NCBI GenBank assembly: GCA_008015835.1
Contig: SSGH01000030.1
Coordinates: 1 to 46,279, forward strand
DNA: 46,279 bases
From: Lysobacter sp.
GTDB lineage: Bacteria > Pseudomonadota > Gammaproteobacteria > Xanthomonadales > Xanthomonadaceae
Direction of reading: 5' to 3'
The notes below the pieces were generated by a model. The model saw nothing but the letters and a program-made list of their open reading frames with translations, was not told where the DNA came from and ran no database searches. Positions 1-46,279 of this stretch are shown here, piece by piece; within the stretch, counting starts at the first letter, position 1; every line of letters begins with the position of its first letter. The translations under genes were made by a program, and so were the position numbers.

Positions 1-878
1 AGCCGTTCTCCGACGTGTTCAAGATGCTGTTCAAGGAACTGCTGATCCCGAGCAGCGCGCACAAATTCCTGTTCCGCCTCGCACCCGTGCTGGCGCTCGC
101 GCCGGCGTTCGCGGCGTGGGCGGTGGTGCCGTTCGATGCGCGCGTGGTGCTGTCCAACGCCAACGCCGACCTGTTGTACCTGCTGACGATGACCTCGCTG
201 CGCGTGTACGGCGTGATCCTCGCCGGCTGGGCCTCGAACTCGAAGTACGCCTTCCTCGGCGCGATGCGCTCCGCCGCGCAGGTGGTGTCCTACGAAATCG
301 CGATGGGCTTCGCGCTGGTCGGCGTGCTGATGGCCGCGGGCAGTTTGAACCTGACCGACATCGTGGTCGCGCAGTCCGGTAACGCCGGCTTCTTCGAATG
401 GTTCTGGCTGCCGCTGCTGCCGCTGTTCGTCGTCTATTTCGTCTCGGGCGTGGCCGAAACCAACCGCGCGCCGTTCGACGTGGTGGAAGGCGAATCGGAA
501 ATCGTCGCCGGCCACATGGTCGAGTATTCCGGCTCGCAGTTCTCGCTGTTCTTCCTGGCCGAATACGCCAACATGATCTTGGTGAGTTTCCTCACCGCGC
601 TGTTCTTCCTCGGCGGCTGGCTCAGCCCGCTGCAGGGCTGGATCGTGGCCGACGTGTCGCCGTTCGTCGACTGGGTTTGGAAGGGCGGTTGGCCTTGGCT
701 GTTGATCAAGGTCTTCGTCTTCGCCAGCCTGTTCATTTGGTTCCGCGCCTCGTTCCCGCGCTATCGCTACGACCAGATCATGCGCCTCGGCTGGAAGGTC
801 TTCATCCCCATCACCATCGCCTGGATCTGCGCGACCGCGCTGTTGGTGCATTTCGGTGCGTTCGAGGCGGGCCAGTGA
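1..878 (+). CDS. nuoH: NADH-quinone oxidoreductase subunit H (NuoH), 5' end missing
   Basis: Membrane subunit of complex I that joins the peripheral arm to the proton-pumping arm and helps form the quinone-binding chamber. The reading frame is open from the first codon of the window (codons begin at base 3) to TGA at 876-878, so the true start lies upstream. The visible ~291 residues contain the family hallmark [21 protein letters not shown]-type loop near base 475-535 ([12 protein letters not shown]), with its acidic residues facing the quinone channel, and several hydrophobic membrane segments. The TGA overlaps the nuoI ATG by one base (TGATG), as expected for translational coupling. The order H-I-J-K-L-M-N matches the canonical nuo operon. 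Identification is secure; only the N-terminus is unseen. Confidence 0.96.
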
Positions 879-1366
879 TGAGCAAGATCGTCTCCTATCT
901 CAAGAGTCTGCTGCTGCTGGAGCTGTTCCAGGGCATGTGGCTGACGTTCAAGTATCTGTGGCGTCCGAAGTACACGCTGATGTACCCGATGGAAAAGACG
1001 CCGCAGTCGCCGCGTTTCCGCGGTCTGCATGCGTTGCGTCGTTACCCCAACGGCGAGGAACGCTGCATCGCCTGCAAACTGTGCGAAGCGGTGTGCCCGG
1101 CGCTGGCGATCACCATCGATTCGGAACAGCGCGCCGACGGCACCCGCCGCACCACGCGCTACGACATCGATCTGTTCAAGTGCATCTACTGCGGTTTCTG
1201 CGAAGAGTCCTGCCCGGTCGATTCGATCGTGGAAACGCATCTGCACGAATACCACTTCGAGAAGCGCGGCGAGAACATCGTCACCAAGCCGCAGTTGTTG
1301 GCGATCGGCGACCGTCTCGAAGCCGAGATCGCCGAACGTCGCGCCGCCGACGCACCTTACCGCTGA
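878..1366 (+). CDS. nuoI: NADH-quinone oxidoreductase subunit I (NuoI), two [4Fe-4S] clusters
   Basis: 162-residue ferredoxin-like subunit of the connecting fragment of complex I. It carries clusters N6a and N6b, which pass electrons toward the quinone site. Two CxxCxxCxxxCP motifs are visible, [12 protein letters not shown] and [12 protein letters not shown], together providing the eight cluster ligands. The N-terminal stretch [15 protein letters not shown] is the amphipathic membrane-contact helix typical of the family. The start is chosen at ATG 878, which overlaps the nuoH stop and gives the usual family length. Downstream nuoJ begins after an 8-base gap. Confidence 0.97.
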
Positions 1367-1374
1367 GGATCGCC

Positions 1375-2022
1375 GTGGATTTCGCAACCCCCGTTTTCAT
1401 GGTCTTCGCCACCATCGCGGTCGTCGCCGCCGGGGCGGTGGTGACCGTGCGCAATCCGGTGCATGCGGCGCTTTGCCTCGTGCTGACCTTCTTCACCGTC
1501 GCCTGCACTTGGCTGCTGGCCGGCGCCGAGTTCCTCGGCGTGGCCTTGATTCTGGTCTACGTCGGCGCGGTGATGGTGCTGTTCCTGTTCGTGGTGATGA
1601 TGCTCGATGTCGATACCGCGCCGCTGCGCGAAGGCTTCGTGCGCTATCTGCCGGTCGGATTGGTGGTCGCGGTCGTCATGCTGCTGGAAATGCTGACCTT
1701 GATCGGCGTGAAAGCCGAGCTGAGCAACGCGTTCGGCGCGGATCCGGCCGAAGCCGCCGGCATGTCGAACACCGAATGGATCGCGCGCGCGCTGTTCACC
1801 GATTTCCTGCTGCCGTTCGAAGTGGCGGCGGTGATCCTGACCGTCGCGGTGATCGCGGCGGTGATGCTGACGCTGCGCCGTCGCGTCGGCACCAAGCATC
1901 AGAACCCGGCCGAGCAATCGCGGGTGCGCGCGCAGGATCGCATTCGCATGGTGAAGATGGAGGCGACGGCGCCGGTCGAGTCGGTCTCGTCCGAAACCGC
2001 CGCCGAGGAGGCGAAGTCGTGA
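1375..2022 (+). CDS. nuoJ: NADH-quinone oxidoreductase subunit J (NuoJ), GTG start
   Basis: 215-residue integral membrane subunit of complex I. I chose GTG 1375 because translation from there gives [20 protein letters not shown], the expected N-terminal membrane helix, and a GAGGA ribosome site lies at 1365-1369. The conserved segment [22 protein letters not shown] corresponds to the third helix, whose pi-bulge region is linked to coupling (in parts: [13 protein letters not shown]). About five hydrophobic helices are followed by a polar, charged C-terminal tail of roughly 45 residues that is rich in Arg, Glu and Ala. Its stop overlaps the nuoK start by one base. Confidence 0.95.
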
Positions 2023-2333
2023 TGGGTCAACTCGCCCTCGGGCATTACCTCGCGTTGAGCGCTGCGCTGTTCTGCATCAGCGTGGCCGGCATCATCCTCA
2101 ACCGCAAGAACGTCATCATTCTGCTGATGTCGATCGAACTGATGCTGCTCAGCGTCAACGTCAATTTCGTGGCGTTTTCCCGGCATCTTGGCGACGCGGC
2201 CGGCCAGATCTTCGTGTTCTTCATCTTGACCGTGGCGGCCGCCGAGGCCGCGATCGGCCTCGCGATCCTGGTCACCCTGTTCCGCAATCGGCGCACGATC
2301 AACGTCGCCGAAATCGACACTCTGAAAGGCTGA
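2022..2333 (+). CDS. nuoK: NADH-quinone oxidoreductase subunit K (NuoK)
   Basis: 103-residue, three-helix membrane subunit related to MrpC. It belongs to the chain of charged residues that carries the conformational or electrostatic coupling through the membrane arm. The segment [19 protein letters not shown] contains the conserved membrane glutamate of the family (IEL), and a second acidic residue sits in [14 protein letters not shown] 2022 overlaps the nuoJ stop; an in-frame GTG lies directly before it at 2019 and would add one residue. The family length is 100-105 residues, so the gene is complete. Confidence 0.95.
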
Positions 2334-2341
2334 TCGTCGGC

Positions 2342-4492
2342 ATGGAACCCATCACTCCGTCCATCCTGATCGCGGTCGTGCTCGCGCCGCTTTGCGGCGC
2401 GATCCTCGCCGGCCTGTTCGGTCGTCGTATCGGCCGCGTCGGCGCGCATTCGGCGACGATTCTCGGCGTCGCCGTGAGCTGCGCGCTCTCGTGCTACACG
2501 CTGTGGCAGTTGCTGCAGGGCGCATCCCCGTTCAACGAGAACGTCTACACCTTCTTCGACGTGGCCGGCTACGACGCCCACGTCGGCTTCATGGTCGACA
2601 AGCTGACCGCGATGATGATGGTGGTCGTCACCTTCGTCTCGCTGCTGGTTCACGTCTACACCATCGGCTACATGGCCGAGGACCCGGGCTATCAGCGCTT
2701 CTTCAGCTACATCAGCCTGTTCACGTTCTCGATGCTGATGCTGGTGATGAGCAACAACTTCCTGCAACTGTTCTTCGGTTGGGAAGCGGTGGGTCTGGTG
2801 TCGTATCTTCTGATCGGGTTCTGGTTCAAGCGTCCCAGCGCGATCTTCGCCAATCTCAAAGCCTTCCTGGTCAACCGCGTCGGCGACTTCGGCTTCCTGC
2901 TCGGCATCGCCGGCGTGCTGTATTGGTTCGGCACGCTGGATTATGCGACCGTGTTCGCCAACGCCACCGCGACCATCGGCGGCGATCAGACCGTGCAGAT
3001 TTTCGCCGGCCACGAGTGGTCGGTCGCCACGCTGATCTGCATTTGCTTGTTCATCGGCGCGATGGGCAAATCCGCGCAGGTGCCGCTGCACGTGTGGCTG
3101 CCGGACTCGATGGAAGGCCCGACGCCGATCTCCGCGCTGATCCACGCCGCGACGATGGTGACCGCGGGCATCTTCATGGTCGCGCGCATGTCGCCGCTGT
3201 TCGAGCTGTCGGAAACGGCGCTGAACTTCGTGCTGTTCATCGGCGCGACCACGGCGTTCTTCACCGGCTTGATCGGTATCGTCCAGAACGACATCAAACG
3301 CGTGGTCGCGTATTCCACGCTGTCGCAGCTCGGCTACATGACCGTCGCGCTCGGCGTGTCGGCGTATTCGGCGGCGGTGTATCACTTGATGACCCACGCC
3401 TTCTTCAAAGCGCTGCTGTTCTTGGCCGCGGGCTCGGTCATCATCGGCATGCATCACGAGCAGGACATGCGCAAGATGGGCGGCCTGCGCAAGTACATGC
3501 CGATCACTTTCTGGACCAGCGTCATCGGGACGTTGGCCCTCGTCGGCACGCCGTTCTTCAGCGGGTTCTACTCGAAAGACACCATCATCGAGGCCGCCGC
3601 GCACCATGCGCACGAGTCGCATCATTGGATCGCGACCTACGGCTATTGGGCGGTGCTGCTGGGCGCGTTCGTGACCTCGTTCTACAGCTTCCGTTTGCTG
3701 TATCTGACCTACTTCGGCGAAGAGCGCTTCCGTCACGCGCACGATGGTCAAGCTCATGACGGTCACGGGCACGACGACCATGCCGACGATCATGCGCACG
3801 AAGAGCACCGCCACGCGCACGACGCTCACGCCCACGACGGCCATGACGACCATGGTCATGGTCATGGCCATGGCGCGCACGAGCCGCACGAATCGCCGTG
3901 GGTCGTGACGCTGCCGCTGATCCTGCTCGCGATTCCGTCGATCTTCATCGGCTTCTTCACCGTCGGTCCGATGCTGTTCGGCACCGATACCTCCGGCCAT
4001 ACCGAAGTCGCGCCGTTCTTCCTGGGCGCGATCGACGTGCTGCCGCAGCACGATGTGATGGCGGCGCTGAAGGAAGAATTCCACGGCGCGGTCGCGTTCG
4101 CGCTGCACGGTTTTACCGCGCCCGCGTTCTGGTTGGCCTTCGGCGGATTCTTGCTCGCCACGATCATGTATTGGTGGAAGCCGGAACTGCCGGCCAAGGT
4201 CGCCGCGTTCGGGCCGGCGAAGCTCATCGCCCGCATCCTGAACAACAAATACGGCATGGACGATCTGTGGATCGGCGGTTTCGCCGGCGGCGGCGTTCTC
4301 GCGGGCAAGCTGGCGCGCAAACACGACGAGAAAGTCGTGGACGGTCTGTTCGTCAACGGCAGCGCGCGGCTCGTGGACGTGTGCGCAGGCCTGCTGCGCA
4401 AGACCCAGACCGGTTATCTCTATCACTACGCCTTCGCGATGATTCTCGGCTTGATCGCGCTGATGGCCGTGCTGATCCACTACTCGCGCTGA
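2342..4492 (+). CDS. nuoL: NADH-quinone oxidoreductase subunit L (NuoL) with a histidine-rich insert
   Basis: 716-residue antiporter-like proton-pumping subunit at the distal end of the membrane arm. The expected motifs are present: FFGWEAVGLVSYLLIGFW with the membrane glutamate, HVWLPDSMEGPTPISALIHA with the broken-helix and histidine residues, and a long C-terminal region that should form the lateral helix. Between the antiporter core and the C-terminal part, residues about 465-516 (bases 3734-3889) form a polar loop with 20 histidines in about 52 residues, interleaved with Asp, Gly and Ala. This insert resembles a metal-binding segment and is not part of the E. coli subunit. The start ATG 2342 follows nuoK by 8 bases. 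Confidence 0.96.
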   Translation: MEPITPSILIAVVLAPLCGAILAGLFGRRIGRVGAHSATILGVAVSCALSCYTLWQLLQGASPFNENVYTFFDVAGYDAHVGFMVDKLTAMMMVVVTFVSLLVHVYTIGYMAEDPGYQRFFSYISLFTFSMLMLVMSNNFLQLFFGWEAVGLVSYLLIGFWFKRPSAIFANLKAFLVNRVGDFGFLLGIAGVLYWFGTLDYATVFANATATIGGDQTVQIFAGHEWSVATLICICLFIGAMGKSAQVPLHVWLPDSMEGPTPISALIHAATMVTAGIFMVARMSPLFELSETALNFVLFIGATTAFFTGLIGIVQNDIKRVVAYSTLSQLGYMTVALGVSAYSAAVYHLMTHAFFKALLFLAAGSVIIGMHHEQDMRKMGGLRKYMPITFWTSVIGTLALVGTPFFSGFYSKDTIIEAAAHHAHESHHWIATYGYWAVLLGAFVTSFYSFRLLYLTYFGEERFRHAHDGQAHDGHGHDDHADDHAHEEHRHAHDAHAHDGHDDHGHGHGHGAHEPHESPWVVTLPLILLAIPSIFIGFFTVGPMLFGTDTSGHTEVAPFFLGAIDVLPQHDVMAALKEEFHGAVAFALHGFTAPAFWLAFGGFLLATIMYWWKPELPAKVAAFGPAKLIARILNNKYGMDDLWIGGFAGGGVLAGKLARKHDEKVVDGLFVNGSARLVDVCAGLLRKTQTGYLYHYAFAMILGLIALMAVLIHYSR

Positions 4493-4517
4493 CCTCGACG
4501 ACGGATACCCCTTCACG

Positions 4518-6029
4518 ATGCATTCCTGGCCTTTACTCAGCATCTTGATATGGCTGCCGATCCTCGGCGGCGCACTGTGCTTGATGCTCGGCAACGAGCG
4601 CGCCAAGACCGCGCGTTGGTTGGCGCTCGGCGTCGCCCTGCTGACCTTCGTCCTCAGCCTGCCGTTGATCGTCCACTTCGACTACTTCACCTCGGCCATG
4701 CAGTTCGTCGAGCGCCGCGAGTGGATTCCCGCCTACGATATCCAGTATCACCTCGGCGCCGACGGCATCTCGGTCGCGCTGATCGTGCTGACCACGCTGA
4801 CCACGGCGTTGGTGCTGATCGGCGCGTGGACGTCGATCGAGAAGCGGGTGAACCAATACGTCGCCGCGTTCCTGTTTCTCGAAGGTCTGATGATCGGCGT
4901 CTTCGCCGCCATCGACTCGCTGCTGTTCTACGTCTTCTTCGAAGGCATGCTGATTCCGATGTTCATCATCATCGGCGTCTGGGGTGGCCCGCGGCGCGTG
5001 TACGCGTCGGTCAAGTTCTTCCTGTACACCTTCCTCGGTTCGGTGTTCATGCTGATCGGCTTGATCTACCTGTACCTGAAGGCCGGTAGCTGGCAGTTGC
5101 CCGATCTGTACGCGGTGCAGCTCAGCGCCCAGGAGCAGATGTGGTTGTTCTTCGCCTTCCTCGTCGCGTTCGCGGTGAAGGTGCCGATGTTCCCGGTGCA
5201 TACGTGGTTGCCGGACGCGCACGTCGAAGCGCCGACCGGCGGTTCTGTCATTCTGGCCGCGATCATGTTGAAGATCGGCGGCTACGGGTTCCTGCGCTTC
5301 AACCTGCCGATCGTCCCCGACGCCAGCCACGAGTTCGGCATGCTCGTGATCGTGCTCAGCTTGATCGCGGTCGTCTACATCGGCTTGGTCGCCCTGGTGC
5401 AGGACGACATGAAGAAGCTGATCGCCTATTCGTCGATCTCGCACATGGGTTTCGTCACCCTCGGCACCTTCATCGCGCTGATGCTGGTGCGCGATTCGGG
5501 CAACCCCGAAGCCGCGCGTCTCGGCATGCAGGGCGCGATGGTGCAGATGATCTCGCACGGCTTCATTTCGGGCGCGATGTTCTCGTGCGTCGGCGTGCTG
5601 TACGACCGCATGCATTCGCGCATGATCAAGGACTACGGCGGCGTCGCCAACGTGATGCCCTGGTTCGCCGCGTTCTTCGTGTTCTTCGGTATGGCCAACT
5701 CCGGTTTGCCGGGCACATCGGGCTTCGTCGGCGAGTTTATGGTGGTGCTGGCCAGCTTCCAAGCGCATCCGGGCCTGGCGTTCACCGCCGCCATCACCTT
5801 GATCGTCGGCGCCGCGTACACGCTGTGGCTGGTGAAGCGCGTGGTGTTCGGCGAAATCGGCAACGCGCATGTCGCCGAACTCGAAGACATCAACCCGCGC
5901 GAATGGATCGTGCTCGGCACGTTCGCGATCGGCGTGCTGCTGCTCGGCGTGTATCCGAAGCCGTTGACCGATCTGATGGAACCCGCGATCGCCCAGCTCG
6001 CCAGCCAGTTGGCCGCGAGCAAGCTCTGA
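4518..6029 (+). CDS. nuoM: NADH-quinone oxidoreductase subunit M (NuoM)
   Basis: 503-residue antiporter-like proton-pumping subunit of complex I. The segment FYVFFEGMLIPMFIIIGVWG carries the essential membrane glutamate. HTWLPDAHVEAPTGGSVILA contains the signature of the discontinuous helix, and VQDDMKKLIAYSSISHMGF is the second conserved repeat. About 14 hydrophobic helices span the protein. The ATG at 4518 lies 25 bases after nuoL and 8 bases separate its stop from nuoN. Length and motifs match the family. Confidence 0.97.
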   Translation: MHSWPLLSILIWLPILGGALCLMLGNERAKTARWLALGVALLTFVLSLPLIVHFDYFTSAMQFVERREWIPAYDIQYHLGADGISVALIVLTTLTTALVLIGAWTSIEKRVNQYVAAFLFLEGLMIGVFAAIDSLLFYVFFEGMLIPMFIIIGVWGGPRRVYASVKFFLYTFLGSVFMLIGLIYLYLKAGSWQLPDLYAVQLSAQEQMWLFFAFLVAFAVKVPMFPVHTWLPDAHVEAPTGGSVILAAIMLKIGGYGFLRFNLPIVPDASHEFGMLVIVLSLIAVVYIGLVALVQDDMKKLIAYSSISHMGFVTLGTFIALMLVRDSGNPEAARLGMQGAMVQMISHGFISGAMFSCVGVLYDRMHSRMIKDYGGVANVMPWFAAFFVFFGMANSGLPGTSGFVGEFMVVLASFQAHPGLAFTAAITLIVGAAYTLWLVKRVVFGEIGNAHVAELEDINPREWIVLGTFAIGVLLLGVYPKPLTDLMEPAIAQLASQLAASKL

Positions 6030-6036
6030 GACCCCG

Positions 6037-7488
6037 ATGATGCAGACTTACGTGACCGCCGCCGATCTGATGCCGCTGCTGCCCGAACTGGCGCTCGTCG
6101 GCGCCGCGTTCGCGCTGCTGCTGCTCGATCTGTTCACCAACGAACGCCGTCGCGGCTGGGTGCACGCTTTGGCCGTGCTCTCGCTCGTCGTGGTCGCGGC
6201 GCTGTTGGTCGCCGGCTCGTCGGGCGAGCAGGCCGCTTCGCTGCACGGCACGTTCCTCGACGGCATGTTCGTGCGCGACACCATGGCCGATGTGCTCAAG
6301 TTCTTCGTCGCCGCGATCGGGGCGATGGCCCTGATCTACGGCTACGACTTCTTGACCGAGCGCGGCCTGTACAAAGCCGAAGTTCCGGTGCTGATGCTGT
6401 TCTCGATCGCCGGCATGATGCTGATGATCTCGGCCGGCAATCTGGTGATGGTCTACCTCGGCTTGGAAATGCTGGCGCTGTGCTCGTACGCGCTGGTGGC
6501 GATCGATCGCGACAATCCGGTCGCGTCGGAAGCCGCGATGAAGTACTTCGTGCTCGGTTCGCTGGCGTCCGGCCTGCTGCTCTACGGTATGTCGCTGATT
6601 TACGGCGCGACCGGTTCGCTGGAACTGTCGGCGATCCACGGCGCCAGCACCTCGGCGCCGATGCTGCTCGCCGGCGTGGTGCTGCTGATCGCGGGCATCG
6701 CGTTCAAATTCGGCGCCGCGCCGTTCCATATGTGGCTGCCCGACGTCTACCACGGCGCGCCGACGCCGATCACGATGTTCATCGGCGCCGCGCCGAAGAT
6801 GGCCGCGTTCGCGATGGCCTATCGGTTGCTCGAAGCCGGCCTCGGCCCGCTCGACGAGCAGTGGCGTTTGTTGTTGTCGGGATTGGCCGCGTTGTCCTTG
6901 ATTCTCGGCAACCTCATCGCGTTGGCGCAGACTAACCTGAAGCGCATGCTGGCGTATTCGACCATCTCGCACGTCGGCTTCCTGTTCATGGGCTTCGCCG
7001 GCGGCGGCGAAGTCGGTTACGCCTCGGCGATGTTCTACGCCATCGCGTACGCGCTGATGTCGGCGGCCGCGTTCGGAGCGATCGTCGTCCTCTCGCGAAA
7101 AGGCTTCGAGGCCGATCGCATCGACGACTACAAAGGCCTGAACGCGCGCAATCCTTGGATGGCGGGCTTGATCCTCTGCATCATGGCGTCGCTCGCGGGC
7201 GTGCCGCCGTTCCTCGGTTTCTGGGCCAAGCTCGCGGTGCTGCGCGCGGCGTGGCAGGGCGACCTGCGCTGGTTGACAATCGTCGGCGTCGTGTTCGCGG
7301 TGATCGGTGCGTTCTATTACCTGCGCGTGATTCGCGCCATGTATTTCGACGAAGCCGAAGGCGAACCGCTGCGCGAACGCAACGACAACGCGCTGCGTCT
7401 GGTGTTCGCGATCAATGCGCTGTCGTTGTTGGCGCTGGGCATCGGTTGGAGCCCGATCATGGCGTGGTGCCAACGCGCGTTCGCCTGA
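6037..7488 (+). CDS. nuoN: NADH-quinone oxidoreductase subunit N (NuoN)
   Basis: 483-residue antiporter-like subunit and the last gene of the complex I operon. The segment VMVYLGLEMLALCSYALVAI holds the membrane glutamate. HMWLPDVYHGAPTPITMFI and LAQTNLKRMLAYSTISHVGF are the conserved core motifs of the proton-translocating family. Two adjacent ATG codons occur at 6037 and 6040; the first is used here. The operon ends downstream at a strong hairpin (7543-7569), so this is the distal gene. Confidence 0.96.
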   Translation: MMQTYVTAADLMPLLPELALVGAAFALLLLDLFTNERRRGWVHALAVLSLVVVAALLVAGSSGEQAASLHGTFLDGMFVRDTMADVLKFFVAAIGAMALIYGYDFLTERGLYKAEVPVLMLFSIAGMMLMISAGNLVMVYLGLEMLALCSYALVAIDRDNPVASEAAMKYFVLGSLASGLLLYGMSLIYGATGSLELSAIHGASTSAPMLLAGVVLLIAGIAFKFGAAPFHMWLPDVYHGAPTPITMFIGAAPKMAAFAMAYRLLEAGLGPLDEQWRLLLSGLAALSLILGNLIALAQTNLKRMLAYSTISHVGFLFMGFAGGGEVGYASAMFYAIAYALMSAAAFGAIVVLSRKGFEADRIDDYKGLNARNPWMAGLILCIMASLAGVPPFLGFWAKLAVLRAAWQGDLRWLTIVGVVFAVIGAFYYLRVIRAMYFDEAEGEPLRERNDNALRLVFAINALSLLALGIGWSPIMAWCQRAFA

Positions 7489-7542
7489 ACGACGATTCAT
7501 TCGCGCGGTTTCGTTTCGGCGCTCGCATTTCGGCGCTCGGAT

Positions 7543-7569
7543 AAGGGCGACGCGCACGCGTCGCCCTTT
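7543..7569 (+). terminator. Hairpin terminator of the nuo operon
   Basis: A perfect 12-bp stem (AAGGGCGACGCG at 7543-7554 with CGCGTCGCCCTT at 7557-7568) closes a two-base loop and is followed by TTTCG. It lies 54 bases after the nuoN stop. The T run is short, so termination efficiency is inferred. Confidence 0.75.
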
Positions 7570-7677
7570 CGCGTTCCGGGCCGCGATCGGCGGAGCTTCG
7601 CGAGATTCGTTGTTGCCGCATCGGCGTCGATGTCGTCCGCTACCGCGTTCATCTTGCCGCGGGATGCGAACTCAGGC

Positions 7678-7706
7678 TTGCATTCGGCGATTCGCATCGC
7701 CATAAT
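7678..7706 (+). promoter_or_regulatory. Sigma-70 type promoter for the initiator tRNA
   Basis: TTGCAT at 7678-7683 and CATAAT at 7701-7706 are separated by exactly 17 bases. The expected start of transcription is about 5 bases before the mature tRNA 5' end at 7718, which is the normal arrangement for a tRNA gene. Confidence 0.6.
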
Positions 7707-7717
7707 TCCGCTTCTGC

Positions 7718-7794
<77 letters not shown>

Positions 7795-7903
7795 CGTTTC
7801 GTTCGCATTCGCGCGCCGGTTTTCGAGCTCGCCGCGAATCGGCAAACGGGGCTTGTCGAAGCATCGCTGCTCGCTTCGACGCCGACATCCAGCGGTATCG
7901 GAC

Positions 7904-7933
7904 AAGGGGCCCCTGCGGCCCCTTCGTCTTTTT
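7904..7933 (+). terminator. Rho-independent terminator after the initiator tRNA
   Basis: The 8-bp stem AAGGGGCC (7904-7911) / GGCCCCTT (7917-7924) is followed by CGTCTTTTT. It lies between the tRNA and rimP. It could end the tRNA transcript or act as a partial terminator ahead of the rimP-nusA-infB operon. Confidence 0.75.
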
Positions 7934-8014
7934 CGGCGTCGGTCGCCGCGGCATGCCGCCGGACGAATCGCTTCCTCCTCACGTTTTCGAACGACGCGAC
8001 GCACCGATATCACC

Positions 8015-8596
8015 ATGGCCGACAAAGCCGCCGACATCGCGACCTTGCTCGCGCCGACCGTCGAGTCCCTCGGGCTCGAACTGCTCGGCATCGAGTATCT
8101 GCCTTCGCCGGGCGGCGCGCTGCTGCGCTTGTATATCGATGTGCCGGCGAGCGATGCCGTCGCCGTCGATCCCGCCACGGGCTCGCCGCGCATGGTCGGC
8201 ATCGAGGATTGCGAGTCGGTCAGTCGCGAAGTCTCGGCCTTGCTCGATGTGGAAGACCCGATCAGCGGCCATTACACATTGGAAGTGTCGTCGCCGGGCG
8301 TGGATCGTCCGCTGTTCGCGCCTTCGCAGTTCGCGCGTTTCCTCGGCGAACAGGCGAAGGCGACGCTGAAGCTGCCGCAGGACGGTCGCCGCAAGCTGCA
8401 GGGCAAGATCGTCGCGGTCGAAGGCGATCGGATCGATTTCGATGTCGACGGAGCTCGCTTCGCGGTCGCGTTCGACAACATCGAGAAAGCGCGTTTGGTG
8501 CCGGATTGGGTGGCGTTGGGTTTCGCGCCGGCCAAGAAGGAGAAAGGGGCGAAGCCCGGCAAAAAAGCCGGGAAAAAGCGCCCCGGTTCGGAATGA
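8015..8596 (+). CDS. rimP: Ribosome maturation factor RimP
   Basis: 193-residue cytoplasmic factor needed for maturation of the 30S subunit. The N-terminal domain (about residues 10-90) contains [18 protein letters not shown] and the conserved [16 protein letters not shown]-type segment (here [16 protein letters not shown]). The family signature [14 protein letters not shown] follows at about residues 88-101, then an Sm-like C-terminal domain and a Lys/Gly-rich tail. ATG 8015 is chosen because it gives [20 protein letters not shown], a family-like N-terminus; the frame is open further upstream but that stretch is tRNA-spacer sequence. It is the first protein gene of the nusA-infB operon. Confidence 0.93.
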
Positions 8597-8794
8597 AACG
8601 GACGCGTCGCCGAACTTCGGCGGCGGGTCGACGAGTCCGCGAAGGCAACGCGAACTCGGAGTGCGTGGGCTCGCGAGGCGCGGACAAGGTCGCGCCGCTT
8701 CGCGAACCGCGGGCTCGCAAGCCGTCAATGCGGACACATGGATTCGGAAACGTGAATTCGAAACCTGAACTCAAAGTTCTAGAGGCGTAACAGA
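8597..8794 (+). other. rimP-nusA spacer
   Basis: This is 198 bases without a supported gene. I see no T-tract terminator and no convincing promoter. A GAGG ribosome site for nusA is at 8782-8785. Confidence 0.5.
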
Positions 8795-10306
8795 ATGAGT
8801 AAGGAACTGTTGTTGGTCGTCGACGCGGTCGCCAACGAAAAAGGCGTACCGGAGTCCGTCATCATCGAAGCGCTGGAGGCCGCCTTGGCGACCGCCGCGA
8901 AGAAGCGCTATCACGATCAGGACGTGCTCACGCGCGTTTCGATCAACCCGAAAGACGGCAGCTACGAAACGTTCCGCCGTTGGGAAGTGGTGGCCGACGA
9001 CGTGGTGATGGAATCGCCCGATCGCCAAATCCGCTTGATGGATGCCGTGGACGAAGTCGAAGGCGTCGAAGTCGGCGACTACATCGAAGAGCAGATCGAG
9101 AATTCCGAATTCGGCCGCATCGCCGCGCAGGCCGCGAAGCAGGTGATCGTGCAGCGCGTGCGCGAGGCCGAACGCAACCAGGTGGTCGACGCGTGGAAAG
9201 ATCGCGTCGGCGAACTGGTGACGGGCGTGGTCAAGCGCGTCGAACGCGGCAACGTCTATGTCGACTTGGGCGGCAACGCCGAAGCCTTCATTCCCAAGGA
9301 CAAAGCGATCCCGCGCGACGTCGTGCGCGCCGGCGATCGCGTCCGCGGTTTTCTGTTCGATGTCCGCAGCGAGCCGCGCGGTCCGCAGTTGTTCATCAGC
9401 CGCGCCGCCCCCGAATTCATGATGGAGCTGTTCAAGCTCGAAGTGCCGGAAGTCGGTCAGGGCTTGGTCGAAATCAAGGCCTGCGCCCGCGACCCGGGCG
9501 ATCGCGCCAAGATCGCGGTCGTCGCCTACGACAATCGCACCGATCCGATCGGCGCCTGCATCGGCATGCGCGGTTCGCGCGTGCAGGCGGTGTCGAACGA
9601 ACTCAACGGCGAGCGCGTGGACATCGTGCTGTGGTCGGATAACCCGGCGCAGTTCGTGATCAACGCGATGGCCCCGGCCGAAGTGCAGTCGATCATCGTC
9701 GACGAAGAGAAGCATTCGATGGACTTGGCGGTCGCCGAAGAGCGCCTCGCCCAGGCGATCGGCAAGGGCGGCCAGAACGTCCGTCTCGCCAGCCGCCTGA
9801 CCGGCTGGCAGCTCAACGTGATGACCGCCGACCAAGTGCAGGCCAAGAGCGAGGCCGAGCAGACCGCGGCGCGCCATCTGTTCATGGAAAAGCTCGAAGT
9901 GGACGAAGAAATCGCCGGCATTCTGGTCGCCGAAGGCTTCAGCACGGTCGAGGAAATCGCCTACGTGCCGGTCGGCGAGCTGCTGGCGGTGGAAGGCTTC
10001 GACGAGGACATCGTCGAGGAACTCCGCGCCCGCGCCCGCGACGCCCTGCTCAACGACGCCCTGGCGGTCGAGGAAGAGCTGGACGAACACCAGCCCACCG
10101 ACGAACTGCTGGCGCTCGAAGGGATGGACAGCGACACCGCCTACGCCCTGGCCGCGCACGGCGTGCGCACGGTCGAGGACCTGGGCGAGCTGGCCGCGGA
10201 CGAGGTCGCCGAATTCGGCATCGACGGCTTGGACGAGGCGCACGCCGCGGCGCTCATCCTTGCCGCCCGCGCCGAAGAGATCGCCCGCCTCGAGCGGGAA
10301 GGGTAA
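8795..10306 (+). CDS. nusA: Transcription termination/antitermination protein NusA
   Basis: 503-residue RNA polymerase-associated factor controlling pausing, termination and antitermination. The N-terminal polymerase-binding domain begins MSKELLLVVDAVANEKGV. The S1 domain is near residues 135-200 (GVVKRVERGNVYVDLGGNAE). Two KH domains follow, with GACIGMRGSRVQAV and AIGKGGQNVRLASRLTGW. The C-terminus has two acidic helix-hairpin-helix repeats (LLAVEGFDEDIVEEL and LLALEGMDSDTAYAL), the AR1/AR2 repeats present in E. coli NusA but absent from many other phyla. Length is close to the E. coli protein (495). It sits in the conserved rimP-nusA-infB order. Confidence 0.97.
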   Translation: MSKELLLVVDAVANEKGVPESVIIEALEAALATAAKKRYHDQDVLTRVSINPKDGSYETFRRWEVVADDVVMESPDRQIRLMDAVDEVEGVEVGDYIEEQIENSEFGRIAAQAAKQVIVQRVREAERNQVVDAWKDRVGELVTGVVKRVERGNVYVDLGGNAEAFIPKDKAIPRDVVRAGDRVRGFLFDVRSEPRGPQLFISRAAPEFMMELFKLEVPEVGQGLVEIKACARDPGDRAKIAVVAYDNRTDPIGACIGMRGSRVQAVSNELNGERVDIVLWSDNPAQFVINAMAPAEVQSIIVDEEKHSMDLAVAEERLAQAIGKGGQNVRLASRLTGWQLNVMTADQVQAKSEAEQTAARHLFMEKLEVDEEIAGILVAEGFSTVEEIAYVPVGELLAVEGFDEDIVEELRARARDALLNDALAVEEELDEHQPTDELLALEGMDSDTAYALAAHGVRTVEDLGELAADEVAEFGIDGLDEAHAAALILAARAEEIARLEREG

Positions 10307-10638
10307 GCCTCCGCCGGCCGGTGCTCGGGCATCGGCCGGTGCGGGTGGATGAGGCGGCCGCAACGGCGCTCGAACGGCGTCGTCGGCTCGGTTCCCGGGC
10401 ATCGCGGTCGCAGTAAACTAGGGAAACTCCGAACGATTCAGGGTTTCCGCGCGCCATGAACAGCGCGCACGCGGATCGATCGCGAAAGCGATCGATCCGG
10501 CGGGAACGGACGCGGGCTTCGCCTCAGTCCGCGACGTCTGAATCGCGCCGGGATGGCGTTATTCAGAGCTTTCCTCAAGAGTCATCACGCGTGCGGTCCG
10601 CCGCACCACCAGATCGCACCACCAGATACGGACACCGA
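10307..10638 (+). other. nusA-infB spacer with a GC hairpin
   Basis: 332 bases without a gene. A 10-bp stem with one G-T pair (10314-10323 with 10330-10339) lies just after nusA but has no T tract, so it is at most an RNA-stability or attenuation element. The infB frame stays open from an upstream ATG at 10456, but the encoded 61-residue stretch is Arg/Ser-rich and unlike IF-2, so I treat it as non-coding leader. Confidence 0.5.
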
Positions 10639-13251
10639 ATGTCGCAGCAAACCACCATCCGAAAGCTCGCCGAACTGGTCAACACGCCGGTCGAGAAGTT
10701 GCTGGAACAGCTGGCCGAAGCCGGCATGAACTTCAGCGGCCCCGACCAGACCGTGACCAGCGCCGAGAAGCTGAAGCTGCTCGGGTTCTTGAAGCGATCG
10801 CACGGCAAGAGCGAGACCGCCGCCGAGGATTCGGCCGCGCCCAAGAAGATCACGCTCAACCGCAACCGCAAGCAAGAAATCACGGTCGGCGGCGGCAAGA
10901 ACAAGACGACGGTGGACGTGGTCGTCCGCAAGAAAGTCACCCTGGTCAAACCCGCCGACGGCGCCCAGAACGCCGATGGCGACGACGAGCGCTCGGAAAT
11001 CCTGCGCAAGCTCGAGGAGTCGCGTCAGCGCAATCTGGAAGAGCAGCAGCGCCTGGCCGACGAAGATCGCAAGCGCGCCGAAGAAGCCGCCGAGCGCAAG
11101 CGCAAAGCCGACGAAGCCGCCGCGCGCGTTCGCGCCGAGGCCGAAGCGGCCGCTGCGGCGACCGCGAAGACCACCGGCGAGGGCGGCGAAACGACGGCGC
11201 GTCCGAAGACCGCCGGTCACGGCCATGCTCACGCCAAACCGCCGCGCGCCGATGCGCCGCGCACCGACGATCGCGCCGGGCACAAAGCCAAGCCAAGCCG
11301 CGGCTCGCACGTGATGGTGGCGGACGTCGAAGACGACGACACCACCGCGCGTTTCGCCGGTCAGTTGCATCTGAGCGCCACCGAGCGCGAGCGCCGTTCC
11401 AGCGCCCGCGGCAAGCCCAAGCCCAGGCGTCAGCTCGAACAGAGCCGCAGCGGCGGCGGCCAGCACGGCTTCACCCGTCCGACCGAGAAAGTGGTGCGCG
11501 AAGTCGCGCTCGGCGAAGCGATCACCGTGTCCGATTTGGCGCAGAAACTCGCGCTCAAGGGCGGCGACGTGGTCAAGGCGCTGTTCAAGATGGGCGTGAT
11601 GGCCACCATCACCCAAACCATCGATCACGACACCGCGGTGCTGGTGGTCGAAGAACTCGGCCACAAGGCGATCCGCGCCGAAAGCGACGACGCCGAGAGC
11701 GAATTGCTGGCGCACATCGAGGACCAGCAGGGCGAGAAATCCTCGCGCCCGCCGGTGGTCACGATCATGGGCCACGTCGACCACGGCAAGACCTCGCTGC
11801 TCGACTACATCCGTCGCACGAAAGTGGCGGCGGGCGAAGCCGGCGGCATCACCCAACATATCGGCGCGTACCACGTGGAAACGCCGAAGGGCGTGATCAG
11901 CTTCCTCGACACCCCGGGCCACGCCGCGTTCACCGCGATGCGCGCCCGCGGCGCCAAGCTCACCGACATCGTGATCCTGGTGGTGGCGGCGGACGACGGC
12001 GTGATGCCGCAGACGATCGAAGCCGTGCAGCATGCGAAAGCCGCCGGCGTGCCTTTGGTGGTCGCGGTCAACAAGATCGATAAATCCGACGCCGACCCGC
12101 TGCGCGTGAAGAACGATTTGCTCGCGCACGACGTGGTGGCCGAAGAGTTCGGCGGCGACACGCAGTTCCTCGAAGTGTCCGCCAAGACCGGTCAGGGCAT
12201 CGACGAGCTGCTCGACGCGATCCTGCTGCAGGCCGAAGTGCTCGAACTCAAGGCCGTGTCCGAAGGTCGCGCCACCGGCGTGGTCATCGAATCCGCGCTC
12301 GACAAGGGCCGCGGCCCGGTCGCGACCGTGCTGGTGCAGGAAGGCGCGCTCAGCAAGGGCGATTACCTCGTCTGCGGCGTGCAGTACGGCCGCGTGCGCG
12401 CGCTGTTCGACGAAACCGGCGAGCAGGTGCAAAGCGCTGGCCCGTCGATTCCGGTGCAGGTGCTGGGTCTGTCGGGCGTGCCCGATGCCGGCGACGATTT
12501 CGTGGTGGTGGCCGACGAGCGTCTGGCCAAGGATGTGGCGCAGCAGCGCGATACCAAGCGCCGCGAATCGCGCTTGGTCGCGCAGGCGGGCAACCGCATG
12601 GAAGACATCATGGCGCAGATGGGGCAGGGCGGTTCGCAGCTCGCGCTCAATCTGGTGGTCAAGGCCGACGTGCAAGGTTCGGCCGAAGCTCTCCGCCAAG
12701 CGCTCACCAGCCTGTCGAACGATCAGATCCGCATCAATCTCATCGTCTCCGGCGTGGGCGGCATCACCGAATCCGACGCCAACTCCGCGCTGGCGGCGAA
12801 GGCGACGATCATCGGTTTCAACGTCCGCGCCGATGCGTCCGCGCGCAAGGTGATCGACGCTAACAACCTCGATTTGCGCTATTTCTCGATCATTTACGAC
12901 GTGATCGATCAGGTGAAGCAAGTCGCCTCGGGTCTGCTCGGCAAAGAAATCCGCGAAGAGATCATCGGCACCGCCGAGGTTCGCGACGTGTTCCGCAGCT
13001 CGAAGTTCGGCGCGATCGCAGGCTCGATGGTCATCGAGGGCGTGGTCAAGCGCAACAAGCCGATCCGCGTGCTGCGCGACAACACCGTCATCTTCGAAGG
13101 CGAGCTCGAGTCGCTGCGTCGCTTCAAGGAGAACGTCGACGAGGTGCGCAACGGTACCGAATGCGGTATCGGCGTGAAGGCCTATAACGACGTGAAGCCG
13201 GGCGACCAGATCGAGTGCTTCGAGCGCATCGAAGTGCAACGCACGCTCTGA
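10639..13251 (+). CDS. infB: Translation initiation factor IF-2
   Basis: 870-residue GTPase that places initiator tRNA on the 30S subunit and promotes subunit joining. ATG 10639 gives [20 protein letters not shown], the typical N-terminal domain. A Glu/Ala/Arg-rich coiled linker follows (about residues 110-200), then a second IF2-N domain near residue 290. The G domain shows GHVDHGKTS (378-386), DTPGH (424-428), NKID (478-481) and SAK (514-516). Domains II-IV follow, with DVQGSAEAL and the tRNA-binding C2 domain. The stop codon overlaps the rbfA start by one base (TGATG). Confidence 0.97.
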
Positions 13252-13619
13252 TGCCGAAGAAGTCGTTCCATCGCACCGATCGCGTCTCCGCCCAACTCCG
13301 TCGCGAGTTGGGCGCGATCGTGCATGCGGTGGTGCGCGAGCACGGCCTGCCGTCGGTCAGCGTCTCGGACGTGGAAATCACGCGCGATATGGCGCACGCC
13401 AAAGTGTTCTTCACCGCGCTGCAATCCGAGCGCGCGAAAGAAGCGCTGAAAGGCCTGAGCGAATTGGCGCCGGAAATCCGCCGCGAACTGTCGCATGCGG
13501 TGCGCATGCGCCACACGCCGGAACTGCATTTCCACTACGACGATTCCGTGGATCGCGGCGAGCGCATCGATACGCTGCTGCGCGATCTGAACAGCGACGC
13601 CGAGTCGCAAGAGTCGTAG
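13251..13619 (+). CDS. rbfA: Ribosome-binding factor A
   Basis: 122-residue KH-like 30S assembly factor needed for 16S rRNA 5' end maturation and cold adaptation. The start at ATG 13251 gives [20 protein letters not shown] and is coupled to the infB stop. The core motif VSVSDVEITRDMAHAKVFFT and the C-terminal ELHFHYDDSVDRGERID are characteristic. The final Asp/Glu/Ser residues form a short acidic tail. Placement directly after infB matches E. coli and all sequenced xanthomonads that I know of. Confidence 0.95.
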   Translation: MPKKSFHRTDRVSAQLRRELGAIVHAVVREHGLPSVSVSDVEITRDMAHAKVFFTALQSERAKEALKGLSELAPEIRRELSHAVRMRHTPELHFHYDDSVDRGERIDTLLRDLNSDAESQES

Positions 13620-13665
13620 CGCGAGCCCCGGCCCGCCGTTCCGGCCGGACGGAATCCTTCCGAAA

Positions 13666-13754
13666 GACGATCGCTCGACGTCGGCGGTATCGATGACGTT
13701 CGGCGCGAGTCTTCGGCGCGAAGATTCAGGACAGCCGAACGCCGAGCGATCGTC
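13666..13754 (+). other. Nested inverted repeats in the rbfA-truB spacer, possible structured RNA
   Basis: An outer perfect 12-bp pair (GACGATCGCTCG at 13666-13677, CGAGCGATCGTC at 13743-13754) encloses an inner 8-bp pair (CGTTCGGC 13697-13704, GCCGAACG 13734-13741). That in turn encloses a 6-bp hairpin (TCTTCG 13710-13715, CGAAGA 13719-13724). It lacks a T tract and therefore does not look like a simple terminator. The role is unknown. Confidence 0.5.
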
Positions 13755-13801
13755 CGCCCGACAACCCCACACATCGGCCCGAGAAGGCCTATCATCCTCC
13801 G

Positions 13802-14743
13802 ATGGCCCAGGCCCCGAAGAAAACCTTCCGCAAGCTCGACGGCATTCTGCTGCTCGACAAGCCGCAGGGCCTGAGCTCGAATCAAGCGCTGCAGCGCGTG
13901 CGCCATCTGTTCCGCGCGGAAAAAGCCGGGCACACCGGCAGTTTGGATCCGTCGGCCACCGGCCTGTTGCCGATCTGTTTCGGCGAAGCGACGAAGATCG
14001 CCGGCGGTTTGCTGGGCGCGCGCAAGGCCTACGACACCGTCGCGCGTTTGGGCATCGTCACCGACACCGACGACGCGGAGGGTCAGCCGCTGCGCGAACG
14101 CCCGGTCGGCGCTTACGACATCGACACCATCGACGCCGCGCTGCGCGCGTTGACCGGACGCATCGCGCAACGCCCGCCGATCTATTCCGCGCTTAAGCGC
14201 GGCGGCGAGCCTCTTTACGCGAAAGCGCGTCGCGGCGAGGCCGTCGAAGTGGAGGCGCGCGAAGTCGACGTTCACAGTTTCGATCTGACCTCCGAGGCCG
14301 ATCTGCTCGACGCCGGCGAACCGATGCTGCGTCTGCACGTGGAATGCGGCTCCGGCACTTACGTGCGCAGCCTGGTGCGCGACTTAGGCGAAGCCCTCGG
14401 CTGCGGCGCGCATGTCGCCGAATTGCGTCGTTTGTGGGTGGACCCGTTCCGCGACCCGCGGATGTGGACCTTCGAAGCGCTGCAGGCGCTCGCCGAACGC
14501 GACGAACGCAGTCTCGATGCGTGCTTGTTGCCGCTGGAAATCGGTTTGGTCGGGTATCGCCGCGTCGATCTCGGCGCCGATGCCGTGCGTCGTTTCGCGC
14601 AGGGCCAACGGCTGAAATTGTCCACGCAGGCCGTCGGCGTCTGCGCGGTGTTCGACGGCGAAGGCCGCGCGCACGGCTTGGCGGAAATCGACGAGCAGGG
14701 CATGCTGCTGCCGCAGCGCATCTTCGTTTCGCATTCGCCATAA
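13802..14743 (+). CDS. truB: tRNA pseudouridine(55) synthase TruB
   Basis: 313-residue enzyme converting U55 to pseudouridine in the T loop of tRNAs. The catalytic aspartate is D49 in the signature HTGSLDPSATGLLP. Other family segments are DGILLLDKPQGLSSNQAL at the N-terminus, RPPIYSALKRGGEPLYAKAR near the middle and CGSGTYVRSLVRDLGEALG, followed by a C-terminal PUA-like domain (about residues 250-313). The start at 13802 gives the common xanthomonad N-terminus. It is separated from rbfA by a structured 182-base spacer and followed after 10 bases by a small exported-protein gene. Confidence 0.96.
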   Translation: MAQAPKKTFRKLDGILLLDKPQGLSSNQALQRVRHLFRAEKAGHTGSLDPSATGLLPICFGEATKIAGGLLGARKAYDTVARLGIVTDTDDAEGQPLRERPVGAYDIDTIDAALRALTGRIAQRPPIYSALKRGGEPLYAKARRGEAVEVEAREVDVHSFDLTSEADLLDAGEPMLRLHVECGSGTYVRSLVRDLGEALGCGAHVAELRRLWVDPFRDPRMWTFEALQALAERDERSLDACLLPLEIGLVGYRRVDLGADAVRRFAQGQRLKLSTQAVGVCAVFDGEGRAHGLAEIDEQGMLLPQRIFVSHSP

Positions 14744-14753
14744 GGAAACCGCC

Positions 14754-15332
14754 ATGACCCGTTTCGTTCGCCGGCCGCTGGCCGTTTTCGCATTGACCGT
14801 CGCGCTGTGCGCCGCGAACGTCGCACCGCTGTGGGCCGCGGAGCTCACGCCCGACGCCAGCCCGGAGGCGGTGCTGCAGGAATCTTTTCGCCGGATGCAG
14901 GCCAACGAGTGGGGCGCCGCGGCCGATGCCTTCGATCCCGCCGCGCTCAAGCAGTTCCGCGAGATGCTGGCGCCGATCCTCGAATCCGAGGACAGCGCCG
15001 GTGTCGTGGCCATGTTCTTCGGCGACGAGGCGACGCCCGCCTCGCTGAAAGCGATGAACGATCAGGCGTTTTTCGCCGGGATGATGTCGACCATCATGAG
15101 CGCGTCCGGCGGCGCCCTCGAAAGCCAGGAGGTGCTGGGCGGCGTGTCCGAAGGCGCGGATCGCATGCATATGGTGGTCCGCAGCAAGGCCGCCGCCATG
15201 GGGCTGTCGATCACGCAGATGGAAGTGGTGACGCTGAACAAGACGCCGCAGGGCTGGCGTTTGGCGCTCAGCGGCAAGATGGAGGGCATGGCCCAGGCGC
15301 TCAAGCAACTCGGCGGCAAGCCCAAGCCCTGA
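14754..15332 (+). CDS. Exported protein of unknown function
   Basis: 192 residues. The N-terminus [20 protein letters not shown] followed by AANVAPLWA is a clear Sec signal peptide with likely cleavage after the ALWA-like site near residue 28. The mature part is mostly helical, Ala- and Met-rich, and begins with a TPR-like or DUF-like helix containing [20 protein letters not shown]; the C-terminus is basic. I do not recognise a named family. An AAGGA ribosome site (14743-14748) and the 10-base gap to truB indicate co-transcription. It lies between truB and rpsO, which are normally neighbours in this cluster, so it looks like a lineage-specific insertion. Confidence 0.8.
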
Positions 15333-15447
15333 CCGACGGGGCGATCGAGAGGACGCGGCCGCTGGGCGGTCTCGCTTGCATAGGCCGAATGCGGGGCGAT
15401 CGGAACGTGCGGGCGCGGCTCGCGGTGGAATGCGGAGAGATCCCGCC

Positions 15448-15476
15448 TTGTTGGGGCGGGGGACGCGGGCTATAAT
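15448..15476 (+). promoter_or_regulatory. Promoter of rpsO
   Basis: A perfect TATAAT at 15471-15476 is preceded after 17 bases by TTGTTG (15448-15453). The -35 element lies in the loop of a small CCCGCC/GGCGGG hairpin. This is the only consensus -10 in the region between truB and rpsO. Confidence 0.75.
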
Positions 15477-15477
15477 C

Positions 15478-15505
15478 CCGGGGCTTTCCAGGGGCAAAGC
15501 CCCGG
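15478..15505 (+). promoter_or_regulatory. Leader hairpin of rpsO mRNA
   Basis: CCGGGGCTTT (15478-15487) and AAAGCCCCGG (15496-15505) form a perfect 10-bp stem with an 8-base loop. It would be at the extreme 5' end of the transcript from the TATAAT promoter. It is a candidate for S15 autoregulation or for transcript protection; rpsO is autoregulated through leader structures in several bacteria. Confidence 0.5.
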
Positions 15506-15618
15506 CGAGCTTTCCATTCCGATCACAGGCGGCCCAGGCGGTGCCTTCGCGAGATGCGCTCGAAACCGAGCCCGCCTCGCGCCGAGTTCCTGCCGTTCCC
15601 GCGTCTACGAGGCTTTCC

Positions 15619-15879
15619 ATGTCCATCGATTCCGCTCAAATCATCGACGCGCACAAGCGCGGCGCCAACGACACCGGTTCGCCGGAAGTGCAGGTCGCCC
15701 TGCTCACCGCGCGCATCGTCCAGTTGACCGACCACTTCAAGACCCATAAGCAGGACCACCACAGCCGTCGCGGCCTGCTGAAGATGGTCAATCGCCGTCG
15801 CAGCCTGCTCGACTATCTGCATCGTAAAGATGCGGAACGCTACAAGGCCCTGATCGAGAAGCTCGGTCTGCGCCGCTAA
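15619..15879 (+). CDS. rpsO: 30S ribosomal protein S15
   Basis: 86-residue primary 16S rRNA-binding protein. The family signature is present: [39 protein letters not shown] and [12 protein letters not shown] 15619 gives [20 protein letters not shown], exactly the usual start; the frame is open upstream but lies within the promoter and leader hairpin. Its own promoter lies at 15448-15476 and a terminator at 15891-15916. The order rpsO-pnp is conserved in proteobacteria. Confidence 0.97.
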
Positions 15880-15890
15880 GCACCAGACCC

Positions 15891-15922
15891 ACCGCGGCGC
15901 AGCGATGCGCCGCGGTTTCGTT
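15891..15922 (+). terminator. Terminator between rpsO and pnp
   Basis: Perfect 11-bp stem (ACCGCGGCGCA 15891-15901, TGCGCCGCGGT 15906-15916) closed by a GCGA tetraloop of the GNRA type, followed by TTCGTT. In E. coli the equivalent terminator lets part of the transcripts read into pnp. Confidence 0.75.
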
Positions 15923-15975
15923 ATGGGAGCCGGAAGTCGTCGTCGGTTTCGTTTCGCGCTTCGGTTCCCATGGCG

Positions 15976-16081
15976 GCTTCACGCAGCGCGGCTTCGATCG
16001 ATCCTGTTTCGATCGGCCCCGTTTCGATCGACTCGGTTTTCGCTCAGCGCAGTTTCAAGCAACACCGTTTCACGTGACATC
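15976..16081 (+). repeat. Degenerate 15-base tandem repeat upstream of pnp
   Basis: Seven consecutive units begin at 15976, 15991, 16006, 16021, 16036, 16052 and 16067, so the period is 15 bases with one 16-base unit. Each starts with G(C/T)TTC or GTTTT, and three units share TTTCGATCG or TTCGATCG. The array fills much of the 348-base rpsO-pnp spacer. Function is unknown. Confidence 0.65.
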
Positions 16082-16227
16082 GCGCAATCTCGCGCATCGC
16101 GCTTCGGTTCCGCGCGGTCGCGCACGCTTCAACCGTTCATCGCGTCACGGCCGCATCGCGCGGCCACCCGGCTCGGGGCAGGGGCTTCGGCCGGTTCATC
16201 GTCAAGTTTTTTCGAGGACATTCCAAC

Positions 16228-18336
16228 GTGGCAAAAGTGACCAAGAGTTTCCAATACGGCAAGCACACCGTCGTGCTCGAAACCGGCGAAATCGCCCGCC
16301 AAGCCGGCGGCGCGGTGATGGTGTCGGTCGAAGGCACCGTGGTGCTGGTGACCGCCGTGGCCGCCAAGAGCGCGCGCGAGGGGCAGGACTTCTTCCCGCT
16401 CACCGTGGACTACCAAGAGAAGTTCTATGCCGGCGGTCGCATCCCCGGCGGCTTCTTCAAGCGCGAAGGCCGCTCGACCGAAAAGGAAACGCTGATCTGC
16501 CGCTTGATCGACCGTCCGGTCCGTCCGCTGTTTCCCGAAGAGTTCAAGAACGAAGTCCAGATCATCGCGACCCTGATGTCGCTGAATCCGGAAATCGAAG
16601 GCGATATTCCGGCCATGATCGGCGCCTCGGCCGCGCTCGCGCTCACCGGCGCCCCGTTCCAGGGCCCGATCGGCGCCGCGAAAGTCGGCTACAAGAACGG
16701 CGAGTACATCCTCAACCCGACCGTGAGCGAGTTGAAGGAATCCGATCTCGAACTCGTCGTCGCCGGTACGAAGGACGCGGTGTTGATGGTCGAATCCGAA
16801 GCCAAGGAGCTGTCGGAAGACGTGATGCTCGGCGCCGTGGTCTTCGGCCATCAAGCGCAGCAAGTGGCGATCGACGCGATCAACGCATTGGTCGCCGAAG
16901 CCGGTAAGCCGCGTTGGGATTGGCAGGCCCCGGCGAAGAACGACGCTTTGATCGACGCGCTGAAAGCCGCGATCGGCGACCGTCTCGCCGCCGCGTTCCA
17001 GATCCGCGACAAGCTGCAGCGCCGCGACGCCATTTCGGCGCTGAAGAAAGACGTGCTCGAAAGCGTCGCCGGCCAGATCGAAGCCAATGGCTGGAGCGCC
17101 GCCGAAGCCTCGAAGGAATTCGGCGAACTCGAATACCGCACCATGCGCGACTCGGTGCTCGACACCAAGATCCGCATCGACGGCCGCGCGCTCGACACCG
17201 TGCGTCCGATCCACTGCCAAGTCGGCGTGCTGCCGCGCGTGCACGGTTCGGCGCTGTTCACCCGCGGCGAAACCCAGGCTCTGGTCGTCACCACGCTGGG
17301 CACCGCGCGCGACGGCCAGATCATGGACGACATCGCCGGCGAGTGGAAAGAACACTTCCTGTTCCACTACAACTTCCCGCCGTACTCGGTGGGGGAAACC
17401 GGCCGCTTCGGCGCGCCTAAGCGCCGCGAAATCGGCCACGGCCGCCTCGCCAAGCGCGGCGTGCTGGCGATGATGCCGGGCATGGAAGCGTTCCCGTACA
17501 CCATTCGCGTGGTGTCGGAAATCACCGAATCGAACGGTTCCTCGTCGATGGCCTCGGTCTGCGGTTCGTCGCTCGCCCTGATGGACGCCGGCGTGCCGGT
17601 GAAAGCGCCGGTCGCGGGCATCGCGATGGGCTTGGTGAAGGAAGACGACCGCTTCGTCGTGCTGTCCGACATCCTCGGCGACGAAGATCATCTCGGCGAC
17701 ATGGACTTCAAGGTCGCCGGCAGCGCCAACGGCGTCACCGCCCTGCAGATGGACATCAAGATCCAGGGCATCACCGAAGAAATCATGAAGGTCGCGCTGG
17801 GTCAGGCGAAGGCCGGCCGTCTGCACATCCTCGGCGAAATGGCCAAGGCCATCACCACGCCGCGCGCCGAGCTGAGCGAGTTCGCGCCGCGCCTGCTGAC
17901 GATCAAGATCCACCCCGACAAGATCCGCGAAGTGATCGGTAAGGGCGGCGCCACGATCCAAGGCATCACCAAGGAAACCGGCACCCAGATCGATATCCAG
18001 GACGACGGCACCATCGTGATCGCTTCGGTCAACGCCGCAGCCGCTCAGGCCGCGAAGGCGCGCATCGAGCAGATCACCTCCGACGTCGAGCCGGGCCGCA
18101 TCTACGAAGGCAAGGTCGCGAAGATCATGGACTTCGGCGCGTTCGTCACCATCCTGCCGGGCAAGGACGGCTTGGTGCACGTCTCGCAGATCTCCAACGA
18201 GCGCGTCGAGCGCGTCGGCGACAAGCTGAAAGAAGGCGATGTGGTCAAGGTCAAGGTGCTGGAAGTCGACAAGCAGGGCCGCATTCGCCTGTCGATGAAG
18301 GCCGTGGCCGAAGGCGAAGGGTTGGCGGGCGAGTAA
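16228..18336 (+). CDS. pnp: Polyribonucleotide nucleotidyltransferase (PNPase), GTG start
   Basis: 702-residue 3'-5' phosphorolytic exoribonuclease and degradosome component. Two RNase PH-like domains (about residues 1-210 and 310-540) flank an all-helical linker. The second carries [18 protein letters not shown] and [11 protein letters not shown] with the catalytic aspartates D487 and D493. A KH domain ([20 protein letters not shown]) and an S1 domain ([20 protein letters not shown]) complete the protein. GTG 16228 is chosen because it gives [25 protein letters not shown] at 16214-16218 is well placed. Transcription ends at a bidirectional hairpin at 18408. Confidence 0.97.
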
Positions 18337-18407
18337 TCGTTCGCGTCGGTCCGCGACGCCGGAACTCGGTGCCGATGCAGGACCGTAGAAGCATGAGCCC
18401 CAAACGA

Positions 18408-18435
18408 GAAACCCGCCGTGAGAACGGCGGGTTTC
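18408..18435. terminator. Bidirectional terminator between pnp and the DUF1501 gene
   Basis: Perfect 12-bp stem GAAACCCGCCGT (18408-18419) / ACGGCGGGTTTC (18424-18435) with a GAGA loop. It is followed by TTCGTTT on the plus strand and, read on the minus strand, by TCGTTTGG. It lies between convergent genes and can serve both. Confidence 0.8.
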
Positions 18436-18508
18436 TTCGTTTGCGGCCGTCGTCGCGGCGGTGCGTAGACCGAAAGCGGAAGCGCGAGCGACGACGCGAC
18501 GTCGGCGA

Positions 18509-20008
18509 TCAGCGTCTCGGCGATGCGGCGCGCGCGAAACGGGCGAGCGGGCCGTCGTCGACGCGTGCGGCGGCGGGCATCGGGCGCAGCGATTCGCCGT
18601 ACGCCGGCTGCGTCGGTTGCGCGGGCAAAGCCGCTTGCACGGGCGGCGCGTCGACCGTTGGCGTGTCGGCGTACTGCGGAGCGATGTCCGTGCCCTGGAA
18701 GATGCCCAGCGGCGTGTAGCCGGCGTAGCCCGGGAACACCGTGCCGAGGCGATTGTTGCCCATTCGGCGAATCAGCAATTCGGAGAAGACGCGGCGGTAA
18801 TCGGTGGTCACCGGGATATCGCCGAAATACGGCGAGAGCACCTGCGGGTCGAGACCCAACCATTGGCCGTAGAACTTACGGCCGTTCACCGGGCCGCCGA
18901 GCACCAGCATCGGATTGCCGTAACCGTGATCGGTGCCGTAGCTGCCGTTCTGGCGCACGCGGCGCCCGAATTCGGACTGCACGATCACCGTGGTCCGCGC
19001 GATTTCGCCGCTGCCGTTCAGCTCGTTGTAGAACGCGGCGAGCGCCTGTGACAGCTCGGCGATTTTGTTTTGGTAGTAGTGATAACCGCTGCCGGCGGTG
19101 CCTTGGCCGTCGTGGGTGTCCCAGCCGCCCAAATCGAGCGTCGCGTAACGCATGCCGAGGTTGAAGCGGATCGATTGCGCGATCGTCCACAACTGCCGGG
19201 CGAAGGTGGTGGTGGGCCAGTTCGCCGGCAGGGTCGAGGTGTAGGGCTGCTGCGCGATCATGCGCAGCGCGCCGTCGGCGCGCGCACCGGCCACTTCCGC
19301 GCCGGTCGCGCCGGCCCACAGACTGGCGAGGGTTTCGTTCAGGCCCTTGGTGCCGGCCGGCATGCCGCTGCGGTATTGCTGCCATTGCCACGCACCGGCG
19401 TTCAGCGCGAAATCGCTGGGGCTGGGCATGCCGATGGATTGCGTCGAGCCGATCAGATTCGCCGGTTGCCGCGCGGCGACCGCCAACAGCGGCAGCGCGG
19501 GCGTGCCGATCGCGCCGGGTTGGCTGTTCCAGGCGCGGGTCAACCAACCGGTGCCGGTGCTCTGCGTGCCCGGCGTGCCCAGGTCCAAATACAACTGCGC
19601 GTCGAAATGGCTGCGCGTGACCACGTTCGCGATGCCGCAGCTATGCACGATCGCCAGTTTTCCGGCGTCCCACAGATCGCGCAGGCCGGTCGCGGACGGG
19701 TGCAGCCCGAAGCCGGTTGCGCTGCCGTTGGCCAGCGTCAGCGGAAGCGCGCCGTACGTGCCGCTGGCGTCGATCTTCAGATTCGGCCGCGCTTCCTCGT
19801 AGAACGTGCGGTCGTTGCCGGACACCGGCGGCACCAGATTCAAGCCGTCCATGCCGCCGCGCAGAAAGATATGCACGACGGTGTCGTAGTTATTGACGGC
19901 GGCCTGCGCTTCGTCGGCGAAAAACAGCGTGGGGCCGAGCGCGCCGGCCGCGGCGGTGGCGCAGCAACCTTTGAGGAAGTGGCGCCGGTCGAGACGGAGA
20001 TGATGCAT
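18509..20008 (-). CDS. DUF1501 exported protein, copy 2 (Tat signal)
   Basis: 499 residues. The N-terminus LDRRHFLKGCCATAAAGALG is a twin-arginine signal (RRHFLK followed by a hydrophobic stretch), so the protein is probably folded before export. DUF1501 proteins belong to the alkaline phosphatase/sulfatase-like superfamily; no biochemical activity is assigned to this branch as far as I know. Visible family segments are FLRGGMDGLNLVPP, LHPSATGLRDLWDAGKLAIV, DLGGWDTHDGQG and VQSEFGRRVRQNGSYGTDHG, which contain candidate metal-binding Asp and His residues. It starts 10 bases after the DUF1800 gene and is closely similar to the protein at 22166-23662. It ends near the bidirectional terminator. 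Confidence 0.9.
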   Translation of the reverse strand: MHHLRLDRRHFLKGCCATAAAGALGPTLFFADEAQAAVNNYDTVVHIFLRGGMDGLNLVPPVSGNDRTFYEEARPNLKIDASGTYGALPLTLANGSATGFGLHPSATGLRDLWDAGKLAIVHSCGIANVVTRSHFDAQLYLDLGTPGTQSTGTGWLTRAWNSQPGAIGTPALPLLAVAARQPANLIGSTQSIGMPSPSDFALNAGAWQWQQYRSGMPAGTKGLNETLASLWAGATGAEVAGARADGALRMIAQQPYTSTLPANWPTTTFARQLWTIAQSIRFNLGMRYATLDLGGWDTHDGQGTAGSGYHYYQNKIAELSQALAAFYNELNGSGEIARTTVIVQSEFGRRVRQNGSYGTDHGYGNPMLVLGGPVNGRKFYGQWLGLDPQVLSPYFGDIPVTTDYRRVFSELLIRRMGNNRLGTVFPGYAGYTPLGIFQGTDIAPQYADTPTVDAPPVQAALPAQPTQPAYGESLRPMPAAARVDDGPLARFARAASPRR

Positions 20009-20018
20009 GGCGGGCTCC

Positions 20019-21869
20019 TCAGCGGACGATGAACTCGGGGGACAGCAGGATCAGCGACACGAGACTGCGCAAACGCTGCTGGTTGTAGTGCGCCTTGGGA
20101 TTGCTCGCCGCCCAGGTGTCGGTATCGGCGATGACGTCCGTGGCCGCGCCGTTCTGCGCCATGAACGACACCAGCACCTGCCGACGCGACGCCGTCGGGA
20201 TATAGCCGAGGATGCGCTGGCACCAGAAGTCGACCAGATTGTTCGCCGTCCAACTGCTCACGTTCGCGCGGGTCGTGGCGAGGATAGGCACCAGCGTCGA
20301 CGAACCGCCGTCGCCGGTTTCGGTCATCCAATTCAACAAACGCCAACTCATCGCGTAGGAATTCGAACCCGACCACGCCACCGCGACGTCCGGATACCCG
20401 TTCGGCGCGGGCCATTCGTAGGGAACGTTGCCGGTGAAGCTCATCAACCAGAACACTTCGTCGGTTTTGCTGTCGCCGACGCGAGGCGTCCAATTGCAGT
20501 CCAAGGCGCGCAGCGTGGCGGCCACCAACTCGAACGGCCGGCGGTGCTTCATGCCCCAGGCGTTCTTGAACGCGTCCGACAGCAGGATATGCCGCAGCGT
20601 GAGTTTGATCTGGTTCGGGCTTTGCCAGTTCTGCCGGAAAATCGCGGCGGCGCTGTCGACCAAGGCGGGATTCGGCGCATCGGAGACGAAGCGACGGATC
20701 AGTTTCTTGCAGATGAATTTCGCGACGCGCGGATGGCTGGCGAGACGGTCGAGAATATCGCGACCGTCCTTCATCGCCGGCTGTTCGGGATTGAGGAATT
20801 TGCCGAGCACGAATTTCGGGCCGGCGTCGTGCCACGCCGAGCGGTACACGAACGTGCCGTCGTCCTCGGTCGGATATTGCCAATGCCCGTCTTTGATCGA
20901 CCAGCCGGTGAACGCCGACGCGGTTTCGTACACGTCCACGTCGGTGTAGCCGATCGGATAACTCGGGTCTTCCGGGCAAGGCGGCACTTGGAACGGATCG
21001 ACGAAACCGAGGTAGTTCTCGGCGCCCAGCGTGTGCAATTCCAGCAACTCGCGCGCGAAGTTCTCGTTCGGGCCCGAGCGCGTGTTCGAGGCGTTATCGA
21101 GGTAGTACATCATCGCCGCGCTCTGCGCGACCGCTTCGAGCATCGTTCGGAAATTGCCGAACGCGTTCGCGCGCAGCACATCGCGGTTGTAGTGCACCGA
21201 CACCGGGCCGACCGAGAAGTCGTTCGCGGTCACGTTGAAGTGGTTGTGCCAGAAACCCACCATCACTTCTTGCAATTGCCGCTTGGAATAGATCGCGCGG
21301 GCCAGGGCCGAGCGCTGCGTTTCCCAGGCCGGACGCATGCGGATATCCCACACCGGATCGGGCGCGACGTGGTCGGCCCACAGTTGGGTGAGGGATTTGC
21401 TCAGGGTGCTGTAGCCAGCGGCGGTCAGACGCGCGTCGAACGCGCTGTCGTCGATCGCGGCCGGATCGAGCTGCTGATCGACGAACGCGGTCAACCGCGC
21501 CGTGTCGTTCGCGCCCAGCGCGTTGAAGGCGGCGATCGACGCGGCGGTCGCGCCGAACGTGGTGTTGTTGAGCACACGCACCGCGAACGGCGCGCGCTGC
21601 AGCGTGAGCAATTGCGACGGCGAACTGTTGGCGGCGACGCGACGCGGCGGAGCGGTCGCGCCCGGCGCCGGGCTGGGCGACGCGACCGGCGCGATGGGCG
21701 GCGGTGCGCTCGGCTCGGCCGTTTTGGCGATGCCCGCCAGCGCGTCTTGCGGATCGACCGTGCGCAGCGGCGCTTGGAAATGGAGGCGTCCTTCGATGCC
21801 GTAGCGTTCGGCGAGGACGGCGTAGACCTTACGTCGCATTTTCGACGTTTTGGCGATCTTTCTGGGCAT
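20019..21869 (-). CDS. DUF1800 protein, copy 2
   Basis: 616 residues, first gene of a two-gene cassette with DUF1501. The DUF1800 core is visible: ALGANDTARLTAFVDQQLDP, LQEVMVGFWHNHFNV, NFARELLELHTLGAENY, the segment around YTDVDVYETASAFTGWS, HPRVAKFICKKLIRRFVSD and LRHILLSDAFKNAWG. There is no obvious signal peptide; the N-terminus is basic and is followed by a Pro/Ala-rich linker around residues 50-75. The family co-occurs with DUF1501 and its function is unknown. A GGAG ribosome site precedes ATG 21869. A second, clearly paralogous copy lies at 23673-25481. Confidence 0.9.
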   Translation of the reverse strand: MPRKIAKTSKMRRKVYAVLAERYGIEGRLHFQAPLRTVDPQDALAGIAKTAEPSAPPPIAPVASPSPAPGATAPPRRVAANSSPSQLLTLQRAPFAVRVLNNTTFGATAASIAAFNALGANDTARLTAFVDQQLDPAAIDDSAFDARLTAAGYSTLSKSLTQLWADHVAPDPVWDIRMRPAWETQRSALARAIYSKRQLQEVMVGFWHNHFNVTANDFSVGPVSVHYNRDVLRANAFGNFRTMLEAVAQSAAMMYYLDNASNTRSGPNENFARELLELHTLGAENYLGFVDPFQVPPCPEDPSYPIGYTDVDVYETASAFTGWSIKDGHWQYPTEDDGTFVYRSAWHDAGPKFVLGKFLNPEQPAMKDGRDILDRLASHPRVAKFICKKLIRRFVSDAPNPALVDSAAAIFRQNWQSPNQIKLTLRHILLSDAFKNAWGMKHRRPFELVAATLRALDCNWTPRVGDSKTDEVFWLMSFTGNVPYEWPAPNGYPDVAVAWSGSNSYAMSWRLLNWMTETGDGGSSTLVPILATTRANVSSWTANNLVDFWCQRILGYIPTASRRQVLVSFMAQNGAATDVIADTDTWAASNPKAHYNQQRLRSLVSLILLSPEFIVR

Positions 21870-22165
21870 CGACTGGCTCCGATGGCGCGGCCGGCGAGCG
21901 GCGTGAACGTTGACGCGGCGGATCCCCCGTCGGTAAGCATGCCACAGGCCGTCTTACAAAACGTGATTCGTCCCGCAGTCCGTTCCTAAACAGAGCCTCA
22001 CATGGCGTTTTCGGGCATCCCGCGTCGCACAGACGCGCTGTGAGTGGGCGGCGTCGTCCTCTCGCGAGCGTCGATGCGCTTCGTTGTCGCGCGCGCGACG
22101 AAGCATGCAGCGGTCGCGCGCATCGCCGGCCGCGTTCGCGGGCGTCGGCGATGCGCGGCGGTGGA
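21870..22165 (-). other. Spacer between the two DUF1800-DUF1501 cassettes
   Basis: 296 bases with no supported gene and no strong terminator. It presumably holds the promoter of the downstream cassette, but I could not find a convincing -35/-10 pair. Confidence 0.4.
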
Positions 22166-23662
22166 TCAAGACAGCCCGAATACCGCGAGCAGGCGGCGAA
22201 TCCAGCCGTTCTCGTCGCGTTGGCGGGCGCGCTGCGCCTGCGGGGTTTCGCGCAGGGATTCGCCGTAGACCGGCTGCGGGTCGGAGCGCAAATAAGCGCC
22301 GATGCGGCCTTGTTCGGGCGTGTCCACGTACTGCGGCGTGAGATCGGTGCCCTGGAAAATGCCGAGCGGGGTGTAGCCGGTGTAGCCTGGGAAAATCTGG
22401 CTGAGCTTGTTGTTGCCCATGCGCCGGATCATCAGCTCGCTGAACACGCGGCGGAAGTCGGTGGTCACCGGCACGTCGCCGAAGTACGGCGCGAGCACCA
22501 CCGGGTCCAGGCCCAACCACTGGCCGTAGAGTTTGCGGCCGTTCACCGGGCCGCCCAGCACCAGCAGCGGGCTGCCGTAGCCGTGATCGGTGCCGCCGCT
22601 GGCGTTTTGACGGACGCGACGGCCGAATTCCGACTGTACGATCACCGTGACGCGGCCGATTTCGCCGCCGTTGTTGAGTTCGTCGAAGAACGCCTTGAGC
22701 GACTGCGACAGATCGGCGATGCGGTTGGAGTAGTTGCTGTTGCCGACCGTGCCTTGGTTTTCGTGCGTGTCCCAGCCGCCCAAGTCGACCGCCGCATAAC
22801 GCAGGCCGAGGTTGAAGCGGATCGATTGCGCCACGGTCCACAACTGGCGCGCGAACGTGCTGGTCGGCCAGGCGACGGGCGTCGTCGGCAGCGTCGTGGT
22901 GTAGCCCTGCTGCGCGATCAACCGCATCGAACCATCGGCGCGACTGCCGGCGATTTCCAAGCCCGTTGGCCCGGCCCAGAGGCTCGCCATCGTTTCGGTG
23001 ACGCCCTTGGTGCCGGCCGGCATGCCGGTGCGATACGCGTACCACTGCGGCGCGCCGGTGTTCAGCGAGAAATCGCTCGGGCTCGGCATCGACAGCGATT
23101 GCGTGGAGCCGCGCATATTGTTCGGTTGGCGGCTGGCGACGGCGAGCAATGGCATCGAGACGCCGCCCAGCCCCTGGGTTTGCCACGCGCGCGTCATCCA
23201 ACCGGTGCTGGCGTTGAGGTCGCCCGGCGTGCCGAGGTCCAGATACGCCTGCGCGTCGAAGTGGCTGCGCGTAACGACGGTCTGCAGGCCGCAGGATTGG
23301 ACGACCGCGAGCTTGCCCGCATCCCAAAGATCGCGCAGGCCGACGGCGGACGGGTGAATGCCGAAACCGGTGGATGCGCCGGAGGCTAGGGTGAGCGGCA
23401 GCGCGGCATCGGTGCCGGTGGCGGGGATTCGCAGCGTCGGGCGCGCTTCTTCGTAGAACGTGCGATCGTTGCCGCTGATCGGCGTGATCAGGTTCAAACC
23501 ATCGTAACCGCCGCGCAGGAACACCATGACCACGGTGTCGTAGCTGTTCGCCGCCGCCTGCGCGTCCTGCGAGAACAACAGGCTCGGGCCGAGCGCGCTG
23601 ATCGCGACGCTCGCGCCGCAGCCTTTCAGGAATTCGCGCCGATCCAGTCCGGGAGTGTGCAT
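22166..23662 (-). CDS. DUF1501 exported protein, copy 1 (Tat signal)
   Basis: 498 residues with a twin-arginine signal (LDRREFLKGCGASVAISALG). The same landmarks as copy 2 are present in the same order: FLRGGYDGLNLITP, SGNDRTFYEEARP, HPSAVGLRDLWDAGKLAVV, TRSHFDAQAYLDLGTPG, DLGGWDTHENQG and VQSEFGRRVRQNASGGTDHG. Differences from copy 2 concentrate in the middle and the extreme C-terminus, where this copy ends in a longer basic stretch. It is 10 bases downstream of its DUF1800 partner, the same spacing as in the second cassette. The fold is expected to be alkaline phosphatase-like; the substrate is unknown. Confidence 0.9.
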   Translation of the reverse strand: MHTPGLDRREFLKGCGASVAISALGPSLLFSQDAQAAANSYDTVVMVFLRGGYDGLNLITPISGNDRTFYEEARPTLRIPATGTDAALPLTLASGASTGFGIHPSAVGLRDLWDAGKLAVVQSCGLQTVVTRSHFDAQAYLDLGTPGDLNASTGWMTRAWQTQGLGGVSMPLLAVASRQPNNMRGSTQSLSMPSPSDFSLNTGAPQWYAYRTGMPAGTKGVTETMASLWAGPTGLEIAGSRADGSMRLIAQQGYTTTLPTTPVAWPTSTFARQLWTVAQSIRFNLGLRYAAVDLGGWDTHENQGTVGNSNYSNRIADLSQSLKAFFDELNNGGEIGRVTVIVQSEFGRRVRQNASGGTDHGYGSPLLVLGGPVNGRKLYGQWLGLDPVVLAPYFGDVPVTTDFRRVFSELMIRRMGNNKLSQIFPGYTGYTPLGIFQGTDLTPQYVDTPEQGRIGAYLRSDPQPVYGESLRETPQAQRARQRDENGWIRRLLAVFGLS

Positions 23663-23672
23663 GGCGTGGTCC

Positions 23673-25481
23673 TCAGCGGGTCATGAATTCGGGGGACATC
23701 AGGATCATCGCGACCATGCTGCGGATGCGCTGCTGGTTGTAATGACGCTTCAGATCGGTGGTGGCGGACGTGTCGGTGTCGGTGATGACGTAGGTCGCCG
23801 GGTCGCCGTTCTGGGCGAGGAAGGACACCAGAATCTGCCGACGCGACGCGACCGGGATGTAGCCGAGCAGGCGCTGGCACCAGAAATTCACCAGATTATT
23901 CGCGGTCCACGAGGCGACGTTGCTGCGGCTCAACGCCAGGATCGGCAACAGCGGCGTGGTCGCGGTGTCGGTGTCCCTGGTTTCGGTCAACCAGGTCAGC
24001 ATGCGCCAAGTGGTGACCATGTTGTTCGAGGCCGACCAAATCACGCTCACGTCCGGATACCCGTTCGGCGCGGCCCAATCGTAGGGCGCATGGCCGGTCG
24101 CGGTGAGGCGGCCCATGAAATCGTTGCTGCGGGTTTCGCTGATGCCTTTGATCGTCCAATCGCTGCCGCCGATGCGCAGCGCGGCGGCCATCAATTCGAA
24201 CGGGCGCCGACTCTTTTGCCCCCACGCGTAGATGAAGGCGTTCGATAGCAGGATATGCCGCAGCGTGAGTCGGATCTGATTCGGGTGCTGCCAGTTGGCG
24301 CGGAACACCGCCGCGGCGCTGTCGATCAGCGCCGGGTCCGGATTGTCGGACACGAAGCGGCGGATCAGTTTTTTGCAGATGAATTTCGCCACGCGCGGAT
24401 GCGTCGCGAGACGGTCGTAGATATCGCGGCCGTCCTTCATCGCCGCCTGCTCGGGCAGGATGTACATGCCGAGTACTTGTTTCGGGCCGGCGTCGTGCAT
24501 CGCCTGACGGTAGACGAACGTGCCGTCGTTTTCGGCCGGGAACCCGTTGCCGCCGTTTTTCACCGTCCAGCCGGTGAATGCGGCCGCGGTGTCGTACACG
24601 TCGAGGTCGGTGTAGCCGATCGGATAGTTCGGGTCTTCCGGCGCAGGCGGCACCTGCGTCGGGTTGACGAAGCCGAGGTAGTTCTCCGCGCCCATCGCGT
24701 GCAATTCCAACAGCTCGCGCGCGTAGTTTTCGTTCGGGCCGGAGCGCGAATTGCTGCGATTGTTGAGGTAATACATCATCGCCGTGCTCTTGCCCACTTC
24801 TTCGAGCAGCGTGCGGAAATTGCCGAAGACATTCGCGCGAATGACGTCGCGGTTGTAGTGCACGTACACCGACGAGGGCGTGCCGCTGTTGATCGCGACG
24901 TTGAAGTGGTTCTGCCAGAAATCGACGAGTTGCTCCTGCAACTGGCGCTTCGAATACGCGGTGCGCATCAGCGCGGCGCGCTGCGTTTCGCGCGCGGGCG
25001 CGCCGCTGTCGGTGGTGACCAGAACGTGATCGGCCCAAAGCTGCGCCAGCGTTTTATTGAGCGTGGTGTAGCCGTTGGCGGCCGACAGCCGCGCTTCCAG
25101 CGCGCTGTCGTCGATCGCCGCCGGGTTCATCTGCTGATCGACGAACGCGGTCAGCCGCGCGGTGTCGTTGGCGCCGAGCGCGTTGAACTCGGCGATCGAG
25201 GTCGGGGTCGCGCCGGCGGTGAGGTTGTTCAGGACGCGAACCGCGAACGGCGCGCGCTGCAGCGTGACCAACAGCGAGCGCGATGAATCGGCGGCGACCG
25301 GCCCCGAGCGCACCGGCGCGCCGGACGACGATGCGACGATGTCGGGGGCTTGCTCGGGTTCCGAGGCGAGCGTGCGTTCCGGAATCGGTTGGAAGCGGAC
25401 CCGGCCGCGAATTCCGTTGCGCTGCAGGATCGCGCTGTACAGCGCCTTACGTCGCGAGAAGGGGAGGATCGGTCTGGCCAT
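23673..25481 (-). CDS. DUF1800 protein, copy 1
   Basis: 602 residues from ATG 25481 (an AGGAG site lies about 9 bases upstream); the frame is open further upstream but that part lacks family features. Core segments match copy 2: ALGANDTARLTAFVDQQMNP, LQEQLVDFWQNHFNV, NYARELLELHAMGAENYLGF, YTDLDVYDTAAAFTGWT, HPRVAKFICKKLIRRFVSD and LRHILLSNAFIYAWGQKSRR. The linker after residue 40 is shorter and less Pro-rich than in copy 2. The gene follows the bdhA gene by about 160 bases on the same strand. Confidence 0.9.
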   Translation of the reverse strand: MARPILPFSRRKALYSAILQRNGIRGRVRFQPIPERTLASEPEQAPDIVASSSGAPVRSGPVAADSSRSLLVTLQRAPFAVRVLNNLTAGATPTSIAEFNALGANDTARLTAFVDQQMNPAAIDDSALEARLSAANGYTTLNKTLAQLWADHVLVTTDSGAPARETQRAALMRTAYSKRQLQEQLVDFWQNHFNVAINSGTPSSVYVHYNRDVIRANVFGNFRTLLEEVGKSTAMMYYLNNRSNSRSGPNENYARELLELHAMGAENYLGFVNPTQVPPAPEDPNYPIGYTDLDVYDTAAAFTGWTVKNGGNGFPAENDGTFVYRQAMHDAGPKQVLGMYILPEQAAMKDGRDIYDRLATHPRVAKFICKKLIRRFVSDNPDPALIDSAAAVFRANWQHPNQIRLTLRHILLSNAFIYAWGQKSRRPFELMAAALRIGGSDWTIKGISETRSNDFMGRLTATGHAPYDWAAPNGYPDVSVIWSASNNMVTTWRMLTWLTETRDTDTATTPLLPILALSRSNVASWTANNLVNFWCQRLLGYIPVASRRQILVSFLAQNGDPATYVITDTDTSATTDLKRHYNQQRIRSMVAMILMSPEFMTR

Positions 25482-25639
25482 CGGTCGTGCTCCTGATCTG
25501 CGGCGCGACTCGTCGACCGCGCTCGGCGCGATGATGAACGATTGAATGAACGAAGCGTTGACATCCGCAGCGCGGAAGCGTGATCGCCCGCACGAACCGG
25601 CGAAAAAAACTTCGGCGGCCGAGGCCTTTAACGAAACCT

Positions 25640-26443
25640 TTACTGCGCCGTCCAGCCGCCGTCGATGGGGAAGGACGCGCCGGTGATGTTGTGCGCCTCG
25701 CGACGGCATAACCAGGTCGCCATCGCGGCGATGTCTTCCGGCAGCGACATGCGCCCGCTCGGCTGTTTCTCGCTGACCAGCGCGCGCACGCCGTCTTCGC
25801 GGCTGCCGCCCGCGCGGCGCGCTTGGATTTGCGGCTCGATCAGCGCGGTCTCCACCCAGCCGGGGCAGATGCAGTTGACGGTGATGCCGCCGGATTCGCG
25901 GCTGCCGAGCGCGGCGTATTCCAGGCCCGCGACTTTGCTCAAACCGACGATGCCGAACTTGCTGGCGACGTACGGCGCTTTATGGATCGACGCCACTAAG
26001 CCGTGCACCGAAGCGACATTGATCACGCGCCCGTAACCGCGCTCGGCCATGCCGGGCATCGCCAAGCGCATGGTGTGGAAGGCCGCGCTCAGATTGATCG
26101 CGAGAATGTCGTTCCATTTCTGCACCGGCATCTCCGCCAGCGGCACCGCGTGCTGGATGCCGGCGTTGTTGATCAGCACATCGACCGGCGACCACGCCGC
26201 GATCTGCGCCATCATCGTCTCGATCTGATCGGGGTCGCGCAGGTCCGCGCCGAAGTGGCGGGCGTCGGCCGCGCCGGCTTCGCGCACTGCGCGCAGCGCG
26301 TCTTCGATTTGCTCGGGCGTGCCCAGACCATTGACGGCGATCTTCGCGCCGGCCGCGGCGAGGCCGCAGGCGATGGCGAGGCCGATGCCGGACGTGCTGC
26401 CGGTGACGAGGGCGGTGCGGTGTTCGAGGAAGCGGTCGGTCAT
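25640..26443 (-). CDS. bdhA: 3-hydroxybutyrate dehydrogenase (short-chain dehydrogenase)
   Basis: 267-residue cytoplasmic NAD-dependent enzyme oxidising D-3-hydroxybutyrate to acetoacetate. The Rossmann glycine motif TGSTSGIG is at 14-21, NNAG at 92-95, and the catalytic Ser145, Tyr158 and Lys162 lie in VINVASVHGLVASIHKAPYV-ASK. The segments NNAGIQHAVPL, SVHGLVASIHKAPYVA, CICPGWVETALIEPQI and the terminal DGGWTAQ are typical of bacterial 3-hydroxybutyrate dehydrogenases and not of generic SDRs. The neighbour upstream on the same strand is a GntP permease, which would supply the substrate. A terminator sits only 23 bases before the start codon and no good ribosome site is seen. Confidence 0.88.
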   Translation of the reverse strand: MTDRFLEHRTALVTGSTSGIGLAIACGLAAAGAKIAVNGLGTPEQIEDALRAVREAGAADARHFGADLRDPDQIETMMAQIAAWSPVDVLINNAGIQHAVPLAEMPVQKWNDILAINLSAAFHTMRLAMPGMAERGYGRVINVASVHGLVASIHKAPYVASKFGIVGLSKVAGLEYAALGSRESGGITVNCICPGWVETALIEPQIQARRAGGSREDGVRALVSEKQPSGRMSLPEDIAAMATWLCRREAHNITGASFPIDGGWTAQ

Positions 26444-26465
26444 GGCGGCGTCGGCGGTGTGAGGG

Positions 26466-26491
26466 CAAAAAAACGCCGCGCCGTGCGCGGC
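26466..26491 (-). terminator. Intercistronic terminator between gntP-type gene and bdhA
   Basis: Read on the minus strand, CGCCGCGC-ACG-GCGCGGCG (26491 to 26473) is an 8-bp stem followed by seven T residues (26472-26466). It is the most canonical Rho-independent terminator in the window, yet bdhA starts 23 bases further on. Confidence 0.85.
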
Positions 26492-26558
26492 GAAAGGGAG
26501 AACATCATGCCGCGTTCGCCGCGCCGCTGCGCGCGGACGGCGAAAACGCGAGGCGGGG

Positions 26559-27965
26559 TCAGACCAAGCCGGTGGCGTAGAACACGCCGATGACGAAGAA
26601 CACGGCCAAGGTCTTGATCAGGGTGATCGCGAACACGTCTTTGTACGCCTGGCGGTGCGTCAAACCGGTGACGGCGAGCAGCGTGATCACCGCGCCGTTG
26701 TGCGGGAGCGTGTCCATGCCGCCGGACGCCATCGAGGCGATGCGATGCAGCACCTCCATCGGAATGTCCGCGGCCTGCGCATTGGCGATGAACGTCTCGG
26801 CCATCGCCGCCAGCGCGATGCTCATGCCGCCCGAGGCCGAGCCGGTGATGCCGGCGAGGGAGGTCACGGTGATCGCCTCGTTGATCAGCGGGTTCGGAAT
26901 GGCCTGCAGCGCGTTGGCGACGACCAAGAAACCGGGCAGGGCGGCGATGACCGCGCCGAAGCCGTATTCGGAGGCGGTGTTCATCGATGCGAGCAAGGCG
27001 CCGCCGATCGCCGACTTCGTGCCTTCGGCGAAACTGGCGACGACGGGTTTCCACGCGAGCAGCACCACCGCGACGATGCCTGCGATCAGCGCGGCCTGCA
27101 CCGCCCAGATCGCGGCGACTTTCGAGATTTCCTGCACCACCGGCGCGGCCTTGCCGATCACCGCGGGCACGAATTCGTGGCTTTTGCCGTAGAACTCCGG
27201 AATCCACAGCCCCAGCACCTTATTGACCACGCCCACCAGCACCAGCGGCGACAGCGCGATCAGCGGATGCGCCAATTTGCGATCCGCCGAGAACGGCGCC
27301 GGCTCGTTGAGCAGCGTCGCCGGATCGCCGTAGCCTTCGCCGTTGCGTTTCGCGGCGCGGCGGCGCGATTCGAGGTACAGCAAGCCGACCGCGAGGATGA
27401 ACACCGCGCCGATGCTGCCCAGCCACGGCGCGGCCCAGGCGTCGGTGCCGAAGAACGAGGTCGGAATGATGTTCTGGATCTGCGGCGTGCCCGGCAGCGC
27501 ATCCATGGTGAAGGTGAATGCGCCGAGCGCGATCGTGCCGGGAATCAGGCGCTTGGGAATATCGCTTTGACGGAACAACTCCGCGGCGAACGGATACACC
27601 GCGAACACCACCACGAACAGCGACACGCCGCCGTAGGTCAGCAGCGCGCAGACCGCGACGATCGATAGCATCGCGCGCTCCGGCCCGAACAATTTGATCG
27701 TCGCTTGCACGATGGACTTGGAGAAGCCCGAGACCTCGATCAGCTTGCCGAAGATCGCGCCGAGCAAAAACACCGGGAAATACAGTTTCAGGAAGCCGAC
27801 CATCTTCTCCATGAACAGGCCGGTGAACATCGGCGCGACCAGCGAAGGATCGGTCAACAGCACCGCGCCCAACGCCGCGATCGGCGCGAACAGAATCACG
27901 CTGTAGCCGCGGTAGGCCACGAACATCAGAAAACACAGCGCGGCCAAAACGATCGCGAACGACAT
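26559..27965 (-). CDS. GntP-family permease, probable 3-hydroxybutyrate/gluconate-type transporter
   Basis: 468-residue inner-membrane protein of the GntP (gluconate:proton symporter) family with about 12 hydrophobic helices. Characteristic segments are FPVFLLGAIFGKLIEVSGFSKS (in two parts), ALLTYGGVSLFVVVFAVYP, FTMDALPGTPQIQN and GITGSASGGMSIALAAM. ATG 27965 is used because it opens directly into the first membrane helix and is preceded by AGGAAT. Next to 3-hydroxybutyrate dehydrogenase, the likely substrate is 3-hydroxybutyrate or a related short hydroxy acid; this is inferred from context. Divergent from the TonB-dependent receptor gene at 28232. Confidence 0.88.
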   Translation of the reverse strand: MSFAIVLAALCFLMFVAYRGYSVILFAPIAALGAVLLTDPSLVAPMFTGLFMEKMVGFLKLYFPVFLLGAIFGKLIEVSGFSKSIVQATIKLFGPERAMLSIVAVCALLTYGGVSLFVVVFAVYPFAAELFRQSDIPKRLIPGTIALGAFTFTMDALPGTPQIQNIIPTSFFGTDAWAAPWLGSIGAVFILAVGLLYLESRRRAAKRNGEGYGDPATLLNEPAPFSADRKLAHPLIALSPLVLVGVVNKVLGLWIPEFYGKSHEFVPAVIGKAAPVVQEISKVAAIWAVQAALIAGIVAVVLLAWKPVVASFAEGTKSAIGGALLASMNTASEYGFGAVIAALPGFLVVANALQAIPNPLINEAITVTSLAGITGSASGGMSIALAAMAETFIANAQAADIPMEVLHRIASMASGGMDTLPHNGAVITLLAVTGLTHRQAYKDVFAITLIKTLAVFFVIGVFYATGLV

Positions 27966-28231
27966 GCGGGATTCCTTGCGGGCGAAACGGGACGAATGAA
28001 GGCGAGGGCGGGACGGAGGCTTGCTTGCAGGCTTCTCCAGCGCGCTTGAGGTTCGGACGCGCACGCACGCCGTCGCCCCGCCGGACGATTGGGCGGCAGT
28101 GTCCGCGCAGGCCGTCGCCTGGCCCATTGTCCGAAGGTACAAGTGCTCCGGGGGGAGGGCGCCTCTAGGCTTGCCGCATCGTGGCCGCCGAAGGTCGGCG
28201 GCCCATGGGCTGATGTCAGAGAGGCGATTCG
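27966..28231. promoter_or_regulatory. Divergent promoter region between permease and TonB-dependent receptor
   Basis: 266 bases separating divergent genes. A perfect 9-bp stem with a 3-base loop (GGCCGCCGA 28183-28191, TCGGCGGCC 28195-28203) lies 28 bases before the receptor start and could be an operator or 5' UTR hairpin. No confident -35/-10 pair was found. Confidence 0.45.
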
Positions 28232-30490
28232 ATGAACAGTAAGGCGACGAAACAGGGCAACGGCATGCGCCGCAACGGCTTGAGTCTGGGCGTGTGGTTG
28301 GCGCTGGCCGCCGTCGCGCTGCCCGCGGCGCAGGTGCAGGCGCAGGACGGCGAGGCGCAAGCCGAGGACCGGTCCACGCTCGACACCATCACCGTGACCG
28401 CGCGCAAACGCGAGGAAACCCTGCAGGACGTGCCGGTGGCGGTCACGGCCTTCACCTCCGACACGCTCGATAAGCTCAACGTCGAAGACCTCAGCGACCT
28501 CGATGCGCAGGTGCCGAACCTGACCATCTACGCCGCGCGCGGCTCCAGCAGCACCGTGACCGCCTACATCCGCGGCGTCGGCCAGTCCGATCCGCTGTGG
28601 GGCGTCGATCCCGGCGTCGGCATCTATCTCGACGACGTGTACATCGCCCGTCCGCAGGGCGCGCTGCTCGACGTGTTCGACGTCAACCGCGTCGAAGTGC
28701 TGCGCGGCCCGCAGGGTACGCTGTACGGCAAGAACACGATCGGAGGTGCGATCAAGTACATCTCCAAGCCGCTCCCGCGCGAATTCGACGGCTTCGCCTC
28801 GGTGACCGTCGGCAACTACAACCAACTCGACGTGAAGGCCGCCGTCGGCGGTCCGATCGGCGGCGAGAACAGCGGCCTGCTCGGCCGCGTCGCCGTGGCC
28901 AGCCTCAACCGCGACGGCTTCGGCGACAACATCGTCACCAAGCAGCCGGCCAGCGACAAGGAAATCAACGCGCTGCGCTTCAGCCTGGGCGGCTATTCGC
29001 ACGACGACTTCGACTTCCAGTTCTCGTTCGACTGGATGGACGATAAGTCCGGCGTGCGCGCCGCGCAGATGCTGGCGCCGAACCGCTTCGCGCCGACCTT
29101 GGCGCCGCTGAACGATCGCTACGACGTGCGTAACGGCATGCCGAACGTCAACAACACCGAAATGAAGGGCGTTTCGGCGGTGTTGAACTGGCGTCCGAAC
29201 GAAAACTGGGCGGTCAAGTACGTCGCCGCTAAGCGCGAATCGGACACCGAAACCAACATCGACTTCGACACCCTGCCGAACAAGCTGGCCGACGTGAAGG
29301 CGTTCTACAGCGACGAGCAGGTGAGCCACGAATTGCAGGTGAATTACGATGCCGGCGGCCGCTATCGCGGTGTGGTCGGCCTGTACGCCTTCGACGGCGA
29401 AGCCGGCGGTCGCGTGCTCAACAACTTCTTCAATCTGCTGTTCGGCGATACCCAGGGCAAAGTGCTGACCGAGAGCGTCGCGGTTTATGCCGATTGGACC
29501 TTCGATCTGACCGACGCGCTGAAGCTCGACGTCGGCGCTCGTTACACCGACGAAGACAAGAGCGCGCGCGTGCTCAACCGCGGTTACTCCGACGCCACGT
29601 TCACGCGCCCGATCTCGACCGCCGCGAACTTCGATAAGAGCATCAACTTCGAGAACTTCTCGCCGAAGGTGTCGCTCGACTACCAAGTCAACGACAACGT
29701 CATGATCTACGGCCTCGCCAGCCGCGGCTTCAAGTCGGGCGGCTACAACATCCGCGCGCAAGCCGTCGCGGTGCCGCGCTCGGCCGAGCCGTTCGACGAC
29801 GAGCAGGTCGACAGCTTCGAAGTCGGCAGCAAGATGTCGTTCTTCGATCAGCGCCTGTTCCTGAACCTGTCGGCGTTCCACAACACCTACAAAGACATCC
29901 AGTTGTCGGTCTTCACCGCCTACGACAGCAACGGCGACGGCACCGACGATGCGTTCTTCGGCGACTTCACCAACGCCGGCGAAGGCACGGTGAACGGCCT
30001 GGAAGCCGAATACCAGTGGCTGCCGACCGCCAACTGGGCGATTTCCGGCAACCTGGCGTGGCTCGACGCGAAGTACGACGAGTACATGTTCAAGAACGTC
30101 AACATCGCCGGCCAGCAGGAATTCACCAACGCCCCGGATTTCTCGGGCGCGGTGAACGTCGAATACCGCCTGCCGCTGTCCAACGGCGGCAATTTCTCGG
30201 CGCGCGTCGGCTACAGCTACCAGGACGATGTCGTCGCCACCACCGAAGTGGTGCGCGATCCGGTGACCGGCGCCACCGCGGTGCCGATCTCGCAGGACGC
30301 CTACGGCCTGATCAACGCCGGCGTGATCTGGAAGTTCAACGACGCGTGGACCTTCTCGCTGCAGGGCAGCAACCTCGCCGACGAGGAATATCTGACCACC
30401 GGCTACAACTTGGTCTCGGCGCTGGGCGTGCTGACCGGTTTCTACGGCCCGCCGCGCCAGTACAGCCTGACCGCTCGCTACGATTTCTGA
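28232..30490 (+). CDS. TonB-dependent outer-membrane receptor
   Basis: 752 residues. A signal peptide (hydrophobic LGVWLALAAVALPAAQVQA) is followed by a TonB box-like DTITVTA at about 51-57. The plug domain shows VAVTAF, YIRGVGQSDP, GIYLDDVYIARPQ and EVLRGPQGTLYGKNTIGGAI. A 22-strand barrel region follows, with NVMIYGLASRGFKSGGYN and a terminal ARYDF (aromatic last residue). The sequence belongs to the large class often annotated as iron-complex receptors, but many of these import organic nutrients. ATG 28232 has a GAGG site; an internal ATG at 28265 would give a shorter signal peptide. Its position between the permease and the sensor kinase suggests import of a substrate used by this locus. 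Confidence 0.93.
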   Translation: MNSKATKQGNGMRRNGLSLGVWLALAAVALPAAQVQAQDGEAQAEDRSTLDTITVTARKREETLQDVPVAVTAFTSDTLDKLNVEDLSDLDAQVPNLTIYAARGSSSTVTAYIRGVGQSDPLWGVDPGVGIYLDDVYIARPQGALLDVFDVNRVEVLRGPQGTLYGKNTIGGAIKYISKPLPREFDGFASVTVGNYNQLDVKAAVGGPIGGENSGLLGRVAVASLNRDGFGDNIVTKQPASDKEINALRFSLGGYSHDDFDFQFSFDWMDDKSGVRAAQMLAPNRFAPTLAPLNDRYDVRNGMPNVNNTEMKGVSAVLNWRPNENWAVKYVAAKRESDTETNIDFDTLPNKLADVKAFYSDEQVSHELQVNYDAGGRYRGVVGLYAFDGEAGGRVLNNFFNLLFGDTQGKVLTESVAVYADWTFDLTDALKLDVGARYTDEDKSARVLNRGYSDATFTRPISTAANFDKSINFENFSPKVSLDYQVNDNVMIYGLASRGFKSGGYNIRAQAVAVPRSAEPFDDEQVDSFEVGSKMSFFDQRLFLNLSAFHNTYKDIQLSVFTAYDSNGDGTDDAFFGDFTNAGEGTVNGLEAEYQWLPTANWAISGNLAWLDAKYDEYMFKNVNIAGQQEFTNAPDFSGAVNVEYRLPLSNGGNFSARVGYSYQDDVVATTEVVRDPVTGATAVPISQDAYGLINAGVIWKFNDAWTFSLQGSNLADEEYLTTGYNLVSALGVLTGFYGPPRQYSLTARYDF

Positions 30491-30561
30491 TCGGTCGAGC
30501 GACAGCCGCTTCGCACCGCGGCCGACCTCGCGCCGGTCGCTGGACCGGCGACGCACCGCAG

Positions 30562-30586
30562 ACGCCGCGCGAAAGCGCGGCGTTTG
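30562..30586 (+). terminator. Terminator of the TonB-dependent receptor gene
   Basis: 9-bp stem ACGCCGCGC (30562-30570) / GCGCGGCGT (30575-30583) with a GAAA tetraloop, followed by TTG. The T run is short, so strength is uncertain. Confidence 0.65.
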
Positions 30587-30625
30587 TGCGTTAAGCTGCC
30601 GCGAATTCCGACGGCGGCCGTCTCC

Positions 30626-30668
30626 AGCGTGATCCGAGCGTGATCCAAGCGTGATTCCCGAGCGTACG
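30626..30668 (+). repeat. Direct repeats AGCGTGATCC upstream of the sensor kinase gene
   Basis: AGCGTGATCC occurs at 30626-30635 and 30637-30646, then AGCGTGATTCC at 30648-30658 and a partial AGCGTACG at 30661-30668. The 11-base period places the copies on the same face of the helix, and the array ends 11 bases before the ATG at 30680. Confidence 0.65.
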
Positions 30669-30679
30669 AGACTCCCATC

Positions 30680-33600
30680 ATGCTGAGCATCGGCGGCGTT
30701 ATTCTCGCCGCGCTGGTCTGGCTCGGCCTGATGTTCGCGGTCGCGGTGTACGGCGAACGGCGCCCGCACACGTTCGCGCGCGCCTGGCCCGAGGTCTACG
30801 TCCTCTCGCTCGCGGTGTACTGCACCTCGTGGACCTTCTTCGGCACGGTGACGCAGGCCGCGCGTTCGGGCTGGCCGCTGCCGCCCACGTTCGTCGGCAC
30901 CATCTTGCTGTACCTCTTCGGCATCGGCGCGCTGACCAAACTGGTGCGCTCGGTGCGCGAGAGCAACAGTACCTCGATCGCCGATTTCGTCGCCAGCCGC
31001 CTCGGCCGCGACGGGTGGCTCGCCGCCGCCGTCACCTTCGTCGCGGTGCTCGGCATCGTGCCGTACATCGCGCTGCAGTTGAAAGCGGTGGCGATGAGTT
31101 TCGCGCTGCTGGTGGGCGAGGGCGGCGCGCAAACCTCCGTGTGGCGCGACGGCGCGCAGGTGCCGGCATGGCAGGACAGCGCGCTGTATGTCGCGCTCGC
31201 GATGGCGGCGTTCGCGATGCTGTTCGGTACCCGCAGCGCCAGCGCGGCCGAGCACAACCGGGGCCTGATTCTGGCGATGGCGTTCGAGGCGCTGTTGAAA
31301 CTCGCCGCGATGTTGGCGCTCGGCGCGTACGTGATGACGCTGCCGACATCGCCTTCTGCCTTCGACTTGGCGCGTCCGCAGGCCGGCGATTTGTCGGGGT
31401 TCGCGCCGTTGGTGCTGCTCGGCGTGCTGGCGATGTTCACCTTGCCGCATCAATTCCATGTCGGCGCGGTCGAATGCCGCGACGAACGTCATGTCCTGCG
31501 CGCGCGCTGGCTGTTTCCGCTGTATCTGCTGCTGATCGCGCTGCCGGTGCTGCCGCTGGCCCGCGCGGGCGACGCGCTGTTGGCCGATCGAGGCGTGCCG
31601 TCGGATCTGTACGTGTTGGCGCTGCCGCTGTCGCAGGGCAACGACGCGCTGGCCCTGCTCGCGTTTCTCGGCGGGCTGAGCGCCGGCACCGGCATGGTGA
31701 TCGTCAGCACGCTCACGCTGAGTCTGATGATCGGCAATCATTGGCTCACGCCGCTGTGGCTGCGTCGCGCCTGGTCGCCGACGCGCGGCACGATTCGCGA
31801 ATCGGTTCGCGCGCGCGCCGCCTCGCGCATGGCGCGCGCCGAGGCGGCGGACGCGGCATCGCTCGATGCCGACGACCGCGTCGATCGACAAGATCCCGCC
31901 GACGCCGATCACGCGGATTTGAGCCGCGTCGTGTTGATCCAGCGCCGCATCGGCATTCTCGCCATCGTCTTGCTCGCCTGGGGCTACGGACGATCGATCG
32001 CGGGCAATAACGCCTTGGCCGATGTCGGCGCGCTGTCGTTCTCGGCGCTGGCCGCGCTGGCGCCCGCGCTCGGTTTCGCGCTTTGGCGGCCGCAAACGCC
32101 GCCGCGCGCGGTGCTGTTCGGCATTTTCGCGGCGACCGCGCTGTGGATTTGGCTGTTGTTGGTGCCGGTGTTCGTGGAAGCGCTGCGGTTCGATCCGCAG
32201 TGGTTGACCGCCGGCCCCGGCGGTTGGTCGATCGTCGCGCCGGACGCGTTTTTCGGACTCACCGGTTGGAGCCGGCTCGGTCGCGCGGTGGTGCTGAGTT
32301 TGTTCGCGGGCGTGGCCGCGACGTGGGCTGCGACGGCGTGGCGCAGCGCATCGCCGCGTCGGGTCGCGACCCAAGGCTTGGATCTCTACACCTTGCGCGA
32401 AGTGGGGCGGCGCTTTCTGCCGCGCGAGAACGTGCGCGCGGCGCTGCGCGGCGCGCCCACCCACGGCGCGGTGCCGCCCGCGGTCGAAGCGCGTTTGGAG
32501 CGCGAACTGGCGGCTGTGCTCGGTTCGGCCTCCGCGCGATTGTTGCTCGACGCCGCGCGTCGCGAGGCCGGCCGCGATTTCGATACCGTCGCCGCGATCG
32601 TCGACGAGGCCTCGCAGGATTTGCGTTTCAACCAGCGCTTGCTCGAAGCGGCGCTGGAGAACATGAGTCAGGGCATCAGCGTCGTCGACGGCGATCTGCG
32701 CTTGGTCGCGTGGAATCGCCGCTACGCCGAATTGTTCGGGTATCCGGAGCGGTTGTTGCGCGTCGGCGTGCCGGTCGCGGACTTGGTGCGCCATAACCTG
32801 CGCACGGGATGGCGCGTGGACACGATCGAAGAGGAAGTCGAAAAGCGTCTGCGTCACATGCACGCAGGCACGCCGTACGTGAGCGAGCGCATTTTTCCCG
32901 ACGGCTCGGTGGTGGAAATTCGCGGCAACCCGATGCCGGGCGGCGGCTTCGTCGCGACCTTCGCCGATGTCACCGCATTCCGCCGCGCCGAAGCCGAGTT
33001 GATCCGAAGCAACGAAACGCTGGAACAGCGCGTCGCCGATCGCACCGAACGTTTGGATCAAGCGCGTGCCGAAGCCGAGCGCGCTAACGATGCGAAAAGC
33101 CGCTTTTTGGCCGCGATCGGTCACGATCTGCTGCAGCCGCTGCATGCCGCGCAATTATTCACCGACGCGCTGCACGCGCAGTTGCCCGACGACACGCGTC
33201 GCGCCACCGCGCAACGCATCCGCGGCGCGCTCGATTCCACCGGCGATCTGCTGTCCGGTTTGCTCGATATGTCGCGGTTGGAAGCCGGCGGTTTGGTGCC
33301 CCAGCCGCGCGCGTTTCCTTTGGCCGATGCGTTGGATCCGCTGGCCTCGGAATTCGGTGCGCTCGCGGCGGAGCGCGGCTTGAAATTCCGCTATCGCCGC
33401 ACGCGACTGTGGGTGCGCACCGATCCGCAGTTGCTGCGCCGCGTGCTGCAGAATTTTCTCGCCAACGCCGTGCGCTACACCGATCGCGGCGGCGTGTTGC
33501 TGGGCGTGCGCCGCGTCGGCGGCGAGGTGCGGATCGATGTGTACGACACCGGCCCGGGCATCGCGCCCTCGCAACAACGCGCGATCTTTCAAGAATTCCG

Positions 33601-34174
33601 ACGCGGCGATGGCGCCGCGGGCCAAGGTCTCGGCTTAGGTCTCGCCATCGCCGACCGCATCGCCGGGTTACTCGATGCGCCGTTGAGCGTGCGCAGCGCG
33701 CTGGGTCGCGGCACCGCGTTTTCGCTGCGTTTGCCGATCATCGCGCCGCCTGCGCAGAGCGCCACCGCGACGCAGGCGAAGCCCGACGGCGCAGGGCTCG
33801 ACGGCTTGCGCGTGTTGATCGTCGATAACGACCCGATGGCGTTGGACGCGCTGCGCGGCATTCTGGAAAGCTGGCGCTGCGAGGTGGCCGCGGTGGCCGA
33901 CGGCGACGCCGCGCAGGCCCGATTGGCGGCGGGCGAGGGCGGCGACGTGTGGCTGTTCGACTATCACCTCGACGACGGCGACACCGGCGTCGCCTTGCGC
34001 GATCGCCTCGCCGAAACTTTCGGCGCGCGCCCGACCCTGATCCTCAGCGCCGACGACAGCGGCGACGTGCGCCGCATCGCCCTCGAACACGGCCTCGGCC
34101 TGCTGCCCAAGCCCGCGAAAGCGCTGGCCCTGAAATCGATGCTGCGACGCTTGCTCACCGCCCGCGCGGCATAG
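30680..34174 (+). CDS. crbS: Hybrid sensor kinase with sodium/solute symporter domain (CrbS/MxtR type)
   Basis: 1164 residues. The N-terminal ~560 residues form about 13 membrane helices of the SLC5/SSF family, starting with YCTSWTFFGTVTQAARSG and GALTKLVRSVRESNSTSIADF. A PAS domain follows (about 655-780, NMSQGISVVDGDLRLVAWNR). Next comes a coiled segment, a HisKA domain with His815 in FLAAIGHDLLQPLHAA, a HATPase domain (NFLANAVRYTDRGGVLLG and DTGPGIAPSQQ) and a C-terminal receiver domain with Asp1094 in WLFDYHLDDG. This order matches CrbS of Vibrio and MxtR of Pseudomonas, which with the LuxR-type CrbR/ErdR control acetyl-CoA synthetase and acetate use. The matching regulator is at 35165-35830. 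Signal and targets here are inferred by family. Confidence 0.88.
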   Translation: MLSIGGVILAALVWLGLMFAVAVYGERRPHTFARAWPEVYVLSLAVYCTSWTFFGTVTQAARSGWPLPPTFVGTILLYLFGIGALTKLVRSVRESNSTSIADFVASRLGRDGWLAAAVTFVAVLGIVPYIALQLKAVAMSFALLVGEGGAQTSVWRDGAQVPAWQDSALYVALAMAAFAMLFGTRSASAAEHNRGLILAMAFEALLKLAAMLALGAYVMTLPTSPSAFDLARPQAGDLSGFAPLVLLGVLAMFTLPHQFHVGAVECRDERHVLRARWLFPLYLLLIALPVLPLARAGDALLADRGVPSDLYVLALPLSQGNDALALLAFLGGLSAGTGMVIVSTLTLSLMIGNHWLTPLWLRRAWSPTRGTIRESVRARAASRMARAEAADAASLDADDRVDRQDPADADHADLSRVVLIQRRIGILAIVLLAWGYGRSIAGNNALADVGALSFSALAALAPALGFALWRPQTPPRAVLFGIFAATALWIWLLLVPVFVEALRFDPQWLTAGPGGWSIVAPDAFFGLTGWSRLGRAVVLSLFAGVAATWAATAWRSASPRRVATQGLDLYTLREVGRRFLPRENVRAALRGAPTHGAVPPAVEARLERELAAVLGSASARLLLDAARREAGRDFDTVAAIVDEASQDLRFNQRLLEAALENMSQGISVVDGDLRLVAWNRRYAELFGYPERLLRVGVPVADLVRHNLRTGWRVDTIEEEVEKRLRHMHAGTPYVSERIFPDGSVVEIRGNPMPGGGFVATFADVTAFRRAEAELIRSNETLEQRVADRTERLDQARAEAERANDAKSRFLAAIGHDLLQPLHAAQLFTDALHAQLPDDTRRATAQRIRGALDSTGDLLSGLLDMSRLEAGGLVPQPRAFPLADALDPLASEFGALAAERGLKFRYRRTRLWVRTDPQLLRRVLQNFLANAVRYTDRGGVLLGVRRVGGEVRIDVYDTGPGIAPSQQRAIFQEFRRGDGAAGQGLGLGLAIADRIAGLLDAPLSVRSALGRGTAFSLRLPIIAPPAQSATATQAKPDGAGLDGLRVLIVDNDPMALDALRGILESWRCEVAAVADGDAAQARLAAGEGGDVWLFDYHLDDGDTGVALRDRLAETFGARPTLILSADDSGDVRRIALEHGLGLLPKPAKALALKSMLRRLLTARAA

Positions 34175-34179
34175 CCCGG

Positions 34180-34310
34180 TGTAGGAGCGCCGCAAGGCGC
34201 GACCGACTTAAGGGAACGCTCGAATATCGATTCGACTTGCGGGCGGGCCGGCAGGCCGACAACCGAAGCGAAATCCAATTGTGGGAGGGCCGGAAGGCCC
34301 GATAACGAAG
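34180..34310 (+). repeat. Three REP-like hairpin elements
   Basis: Three related copies start at 34180, 34238 and 34280. Each has a TG(T/C)(A/G)GG(A/C)G head followed by a short hairpin: GCGCC-GCAA-GGCGC, GGCC-GGCA-GGCC and GGGCC-GGAA-GGCCC. The second and third also share a GA(C/T)AAC(C)GAAG tail. The type is common as extragenic palindromes in pseudomonads and xanthomonads. Confidence 0.7.
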
Positions 34311-34354
34311 TCGCAAACCGCACCGCACGCGGTAATCGCGAAGAAACGATCGGC

Positions 34355-34383
34355 AGGTCCCTCGCTGCGCTCGGGACGACAAC
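34355..34383 (+). repeat. Dispersed 29-base repeat, copy A
   Basis: The reverse complement of 38005-38033 with one mismatch in 29 bases. The core is TCCCTCGCTGCGCTCGGGA. The two copies are inverted relative to each other and flank the Nudix, response regulator and hydrolase genes. Confidence 0.8.
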
Positions 34384-34433
34384 GGAATTTCGCCGGACGC
34401 GATTAGAATGCCCGCTCGCCCAGGAGCCCGCGC

Positions 34434-34922
34434 ATGCCGTACACCCCCATCGTCGCCACGCTCGGCTATGTGCTGTCGCCCGACGGGCGCGAGGTGCTGA
34501 TGATCCATCGCAACGCGCGCCCGGGCGATCAGCATCTGGGCAAATACAACGGTCTGGGCGGCAAACTCGAACCCGACGAAGACGTCGTTGCCGGCATGCG
34601 CCGCGAAATCCGCGAGGAGGCCGGGATCGAATGCGACGAACTCGCGCTGCGCGGGACGATCAGTTGGCCGGGCTTCGGCAAACATGGCGAAGATTGGCTC
34701 GGCTTCGTGTTCCTCATCACGCGTTACAGCGGTACGCCGCACGCGTCGAACCCGGAAGGCGCATTGGAATGGATCCCGATCGAACGCATCCTCGACCTCC
34801 CGCTGTGGGACGGCGACCGCCAGTTCCTGCCGCTGGTCTTCGACGACGACCCGCGCGGCTTTCACGGCGTGATGCCGTATCGCGATGGGAAGATGGTGTC
34901 GTGGCGTTATTCGCGGGTGTGA
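34434..34922 (+). CDS. Nudix hydrolase, probable 8-oxo-dGTP diphosphatase-like
   Basis: 162 residues. The Nudix box G-x5-E-x7-RE-U-x-EE-x-GU runs from G43 to I65, with E49, R57, E58, E61, E62 and G64 all present. The preceding LGKYNGLGGKLEPDED is typical of MutT/MTH1-type sanitising enzymes. These hydrolyse oxidised nucleoside triphosphates, although Nudix substrates cannot be assigned from sequence alone. It stands alone between the sensor kinase and its regulator, with REP-like elements on one side and an inverted-repeat element on the other. There is an AGGAG site before ATG 34434. Confidence 0.85.
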   Translation: MPYTPIVATLGYVLSPDGREVLMIHRNARPGDQHLGKYNGLGGKLEPDEDVVAGMRREIREEAGIECDELALRGTISWPGFGKHGEDWLGFVFLITRYSGTPHASNPEGALEWIPIERILDLPLWDGDRQFLPLVFDDDPRGFHGVMPYRDGKMVSWRYSRV

Positions 34923-35018
34923 GCGGCGATGTCCGAGTGGAAGATATCGAACAAGTGTTCTCTACTTGGAAGTTCGTGGCGAATAAAGCCACCTGGAAAA
35001 ATATCGAACAAATGAAGC

Positions 35019-35093
35019 CGTCATCCCGGCGAATGCCGGGATCCAGCGTTTCGTCGATTTCAAAACCCGGATAGGGCATTCGCCGGGATGACG
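35019..35093. repeat. 75-bp element with 19-bp perfect terminal inverted repeats
   Basis: Arms at 35019-35037 and 35075-35093 are exact reverse complements (core TCATCCCGGCGAATGCC). The left arm overlaps a smaller hairpin CCCGGC-GAAT-GCCGGG (35025-35040). Short AT-richer direct repeats (a TATCGAACAA core) occur nearby at 34938-34957 and 34994-35014. It could be a miniature mobile element or an intergenic palindrome; on either strand it might also act as a transcript terminator. Confidence 0.65.
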
Positions 35094-35164
35094 TTACAGG
35101 ATGGGCCGTCAACTGATTTCGAGATAGGTAGTCTCGAACGTCAGGATTTTGTCGGCTGTGCAAG

Positions 35165-35830
35165 TCAATTTTCGACCTGCCTCGCCGGATCGCTGATCTC
35201 CAACTCCCGCAAAATCACGCTGGCTTGCGTGCGATTGCGCGCGCCGAGTTTTTCGAAGATCGCGCTGAGGTGGGCTTTGACGGTGCGTTCCTGCACGTCG
35301 AGGCGGTCGGCGATTTGTTTGTTGAGCAGGCCTTCGGCGACCAGCGCCAACACGCGGAATTGCTGCGGGGTGAGGCTGGCGAGGCGGGCGGCGAGGTCGG
35401 CGTCGGCCGGGGCCGAGGGCGCGCGCGCGACGGCGGGGCGCAACGCGGGCGGCAGCCATTCTTCGCAGGCCAGCACGGTGCGGATGGCGTCGCGCAATTC
35501 GTCCAGGCCGGCGCTTTTCGGGATGTAGCCGGCGGCGCCGTGATCCAGCGCGCGGCGGATGATGTGCGGGTCTTCGTTCGCGGACACCAGGGCCACCGCC
35601 ACCGCGGGGAACTGCGCGCGGATCGCGGCCAAGCCGCCGAGGCCATGATTGCCCGGCATATGCAGGTCCAGCAGCACTAAATCGATATCGCTGCGCGCGT
35701 CCAACACCGCCAGTACGTCGTCGAGCGAGGCGGCTTCGCAGGTTTCGATGTCGTCGGCGACTTCGGCCGCCGCGCCGCGCAGGGCCGCGCGGAACAGCGG
35801 ATGGTCGTCGGCGATCAGGATATGCGGCAT
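35165..35830 (-). CDS. crbR: LuxR-family response regulator (CrbR/ErdR type)
   Basis: 221 residues. The N-terminal receiver domain begins MPHILIADDHPLFRAAL with the acidic pair D8-D9 and phospho-acceptor D55 in LVLLDLHMPG; the conserved lysine is in GYIPKSAG. The C-terminal LuxR helix-turn-helix is LTPQQFRVLALVAEGLLNKQ followed by IADRLDVQERTVKAHLSAIF. The LTPQQ...GLLNKQIA pattern is characteristic of the ErdR/CrbR group that partners SSF-domain kinases. It is therefore the likely cognate of the kinase at 30680. It is divergent from the 3-hydroxybutyrate-oligomer hydrolase gene with a 147-base shared spacer, which makes direct control of that gene plausible. Confidence 0.87.
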   Translation of the reverse strand: MPHILIADDHPLFRAALRGAAAEVADDIETCEAASLDDVLAVLDARSDIDLVLLDLHMPGNHGLGGLAAIRAQFPAVAVALVSANEDPHIIRRALDHGAAGYIPKSAGLDELRDAIRTVLACEEWLPPALRPAVARAPSAPADADLAARLASLTPQQFRVLALVAEGLLNKQIADRLDVQERTVKAHLSAIFEKLGARNRTQASVILRELEISDPARQVEN

Positions 35831-35977
35831 GGCGGCGTGCGGCAGGGCGCGAGCGGTCGGGGCGATGCCGCAGTCTATCGCCCTTCGACGACGCGGAGCG
35901 CGCCTTCTGCGATTCGCTTCGCGGCTTGGACGAAAGTACGATGTGCGCCTTCGTCGCCGCTGTTACGTTAGAGCGTT

Positions 35978-37858
35978 ATGACCGCACACTCCGCAAGCTA
36001 CGTTCGCGCCCTCGCATTGGCGACGGCGATGACGCTGTCGATCGCCGCGTCGCCGGCCTGCGCCGCGAAGCGCAAGCCGCTGCTCTCGTACAGGGTCTAT
36101 ACCATGACCGACACCGACTTCCGCGCCGAACGCGTCACCGAGCATCGCGACGGCGACGATTTGCTCACCGCCGGTTTGGGCCTGACCGGACTGCGCCAAC
36201 TCGCGCCGCCGGCGTTCGCCGATCCGGCCGCACCGACCGCCGCGGAACTGCGCCGTCGCGCGATTTGGAGCAATTGGCGCGGCATCGCCGATCTCGCCGT
36301 CGGCGGCGGCTACGGCGAGGTGTACGGCAGCACCGCGACGGTGCCGGGGCGCGAATTCTCCGCTTACGCCACCGTGCCCGACGCGAAGCATCCGCACCGG
36401 GTGTTGGTGCAGGTGCCGGATAGCTTCGATCGCAAACGCCGCTGCGTGGTGATCGCACCGTCGTCGGGCTCGCGCGGCGTCTACGGCGCGATCAGCGTGG
36501 GCGGCGCGTGGGGGCTGCCGAAAGGCTGCGCGGTGGCCTACACCGACAAAGGCACCGGCACCGATTATTTCGATATCGCCGCGCGCGCGGGCGCCCGCGC
36601 CGACGGCACGCCGGGCGTGGCCGGACGCGACGACGATCTCGCGTTCGCGCCGGACGTCGGCGAGAACGCGCGTGGCGTCGCGTTCAAGCATGCGCATTCG
36701 CAGGACAACCCCGAAGCTGATTGGGGCGTGCATGTGCATCAGGCCGCGCAATATGCGCTGCGTGCGTTGGATCGCGCATTCCCGGACGCCGCCCCGTTCA
36801 CGTTCGAGAATACGCGCACCATTGCGGTCGGTATCTCCAACGGCGGCGGTGCGGTATTGCGCGCGGCGGAAGTCGACGACGGTCGTGGCGACGGACGTTG
36901 GTTGGATGCGGTGGTGGCGGGCGAACCCAGTGTGTTGGTCGACGCCGAGGGCGCACGGGCGCTGTACGACTACGCGACCGACGCCGCGCTGCTGATGCCG
37001 TGCGCGCTGCTGCACATGAGCGATTTGCCGCAGCCGCCGCTGCAAGCGCAGGCGCGCGCGGCTTGGACCGAACGCTGCGCCACGCTGCGCGCGCTCGGCT
37101 TGGTGGAGGGCGATACCTCCGAAGCGCAGGCGCGCAACGCTTACGAGCGTATGCGCGCCGCTGGTTGGACCGACGAAGCCTTGCGCGCGGGTGCGCTGAG
37201 CGTCGGTTTCGATCTGTGGCGTGCGGTCGGTGTTACCTACGCCTCGGCCTACGGCCGTTATCGCGCGGGCGAACATCCCTGCGGCTTCTCGTTCGCGACG
37301 ACGAACGCCGACGCCAGCGTGCGCGCGGCCAGCGCGCAGGAGCGCGCGGCGTGGTGGAGCGACGCCAGCGGTATTCCGCCCGGCGCGGGCGTCGGCATCG
37401 TCGACGACGTCGCCAGCGCCGACCCGAAACTGATGCGGTTGCGCTGTCTGCGCGCGCTGTGGCAAGGCGACAGCGCCGACGCCGAACGCGTACGCGCGGG
37501 CGTCGCCGCCACGCGCGCCGGTTTGCCGCGACGCAAACTGCCGCTGACGGTGATCCACGGCGTCGACGATGGCTTGATTCCGATGGCGTTCACCAGCGCG
37601 CCCTACGTCGCGAAGGTCAAGCAGGCCGGCCGCGACGTGCGTTTTTGGCAGATCAAAAACGCGCAGCATTTCGACGCGTTTCTGGCGCTGCCGGATTACG
37701 GCGCGCGCTATTTGCCGATGTTGCCCTACGTTTACGCGGCGCTGGATCGCACGCTCGCGCATCTGGAAACCGGCGCGCCGCTGCCGAGCGACGCGGTGGT
37801 CGAAACCACGCCGCGCAAAGGCCAGCCGCTGACCCGCGAGCATTTGGCGATTCCCTGA
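35978..37858 (+). CDS. Exported D-(-)-3-hydroxybutyrate oligomer hydrolase
   Basis: 626 residues. A signal peptide (ALALATAMTLSIAASPACAA) precedes a mature part with the layout of the 3HB-oligomer hydrolase family. This includes GYGEVYGST, CVVIAPSSGSRGVYGAISVG, AYTDKGTGTDYFD, RGVAFKHAHSQDNPEADWG and the nucleophile segment VGISNGGGAVLRAAE with Ser287. HGVDDGLIP (Asp530/Asp531) and NAQHFDAF (His564) are likely the rest of the triad. These enzymes cut soluble 3-hydroxybutyrate oligomers released from polyhydroxybutyrate to monomers. With a 3-hydroxybutyrate dehydrogenase and a permease nearby this forms a coherent pathway. The family is usually annotated near 690 residues, so this member is somewhat short. 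Confidence 0.88.
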   Translation: MTAHSASYVRALALATAMTLSIAASPACAAKRKPLLSYRVYTMTDTDFRAERVTEHRDGDDLLTAGLGLTGLRQLAPPAFADPAAPTAAELRRRAIWSNWRGIADLAVGGGYGEVYGSTATVPGREFSAYATVPDAKHPHRVLVQVPDSFDRKRRCVVIAPSSGSRGVYGAISVGGAWGLPKGCAVAYTDKGTGTDYFDIAARAGARADGTPGVAGRDDDLAFAPDVGENARGVAFKHAHSQDNPEADWGVHVHQAAQYALRALDRAFPDAAPFTFENTRTIAVGISNGGGAVLRAAEVDDGRGDGRWLDAVVAGEPSVLVDAEGARALYDYATDAALLMPCALLHMSDLPQPPLQAQARAAWTERCATLRALGLVEGDTSEAQARNAYERMRAAGWTDEALRAGALSVGFDLWRAVGVTYASAYGRYRAGEHPCGFSFATTNADASVRAASAQERAAWWSDASGIPPGAGVGIVDDVASADPKLMRLRCLRALWQGDSADAERVRAGVAATRAGLPRRKLPLTVIHGVDDGLIPMAFTSAPYVAKVKQAGRDVRFWQIKNAQHFDAFLALPDYGARYLPMLPYVYAALDRTLAHLETGAPLPSDAVVETTPRKGQPLTREHLAIP

Positions 37859-38098
37859 TTTCTCGGCGCAGTTCGACGCGCGCGCTGTCTTTCGGCGCTG
37901 GAAGGTCGTGCGCTCCTCGTCTCGCCAGGATTCCCGTTTCGTTCGGCGTATGATCTCGCCGTGCCGATCGATATCGTCGGTCGCCCGGAACGCACACTGT
38001 CGAAGTTGTCATCCCGAGCGCAGCGAGGGACCTGTTTGAAGACGAAGACCGTTCGAAATCGCCGAAAGCGCTTTTCTCCCGGCTGCGTTCGTAAGGCG
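37859..38098 (+). other. Spacer between hydrolase and lipoprotein genes
   Basis: 240 bases without a supported gene. It contains copy B of the 29-base dispersed repeat at 38005-38033. Confidence 0.5.
38005..38033 (-). repeat. Dispersed 29-base repeat, copy B
   Basis: Inverted copy of 34355-34383 with one mismatch. It lies upstream of the lipoprotein gene and inside the open upstream extension of that gene, which argues against that extension being coding. Confidence 0.8.
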
Positions 38099-38977
38099 AT
38101 GCCGTTGCGGACGCTCGCCAGCGGGATGTTGTGGGCATCGCTCACCGCTTGCGCGCCGTCGGAATCCAAGCCGCATGTCGATGCGGCGCAGACATCGTCC
38201 GCATCGGCGACAGTCGCTCGATCTGGTGAGGCTGTGCCGAATCGCGACGAGCAGACGTGGTTTCCGGACAAGCGCGATGTCGCGATTTCCGAACTGTTCG
38301 CGGCGCTGTCGACCGAGGCCGACGCGCTCGGCCGTTCGCGGGGCGTGCGCGACGAATACGACGCTTTGCGCGCGAAACATGGCTTACCCGACGATGCGCG
38401 TCTCTACGCCGATTATCTGCGCGTGCGATTGGCGTTCGAAGCGACCCGGGCCGGCGGCCTGTGGGGGTTGGAATGGCGCGTGACCGATCGCTTGCCGCAA
38501 TCGGACGCGGTGTGGACGCAATGGCGCGCGGTGGCCGCACCGGCGCGGGGCGCAGCATGGCCGGCGACGACGGCGATCGCCGAATGCGACGAATTGTCCG
38601 CGCTGTTCGCCGTCGTCGCGCGCGGCATCGGGCTGTCGCGACGTTCGCAGGTCGGGTTGTTCTGGCCCACGTCCAATCACACGGTCGCGGTGTGGATCGT
38701 CGGCGACGCGGGCGACGGACGCTCGGTGCGAGTCGTGGTGCCGACTTCGCAAATTTTTCTGGACAGCGCGCAAAGCCTCGGCACCGACGCATTCGATCCT
38801 TGGCGTCAGCCGCGCATCTACGACTACGGGCGGCGCGATATCGATGCGAACACGACGCTGCCCGCGCCGCTCGCGCGCTATTTCATGGCGCAAGTGCGCC
38901 GCGACGGCGCGCGTTCCCGCGGCGAGCTGCAGGGCTTGCGCAATCGCCGCGAATACGAGCAGCGACGCGCGCGATAA
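38099..38977 (+). CDS. Lipoprotein of unknown function, possibly transglutaminase-like
   Basis: 292 residues from ATG 38099 (AAGG just upstream). The N-terminus MPLRTLASGMLWASLTAC has a lipobox LTAC with Cys18, so the protein is probably lipid-anchored. The segment AIAECDELSALFAVVARGIG followed about 25 residues later by SNHTVAVWIV resembles the Cys and His blocks of transglutaminase-like proteins; the third residue is not evident. An earlier in-frame start at 37961 would include the dispersed repeat and destroy the lipoprotein signal, so I reject it. The gene is convergent with the lipocalin gene. Confidence 0.75.
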   Translation: MPLRTLASGMLWASLTACAPSESKPHVDAAQTSSASATVARSGEAVPNRDEQTWFPDKRDVAISELFAALSTEADALGRSRGVRDEYDALRAKHGLPDDARLYADYLRVRLAFEATRAGGLWGLEWRVTDRLPQSDAVWTQWRAVAAPARGAAWPATTAIAECDELSALFAVVARGIGLSRRSQVGLFWPTSNHTVAVWIVGDAGDGRSVRVVVPTSQIFLDSAQSLGTDAFDPWRQPRIYDYGRRDIDANTTLPAPLARYFMAQVRRDGARSRGELQGLRNRREYEQRRAR

Positions 38978-39025
38978 GCGCGTGCGCTAGGGTCGAGGTC
39001 GTGGCCCCGAATCGTCGACCCGCGC

Positions 39026-39586
39026 TCAGGGCGTCGGCGGGGCTTCGGCCGCGCGCTGCGGCACCTTGCGCAATTTGCTCACGTCGTAGCCGAGTTCGCC
39101 GAGGCGCGCGACATGCGCGGCGTAATCGGTGTCGGAGATGCTCGGCGTGCGCGCCATGATCCAGACGTAATCGCGCGCGCTCCGGCCGACGATCGTCTGG
39201 CTGTAGTCCTCGTTCAAATAGACGATCACGTATTCGGCTTTGATCGGCCACACGAACTGCATGCCCCAAATCGCGTTGCCGGTGCCTTCGCGCACCGTGC
39301 CGACGGGCGTCATCTCTTCCATCGGCGCGTCGTGTCCGCCTTTGCGTTGCCGGAACGTGGTGAGAATCTTGCCGTCCGGGCCCTGGGCGTAGGATTCGAC
39401 GGCGTCGTAGGACTCGCGCTCGACGAACGTGGGAATGTGCGCGATGACGTACCAGTCGCCCATGAAGCGCGGCAGGTCCACGTTCGCGACCGGCGGAATT
39501 TGCGACTTCCCGCGCGCGCCCGCGGCGAACACCACAACGGCGACGAGCGCGACGGCCACCAGGCCGGCGACGACGAATTTGCTCAT
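39026..39586 (-). CDS. blc: Lipocalin (Blc-like)
   Basis: 186 residues. An N-terminal hydrophobic segment (VVAGLVAVALVAVVVFAAG) acts as signal or anchor; there is no lipobox cysteine, unlike E. coli Blc. The lipocalin hallmark is LPRFMGDWYVIAHIP near residue 40, followed by the beta-barrel with GNAIWGMQFVWPIKAEYVIV and DYVWIMARTPSISD. Bacterial lipocalins bind fatty acids and lysophospholipids. The ATG overlaps the stop of the upstream methyltransferase gene (ATGA), so it belongs to the lipid-modification operon as its last gene and may carry the product or its precursor. Confidence 0.9.
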   Translation of the reverse strand: MSKFVVAGLVAVALVAVVVFAAGARGKSQIPPVANVDLPRFMGDWYVIAHIPTFVERESYDAVESYAQGPDGKILTTFRQRKGGHDAPMEEMTPVGTVREGTGNAIWGMQFVWPIKAEYVIVYLNEDYSQTIVGRSARDYVWIMARTPSISDTDYAAHVARLGELGYDVSKLRKVPQRAAEAPPTP

Positions 39587-40686
39587 ATGCGATCTCCCGT
39601 ACTCTCGAGCGGACGAACGAAACGATAGTGCGCGACCAGCCATTCCTGGCCGTCGGCGTAACCGAACAATTCCGCGCAGGCCATCCAGAACATGCGCCAG
39701 CGCTGAAACCACAGCGGCGCGAGGGTCGGGCCGTAGGCGTCGCGCAGCACCGCCATCACCTCGTCGCGGCGCGCGTCTTGGTTCTTCAGCCAATCGTTCG
39801 CGGTGCGCTCGTAATGCCGGCCGTCGACGTGCCAGCGCCGCTCGATCCGCAGCGCGTCCTGGAACCACAGCAGCGTGTCGGCCGCGGGCATCAAACCACC
39901 GGTGAAGAAATGCCGGCCCATCCAGTTGCCTTCGCCTTCCGTCTCGAACGGATACATCAACGTGTTGTGCGCGAAAATATGCACGAACAGCTTGCCTCCC
40001 GGGCGCAGCCAGCGCGCGATATTGCCGAGCAGCGTGTCGTAATTGCGCATGTGCTCGAACATTTCGATGGACACGCAGCGGTCGAACCGTGCGGGGTCGA
40101 GTTCGAGCCGATTGACGTCGGTCGTGACGACGCGCACGCGATCGAAGCCGCGTTCGCGGCAGCGGGCTTCGATGTGTTCGCGCTGCGGTCGAGAGTTCGA
40201 CACCGCGGTGATGCGCGCGTTAGGATAGCGTTCGGCCATCCACAGCGTCAGCGAACCCCAGCCGCAGCCGAGTTCGAGAATGTCTTGGCCGTCGGCGAGT
40301 TCCGCGCGCTCGCCGTACAGCGCGAGCATCGCGTCCTCCGCCCGATCCAGCGTCTCGTCGCCGCGCGGGTAGTAGGCGCAGGAATACTTCAGCCGCTTGC
40401 CCAGGCAGCGTTCGAAGAACGCCGGCGGCAGTTCGTAGTGCTGCGCGTTCGCGGCGTCGGTGTGGATCGCGACGGGGCTACGGCGCAGTTGTTCGATGCG
40501 CTCGCGAAAGCGTTCGGCCTGCGCTTCGAGGCCGCCGGCCGATTCTTGCCGGAGGCGCTGTTCGCATTGACGACGGATGCCGTAGCGCAGCAGCGCATCC
40601 GGCAAAAGGCCGCGTTCGGCGAGCCCGATCAGGCCGGGGCCGGCACGATCTTGAGCGAGTTCTTGAGGCATCAGAGTATCGGTCAT
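39583..40686 (-). CDS. Cyclopropane-fatty-acyl-phospholipid synthase-like methyltransferase 2
   Basis: 367-residue SAM-dependent methyltransferase. The SAM motif ELGCGWGSLT starts at residue 138. YSCAYY (Cys103) lies where the classical synthase has its conserved cysteine, and SIEMFEHM gives E211 and H212. The C-terminal half with WFQRWRMFWMACAELFGYAD is typical of a subgroup that resembles plant N-methyltransferases more than E. coli Cfa. The gene begins 51 bases after the DUF2878 gene and overlaps the lipocalin gene. The acceptor is unknown; an unsaturated fatty acyl chain is likely from context. Confidence 0.88.
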   Translation of the reverse strand: MTDTLMPQELAQDRAGPGLIGLAERGLLPDALLRYGIRRQCEQRLRQESAGGLEAQAERFRERIEQLRRSPVAIHTDAANAQHYELPPAFFERCLGKRLKYSCAYYPRGDETLDRAEDAMLALYGERAELADGQDILELGCGWGSLTLWMAERYPNARITAVSNSRPQREHIEARCRERGFDRVRVVTTDVNRLELDPARFDRCVSIEMFEHMRNYDTLLGNIARWLRPGGKLFVHIFAHNTLMYPFETEGEGNWMGRHFFTGGLMPAADTLLWFQDALRIERRWHVDGRHYERTANDWLKNQDARRDEVMAVLRDAYGPTLAPLWFQRWRMFWMACAELFGYADGQEWLVAHYRFVRPLESTGDRI

Positions 40687-40737
40687 GGGAAGCGAGCCTG
40701 AATCGGAGGAGGGAAACGCATCGCGCGAATACGGGTT

Positions 40738-41310
40738 TCAGTTGGCGTGCGTCGGTTGCGGCGCGGAGGACGCCTCCGCCTCCGACGACCAGCGCCGCGC
40801 CAATACGGCTAGCGTCGCCATCGCGATCGCCCAGCCGATCGCGAGCGCGGTCATCGGTTGCCAGATCGGTTCGGCGAATGCGGCCGCGTTCCAGCCGCGG
40901 CCCGCGCCGAGATACGCGAGCGGGCCGAAGATCGCGCCGACGAACGCCGCCAGCGCGGGGCGACGCACGAGCGGGGCCATCGAGTGGCGCAGCGTCAGCG
41001 CGAACGACGCCCACATCGCGAGAATCCACAGCGGTGCGCAGCCGGGCGGCAATGCGACATCGTCGGCGGCGTAATCGATCAGCCCGGACAGCGCGAGTGC
41101 GCCGTCGAGCGATGCGCCCATGCCCAATGCGACGGCGAACAATTTGAAATCCGCGGCGCGGGCGCGCGCCGATTCCGCGGCCACGATCGGATGCAGCAGC
41201 GCGAACGCGGCGGCCGCGGCGACGCCGGGCCACCACGCGCCGCGGCCCGCGCCGATCACGGCGGCGAACCATACCGCTTCGTAACCCACGAAATTGAATA
41301 CGCGTTTCAT
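40738..41310 (-). CDS. DUF2878 membrane protein
   Basis: 190 residues with about five to six hydrophobic helices, beginning MKRVFNFVGYEAVWFAAVIG. The FVGYEAVWFAAV N-terminus and the LPPGCAPLWILAMWASFALTL segment fit DUF2878, a family that often sits beside Cfa-like and DUF1365 genes. No enzymatic motif is visible. ATG 41310 overlaps the stop of the preceding methyltransferase gene (ATGA). Confidence 0.85.
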   Translation of the reverse strand: MKRVFNFVGYEAVWFAAVIGAGRGAWWPGVAAAAAFALLHPIVAAESARARAADFKLFAVALGMGASLDGALALSGLIDYAADDVALPPGCAPLWILAMWASFALTLRHSMAPLVRRPALAAFVGAIFGPLAYLGAGRGWNAAAFAEPIWQPMTALAIGWAIAMATLAVLARRWSSEAEASSAPQPTHAN

Positions 41311-42611
41311 GCGCGCAGCGCCACGGTCGCATCGTGCGGAAGCTCGGGCATCGGCGCCGAGTCGCGATGTCCGGGTTTCGCGAGCAACAACTGCGCGACG
41401 CCGATCGAACGCTCGCGGAAACCGCCCTCGCAGTAGGCGAGATAGAACTCCCACATGCGGATGAAGCGCTCGTCGTAGCCCTGCGCACGCACCTGCGGCA
41501 ACGCCGCCAAGAAACGCTGGCGCCACGCCTGCAGCGTTCGCGCATAGCTGAGGCCGAAGTCCTCCAATTGGATCAGCGCCAGATCGCTGGCGCGCGTTTT
41601 GGCCTGCAGCATCGCCGCGATCGACGGGATGAAGCTGCCCGGGAACACATGGCGTTTGATGAAATCGACCGAATGCAGCGCCTGTTCGTAGCGGTGATCT
41701 TCGATCGTGATCGCTTGGACGAGCGCGAGGCCGTTCGGTTCGAGCAACCGCCCGAGCGTCTCGAAATACGTCGGCAAGAACGGCGCGCCGATGGCTTCGA
41801 TCATTTCGATCGACACCAATTTGTCGTAGCGACCGCGCAGATCGCGATAATCCTCCAGCAGCAGTTCGACGCGATCGCCGACGCCCGCCTCGGCGACGCG
41901 CTGCGCGGCGAGCGCATGCTGTTCGCGCGAGATCGTGGTGGTGGTGACGCGGCATCCGTAATGCGCGGCCGCATGCACCGCGAAACCGCCCCAACCGGTG
42001 CCGATTTCGATCACGCGGTCGCCCGGCTTCAACGCCAGTTTGCGGCAGATGCGGTCGAGTTTTCGGGTGGAGGCCGCATCCAGCGTATCGTCGTCGCCGG
42101 CCCAAATCGCCGAGGAATACATCATGTCCGGCGAGAGGAACAGCGAGAAGAACGCGTTGCCGAGATCGTAATGCGCCGCGATATTGCGACGGCTGCCGGC
42201 GCGGGTGTTGCGACGCCGTTCGTGCCACAACCGCATGGCCCAACCGCTGAGCCGCGCGAGTCCGGTTTCCATGCCGTCGAGCAGATCGCGATTGCGCACG
42301 AGCAGACGGACCAGCGCGACGAGATCGTCGCAGCGCCACAGTCCGTCCATGAACGCTTCGCCCGCGCCCACGCTGCCGTTGCCGGCGACCGCGCGGTAGA
42401 ACCCGGGGTCGTCGACGTCGATGCGCACGCGAAGCGCATCGTCGGCGTATTGCGCATCGCCCAATTCCACCGTGCCCAGCGCATCGCGGAGCGTCAAGCG
42501 GCCGTGCCGCAGTCGCGCCATCTGCGCGATCAAGCGCCGACGCAAGAAACGGTCGAACGCGCCGTACTCGGCTGCGGGCATGGCGTCGACTTGGCGGGCG
42601 ACATCGTTCAT
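41307..42611 (-). CDS. Cyclopropane-fatty-acyl-phospholipid synthase-like methyltransferase 1, altered active site
   Basis: 434 residues, the full two-domain length of the Cfa family. The SAM motif EIGTGWGG lies at 202-209. E272 in MIEAIG and Y356 in FGLSYARTL match the bicarbonate-binding Glu and Tyr of E. coli Cfa. The equivalent of its Cys139 is Ser167 (YSSAIW instead of YSCAYW), and the equivalent of His266 is Gln299. Such variants occur in Cfa-like enzymes beside FAD oxidoreductases, where a methyl group rather than a cyclopropane ring may be installed. ATG 42611 overlaps the DUF1365 stop. Confidence 0.88.
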   Translation of the reverse strand: MNDVARQVDAMPAAEYGAFDRFLRRRLIAQMARLRHGRLTLRDALGTVELGDAQYADDALRVRIDVDDPGFYRAVAGNGSVGAGEAFMDGLWRCDDLVALVRLLVRNRDLLDGMETGLARLSGWAMRLWHERRRNTRAGSRRNIAAHYDLGNAFFSLFLSPDMMYSSAIWAGDDDTLDAASTRKLDRICRKLALKPGDRVIEIGTGWGGFAVHAAAHYGCRVTTTTISREQHALAAQRVAEAGVGDRVELLLEDYRDLRGRYDKLVSIEMIEAIGAPFLPTYFETLGRLLEPNGLALVQAITIEDHRYEQALHSVDFIKRHVFPGSFIPSIAAMLQAKTRASDLALIQLEDFGLSYARTLQAWRQRFLAALPQVRAQGYDERFIRMWEFYLAYCEGGFRERSIGVAQLLLAKPGHRDSAPMPELPHDATVALRA

Positions 42612-43483
42612 CGGGAACCTCGGAATGCGATGGCTTTGGTCGGGTGATCGTGGACGGGTACGCCTTTGAGCCACAGGCGCAGCGCTTCCCAATGGATCGC
42701 GCCGACGACCTTCGCGGTCATCAGCGGGTAACGCCACAGCACGCGCCGCAGCGACGCTGCGTTCAACGGGCGTCGCCGCAGACTGAGATCCGCGTCGAAT
42801 TCGCGCCGGCCGTCTTCGTCGAATACGTCCATGCGCACGCGCAGGTCGTCGTCCGGCGCGGTGAAACGCCACGCATAATCACGGCGCATGCCGACGAAGG
42901 GCGAGACGTGGAAGCGTTTGTCGAATCGCCAGTGCAGCGCGCGGCCGTGGCGCTCCGCCGTGTCCGCGTCGAGCACGTAAGCGTGGCGTTCTTTCCACGG
43001 CGTATTGGTGATTTCGGCGACGATGCAGTCCAAGCGACAACCGTCCGCGGCGTAGCAGTAGTAAAAGCTCACCGGATTGAACACGTAGCCGGCGTAGCGC
43101 AGATGGGTCAACAGTCGGATCGGGCCGAGCGGGCGTCGACCGAGCGCGCGCTCGACGGTTTCGCGTACCGCGTCGGCGAGCGGTTGGCTCGGATCGCCGT
43201 GATAGTCGCTGCGCCGGAACGCCGCGAGATTGCGGCCGTGCGCCGACCACAGCCAGCGGCCGGCGAACACGCGATCGAGTTCGTCGAGGTCGAGATACAA
43301 CTGCGCCATTCGGTAGCGAAACGCGTGCGGCCGCGGCAGATGACGGCGATGACGCACGATGCCTTCGTACACCGCGCTGGCGAACGCGTCGCCGCGCTCA
43401 GCGGTGTTTTCGCGTTCGTGCGCCGCATCGAGCGCATCGTCGGGATGCGCGGCGGTATCGAGCCGCGCGCGTTCGGCGTTCAT
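42608..43483 (-). CDS. DUF1365 protein
   Basis: 291 residues. The family core is visible: YEGIVRHRRHLPRPHAFRYR, LLTHLRYAGYVFNPVSFYYC, ITNTPWKERHAYVL and KRFHVSPFVGMRRDYAW. There are several conserved Tyr, His and Asn residues and no signal peptide. The N-terminal ~35 residues are acidic and probably variable. DUF1365 is regularly encoded with FAD-dependent oxidoreductase and Cfa-like genes, and a role in fatty acid modification is suspected. Both ends overlap neighbours by ATGA. Confidence 0.9.
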   Translation of the reverse strand: MNAERARLDTAAHPDDALDAAHERENTAERGDAFASAVYEGIVRHRRHLPRPHAFRYRMAQLYLDLDELDRVFAGRWLWSAHGRNLAAFRRSDYHGDPSQPLADAVRETVERALGRRPLGPIRLLTHLRYAGYVFNPVSFYYCYAADGCRLDCIVAEITNTPWKERHAYVLDADTAERHGRALHWRFDKRFHVSPFVGMRRDYAWRFTAPDDDLRVRMDVFDEDGRREFDADLSLRRRPLNAASLRRVLWRYPLMTAKVVGAIHWEALRLWLKGVPVHDHPTKAIAFRGSR

Positions 43484-44814
43484 GCGCGCGCCTCGGCGGC
43501 GTTCGGATAGCCCGCGGCTTCGGCGCGTTCCACGGCGGCGTCGCTCGCGGCGCGCCAGCGCGCACCCATCGATTCCGCCGCCTCCACCGCGCTACGAATT
43601 CCGTCTTCGTGGAAACCCCAGCCCCAATAAGCGCCCGCGAACCACGTGCGACGCTGCCCCTGAATCTCGGCCTTGCGCGCCTGCGCGGCCACCGAGGCGT
43701 GGGTGTATTCGGGATGGTGGTAGCGCATGCGGCGCAGAATCTTGCTCGGGTCGATCGCCGCGGTGCGGTTGAGCGTCACGATGAACGGCTGCGGCGACAC
43801 GATGCCCTGCAGCAAGTTCATGCAGTAACTCACGGTGCAAACCTCGTCGCCGCGTTCGGACGGCGCCGGAATCGTCGCGTTCCAGGCGGCCCAGGCGTTG
43901 CGATGACGAGGCAGCAAGCGCGCATCGGTGTGCAGCACGGTGTCGTTGGCCTGATACGCAATCGCGCCGAGCACCGCGCGCTCGGTCTCGCTGGCGTCTT
44001 CGCCGAGAATGTTCAGCGCTTGATCGCTGTGGCAGGCGAGTAAGAGGCGATCGAAACGCTCGCTTCCGTGCGGGGTGTCGATCCGTACGCCGTCGGCATC
44101 GCGCACCGCGCGCAGCACCGGCGCGTTCGTGCGCGCGTCCACGCGCCAACGCGCCTGCAGCGCGCGCACGTAGGCGTTCGAGCCGCCCTCGACCACGCGC
44201 CATTGCGGCCGGTTCGCGATCTGCAGCATCTGATGATTGGCCATGAACCGCAGCAGATACTTCGCCGGAAAGCCGAGGATCTTCGCCGACGGCGACGACC
44301 ACAGCGCCGAGGCCATCGGCACCAGATGCTCGTCGCGGAACGCCGCGCCGTAGCGATGTTCCGCGAGATAGTCGCCGAGCGTGGGGCCGTCGCCGGGCGT
44401 GTCGAGCAGCGCCGGCGCTTCGCGATAAAAGCGCATGAGATCGCGGATCATGCCCCAGAAGCGCGGCGAGACCAGATTGCGCCGTTGGCAGAACAGCGAA
44501 TTGAGATCGGTCGCGTTGTATTCGAGTCCGGTCGCCTCGTTGCGCACCGAGAAACTCATCGTGGTCGGTCGCGAGGCGACGCCCAATTCTTCGAACAAAC
44601 GCGTGAGCAGCGGGTAGTGCCGCGGGTTGTGCACGATGAACCCCGTGTCCACGGCGTAGCGCGCGCCGTCGAGTTCGATGTCGTGCGTGTGGGTGTGGCC
44701 GCCGAGATAGTCCTGGGCCTCGAACAGCACGACCTCGTGCGCATGCGGCGCGCGCGACAGCAACCAGGCCGAGGCCAGACCGGCGATGCCCGAACCGACG
44801 ACGGCGATGCGCAT
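43480..44814 (-). CDS. FAD-dependent oxidoreductase (amine-oxidase/desaturase fold)
   Basis: 444 residues from ATG 44814. The dinucleotide-binding motif VVGSGIAGLASAWLLSR (G7, G9, G12) opens the protein, followed by VVLFEAQDYLGGHTHTH. Segments YAVDTGFIVHN, MSFSVRNEATGLEYN, LRFMANHQMLQI and AGAYWGWGFHEDGIRSAVEA identify the NAD(P)/FAD-binding amine-oxidase-like group that accompanies Cfa-like methyltransferases. In the Rhodobacter furan fatty acid pathway and in mycobacterial tuberculostearic acid synthesis a flavoprotein of this sort reduces or desaturates the methylated chain; the exact reaction here is inferred. The TGA of the desaturase overlaps its ATG. Confidence 0.9.
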   Translation of the reverse strand: MRIAVVGSGIAGLASAWLLSRAPHAHEVVLFEAQDYLGGHTHTHDIELDGARYAVDTGFIVHNPRHYPLLTRLFEELGVASRPTTMSFSVRNEATGLEYNATDLNSLFCQRRNLVSPRFWGMIRDLMRFYREAPALLDTPGDGPTLGDYLAEHRYGAAFRDEHLVPMASALWSSPSAKILGFPAKYLLRFMANHQMLQIANRPQWRVVEGGSNAYVRALQARWRVDARTNAPVLRAVRDADGVRIDTPHGSERFDRLLLACHSDQALNILGEDASETERAVLGAIAYQANDTVLHTDARLLPRHRNAWAAWNATIPAPSERGDEVCTVSYCMNLLQGIVSPQPFIVTLNRTAAIDPSKILRRMRYHHPEYTHASVAAQARKAEIQGQRRTWFAGAYWGWGFHEDGIRSAVEAAESMGARWRAASDAAVERAEAAGYPNAAEARA

Positions 44815-45821
44815 CAGCGCGCCCTCGCGTGCGCGGCGACCCAGTCGGGCACCGGTTTGAGATGGTGGACGAGGCGAAGCGCGGCCATCAGTCGCAAACC
44901 GTAGTAGGTGAGATCGATTTCCCACCAGCGGAACCCTTGGCGCGCCGATCCCGGAAAGAAATGATGGTTGTTATGCCAACCTTCGCCGAAGGTCAGCAGC
45001 GCCAGCCAAAGATTGTTGCGGCTCTGGTCGCGCGTCTCGAAGCGTCGCCGACCGAAGCGATGCGCGAGCGAGTTGATGGTGACGGTGGCGTGGAACAGCG
45101 CGACGGTGGAGACGAAGAACCCCCACACCAGCATCTGGCCGGCGCTGGTGCCGAGCTGCGGCGCGACGCGTTCTAACAACGCGCCGAGGGCGAACAGCGC
45201 GGTCGCCAAAGCGATCGGCACCAACGTGTCGAAGCGATCGAGCCAGCGCAATTCCGGGAAGCGGGCGAGATCGCGAATGCGCTGCCAGTCGGTGCGGAAG
45301 CCGCTGCGCGTCAGGAACCAGCCGACATGGCTCCACCAGAAACCGTGGACCTCGGGCGAATGCACGTCGCGCTCGGTGTCGGCGTGGCGATGGTGATTGC
45401 GATGATGCGCCGCCCACCATAGCGGCCCGCGCTGTACCGACGATGCGCCGATCAGCGCGAACACGAACTGCACCGGCCGCGAGGTGCGGAAGGTGCGATG
45501 CGAGAAGTAGCGATGATAGAAGCCGGTGATCGCGAACATGCGCACCGCGTACAGCACGATCGCCGCCGCGATCGCGACCGGCGAAACGCCGACCCAAAAC
45601 ACCAGAAGGCACGCCAGGTGCATCCCCAAAAACGGCACCACGCGCAGCCAGTCGATGCGGTCGTCGTGCGGTTCGTCCGCCATCGCGCGGTCGTCGATGC
45701 CGGTATCCAGCCAGCGCGCGAGCGCGGCGAACGGCCGCAGCCAGAGGCGACGAAGGTTCGTCCGGTGACGCGCGGCGCGCAATGCGATGGACGTACGTTC
45801 TCGGGCGGGCGTGTCGGGCAT
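44814..45821 (-). CDS. Acyl-CoA/fatty acid desaturase, membrane-bound diiron type
   Basis: 335 residues from ATG 45821, chosen for the GGAG site; an upstream ATG at 45851 lacks one. The three histidine boxes are HRYFSH (103-108), HHRNHH (139-144) and HNNHH (283-287), typical of delta-9 acyl-CoA desaturases. Two pairs of hydrophobic helices surround them. It inserts a cis double bond using O2, which would provide the unsaturated chain that the methyltransferases act on. It is the first gene of the operon, about 220 bases downstream of the anti-sigma factor gene. Confidence 0.93.
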   Translation of the reverse strand: MPDTPARERTSIALRAARHRTNLRRLWLRPFAALARWLDTGIDDRAMADEPHDDRIDWLRVVPFLGMHLACLLVFWVGVSPVAIAAAIVLYAVRMFAITGFYHRYFSHRTFRTSRPVQFVFALIGASSVQRGPLWWAAHHRNHHRHADTERDVHSPEVHGFWWSHVGWFLTRSGFRTDWQRIRDLARFPELRWLDRFDTLVPIALATALFALGALLERVAPQLGTSAGQMLVWGFFVSTVALFHATVTINSLAHRFGRRRFETRDQSRNNLWLALLTFGEGWHNNHHFFPGSARQGFRWWEIDLTYYGLRLMAALRLVHHLKPVPDWVAAHARAR

Positions 45822-46045
45822 GCGTTTCTCCGTGGCGAGTCCAGCACTCATACGGAGGACGACGGCATTCGGATGCACCCGATGCGTCGGATCGGATGCA
45901 TCGAATGCTTGGGATGTGTCGACGCATGGCCCGGCCACGGCATCGGTCGCCGCATCTCGCGTTCGATCGCGCGATCAGGCTTGGTCCGACGCAGCGAACG
46001 CGCCGGGAAGCGCGTTCGCTGGATGGGTCGAGACGCGGGCCGCGA
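45822..46045 (-). promoter_or_regulatory. Region upstream of the lipid-modification operon
   Basis: 224 bases between the anti-sigma gene and the desaturase. An inverted repeat AGCGAACGCG (45993-46002) / CGCGTTCGCT (46011-46020) may end the anti-sigma transcript. A perfect palindrome GATCGCGCGATC is at 45965-45976. The motif CGGATGCA occurs at 45870-45877 and 45893-45900. A promoter is expected here, but no certain ECF-type -35/-10 was identified. Confidence 0.5.
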
Positions 46046-46279
46046 TTACAGCGTGACCAGATCGCCCTTGGCAATGATCGGACCGGTCGCGATGCCCTGC
46101 GGCGCGCCGCCCTGCGGCTCCAGCGTGATCGCCAGCACCGCGCCCTGCTTCAAGGCTTCGCGCAGGGGTTCGGGCACGCTCACCGTGTGCGCGCGATCGA
46201 TCGACACGATGCCGAGCGACTTCGGCGATTCGCCCGGCGGAATCAGCCACAGTTCGGGCACGCGGCCTTGTTCGTCCGC
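46046..46279 (-). CDS. Anti-sigma factor, RskA-type C-terminal domain, partial
   Basis: The gene continues beyond the right edge; 77 C-terminal codons are visible, ending at TAA 46048-46046. The sequence begins ADEQGRVPELWLIPPGESPK and contains SLGIVSIDRAHTVSVP, LAITLEPQGGAPQG and ATGPIIAKGDLVTL. The pattern LWLIP..G..P.SLG...LEP.GG.P.G..TGP is characteristic of the RskA/anti-sigma-K periplasmic domain. An ECF sigma factor gene is expected further upstream on the same strand. Its proximity suggests that the sigma factor it restrains controls the lipid operon. Confidence 0.85.
   Translation of the reverse strand, partial: ADEQGRVPELWLIPPGESPKSLGIVSIDRAHTVSVPEPLREALKQGAVLAITLEPQGGAPQGIATGPIIAKGDLVTL

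What the first reader, a model, noticed from the sequence alone, without database searches (positions are those of the whole stretch)
39026..46279. Putative ECF-sigma-controlled operon for an unusual methylated or furan fatty acid
Seven minus-strand genes, most overlapping by 1-4 bases, encode desaturase, FAD oxidoreductase, DUF1365, Cfa-like methyltransferase, DUF2878, a second methyltransferase and lipocalin, preceded by an RskA-type anti-sigma factor. Similar sets (Cfa-like methylase, flavoprotein, DUF1365) are linked in Rhodobacter to methylated furan fatty acids formed under singlet-oxygen stress, recalled from the literature and not checked. The dedicated desaturase, second methyltransferase and lipocalin make this an expanded version that may yield a different lipid.
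Basis: partly seen in the sequence, partly recalled or inferred. Interest (0 to 1): 0.7.

Follow-up and report, generated by a model that had tools for sequence, protein, structure and literature searches.

The report
Redox-controlled furan fatty acid operon
This stretch of bacterial DNA appears to carry a full set of genes for an unusual ring-containing membrane fatty acid that in other bacteria reacts with damaging oxygen, placed here under a different stress switch from the one known in Rhodobacter.

Summary
Seven minus-strand genes (39026-45821) follow the end of an rskA gene; five of six junctions overlap by 1-4 bases. The window is a whole contig. Another contig of the genome overlaps its end and supplies the complete RskA gene and an ECF sigma factor with SigK-type cysteines. 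One motif, TGCATCC-N16-CGTA, precedes both the sigma and the desaturase gene. Flavoprotein, DUF1365 and first methyltransferase match UfaD, UfaO and UfaM in content and order. The second methyltransferase is FufM-like (48-50% to proteins of a genus taken to be Rhodopseudomonas), so the likely product is a dimethyl-furan fatty acid, not a wholly unknown lipid. The cluster is usual for its family: desaturase-UfaD-UfaO-UfaM-FufM in 60 of 60 loci fetched. New: a Delta9-type desaturase leads the operon; and two unrelated controllers, SigK-RskA (25 of 60) and ECF-ChrR (16 of 60), stand beside it, never both seen, with at least six exchanges on the enzyme tree, while the promoter motif stays (40 of 41). 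This ties SigK-RskA, whose signal is unknown, to furan lipids. Lipid and regulation are predictions; no chemistry was done.

The parts
46046..46279 (-). 3' end of rskA (anti-sigma-K factor, 77 codons plus stop; cut by the contig end). The complete gene and the sigma gene lie on contig C7 (L078, minus strand): rskA 495-1304, sigma stop at 1301 and matched up to 1882
   Evidence: PF10099 RskA_C 4.9e-15, full length 5.3e-21; contig overlap 98.1% over 728 bases; ends
45851..45877 (-). predicted ECF promoter TGCATCC-N16-CGTA, 29 bases upstream of the desaturase start codon; the same motif lies upstream of the sigma gene (L078 1965-1991, minus)
   Evidence: 40 of 41 family loci with a sigma/anti-sigma pair have it upstream of the desaturase. 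Alone it is weak: 1 site in the window against 0.19 expected, 18 of 100 shuffles have one
44814..45821 (-). DES: membrane fatty acid desaturase, stearoyl-CoA-desaturase-like, with HX4H, HXXHH, HXXHH motifs (read from the sequence)
   Evidence: PF00487; the only solved relatives found are acyl-CoA desaturases 4ymk and 4zyo, best 1.2e-26; 60 of 60 family loci fetched
43480..44814 (-). UfaD-like FAD-dependent oxidoreductase (methyl-branched acyl desaturase)
   Evidence: PF01593; 43% over 36% of its length to the partial flavoprotein frame beside the UfaM match in g288 genomes (L130, L135)
42608..43483 (-). UfaO-like DUF1365 protein (O2-dependent furan ring closure)
   Evidence: PF07103 1.1e-84; 38% to the g288 protein
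41307..42611 (-). UfaM-like SAM methyltransferase; Ser and Gln where E. coli Cfa has C139 and H266
   Evidence: PF02353 4e-82; 42% to the g288 protein; active-site comparison
40738..41310 (-). DUF2878 protein, function unknown
   Evidence: PF11086 1e-35; 49 of 60 family loci
39583..40686 (-). FufM-like SAM methyltransferase, predicted to methylate the furan ring to the dimethyl form
   Evidence: 48-50% to three g288 proteins, 48% and 45% to Rhodopseudomonas sp. B29 and R. palustris JSC-3b; nearest solved structures 6gkv and 5kn4 (plant N-methyltransferases) at 245 and 206 bits against 101 for E. coli Cfa
39026..39586 (-). lipocalin (N-terminal hydrophobic segment, no Cys in the protein, so no lipobox), possible carrier of acyl chains
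   Evidence: PF08212 5.6e-40

Best explanation
The stretch is a pathway for methylated furan fatty acids, built on phospholipid chains and run by a stress sigma factor. Inferred route: the DES desaturase makes or tops up a cis double bond; the UfaM-like enzyme methylates it; the UfaD-like flavoprotein adds a second, conjugated double bond; the DUF1365 UfaO-like protein inserts O2-derived oxygen to close the furan ring; the FufM-like enzyme adds a second ring methyl, giving a dimethyl-furan fatty acid. Lipocalin and DUF2878 are accessory. An ECF sigma factor of the SigK type, held by the membrane anti-sigma factor RskA, transcribes both its own gene and the operon from TGCATCC-N16-CGTA promoters. 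By analogy with R. sphaeroides, the furan lipid reacts with singlet oxygen and its loss may feed back on the anti-sigma factor. Shown here: gene content, order, conservation, active-site signatures, the sigma gene, the shared motif, the exchange of controllers. Inferred: product, order of steps, DES substrate, that the motif is a promoter, the inducing signal.
For: UfaD-UfaO-UfaM order is as in the g288 cluster, and each protein finds its counterpart there (published roles PMC7380195). Second methyltransferase: in 398 genomes of the phylum, hits score at least 284 bits or at most 111 bits, nothing listed between (one 107-residue fragment of the first kind, G411, scores 91); in two finished g288 genomes the match lies at 1.04 and 1.01 Mb, near where RPA0924 should be, and in the one read (L109) it follows a DUF1295 gene. 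Linkage: 56 of the 80 named FufM-type loci kept have UfaD and UfaO in the fetched stretch. The genome has three CMAS matches: these two at 277 and 140 bits and one at 31 bits, so no separate cyclopropane synthase was seen. Active site: Ser or Ala for C139 and Gln for H266 in 105 of 105 proteins of these loci, all five residues intact in 21 of 21 Cfa-type proteins picked as controls. Control: sigma and full rskA on C7; the motif, found in the 25 RskA loci, is also in 15 of 16 ChrR loci not used to find it, against 3 of 19 loci with no pair seen. SigK-type Cys pair in 26 of 26 RskA-linked sigmas, 0 of 15 ChrR-linked.
Against: No lipid data. The Ser/Gln site does not exclude cyclopropane: cotton GhCPS1 has Ser and Gln there and makes cyclopropane fatty acids (PMC3132707). 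Identities to the proven pathway's relatives are 38-50%. The FufM assignment rests on unnamed g288 genomes (taken to be Rhodopseudomonas), two named strains and map position, not on RPA0924 itself, which was not fetched. The same protein branch holds plant N-methyltransferases. DUF1295, FufM's usual neighbour (54 of 60 family loci, 65 of 80 named loci), is missing from this operon. The contig overlap is 98.1%, not 100%, so C7 and C9 may come from mixed strains. One motif copy in the window is by itself unremarkable. 19 of 60 family loci show no pair nearby. Induction by singlet oxygen is untested.
Confidence: 0.75

Rival explanations
1. A cyclopropane fatty acid operon: the first methyltransferase is an ordinary Cfa and the other genes modify or protect the ring.
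For: Nearest solved structure is E. coli Cfa; cotton GhCPS1 has the same Ser and Gln in the bicarbonate site and makes cyclopropane.
Against: Active-site pattern differs from 21 of 21 Cfa-type controls; constant company of UfaD, UfaO and FufM; the cotton paper also reports that an Agrobacterium homologue pair made no cyclopropane in yeast.
Confidence: 0.08
2. The pathway stops before the ring: it makes methyl-branched or conjugated methylated fatty acids, and DUF1365 does something else here.
For: DUF1365 is only 38% identical to the g288 protein; the lead desaturase could change the chain.
Against: H45, R47, N136, T161, Y169, K189, S194 and Y203 are the same in 110 of 110 DUF1365 rows, two g288 proteins among them (the rows all come from these clusters, so this shows conservation, not activity).
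Confidence: 0.09
3. The second methyltransferase is not a FufM but an N- or head-group methyltransferase, so the product is a monomethyl furan.
For: Best solved relatives are plant N-methyltransferases; DUF1295 is missing here.
Against: 48-50% to g288 proteins near the RPA0924 place; with UfaD and UfaO in 56 of 80 named loci and 60 of 60 family loci.
Confidence: 0.12
4. The adjacent SigK-RskA pair does not control the operon; the genes are neighbours only.
For: 224-base gap between rskA and the desaturase; 19 of 60 family loci have no pair within the fetched stretch.
Against: Same motif before the sigma gene, or the gene upstream of it, in 22 of 25 RskA loci and before the desaturase in 25 of 25; in the named loci ChrR clusters carry the published TGATC form in 27 of 31, so such motifs follow the controller.
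Confidence: 0.1

Closest known systems
R. sphaeroides UfaM/UfaD/UfaO and R. palustris FufM furan fatty acid pathway (PMC7380195)
   Same: All four enzyme types, UfaD-UfaO-UfaM order as in g288
   Different: All in one operon with a lead desaturase, DUF2878 and lipocalin; SigK-RskA beside it instead of RpoE-ChrR; promoter motif GCATCC instead of TGATCC; no DUF1295 beside the FufM-like gene
ECF11 RpoE-ChrR core regulon (PMC6852236; P. syringae PSPTO_1043/1042, PMC5507510; passages)
   Same: Same enzyme genes as regulon members
   Different: No ChrR cupin match in this genome; membrane anti-sigma instead of a cytoplasmic one
SigK-RskA systems (PMC7509140, passages); mycobacterial sigK locus with flavoprotein, DUF1365, Cfa-like and DUF1295 genes (locus make-up recalled, from no call)
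   Same: Sigma with two cysteines 50 residues apart, RskA_C anti-sigma; sigK there is autoregulated through the Rv0449c promoter
   Different: FufM-like gene, desaturase and lipocalin added; in the passages seen SigK is not linked to furan lipids
R. capsulatus RpoE-ChrR, nearer to SigK-RskA than to the R. sphaeroides pair (PMC7074977, passages)
   Same: An earlier sign that a SigK-RskA-like pair can stand in for RpoE-ChrR in photooxidative stress
   Different: That paper lists no R. capsulatus homologue of RSP_1090 or RSP_1091; here the pair sits on the furan genes and the exchange recurs

Membership tests
UfaM/UfaD/UfaO furan fatty acid pathway | UfaM-type methylase, UfaD-type flavoprotein and DUF1365 UfaO present and linked | tested here: met
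UfaM/UfaD/UfaO furan fatty acid pathway | active site unlike Cfa (Ser/Ala at C139, Gln at H266), as in the g288 UfaM proteins | tested here: met
   105 of 105 against 0 of 21 controls; a signature drawn here, shared with cotton CPS
UfaM/UfaD/UfaO furan fatty acid pathway | furan fatty acid produced | not testable with these tools
   needs GC-MS
FufM (9M5-FuFA ring methylase) | orthology to RPA0924 | tested here: inconclusive
   48-50% to g288 proteins near the expected map place, DUF1295 neighbour in L109; RPA0924 itself not fetched
SigK-RskA | RskA_C anti-sigma next to an ECF sigma | tested here: met
SigK-RskA | conserved cysteine pair (C133/C183 in M. tuberculosis, PMC7509140) | tested here: met
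   residues 140 and 190 of the matched stretch in this genome's sigma; same columns in 26 of 26 RskA-linked sigmas
SigK-RskA | placement in ECF18 or ECF19 | not tested
   no reference sigma sequences were fetched
ECF11 RpoE-ChrR regulon | ChrR cupin anti-sigma | tested here: not met
   no PF12973 match at E 0.001 in the genome
ECF11 RpoE-ChrR regulon | TGATC-N-CGTA promoter before the operon | tested here: not met
   0 of 60 family loci upstream of the desaturase
Cyclopropane fatty acid synthase | bicarbonate-site residues C139, E239, H266, I268, Y317 (list in PMC3132707) | tested here: not met
   Ser for C139 and Gln for H266 in the window protein; cotton enzymes show that this does not exclude cyclopropane

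The most novel reading that the evidence does not exclude
Furan fatty acid genes form a module whose controller is interchangeable: a cytoplasmic ChrR pair and a membrane RskA pair have replaced each other repeatedly on one unchanged promoter because both read the same cue, the oxidation of the furan lipid that the operon makes. Then the unknown signal of SigK-RskA systems in general would be singlet oxygen or lipid peroxidation sensed through furan fatty acids.
Probability: 0.22. Interest if true: 0.82.

Novelty: new variant of a known kind. Interest (0 to 1): 0.6.

Why it matters
It predicts dimethyl-furan fatty acids in a large bacterial family (taken to be Lysobacteraceae; not named by any search). 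One loose paper search with its genera showed no use of 'furan fatty acid' in the 20 rows listed. It gives an active-site signature that separates the methylases of these clusters from the ordinary cyclopropane synthases checked. And it links SigK-RskA, whose signal PMC7509140 calls still unknown, to the furan lipids whose genes R. sphaeroides needs for ChrR turnover under singlet oxygen (PMC6852236). The repeated exchange of two unrelated sigma/anti-sigma pairs on one promoter is a natural experiment on what the anti-sigma factor senses.

Tried and rejected
C54:169-375 as the missing sigma gene: it sits beside a nadB-like gene and looks like the housekeeping rpoE (both recalled), and no ORF of the 20 relatives matched it at E 1e-10. 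The published ECF11 motif: none before the desaturase in 60 loci nor anywhere in C7:1-6000; two sites elsewhere in the window are more than the 0.14 expected but far from this operon. DUF1365 as a known fold: the AlphaFold model is fair (pLDDT 83, pTM 0.82) but Foldseek gave no match at E 0.001; the rows of highest probability are nitrobindin-like barrels (0.91-0.97, E 0.01-0.06, TM about 0.3 and 0.5), too weak to name a cofactor. A name for the window's organism: no tool gave one; a gammaproteobacterial, Lysobacteraceae-like reading is inference. The search for furan fatty acids with Lysobacter, Xanthomonas or Stenotrophomonas asked for two of four terms, so it is a weak negative. Veyrier 2008 on the SigK regulon is not held, so the mycobacterial locus make-up is recalled. 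Whether FabA/FabB, not DES, supply the double bond was not tested. Sigma pairs elsewhere in the 19 'none' genomes were not searched for.
Full report
WHAT IS THERE. The seven genes and the rskA end are present on the minus strand. Five of six junctions overlap by 1-4 bases; the sixth is a 51-base gap. The window is the whole contig C9. The first 728 bases of contig C7 match window 45552-46279 at 98.1%, so C7 continues the locus: a complete rskA (PF10099 5.3e-21) and, overlapping it by 4 bases, an ECF sigma gene (Sigma70_r2 1.1e-18, region 4 1.5e-09), then the end of a peptidase-like gene (family recalled) as in same-genus relatives. The overlap is not perfect, which may reflect strain mixture (4.25% contamination given).

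THE ENZYMES. PMC7380195 (abstract, part 2 of 7 of the text and passages seen) assigns UfaM = methylase, UfaD = flavoprotein desaturase of the methyl-branched chain, UfaO = DUF1365 protein needed to put O2 oxygen in the ring, FufM (RPA0924) = second methylase giving the dimethyl furan. I took genus g288 to be Rhodopseudomonas: all 16 of its genomes with a FufM-type hit also have reaction-centre genes, most are near 5.3 Mb, and the nearest named match to its protein is Rhodopseudomonas sp. B29 at 82%. This is inference. There the window proteins find counterparts at 42% (UfaM), 38% (UfaO), 43% over the part held (UfaD) and 48-50% (FufM), with UfaD-UfaO-UfaM in the same order. In two finished g288 genomes the FufM-type gene lies at 1.04 and 1.01 Mb; 924 of about 4,836 genes in 5.46 Mb (recalled) predicts 1.04 Mb. 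In the one read it follows a DUF1295 gene, as in most family loci here. In 398 genomes of the phylum FufM-type hits score 284 bits or more and the other listed hits 111 or less, apart from one fragment of the first kind. The nearest solved structures are plant coclaurine and pavine N-methyltransferases, not Cfa; PMC10940516 (passages) gives 37.9% identity between FufM and the Arabidopsis lipid-droplet methyltransferase LIME1.

A TEST OF UFAM AGAINST CFA. PMC3132707 (passages) lists C139, E239, H266, I268 and Y317 of E. coli Cfa as strictly conserved in non-plant enzymes. In 105 proteins from these clusters (60 family loci plus the window, 2 g288, 7 other, 35 from named loci, 34 of those with DUF1365 in the stretch) C139 is Ser or Ala in 105 of 105 and H266 is Gln in 105 of 105, with the other three kept. 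In 21 of 21 Cfa-type proteins picked as controls, none with DUF1365 seen beside it, all five are intact. The same paper is the main caution: cotton GhCPS1 has Ser and Gln and makes cyclopropane, so the signature marks a lineage and does not prove a product. Besides the two operon proteins the genome has one CMAS match, at 31 bits.

CONSERVATION. DUF1365 is in 106 of 198 family genomes, the window's own included, and the FufM-type gene in 106 of 198; differences seen between the lists are G142 (DUF1365 only) and G063 (FufM-type only). I fetched 60 of the other 105 DUF1365 loci, from 32 genera. In 60 of 60 the order is DES-UfaD-UfaO-UfaM-FufM on one strand; DUF1295 is in 54, DUF2878 in 49, lipocalin in 37. 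The window lacks DUF1295, like 5 of 6 same-genus loci. DES was not seen in 18 FufM-type loci from other groups (L109-L125, L128; 7 of them hold UfaD and UfaO) nor in the 80 named loci, but it is in both same-order loci L126 and L127: a lineage-level addition. One same-genus genome, G013, has neither gene.

THE CONTROLLER. Beside the operon stand a SigK-type sigma with RskA in 25 of 60 loci, an ECF sigma with ChrR in 16, neither within the fetched stretch in 19, and both in 0. The sigma factors form two deep clades (the tool warns that long branches meet, so their joining is unsure). All 26 RskA-linked sigmas, this genome's included, have cysteines in the same two columns, 50 apart; none of 15 ChrR-linked ones has. 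PMC7509140 (passages) ties that pair to SigK, conserved in 94% of ECF18 and 56% of ECF19. On a quick tree of UfaD, UfaO and UfaM from 61 loci the RskA/ChrR state changes at least 6 times; well-supported branches alone force at least 3 for the ChrR group. Genera g11, g15 and g29 hold both types (in g11 the ChrR pair is the downstream one of L227). Among the 80 named loci 33 have ChrR, 8 RskA, and 1 both.

THE PROMOTER. Enumerating two-part motifs in the RskA loci gave GCATC-N17-CGTA. Upstream of DES it occurs in 25 of 25 RskA loci and, in loci not used to find it, 15 of 16 ChrR loci; with this spacing it is in 3 of 19 loci with no pair (7 of 19 with spacing 16-18). Fisher test, 40 of 41 against 3 of 19: p about 1e-10, but relatives are not independent. 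It also precedes the sigma gene in 9 of 25 RskA and 13 of 16 ChrR loci, and in 13 further RskA loci the unnamed gene upstream of sigma. Over the 60 loci there are 102 sites with spacing 17 against 0-23 for eight other spacings. The TGATC form is 0 of 60 here. In the 56 named loci with UfaD, looked at more loosely (several upstream stretches each), TGATC is in 27 of 31 ChrR loci, 0 of 6 RskA loci, 1 of 18 with neither and the 1 with both; GCATC is in 1 of 31, 2 of 6, 7 of 18 and 0 of 1. So in this family both controllers seem to face the same promoter, unlike the named ChrR loci. In the window the site is 45851-45877, in C7 the sigma site is 1965-1991; one such site in 46 kb is by itself unremarkable.

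HOW IT LIKELY WORKS. Stress, plausibly singlet oxygen or lipid peroxides, releases the SigK-type sigma from RskA; sigma transcribes itself and the operon; DES supplies or extends the pool of cis double bonds (solved relatives are stearoyl-CoA desaturases; the genome has two other desaturases); UfaM, UfaD, UfaO and FufM build the dimethyl furan on phospholipid. In R. sphaeroides singlet oxygen destroys the furan lipid, and furan genes are needed for ChrR turnover (PMC6852236, passages). A like loop through RskA is my inference. PMC7074977 (passages) notes that the R. capsulatus RpoE-ChrR pair is nearer to SigK-RskA, an earlier hint of such an exchange; PMC4067076 (passages) lists a gene, CFA2, also labelled coclaurine N-methyltransferase, as induced by singlet oxygen in Chlamydomonas.

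NOVELTY. The pathway and each control pair are known. Of 49 papers holding two of 'furan fatty acid', RskA and SigK, 40 were listed (titles and abstract starts seen); three of those hold 'furan fatty acid' with one of the others: the R. capsulatus paper above and two that look unrelated by title (PMC9960799, PMC11851581). A search for Rv0447c with furan found none. So within these searches nothing joins furan lipids to SigK-RskA beyond the R. capsulatus remark. The dedicated desaturase, the single-operon dimethyl set and the repeated exchange of controllers on a kept promoter are the new parts.

Noticed in passing
L040:6475-7221 and 26 other family loci: An unnamed secreted-looking protein of about 250 residues without a Pfam match lies near the operon in 27 of 60 loci and has the same promoter motif upstream in 23 of those 27.
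   Followed up: partly
window 45552-46279 and G000:C7:1-728: Two contig ends of the same genome overlap at 98.1%, not 100%, which suggests strain mixture or an assembly artefact.
   Followed up: yes
family loci between DUF2878 and the FufM-type gene; window 40687-40737: DUF1295, the usual partner of the FufM-type gene, is missing in the window and in 5 of 6 same-genus loci.
   Followed up: partly
window 4250-4273 (-) and 30642-30666 (+): Two sites fit the published ECF11 pattern GATCCA-N14-18-CGTA where 0.14 are expected; 2 of 100 shuffles have as many. Far from the operon.
   Followed up: no
L160, L162, L172, L185, L195, L197, L199, L200: Eight of 80 named FufM-type loci have a SigK-RskA-like pair nearby; L160 has both kinds.
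   Followed up: partly
window 42608-43483: The DUF1365 model is beta-rich with invariant H45, R47, N136, T161, Y169, K189, S194, Y203; only weak nitrobindin-like hits.
   Followed up: partly
window 35978-37858 (+): A 626-residue secreted-looking protein that resembles a 3-hydroxybutyrate oligomer hydrolase (recalled, not searched).
   Followed up: no
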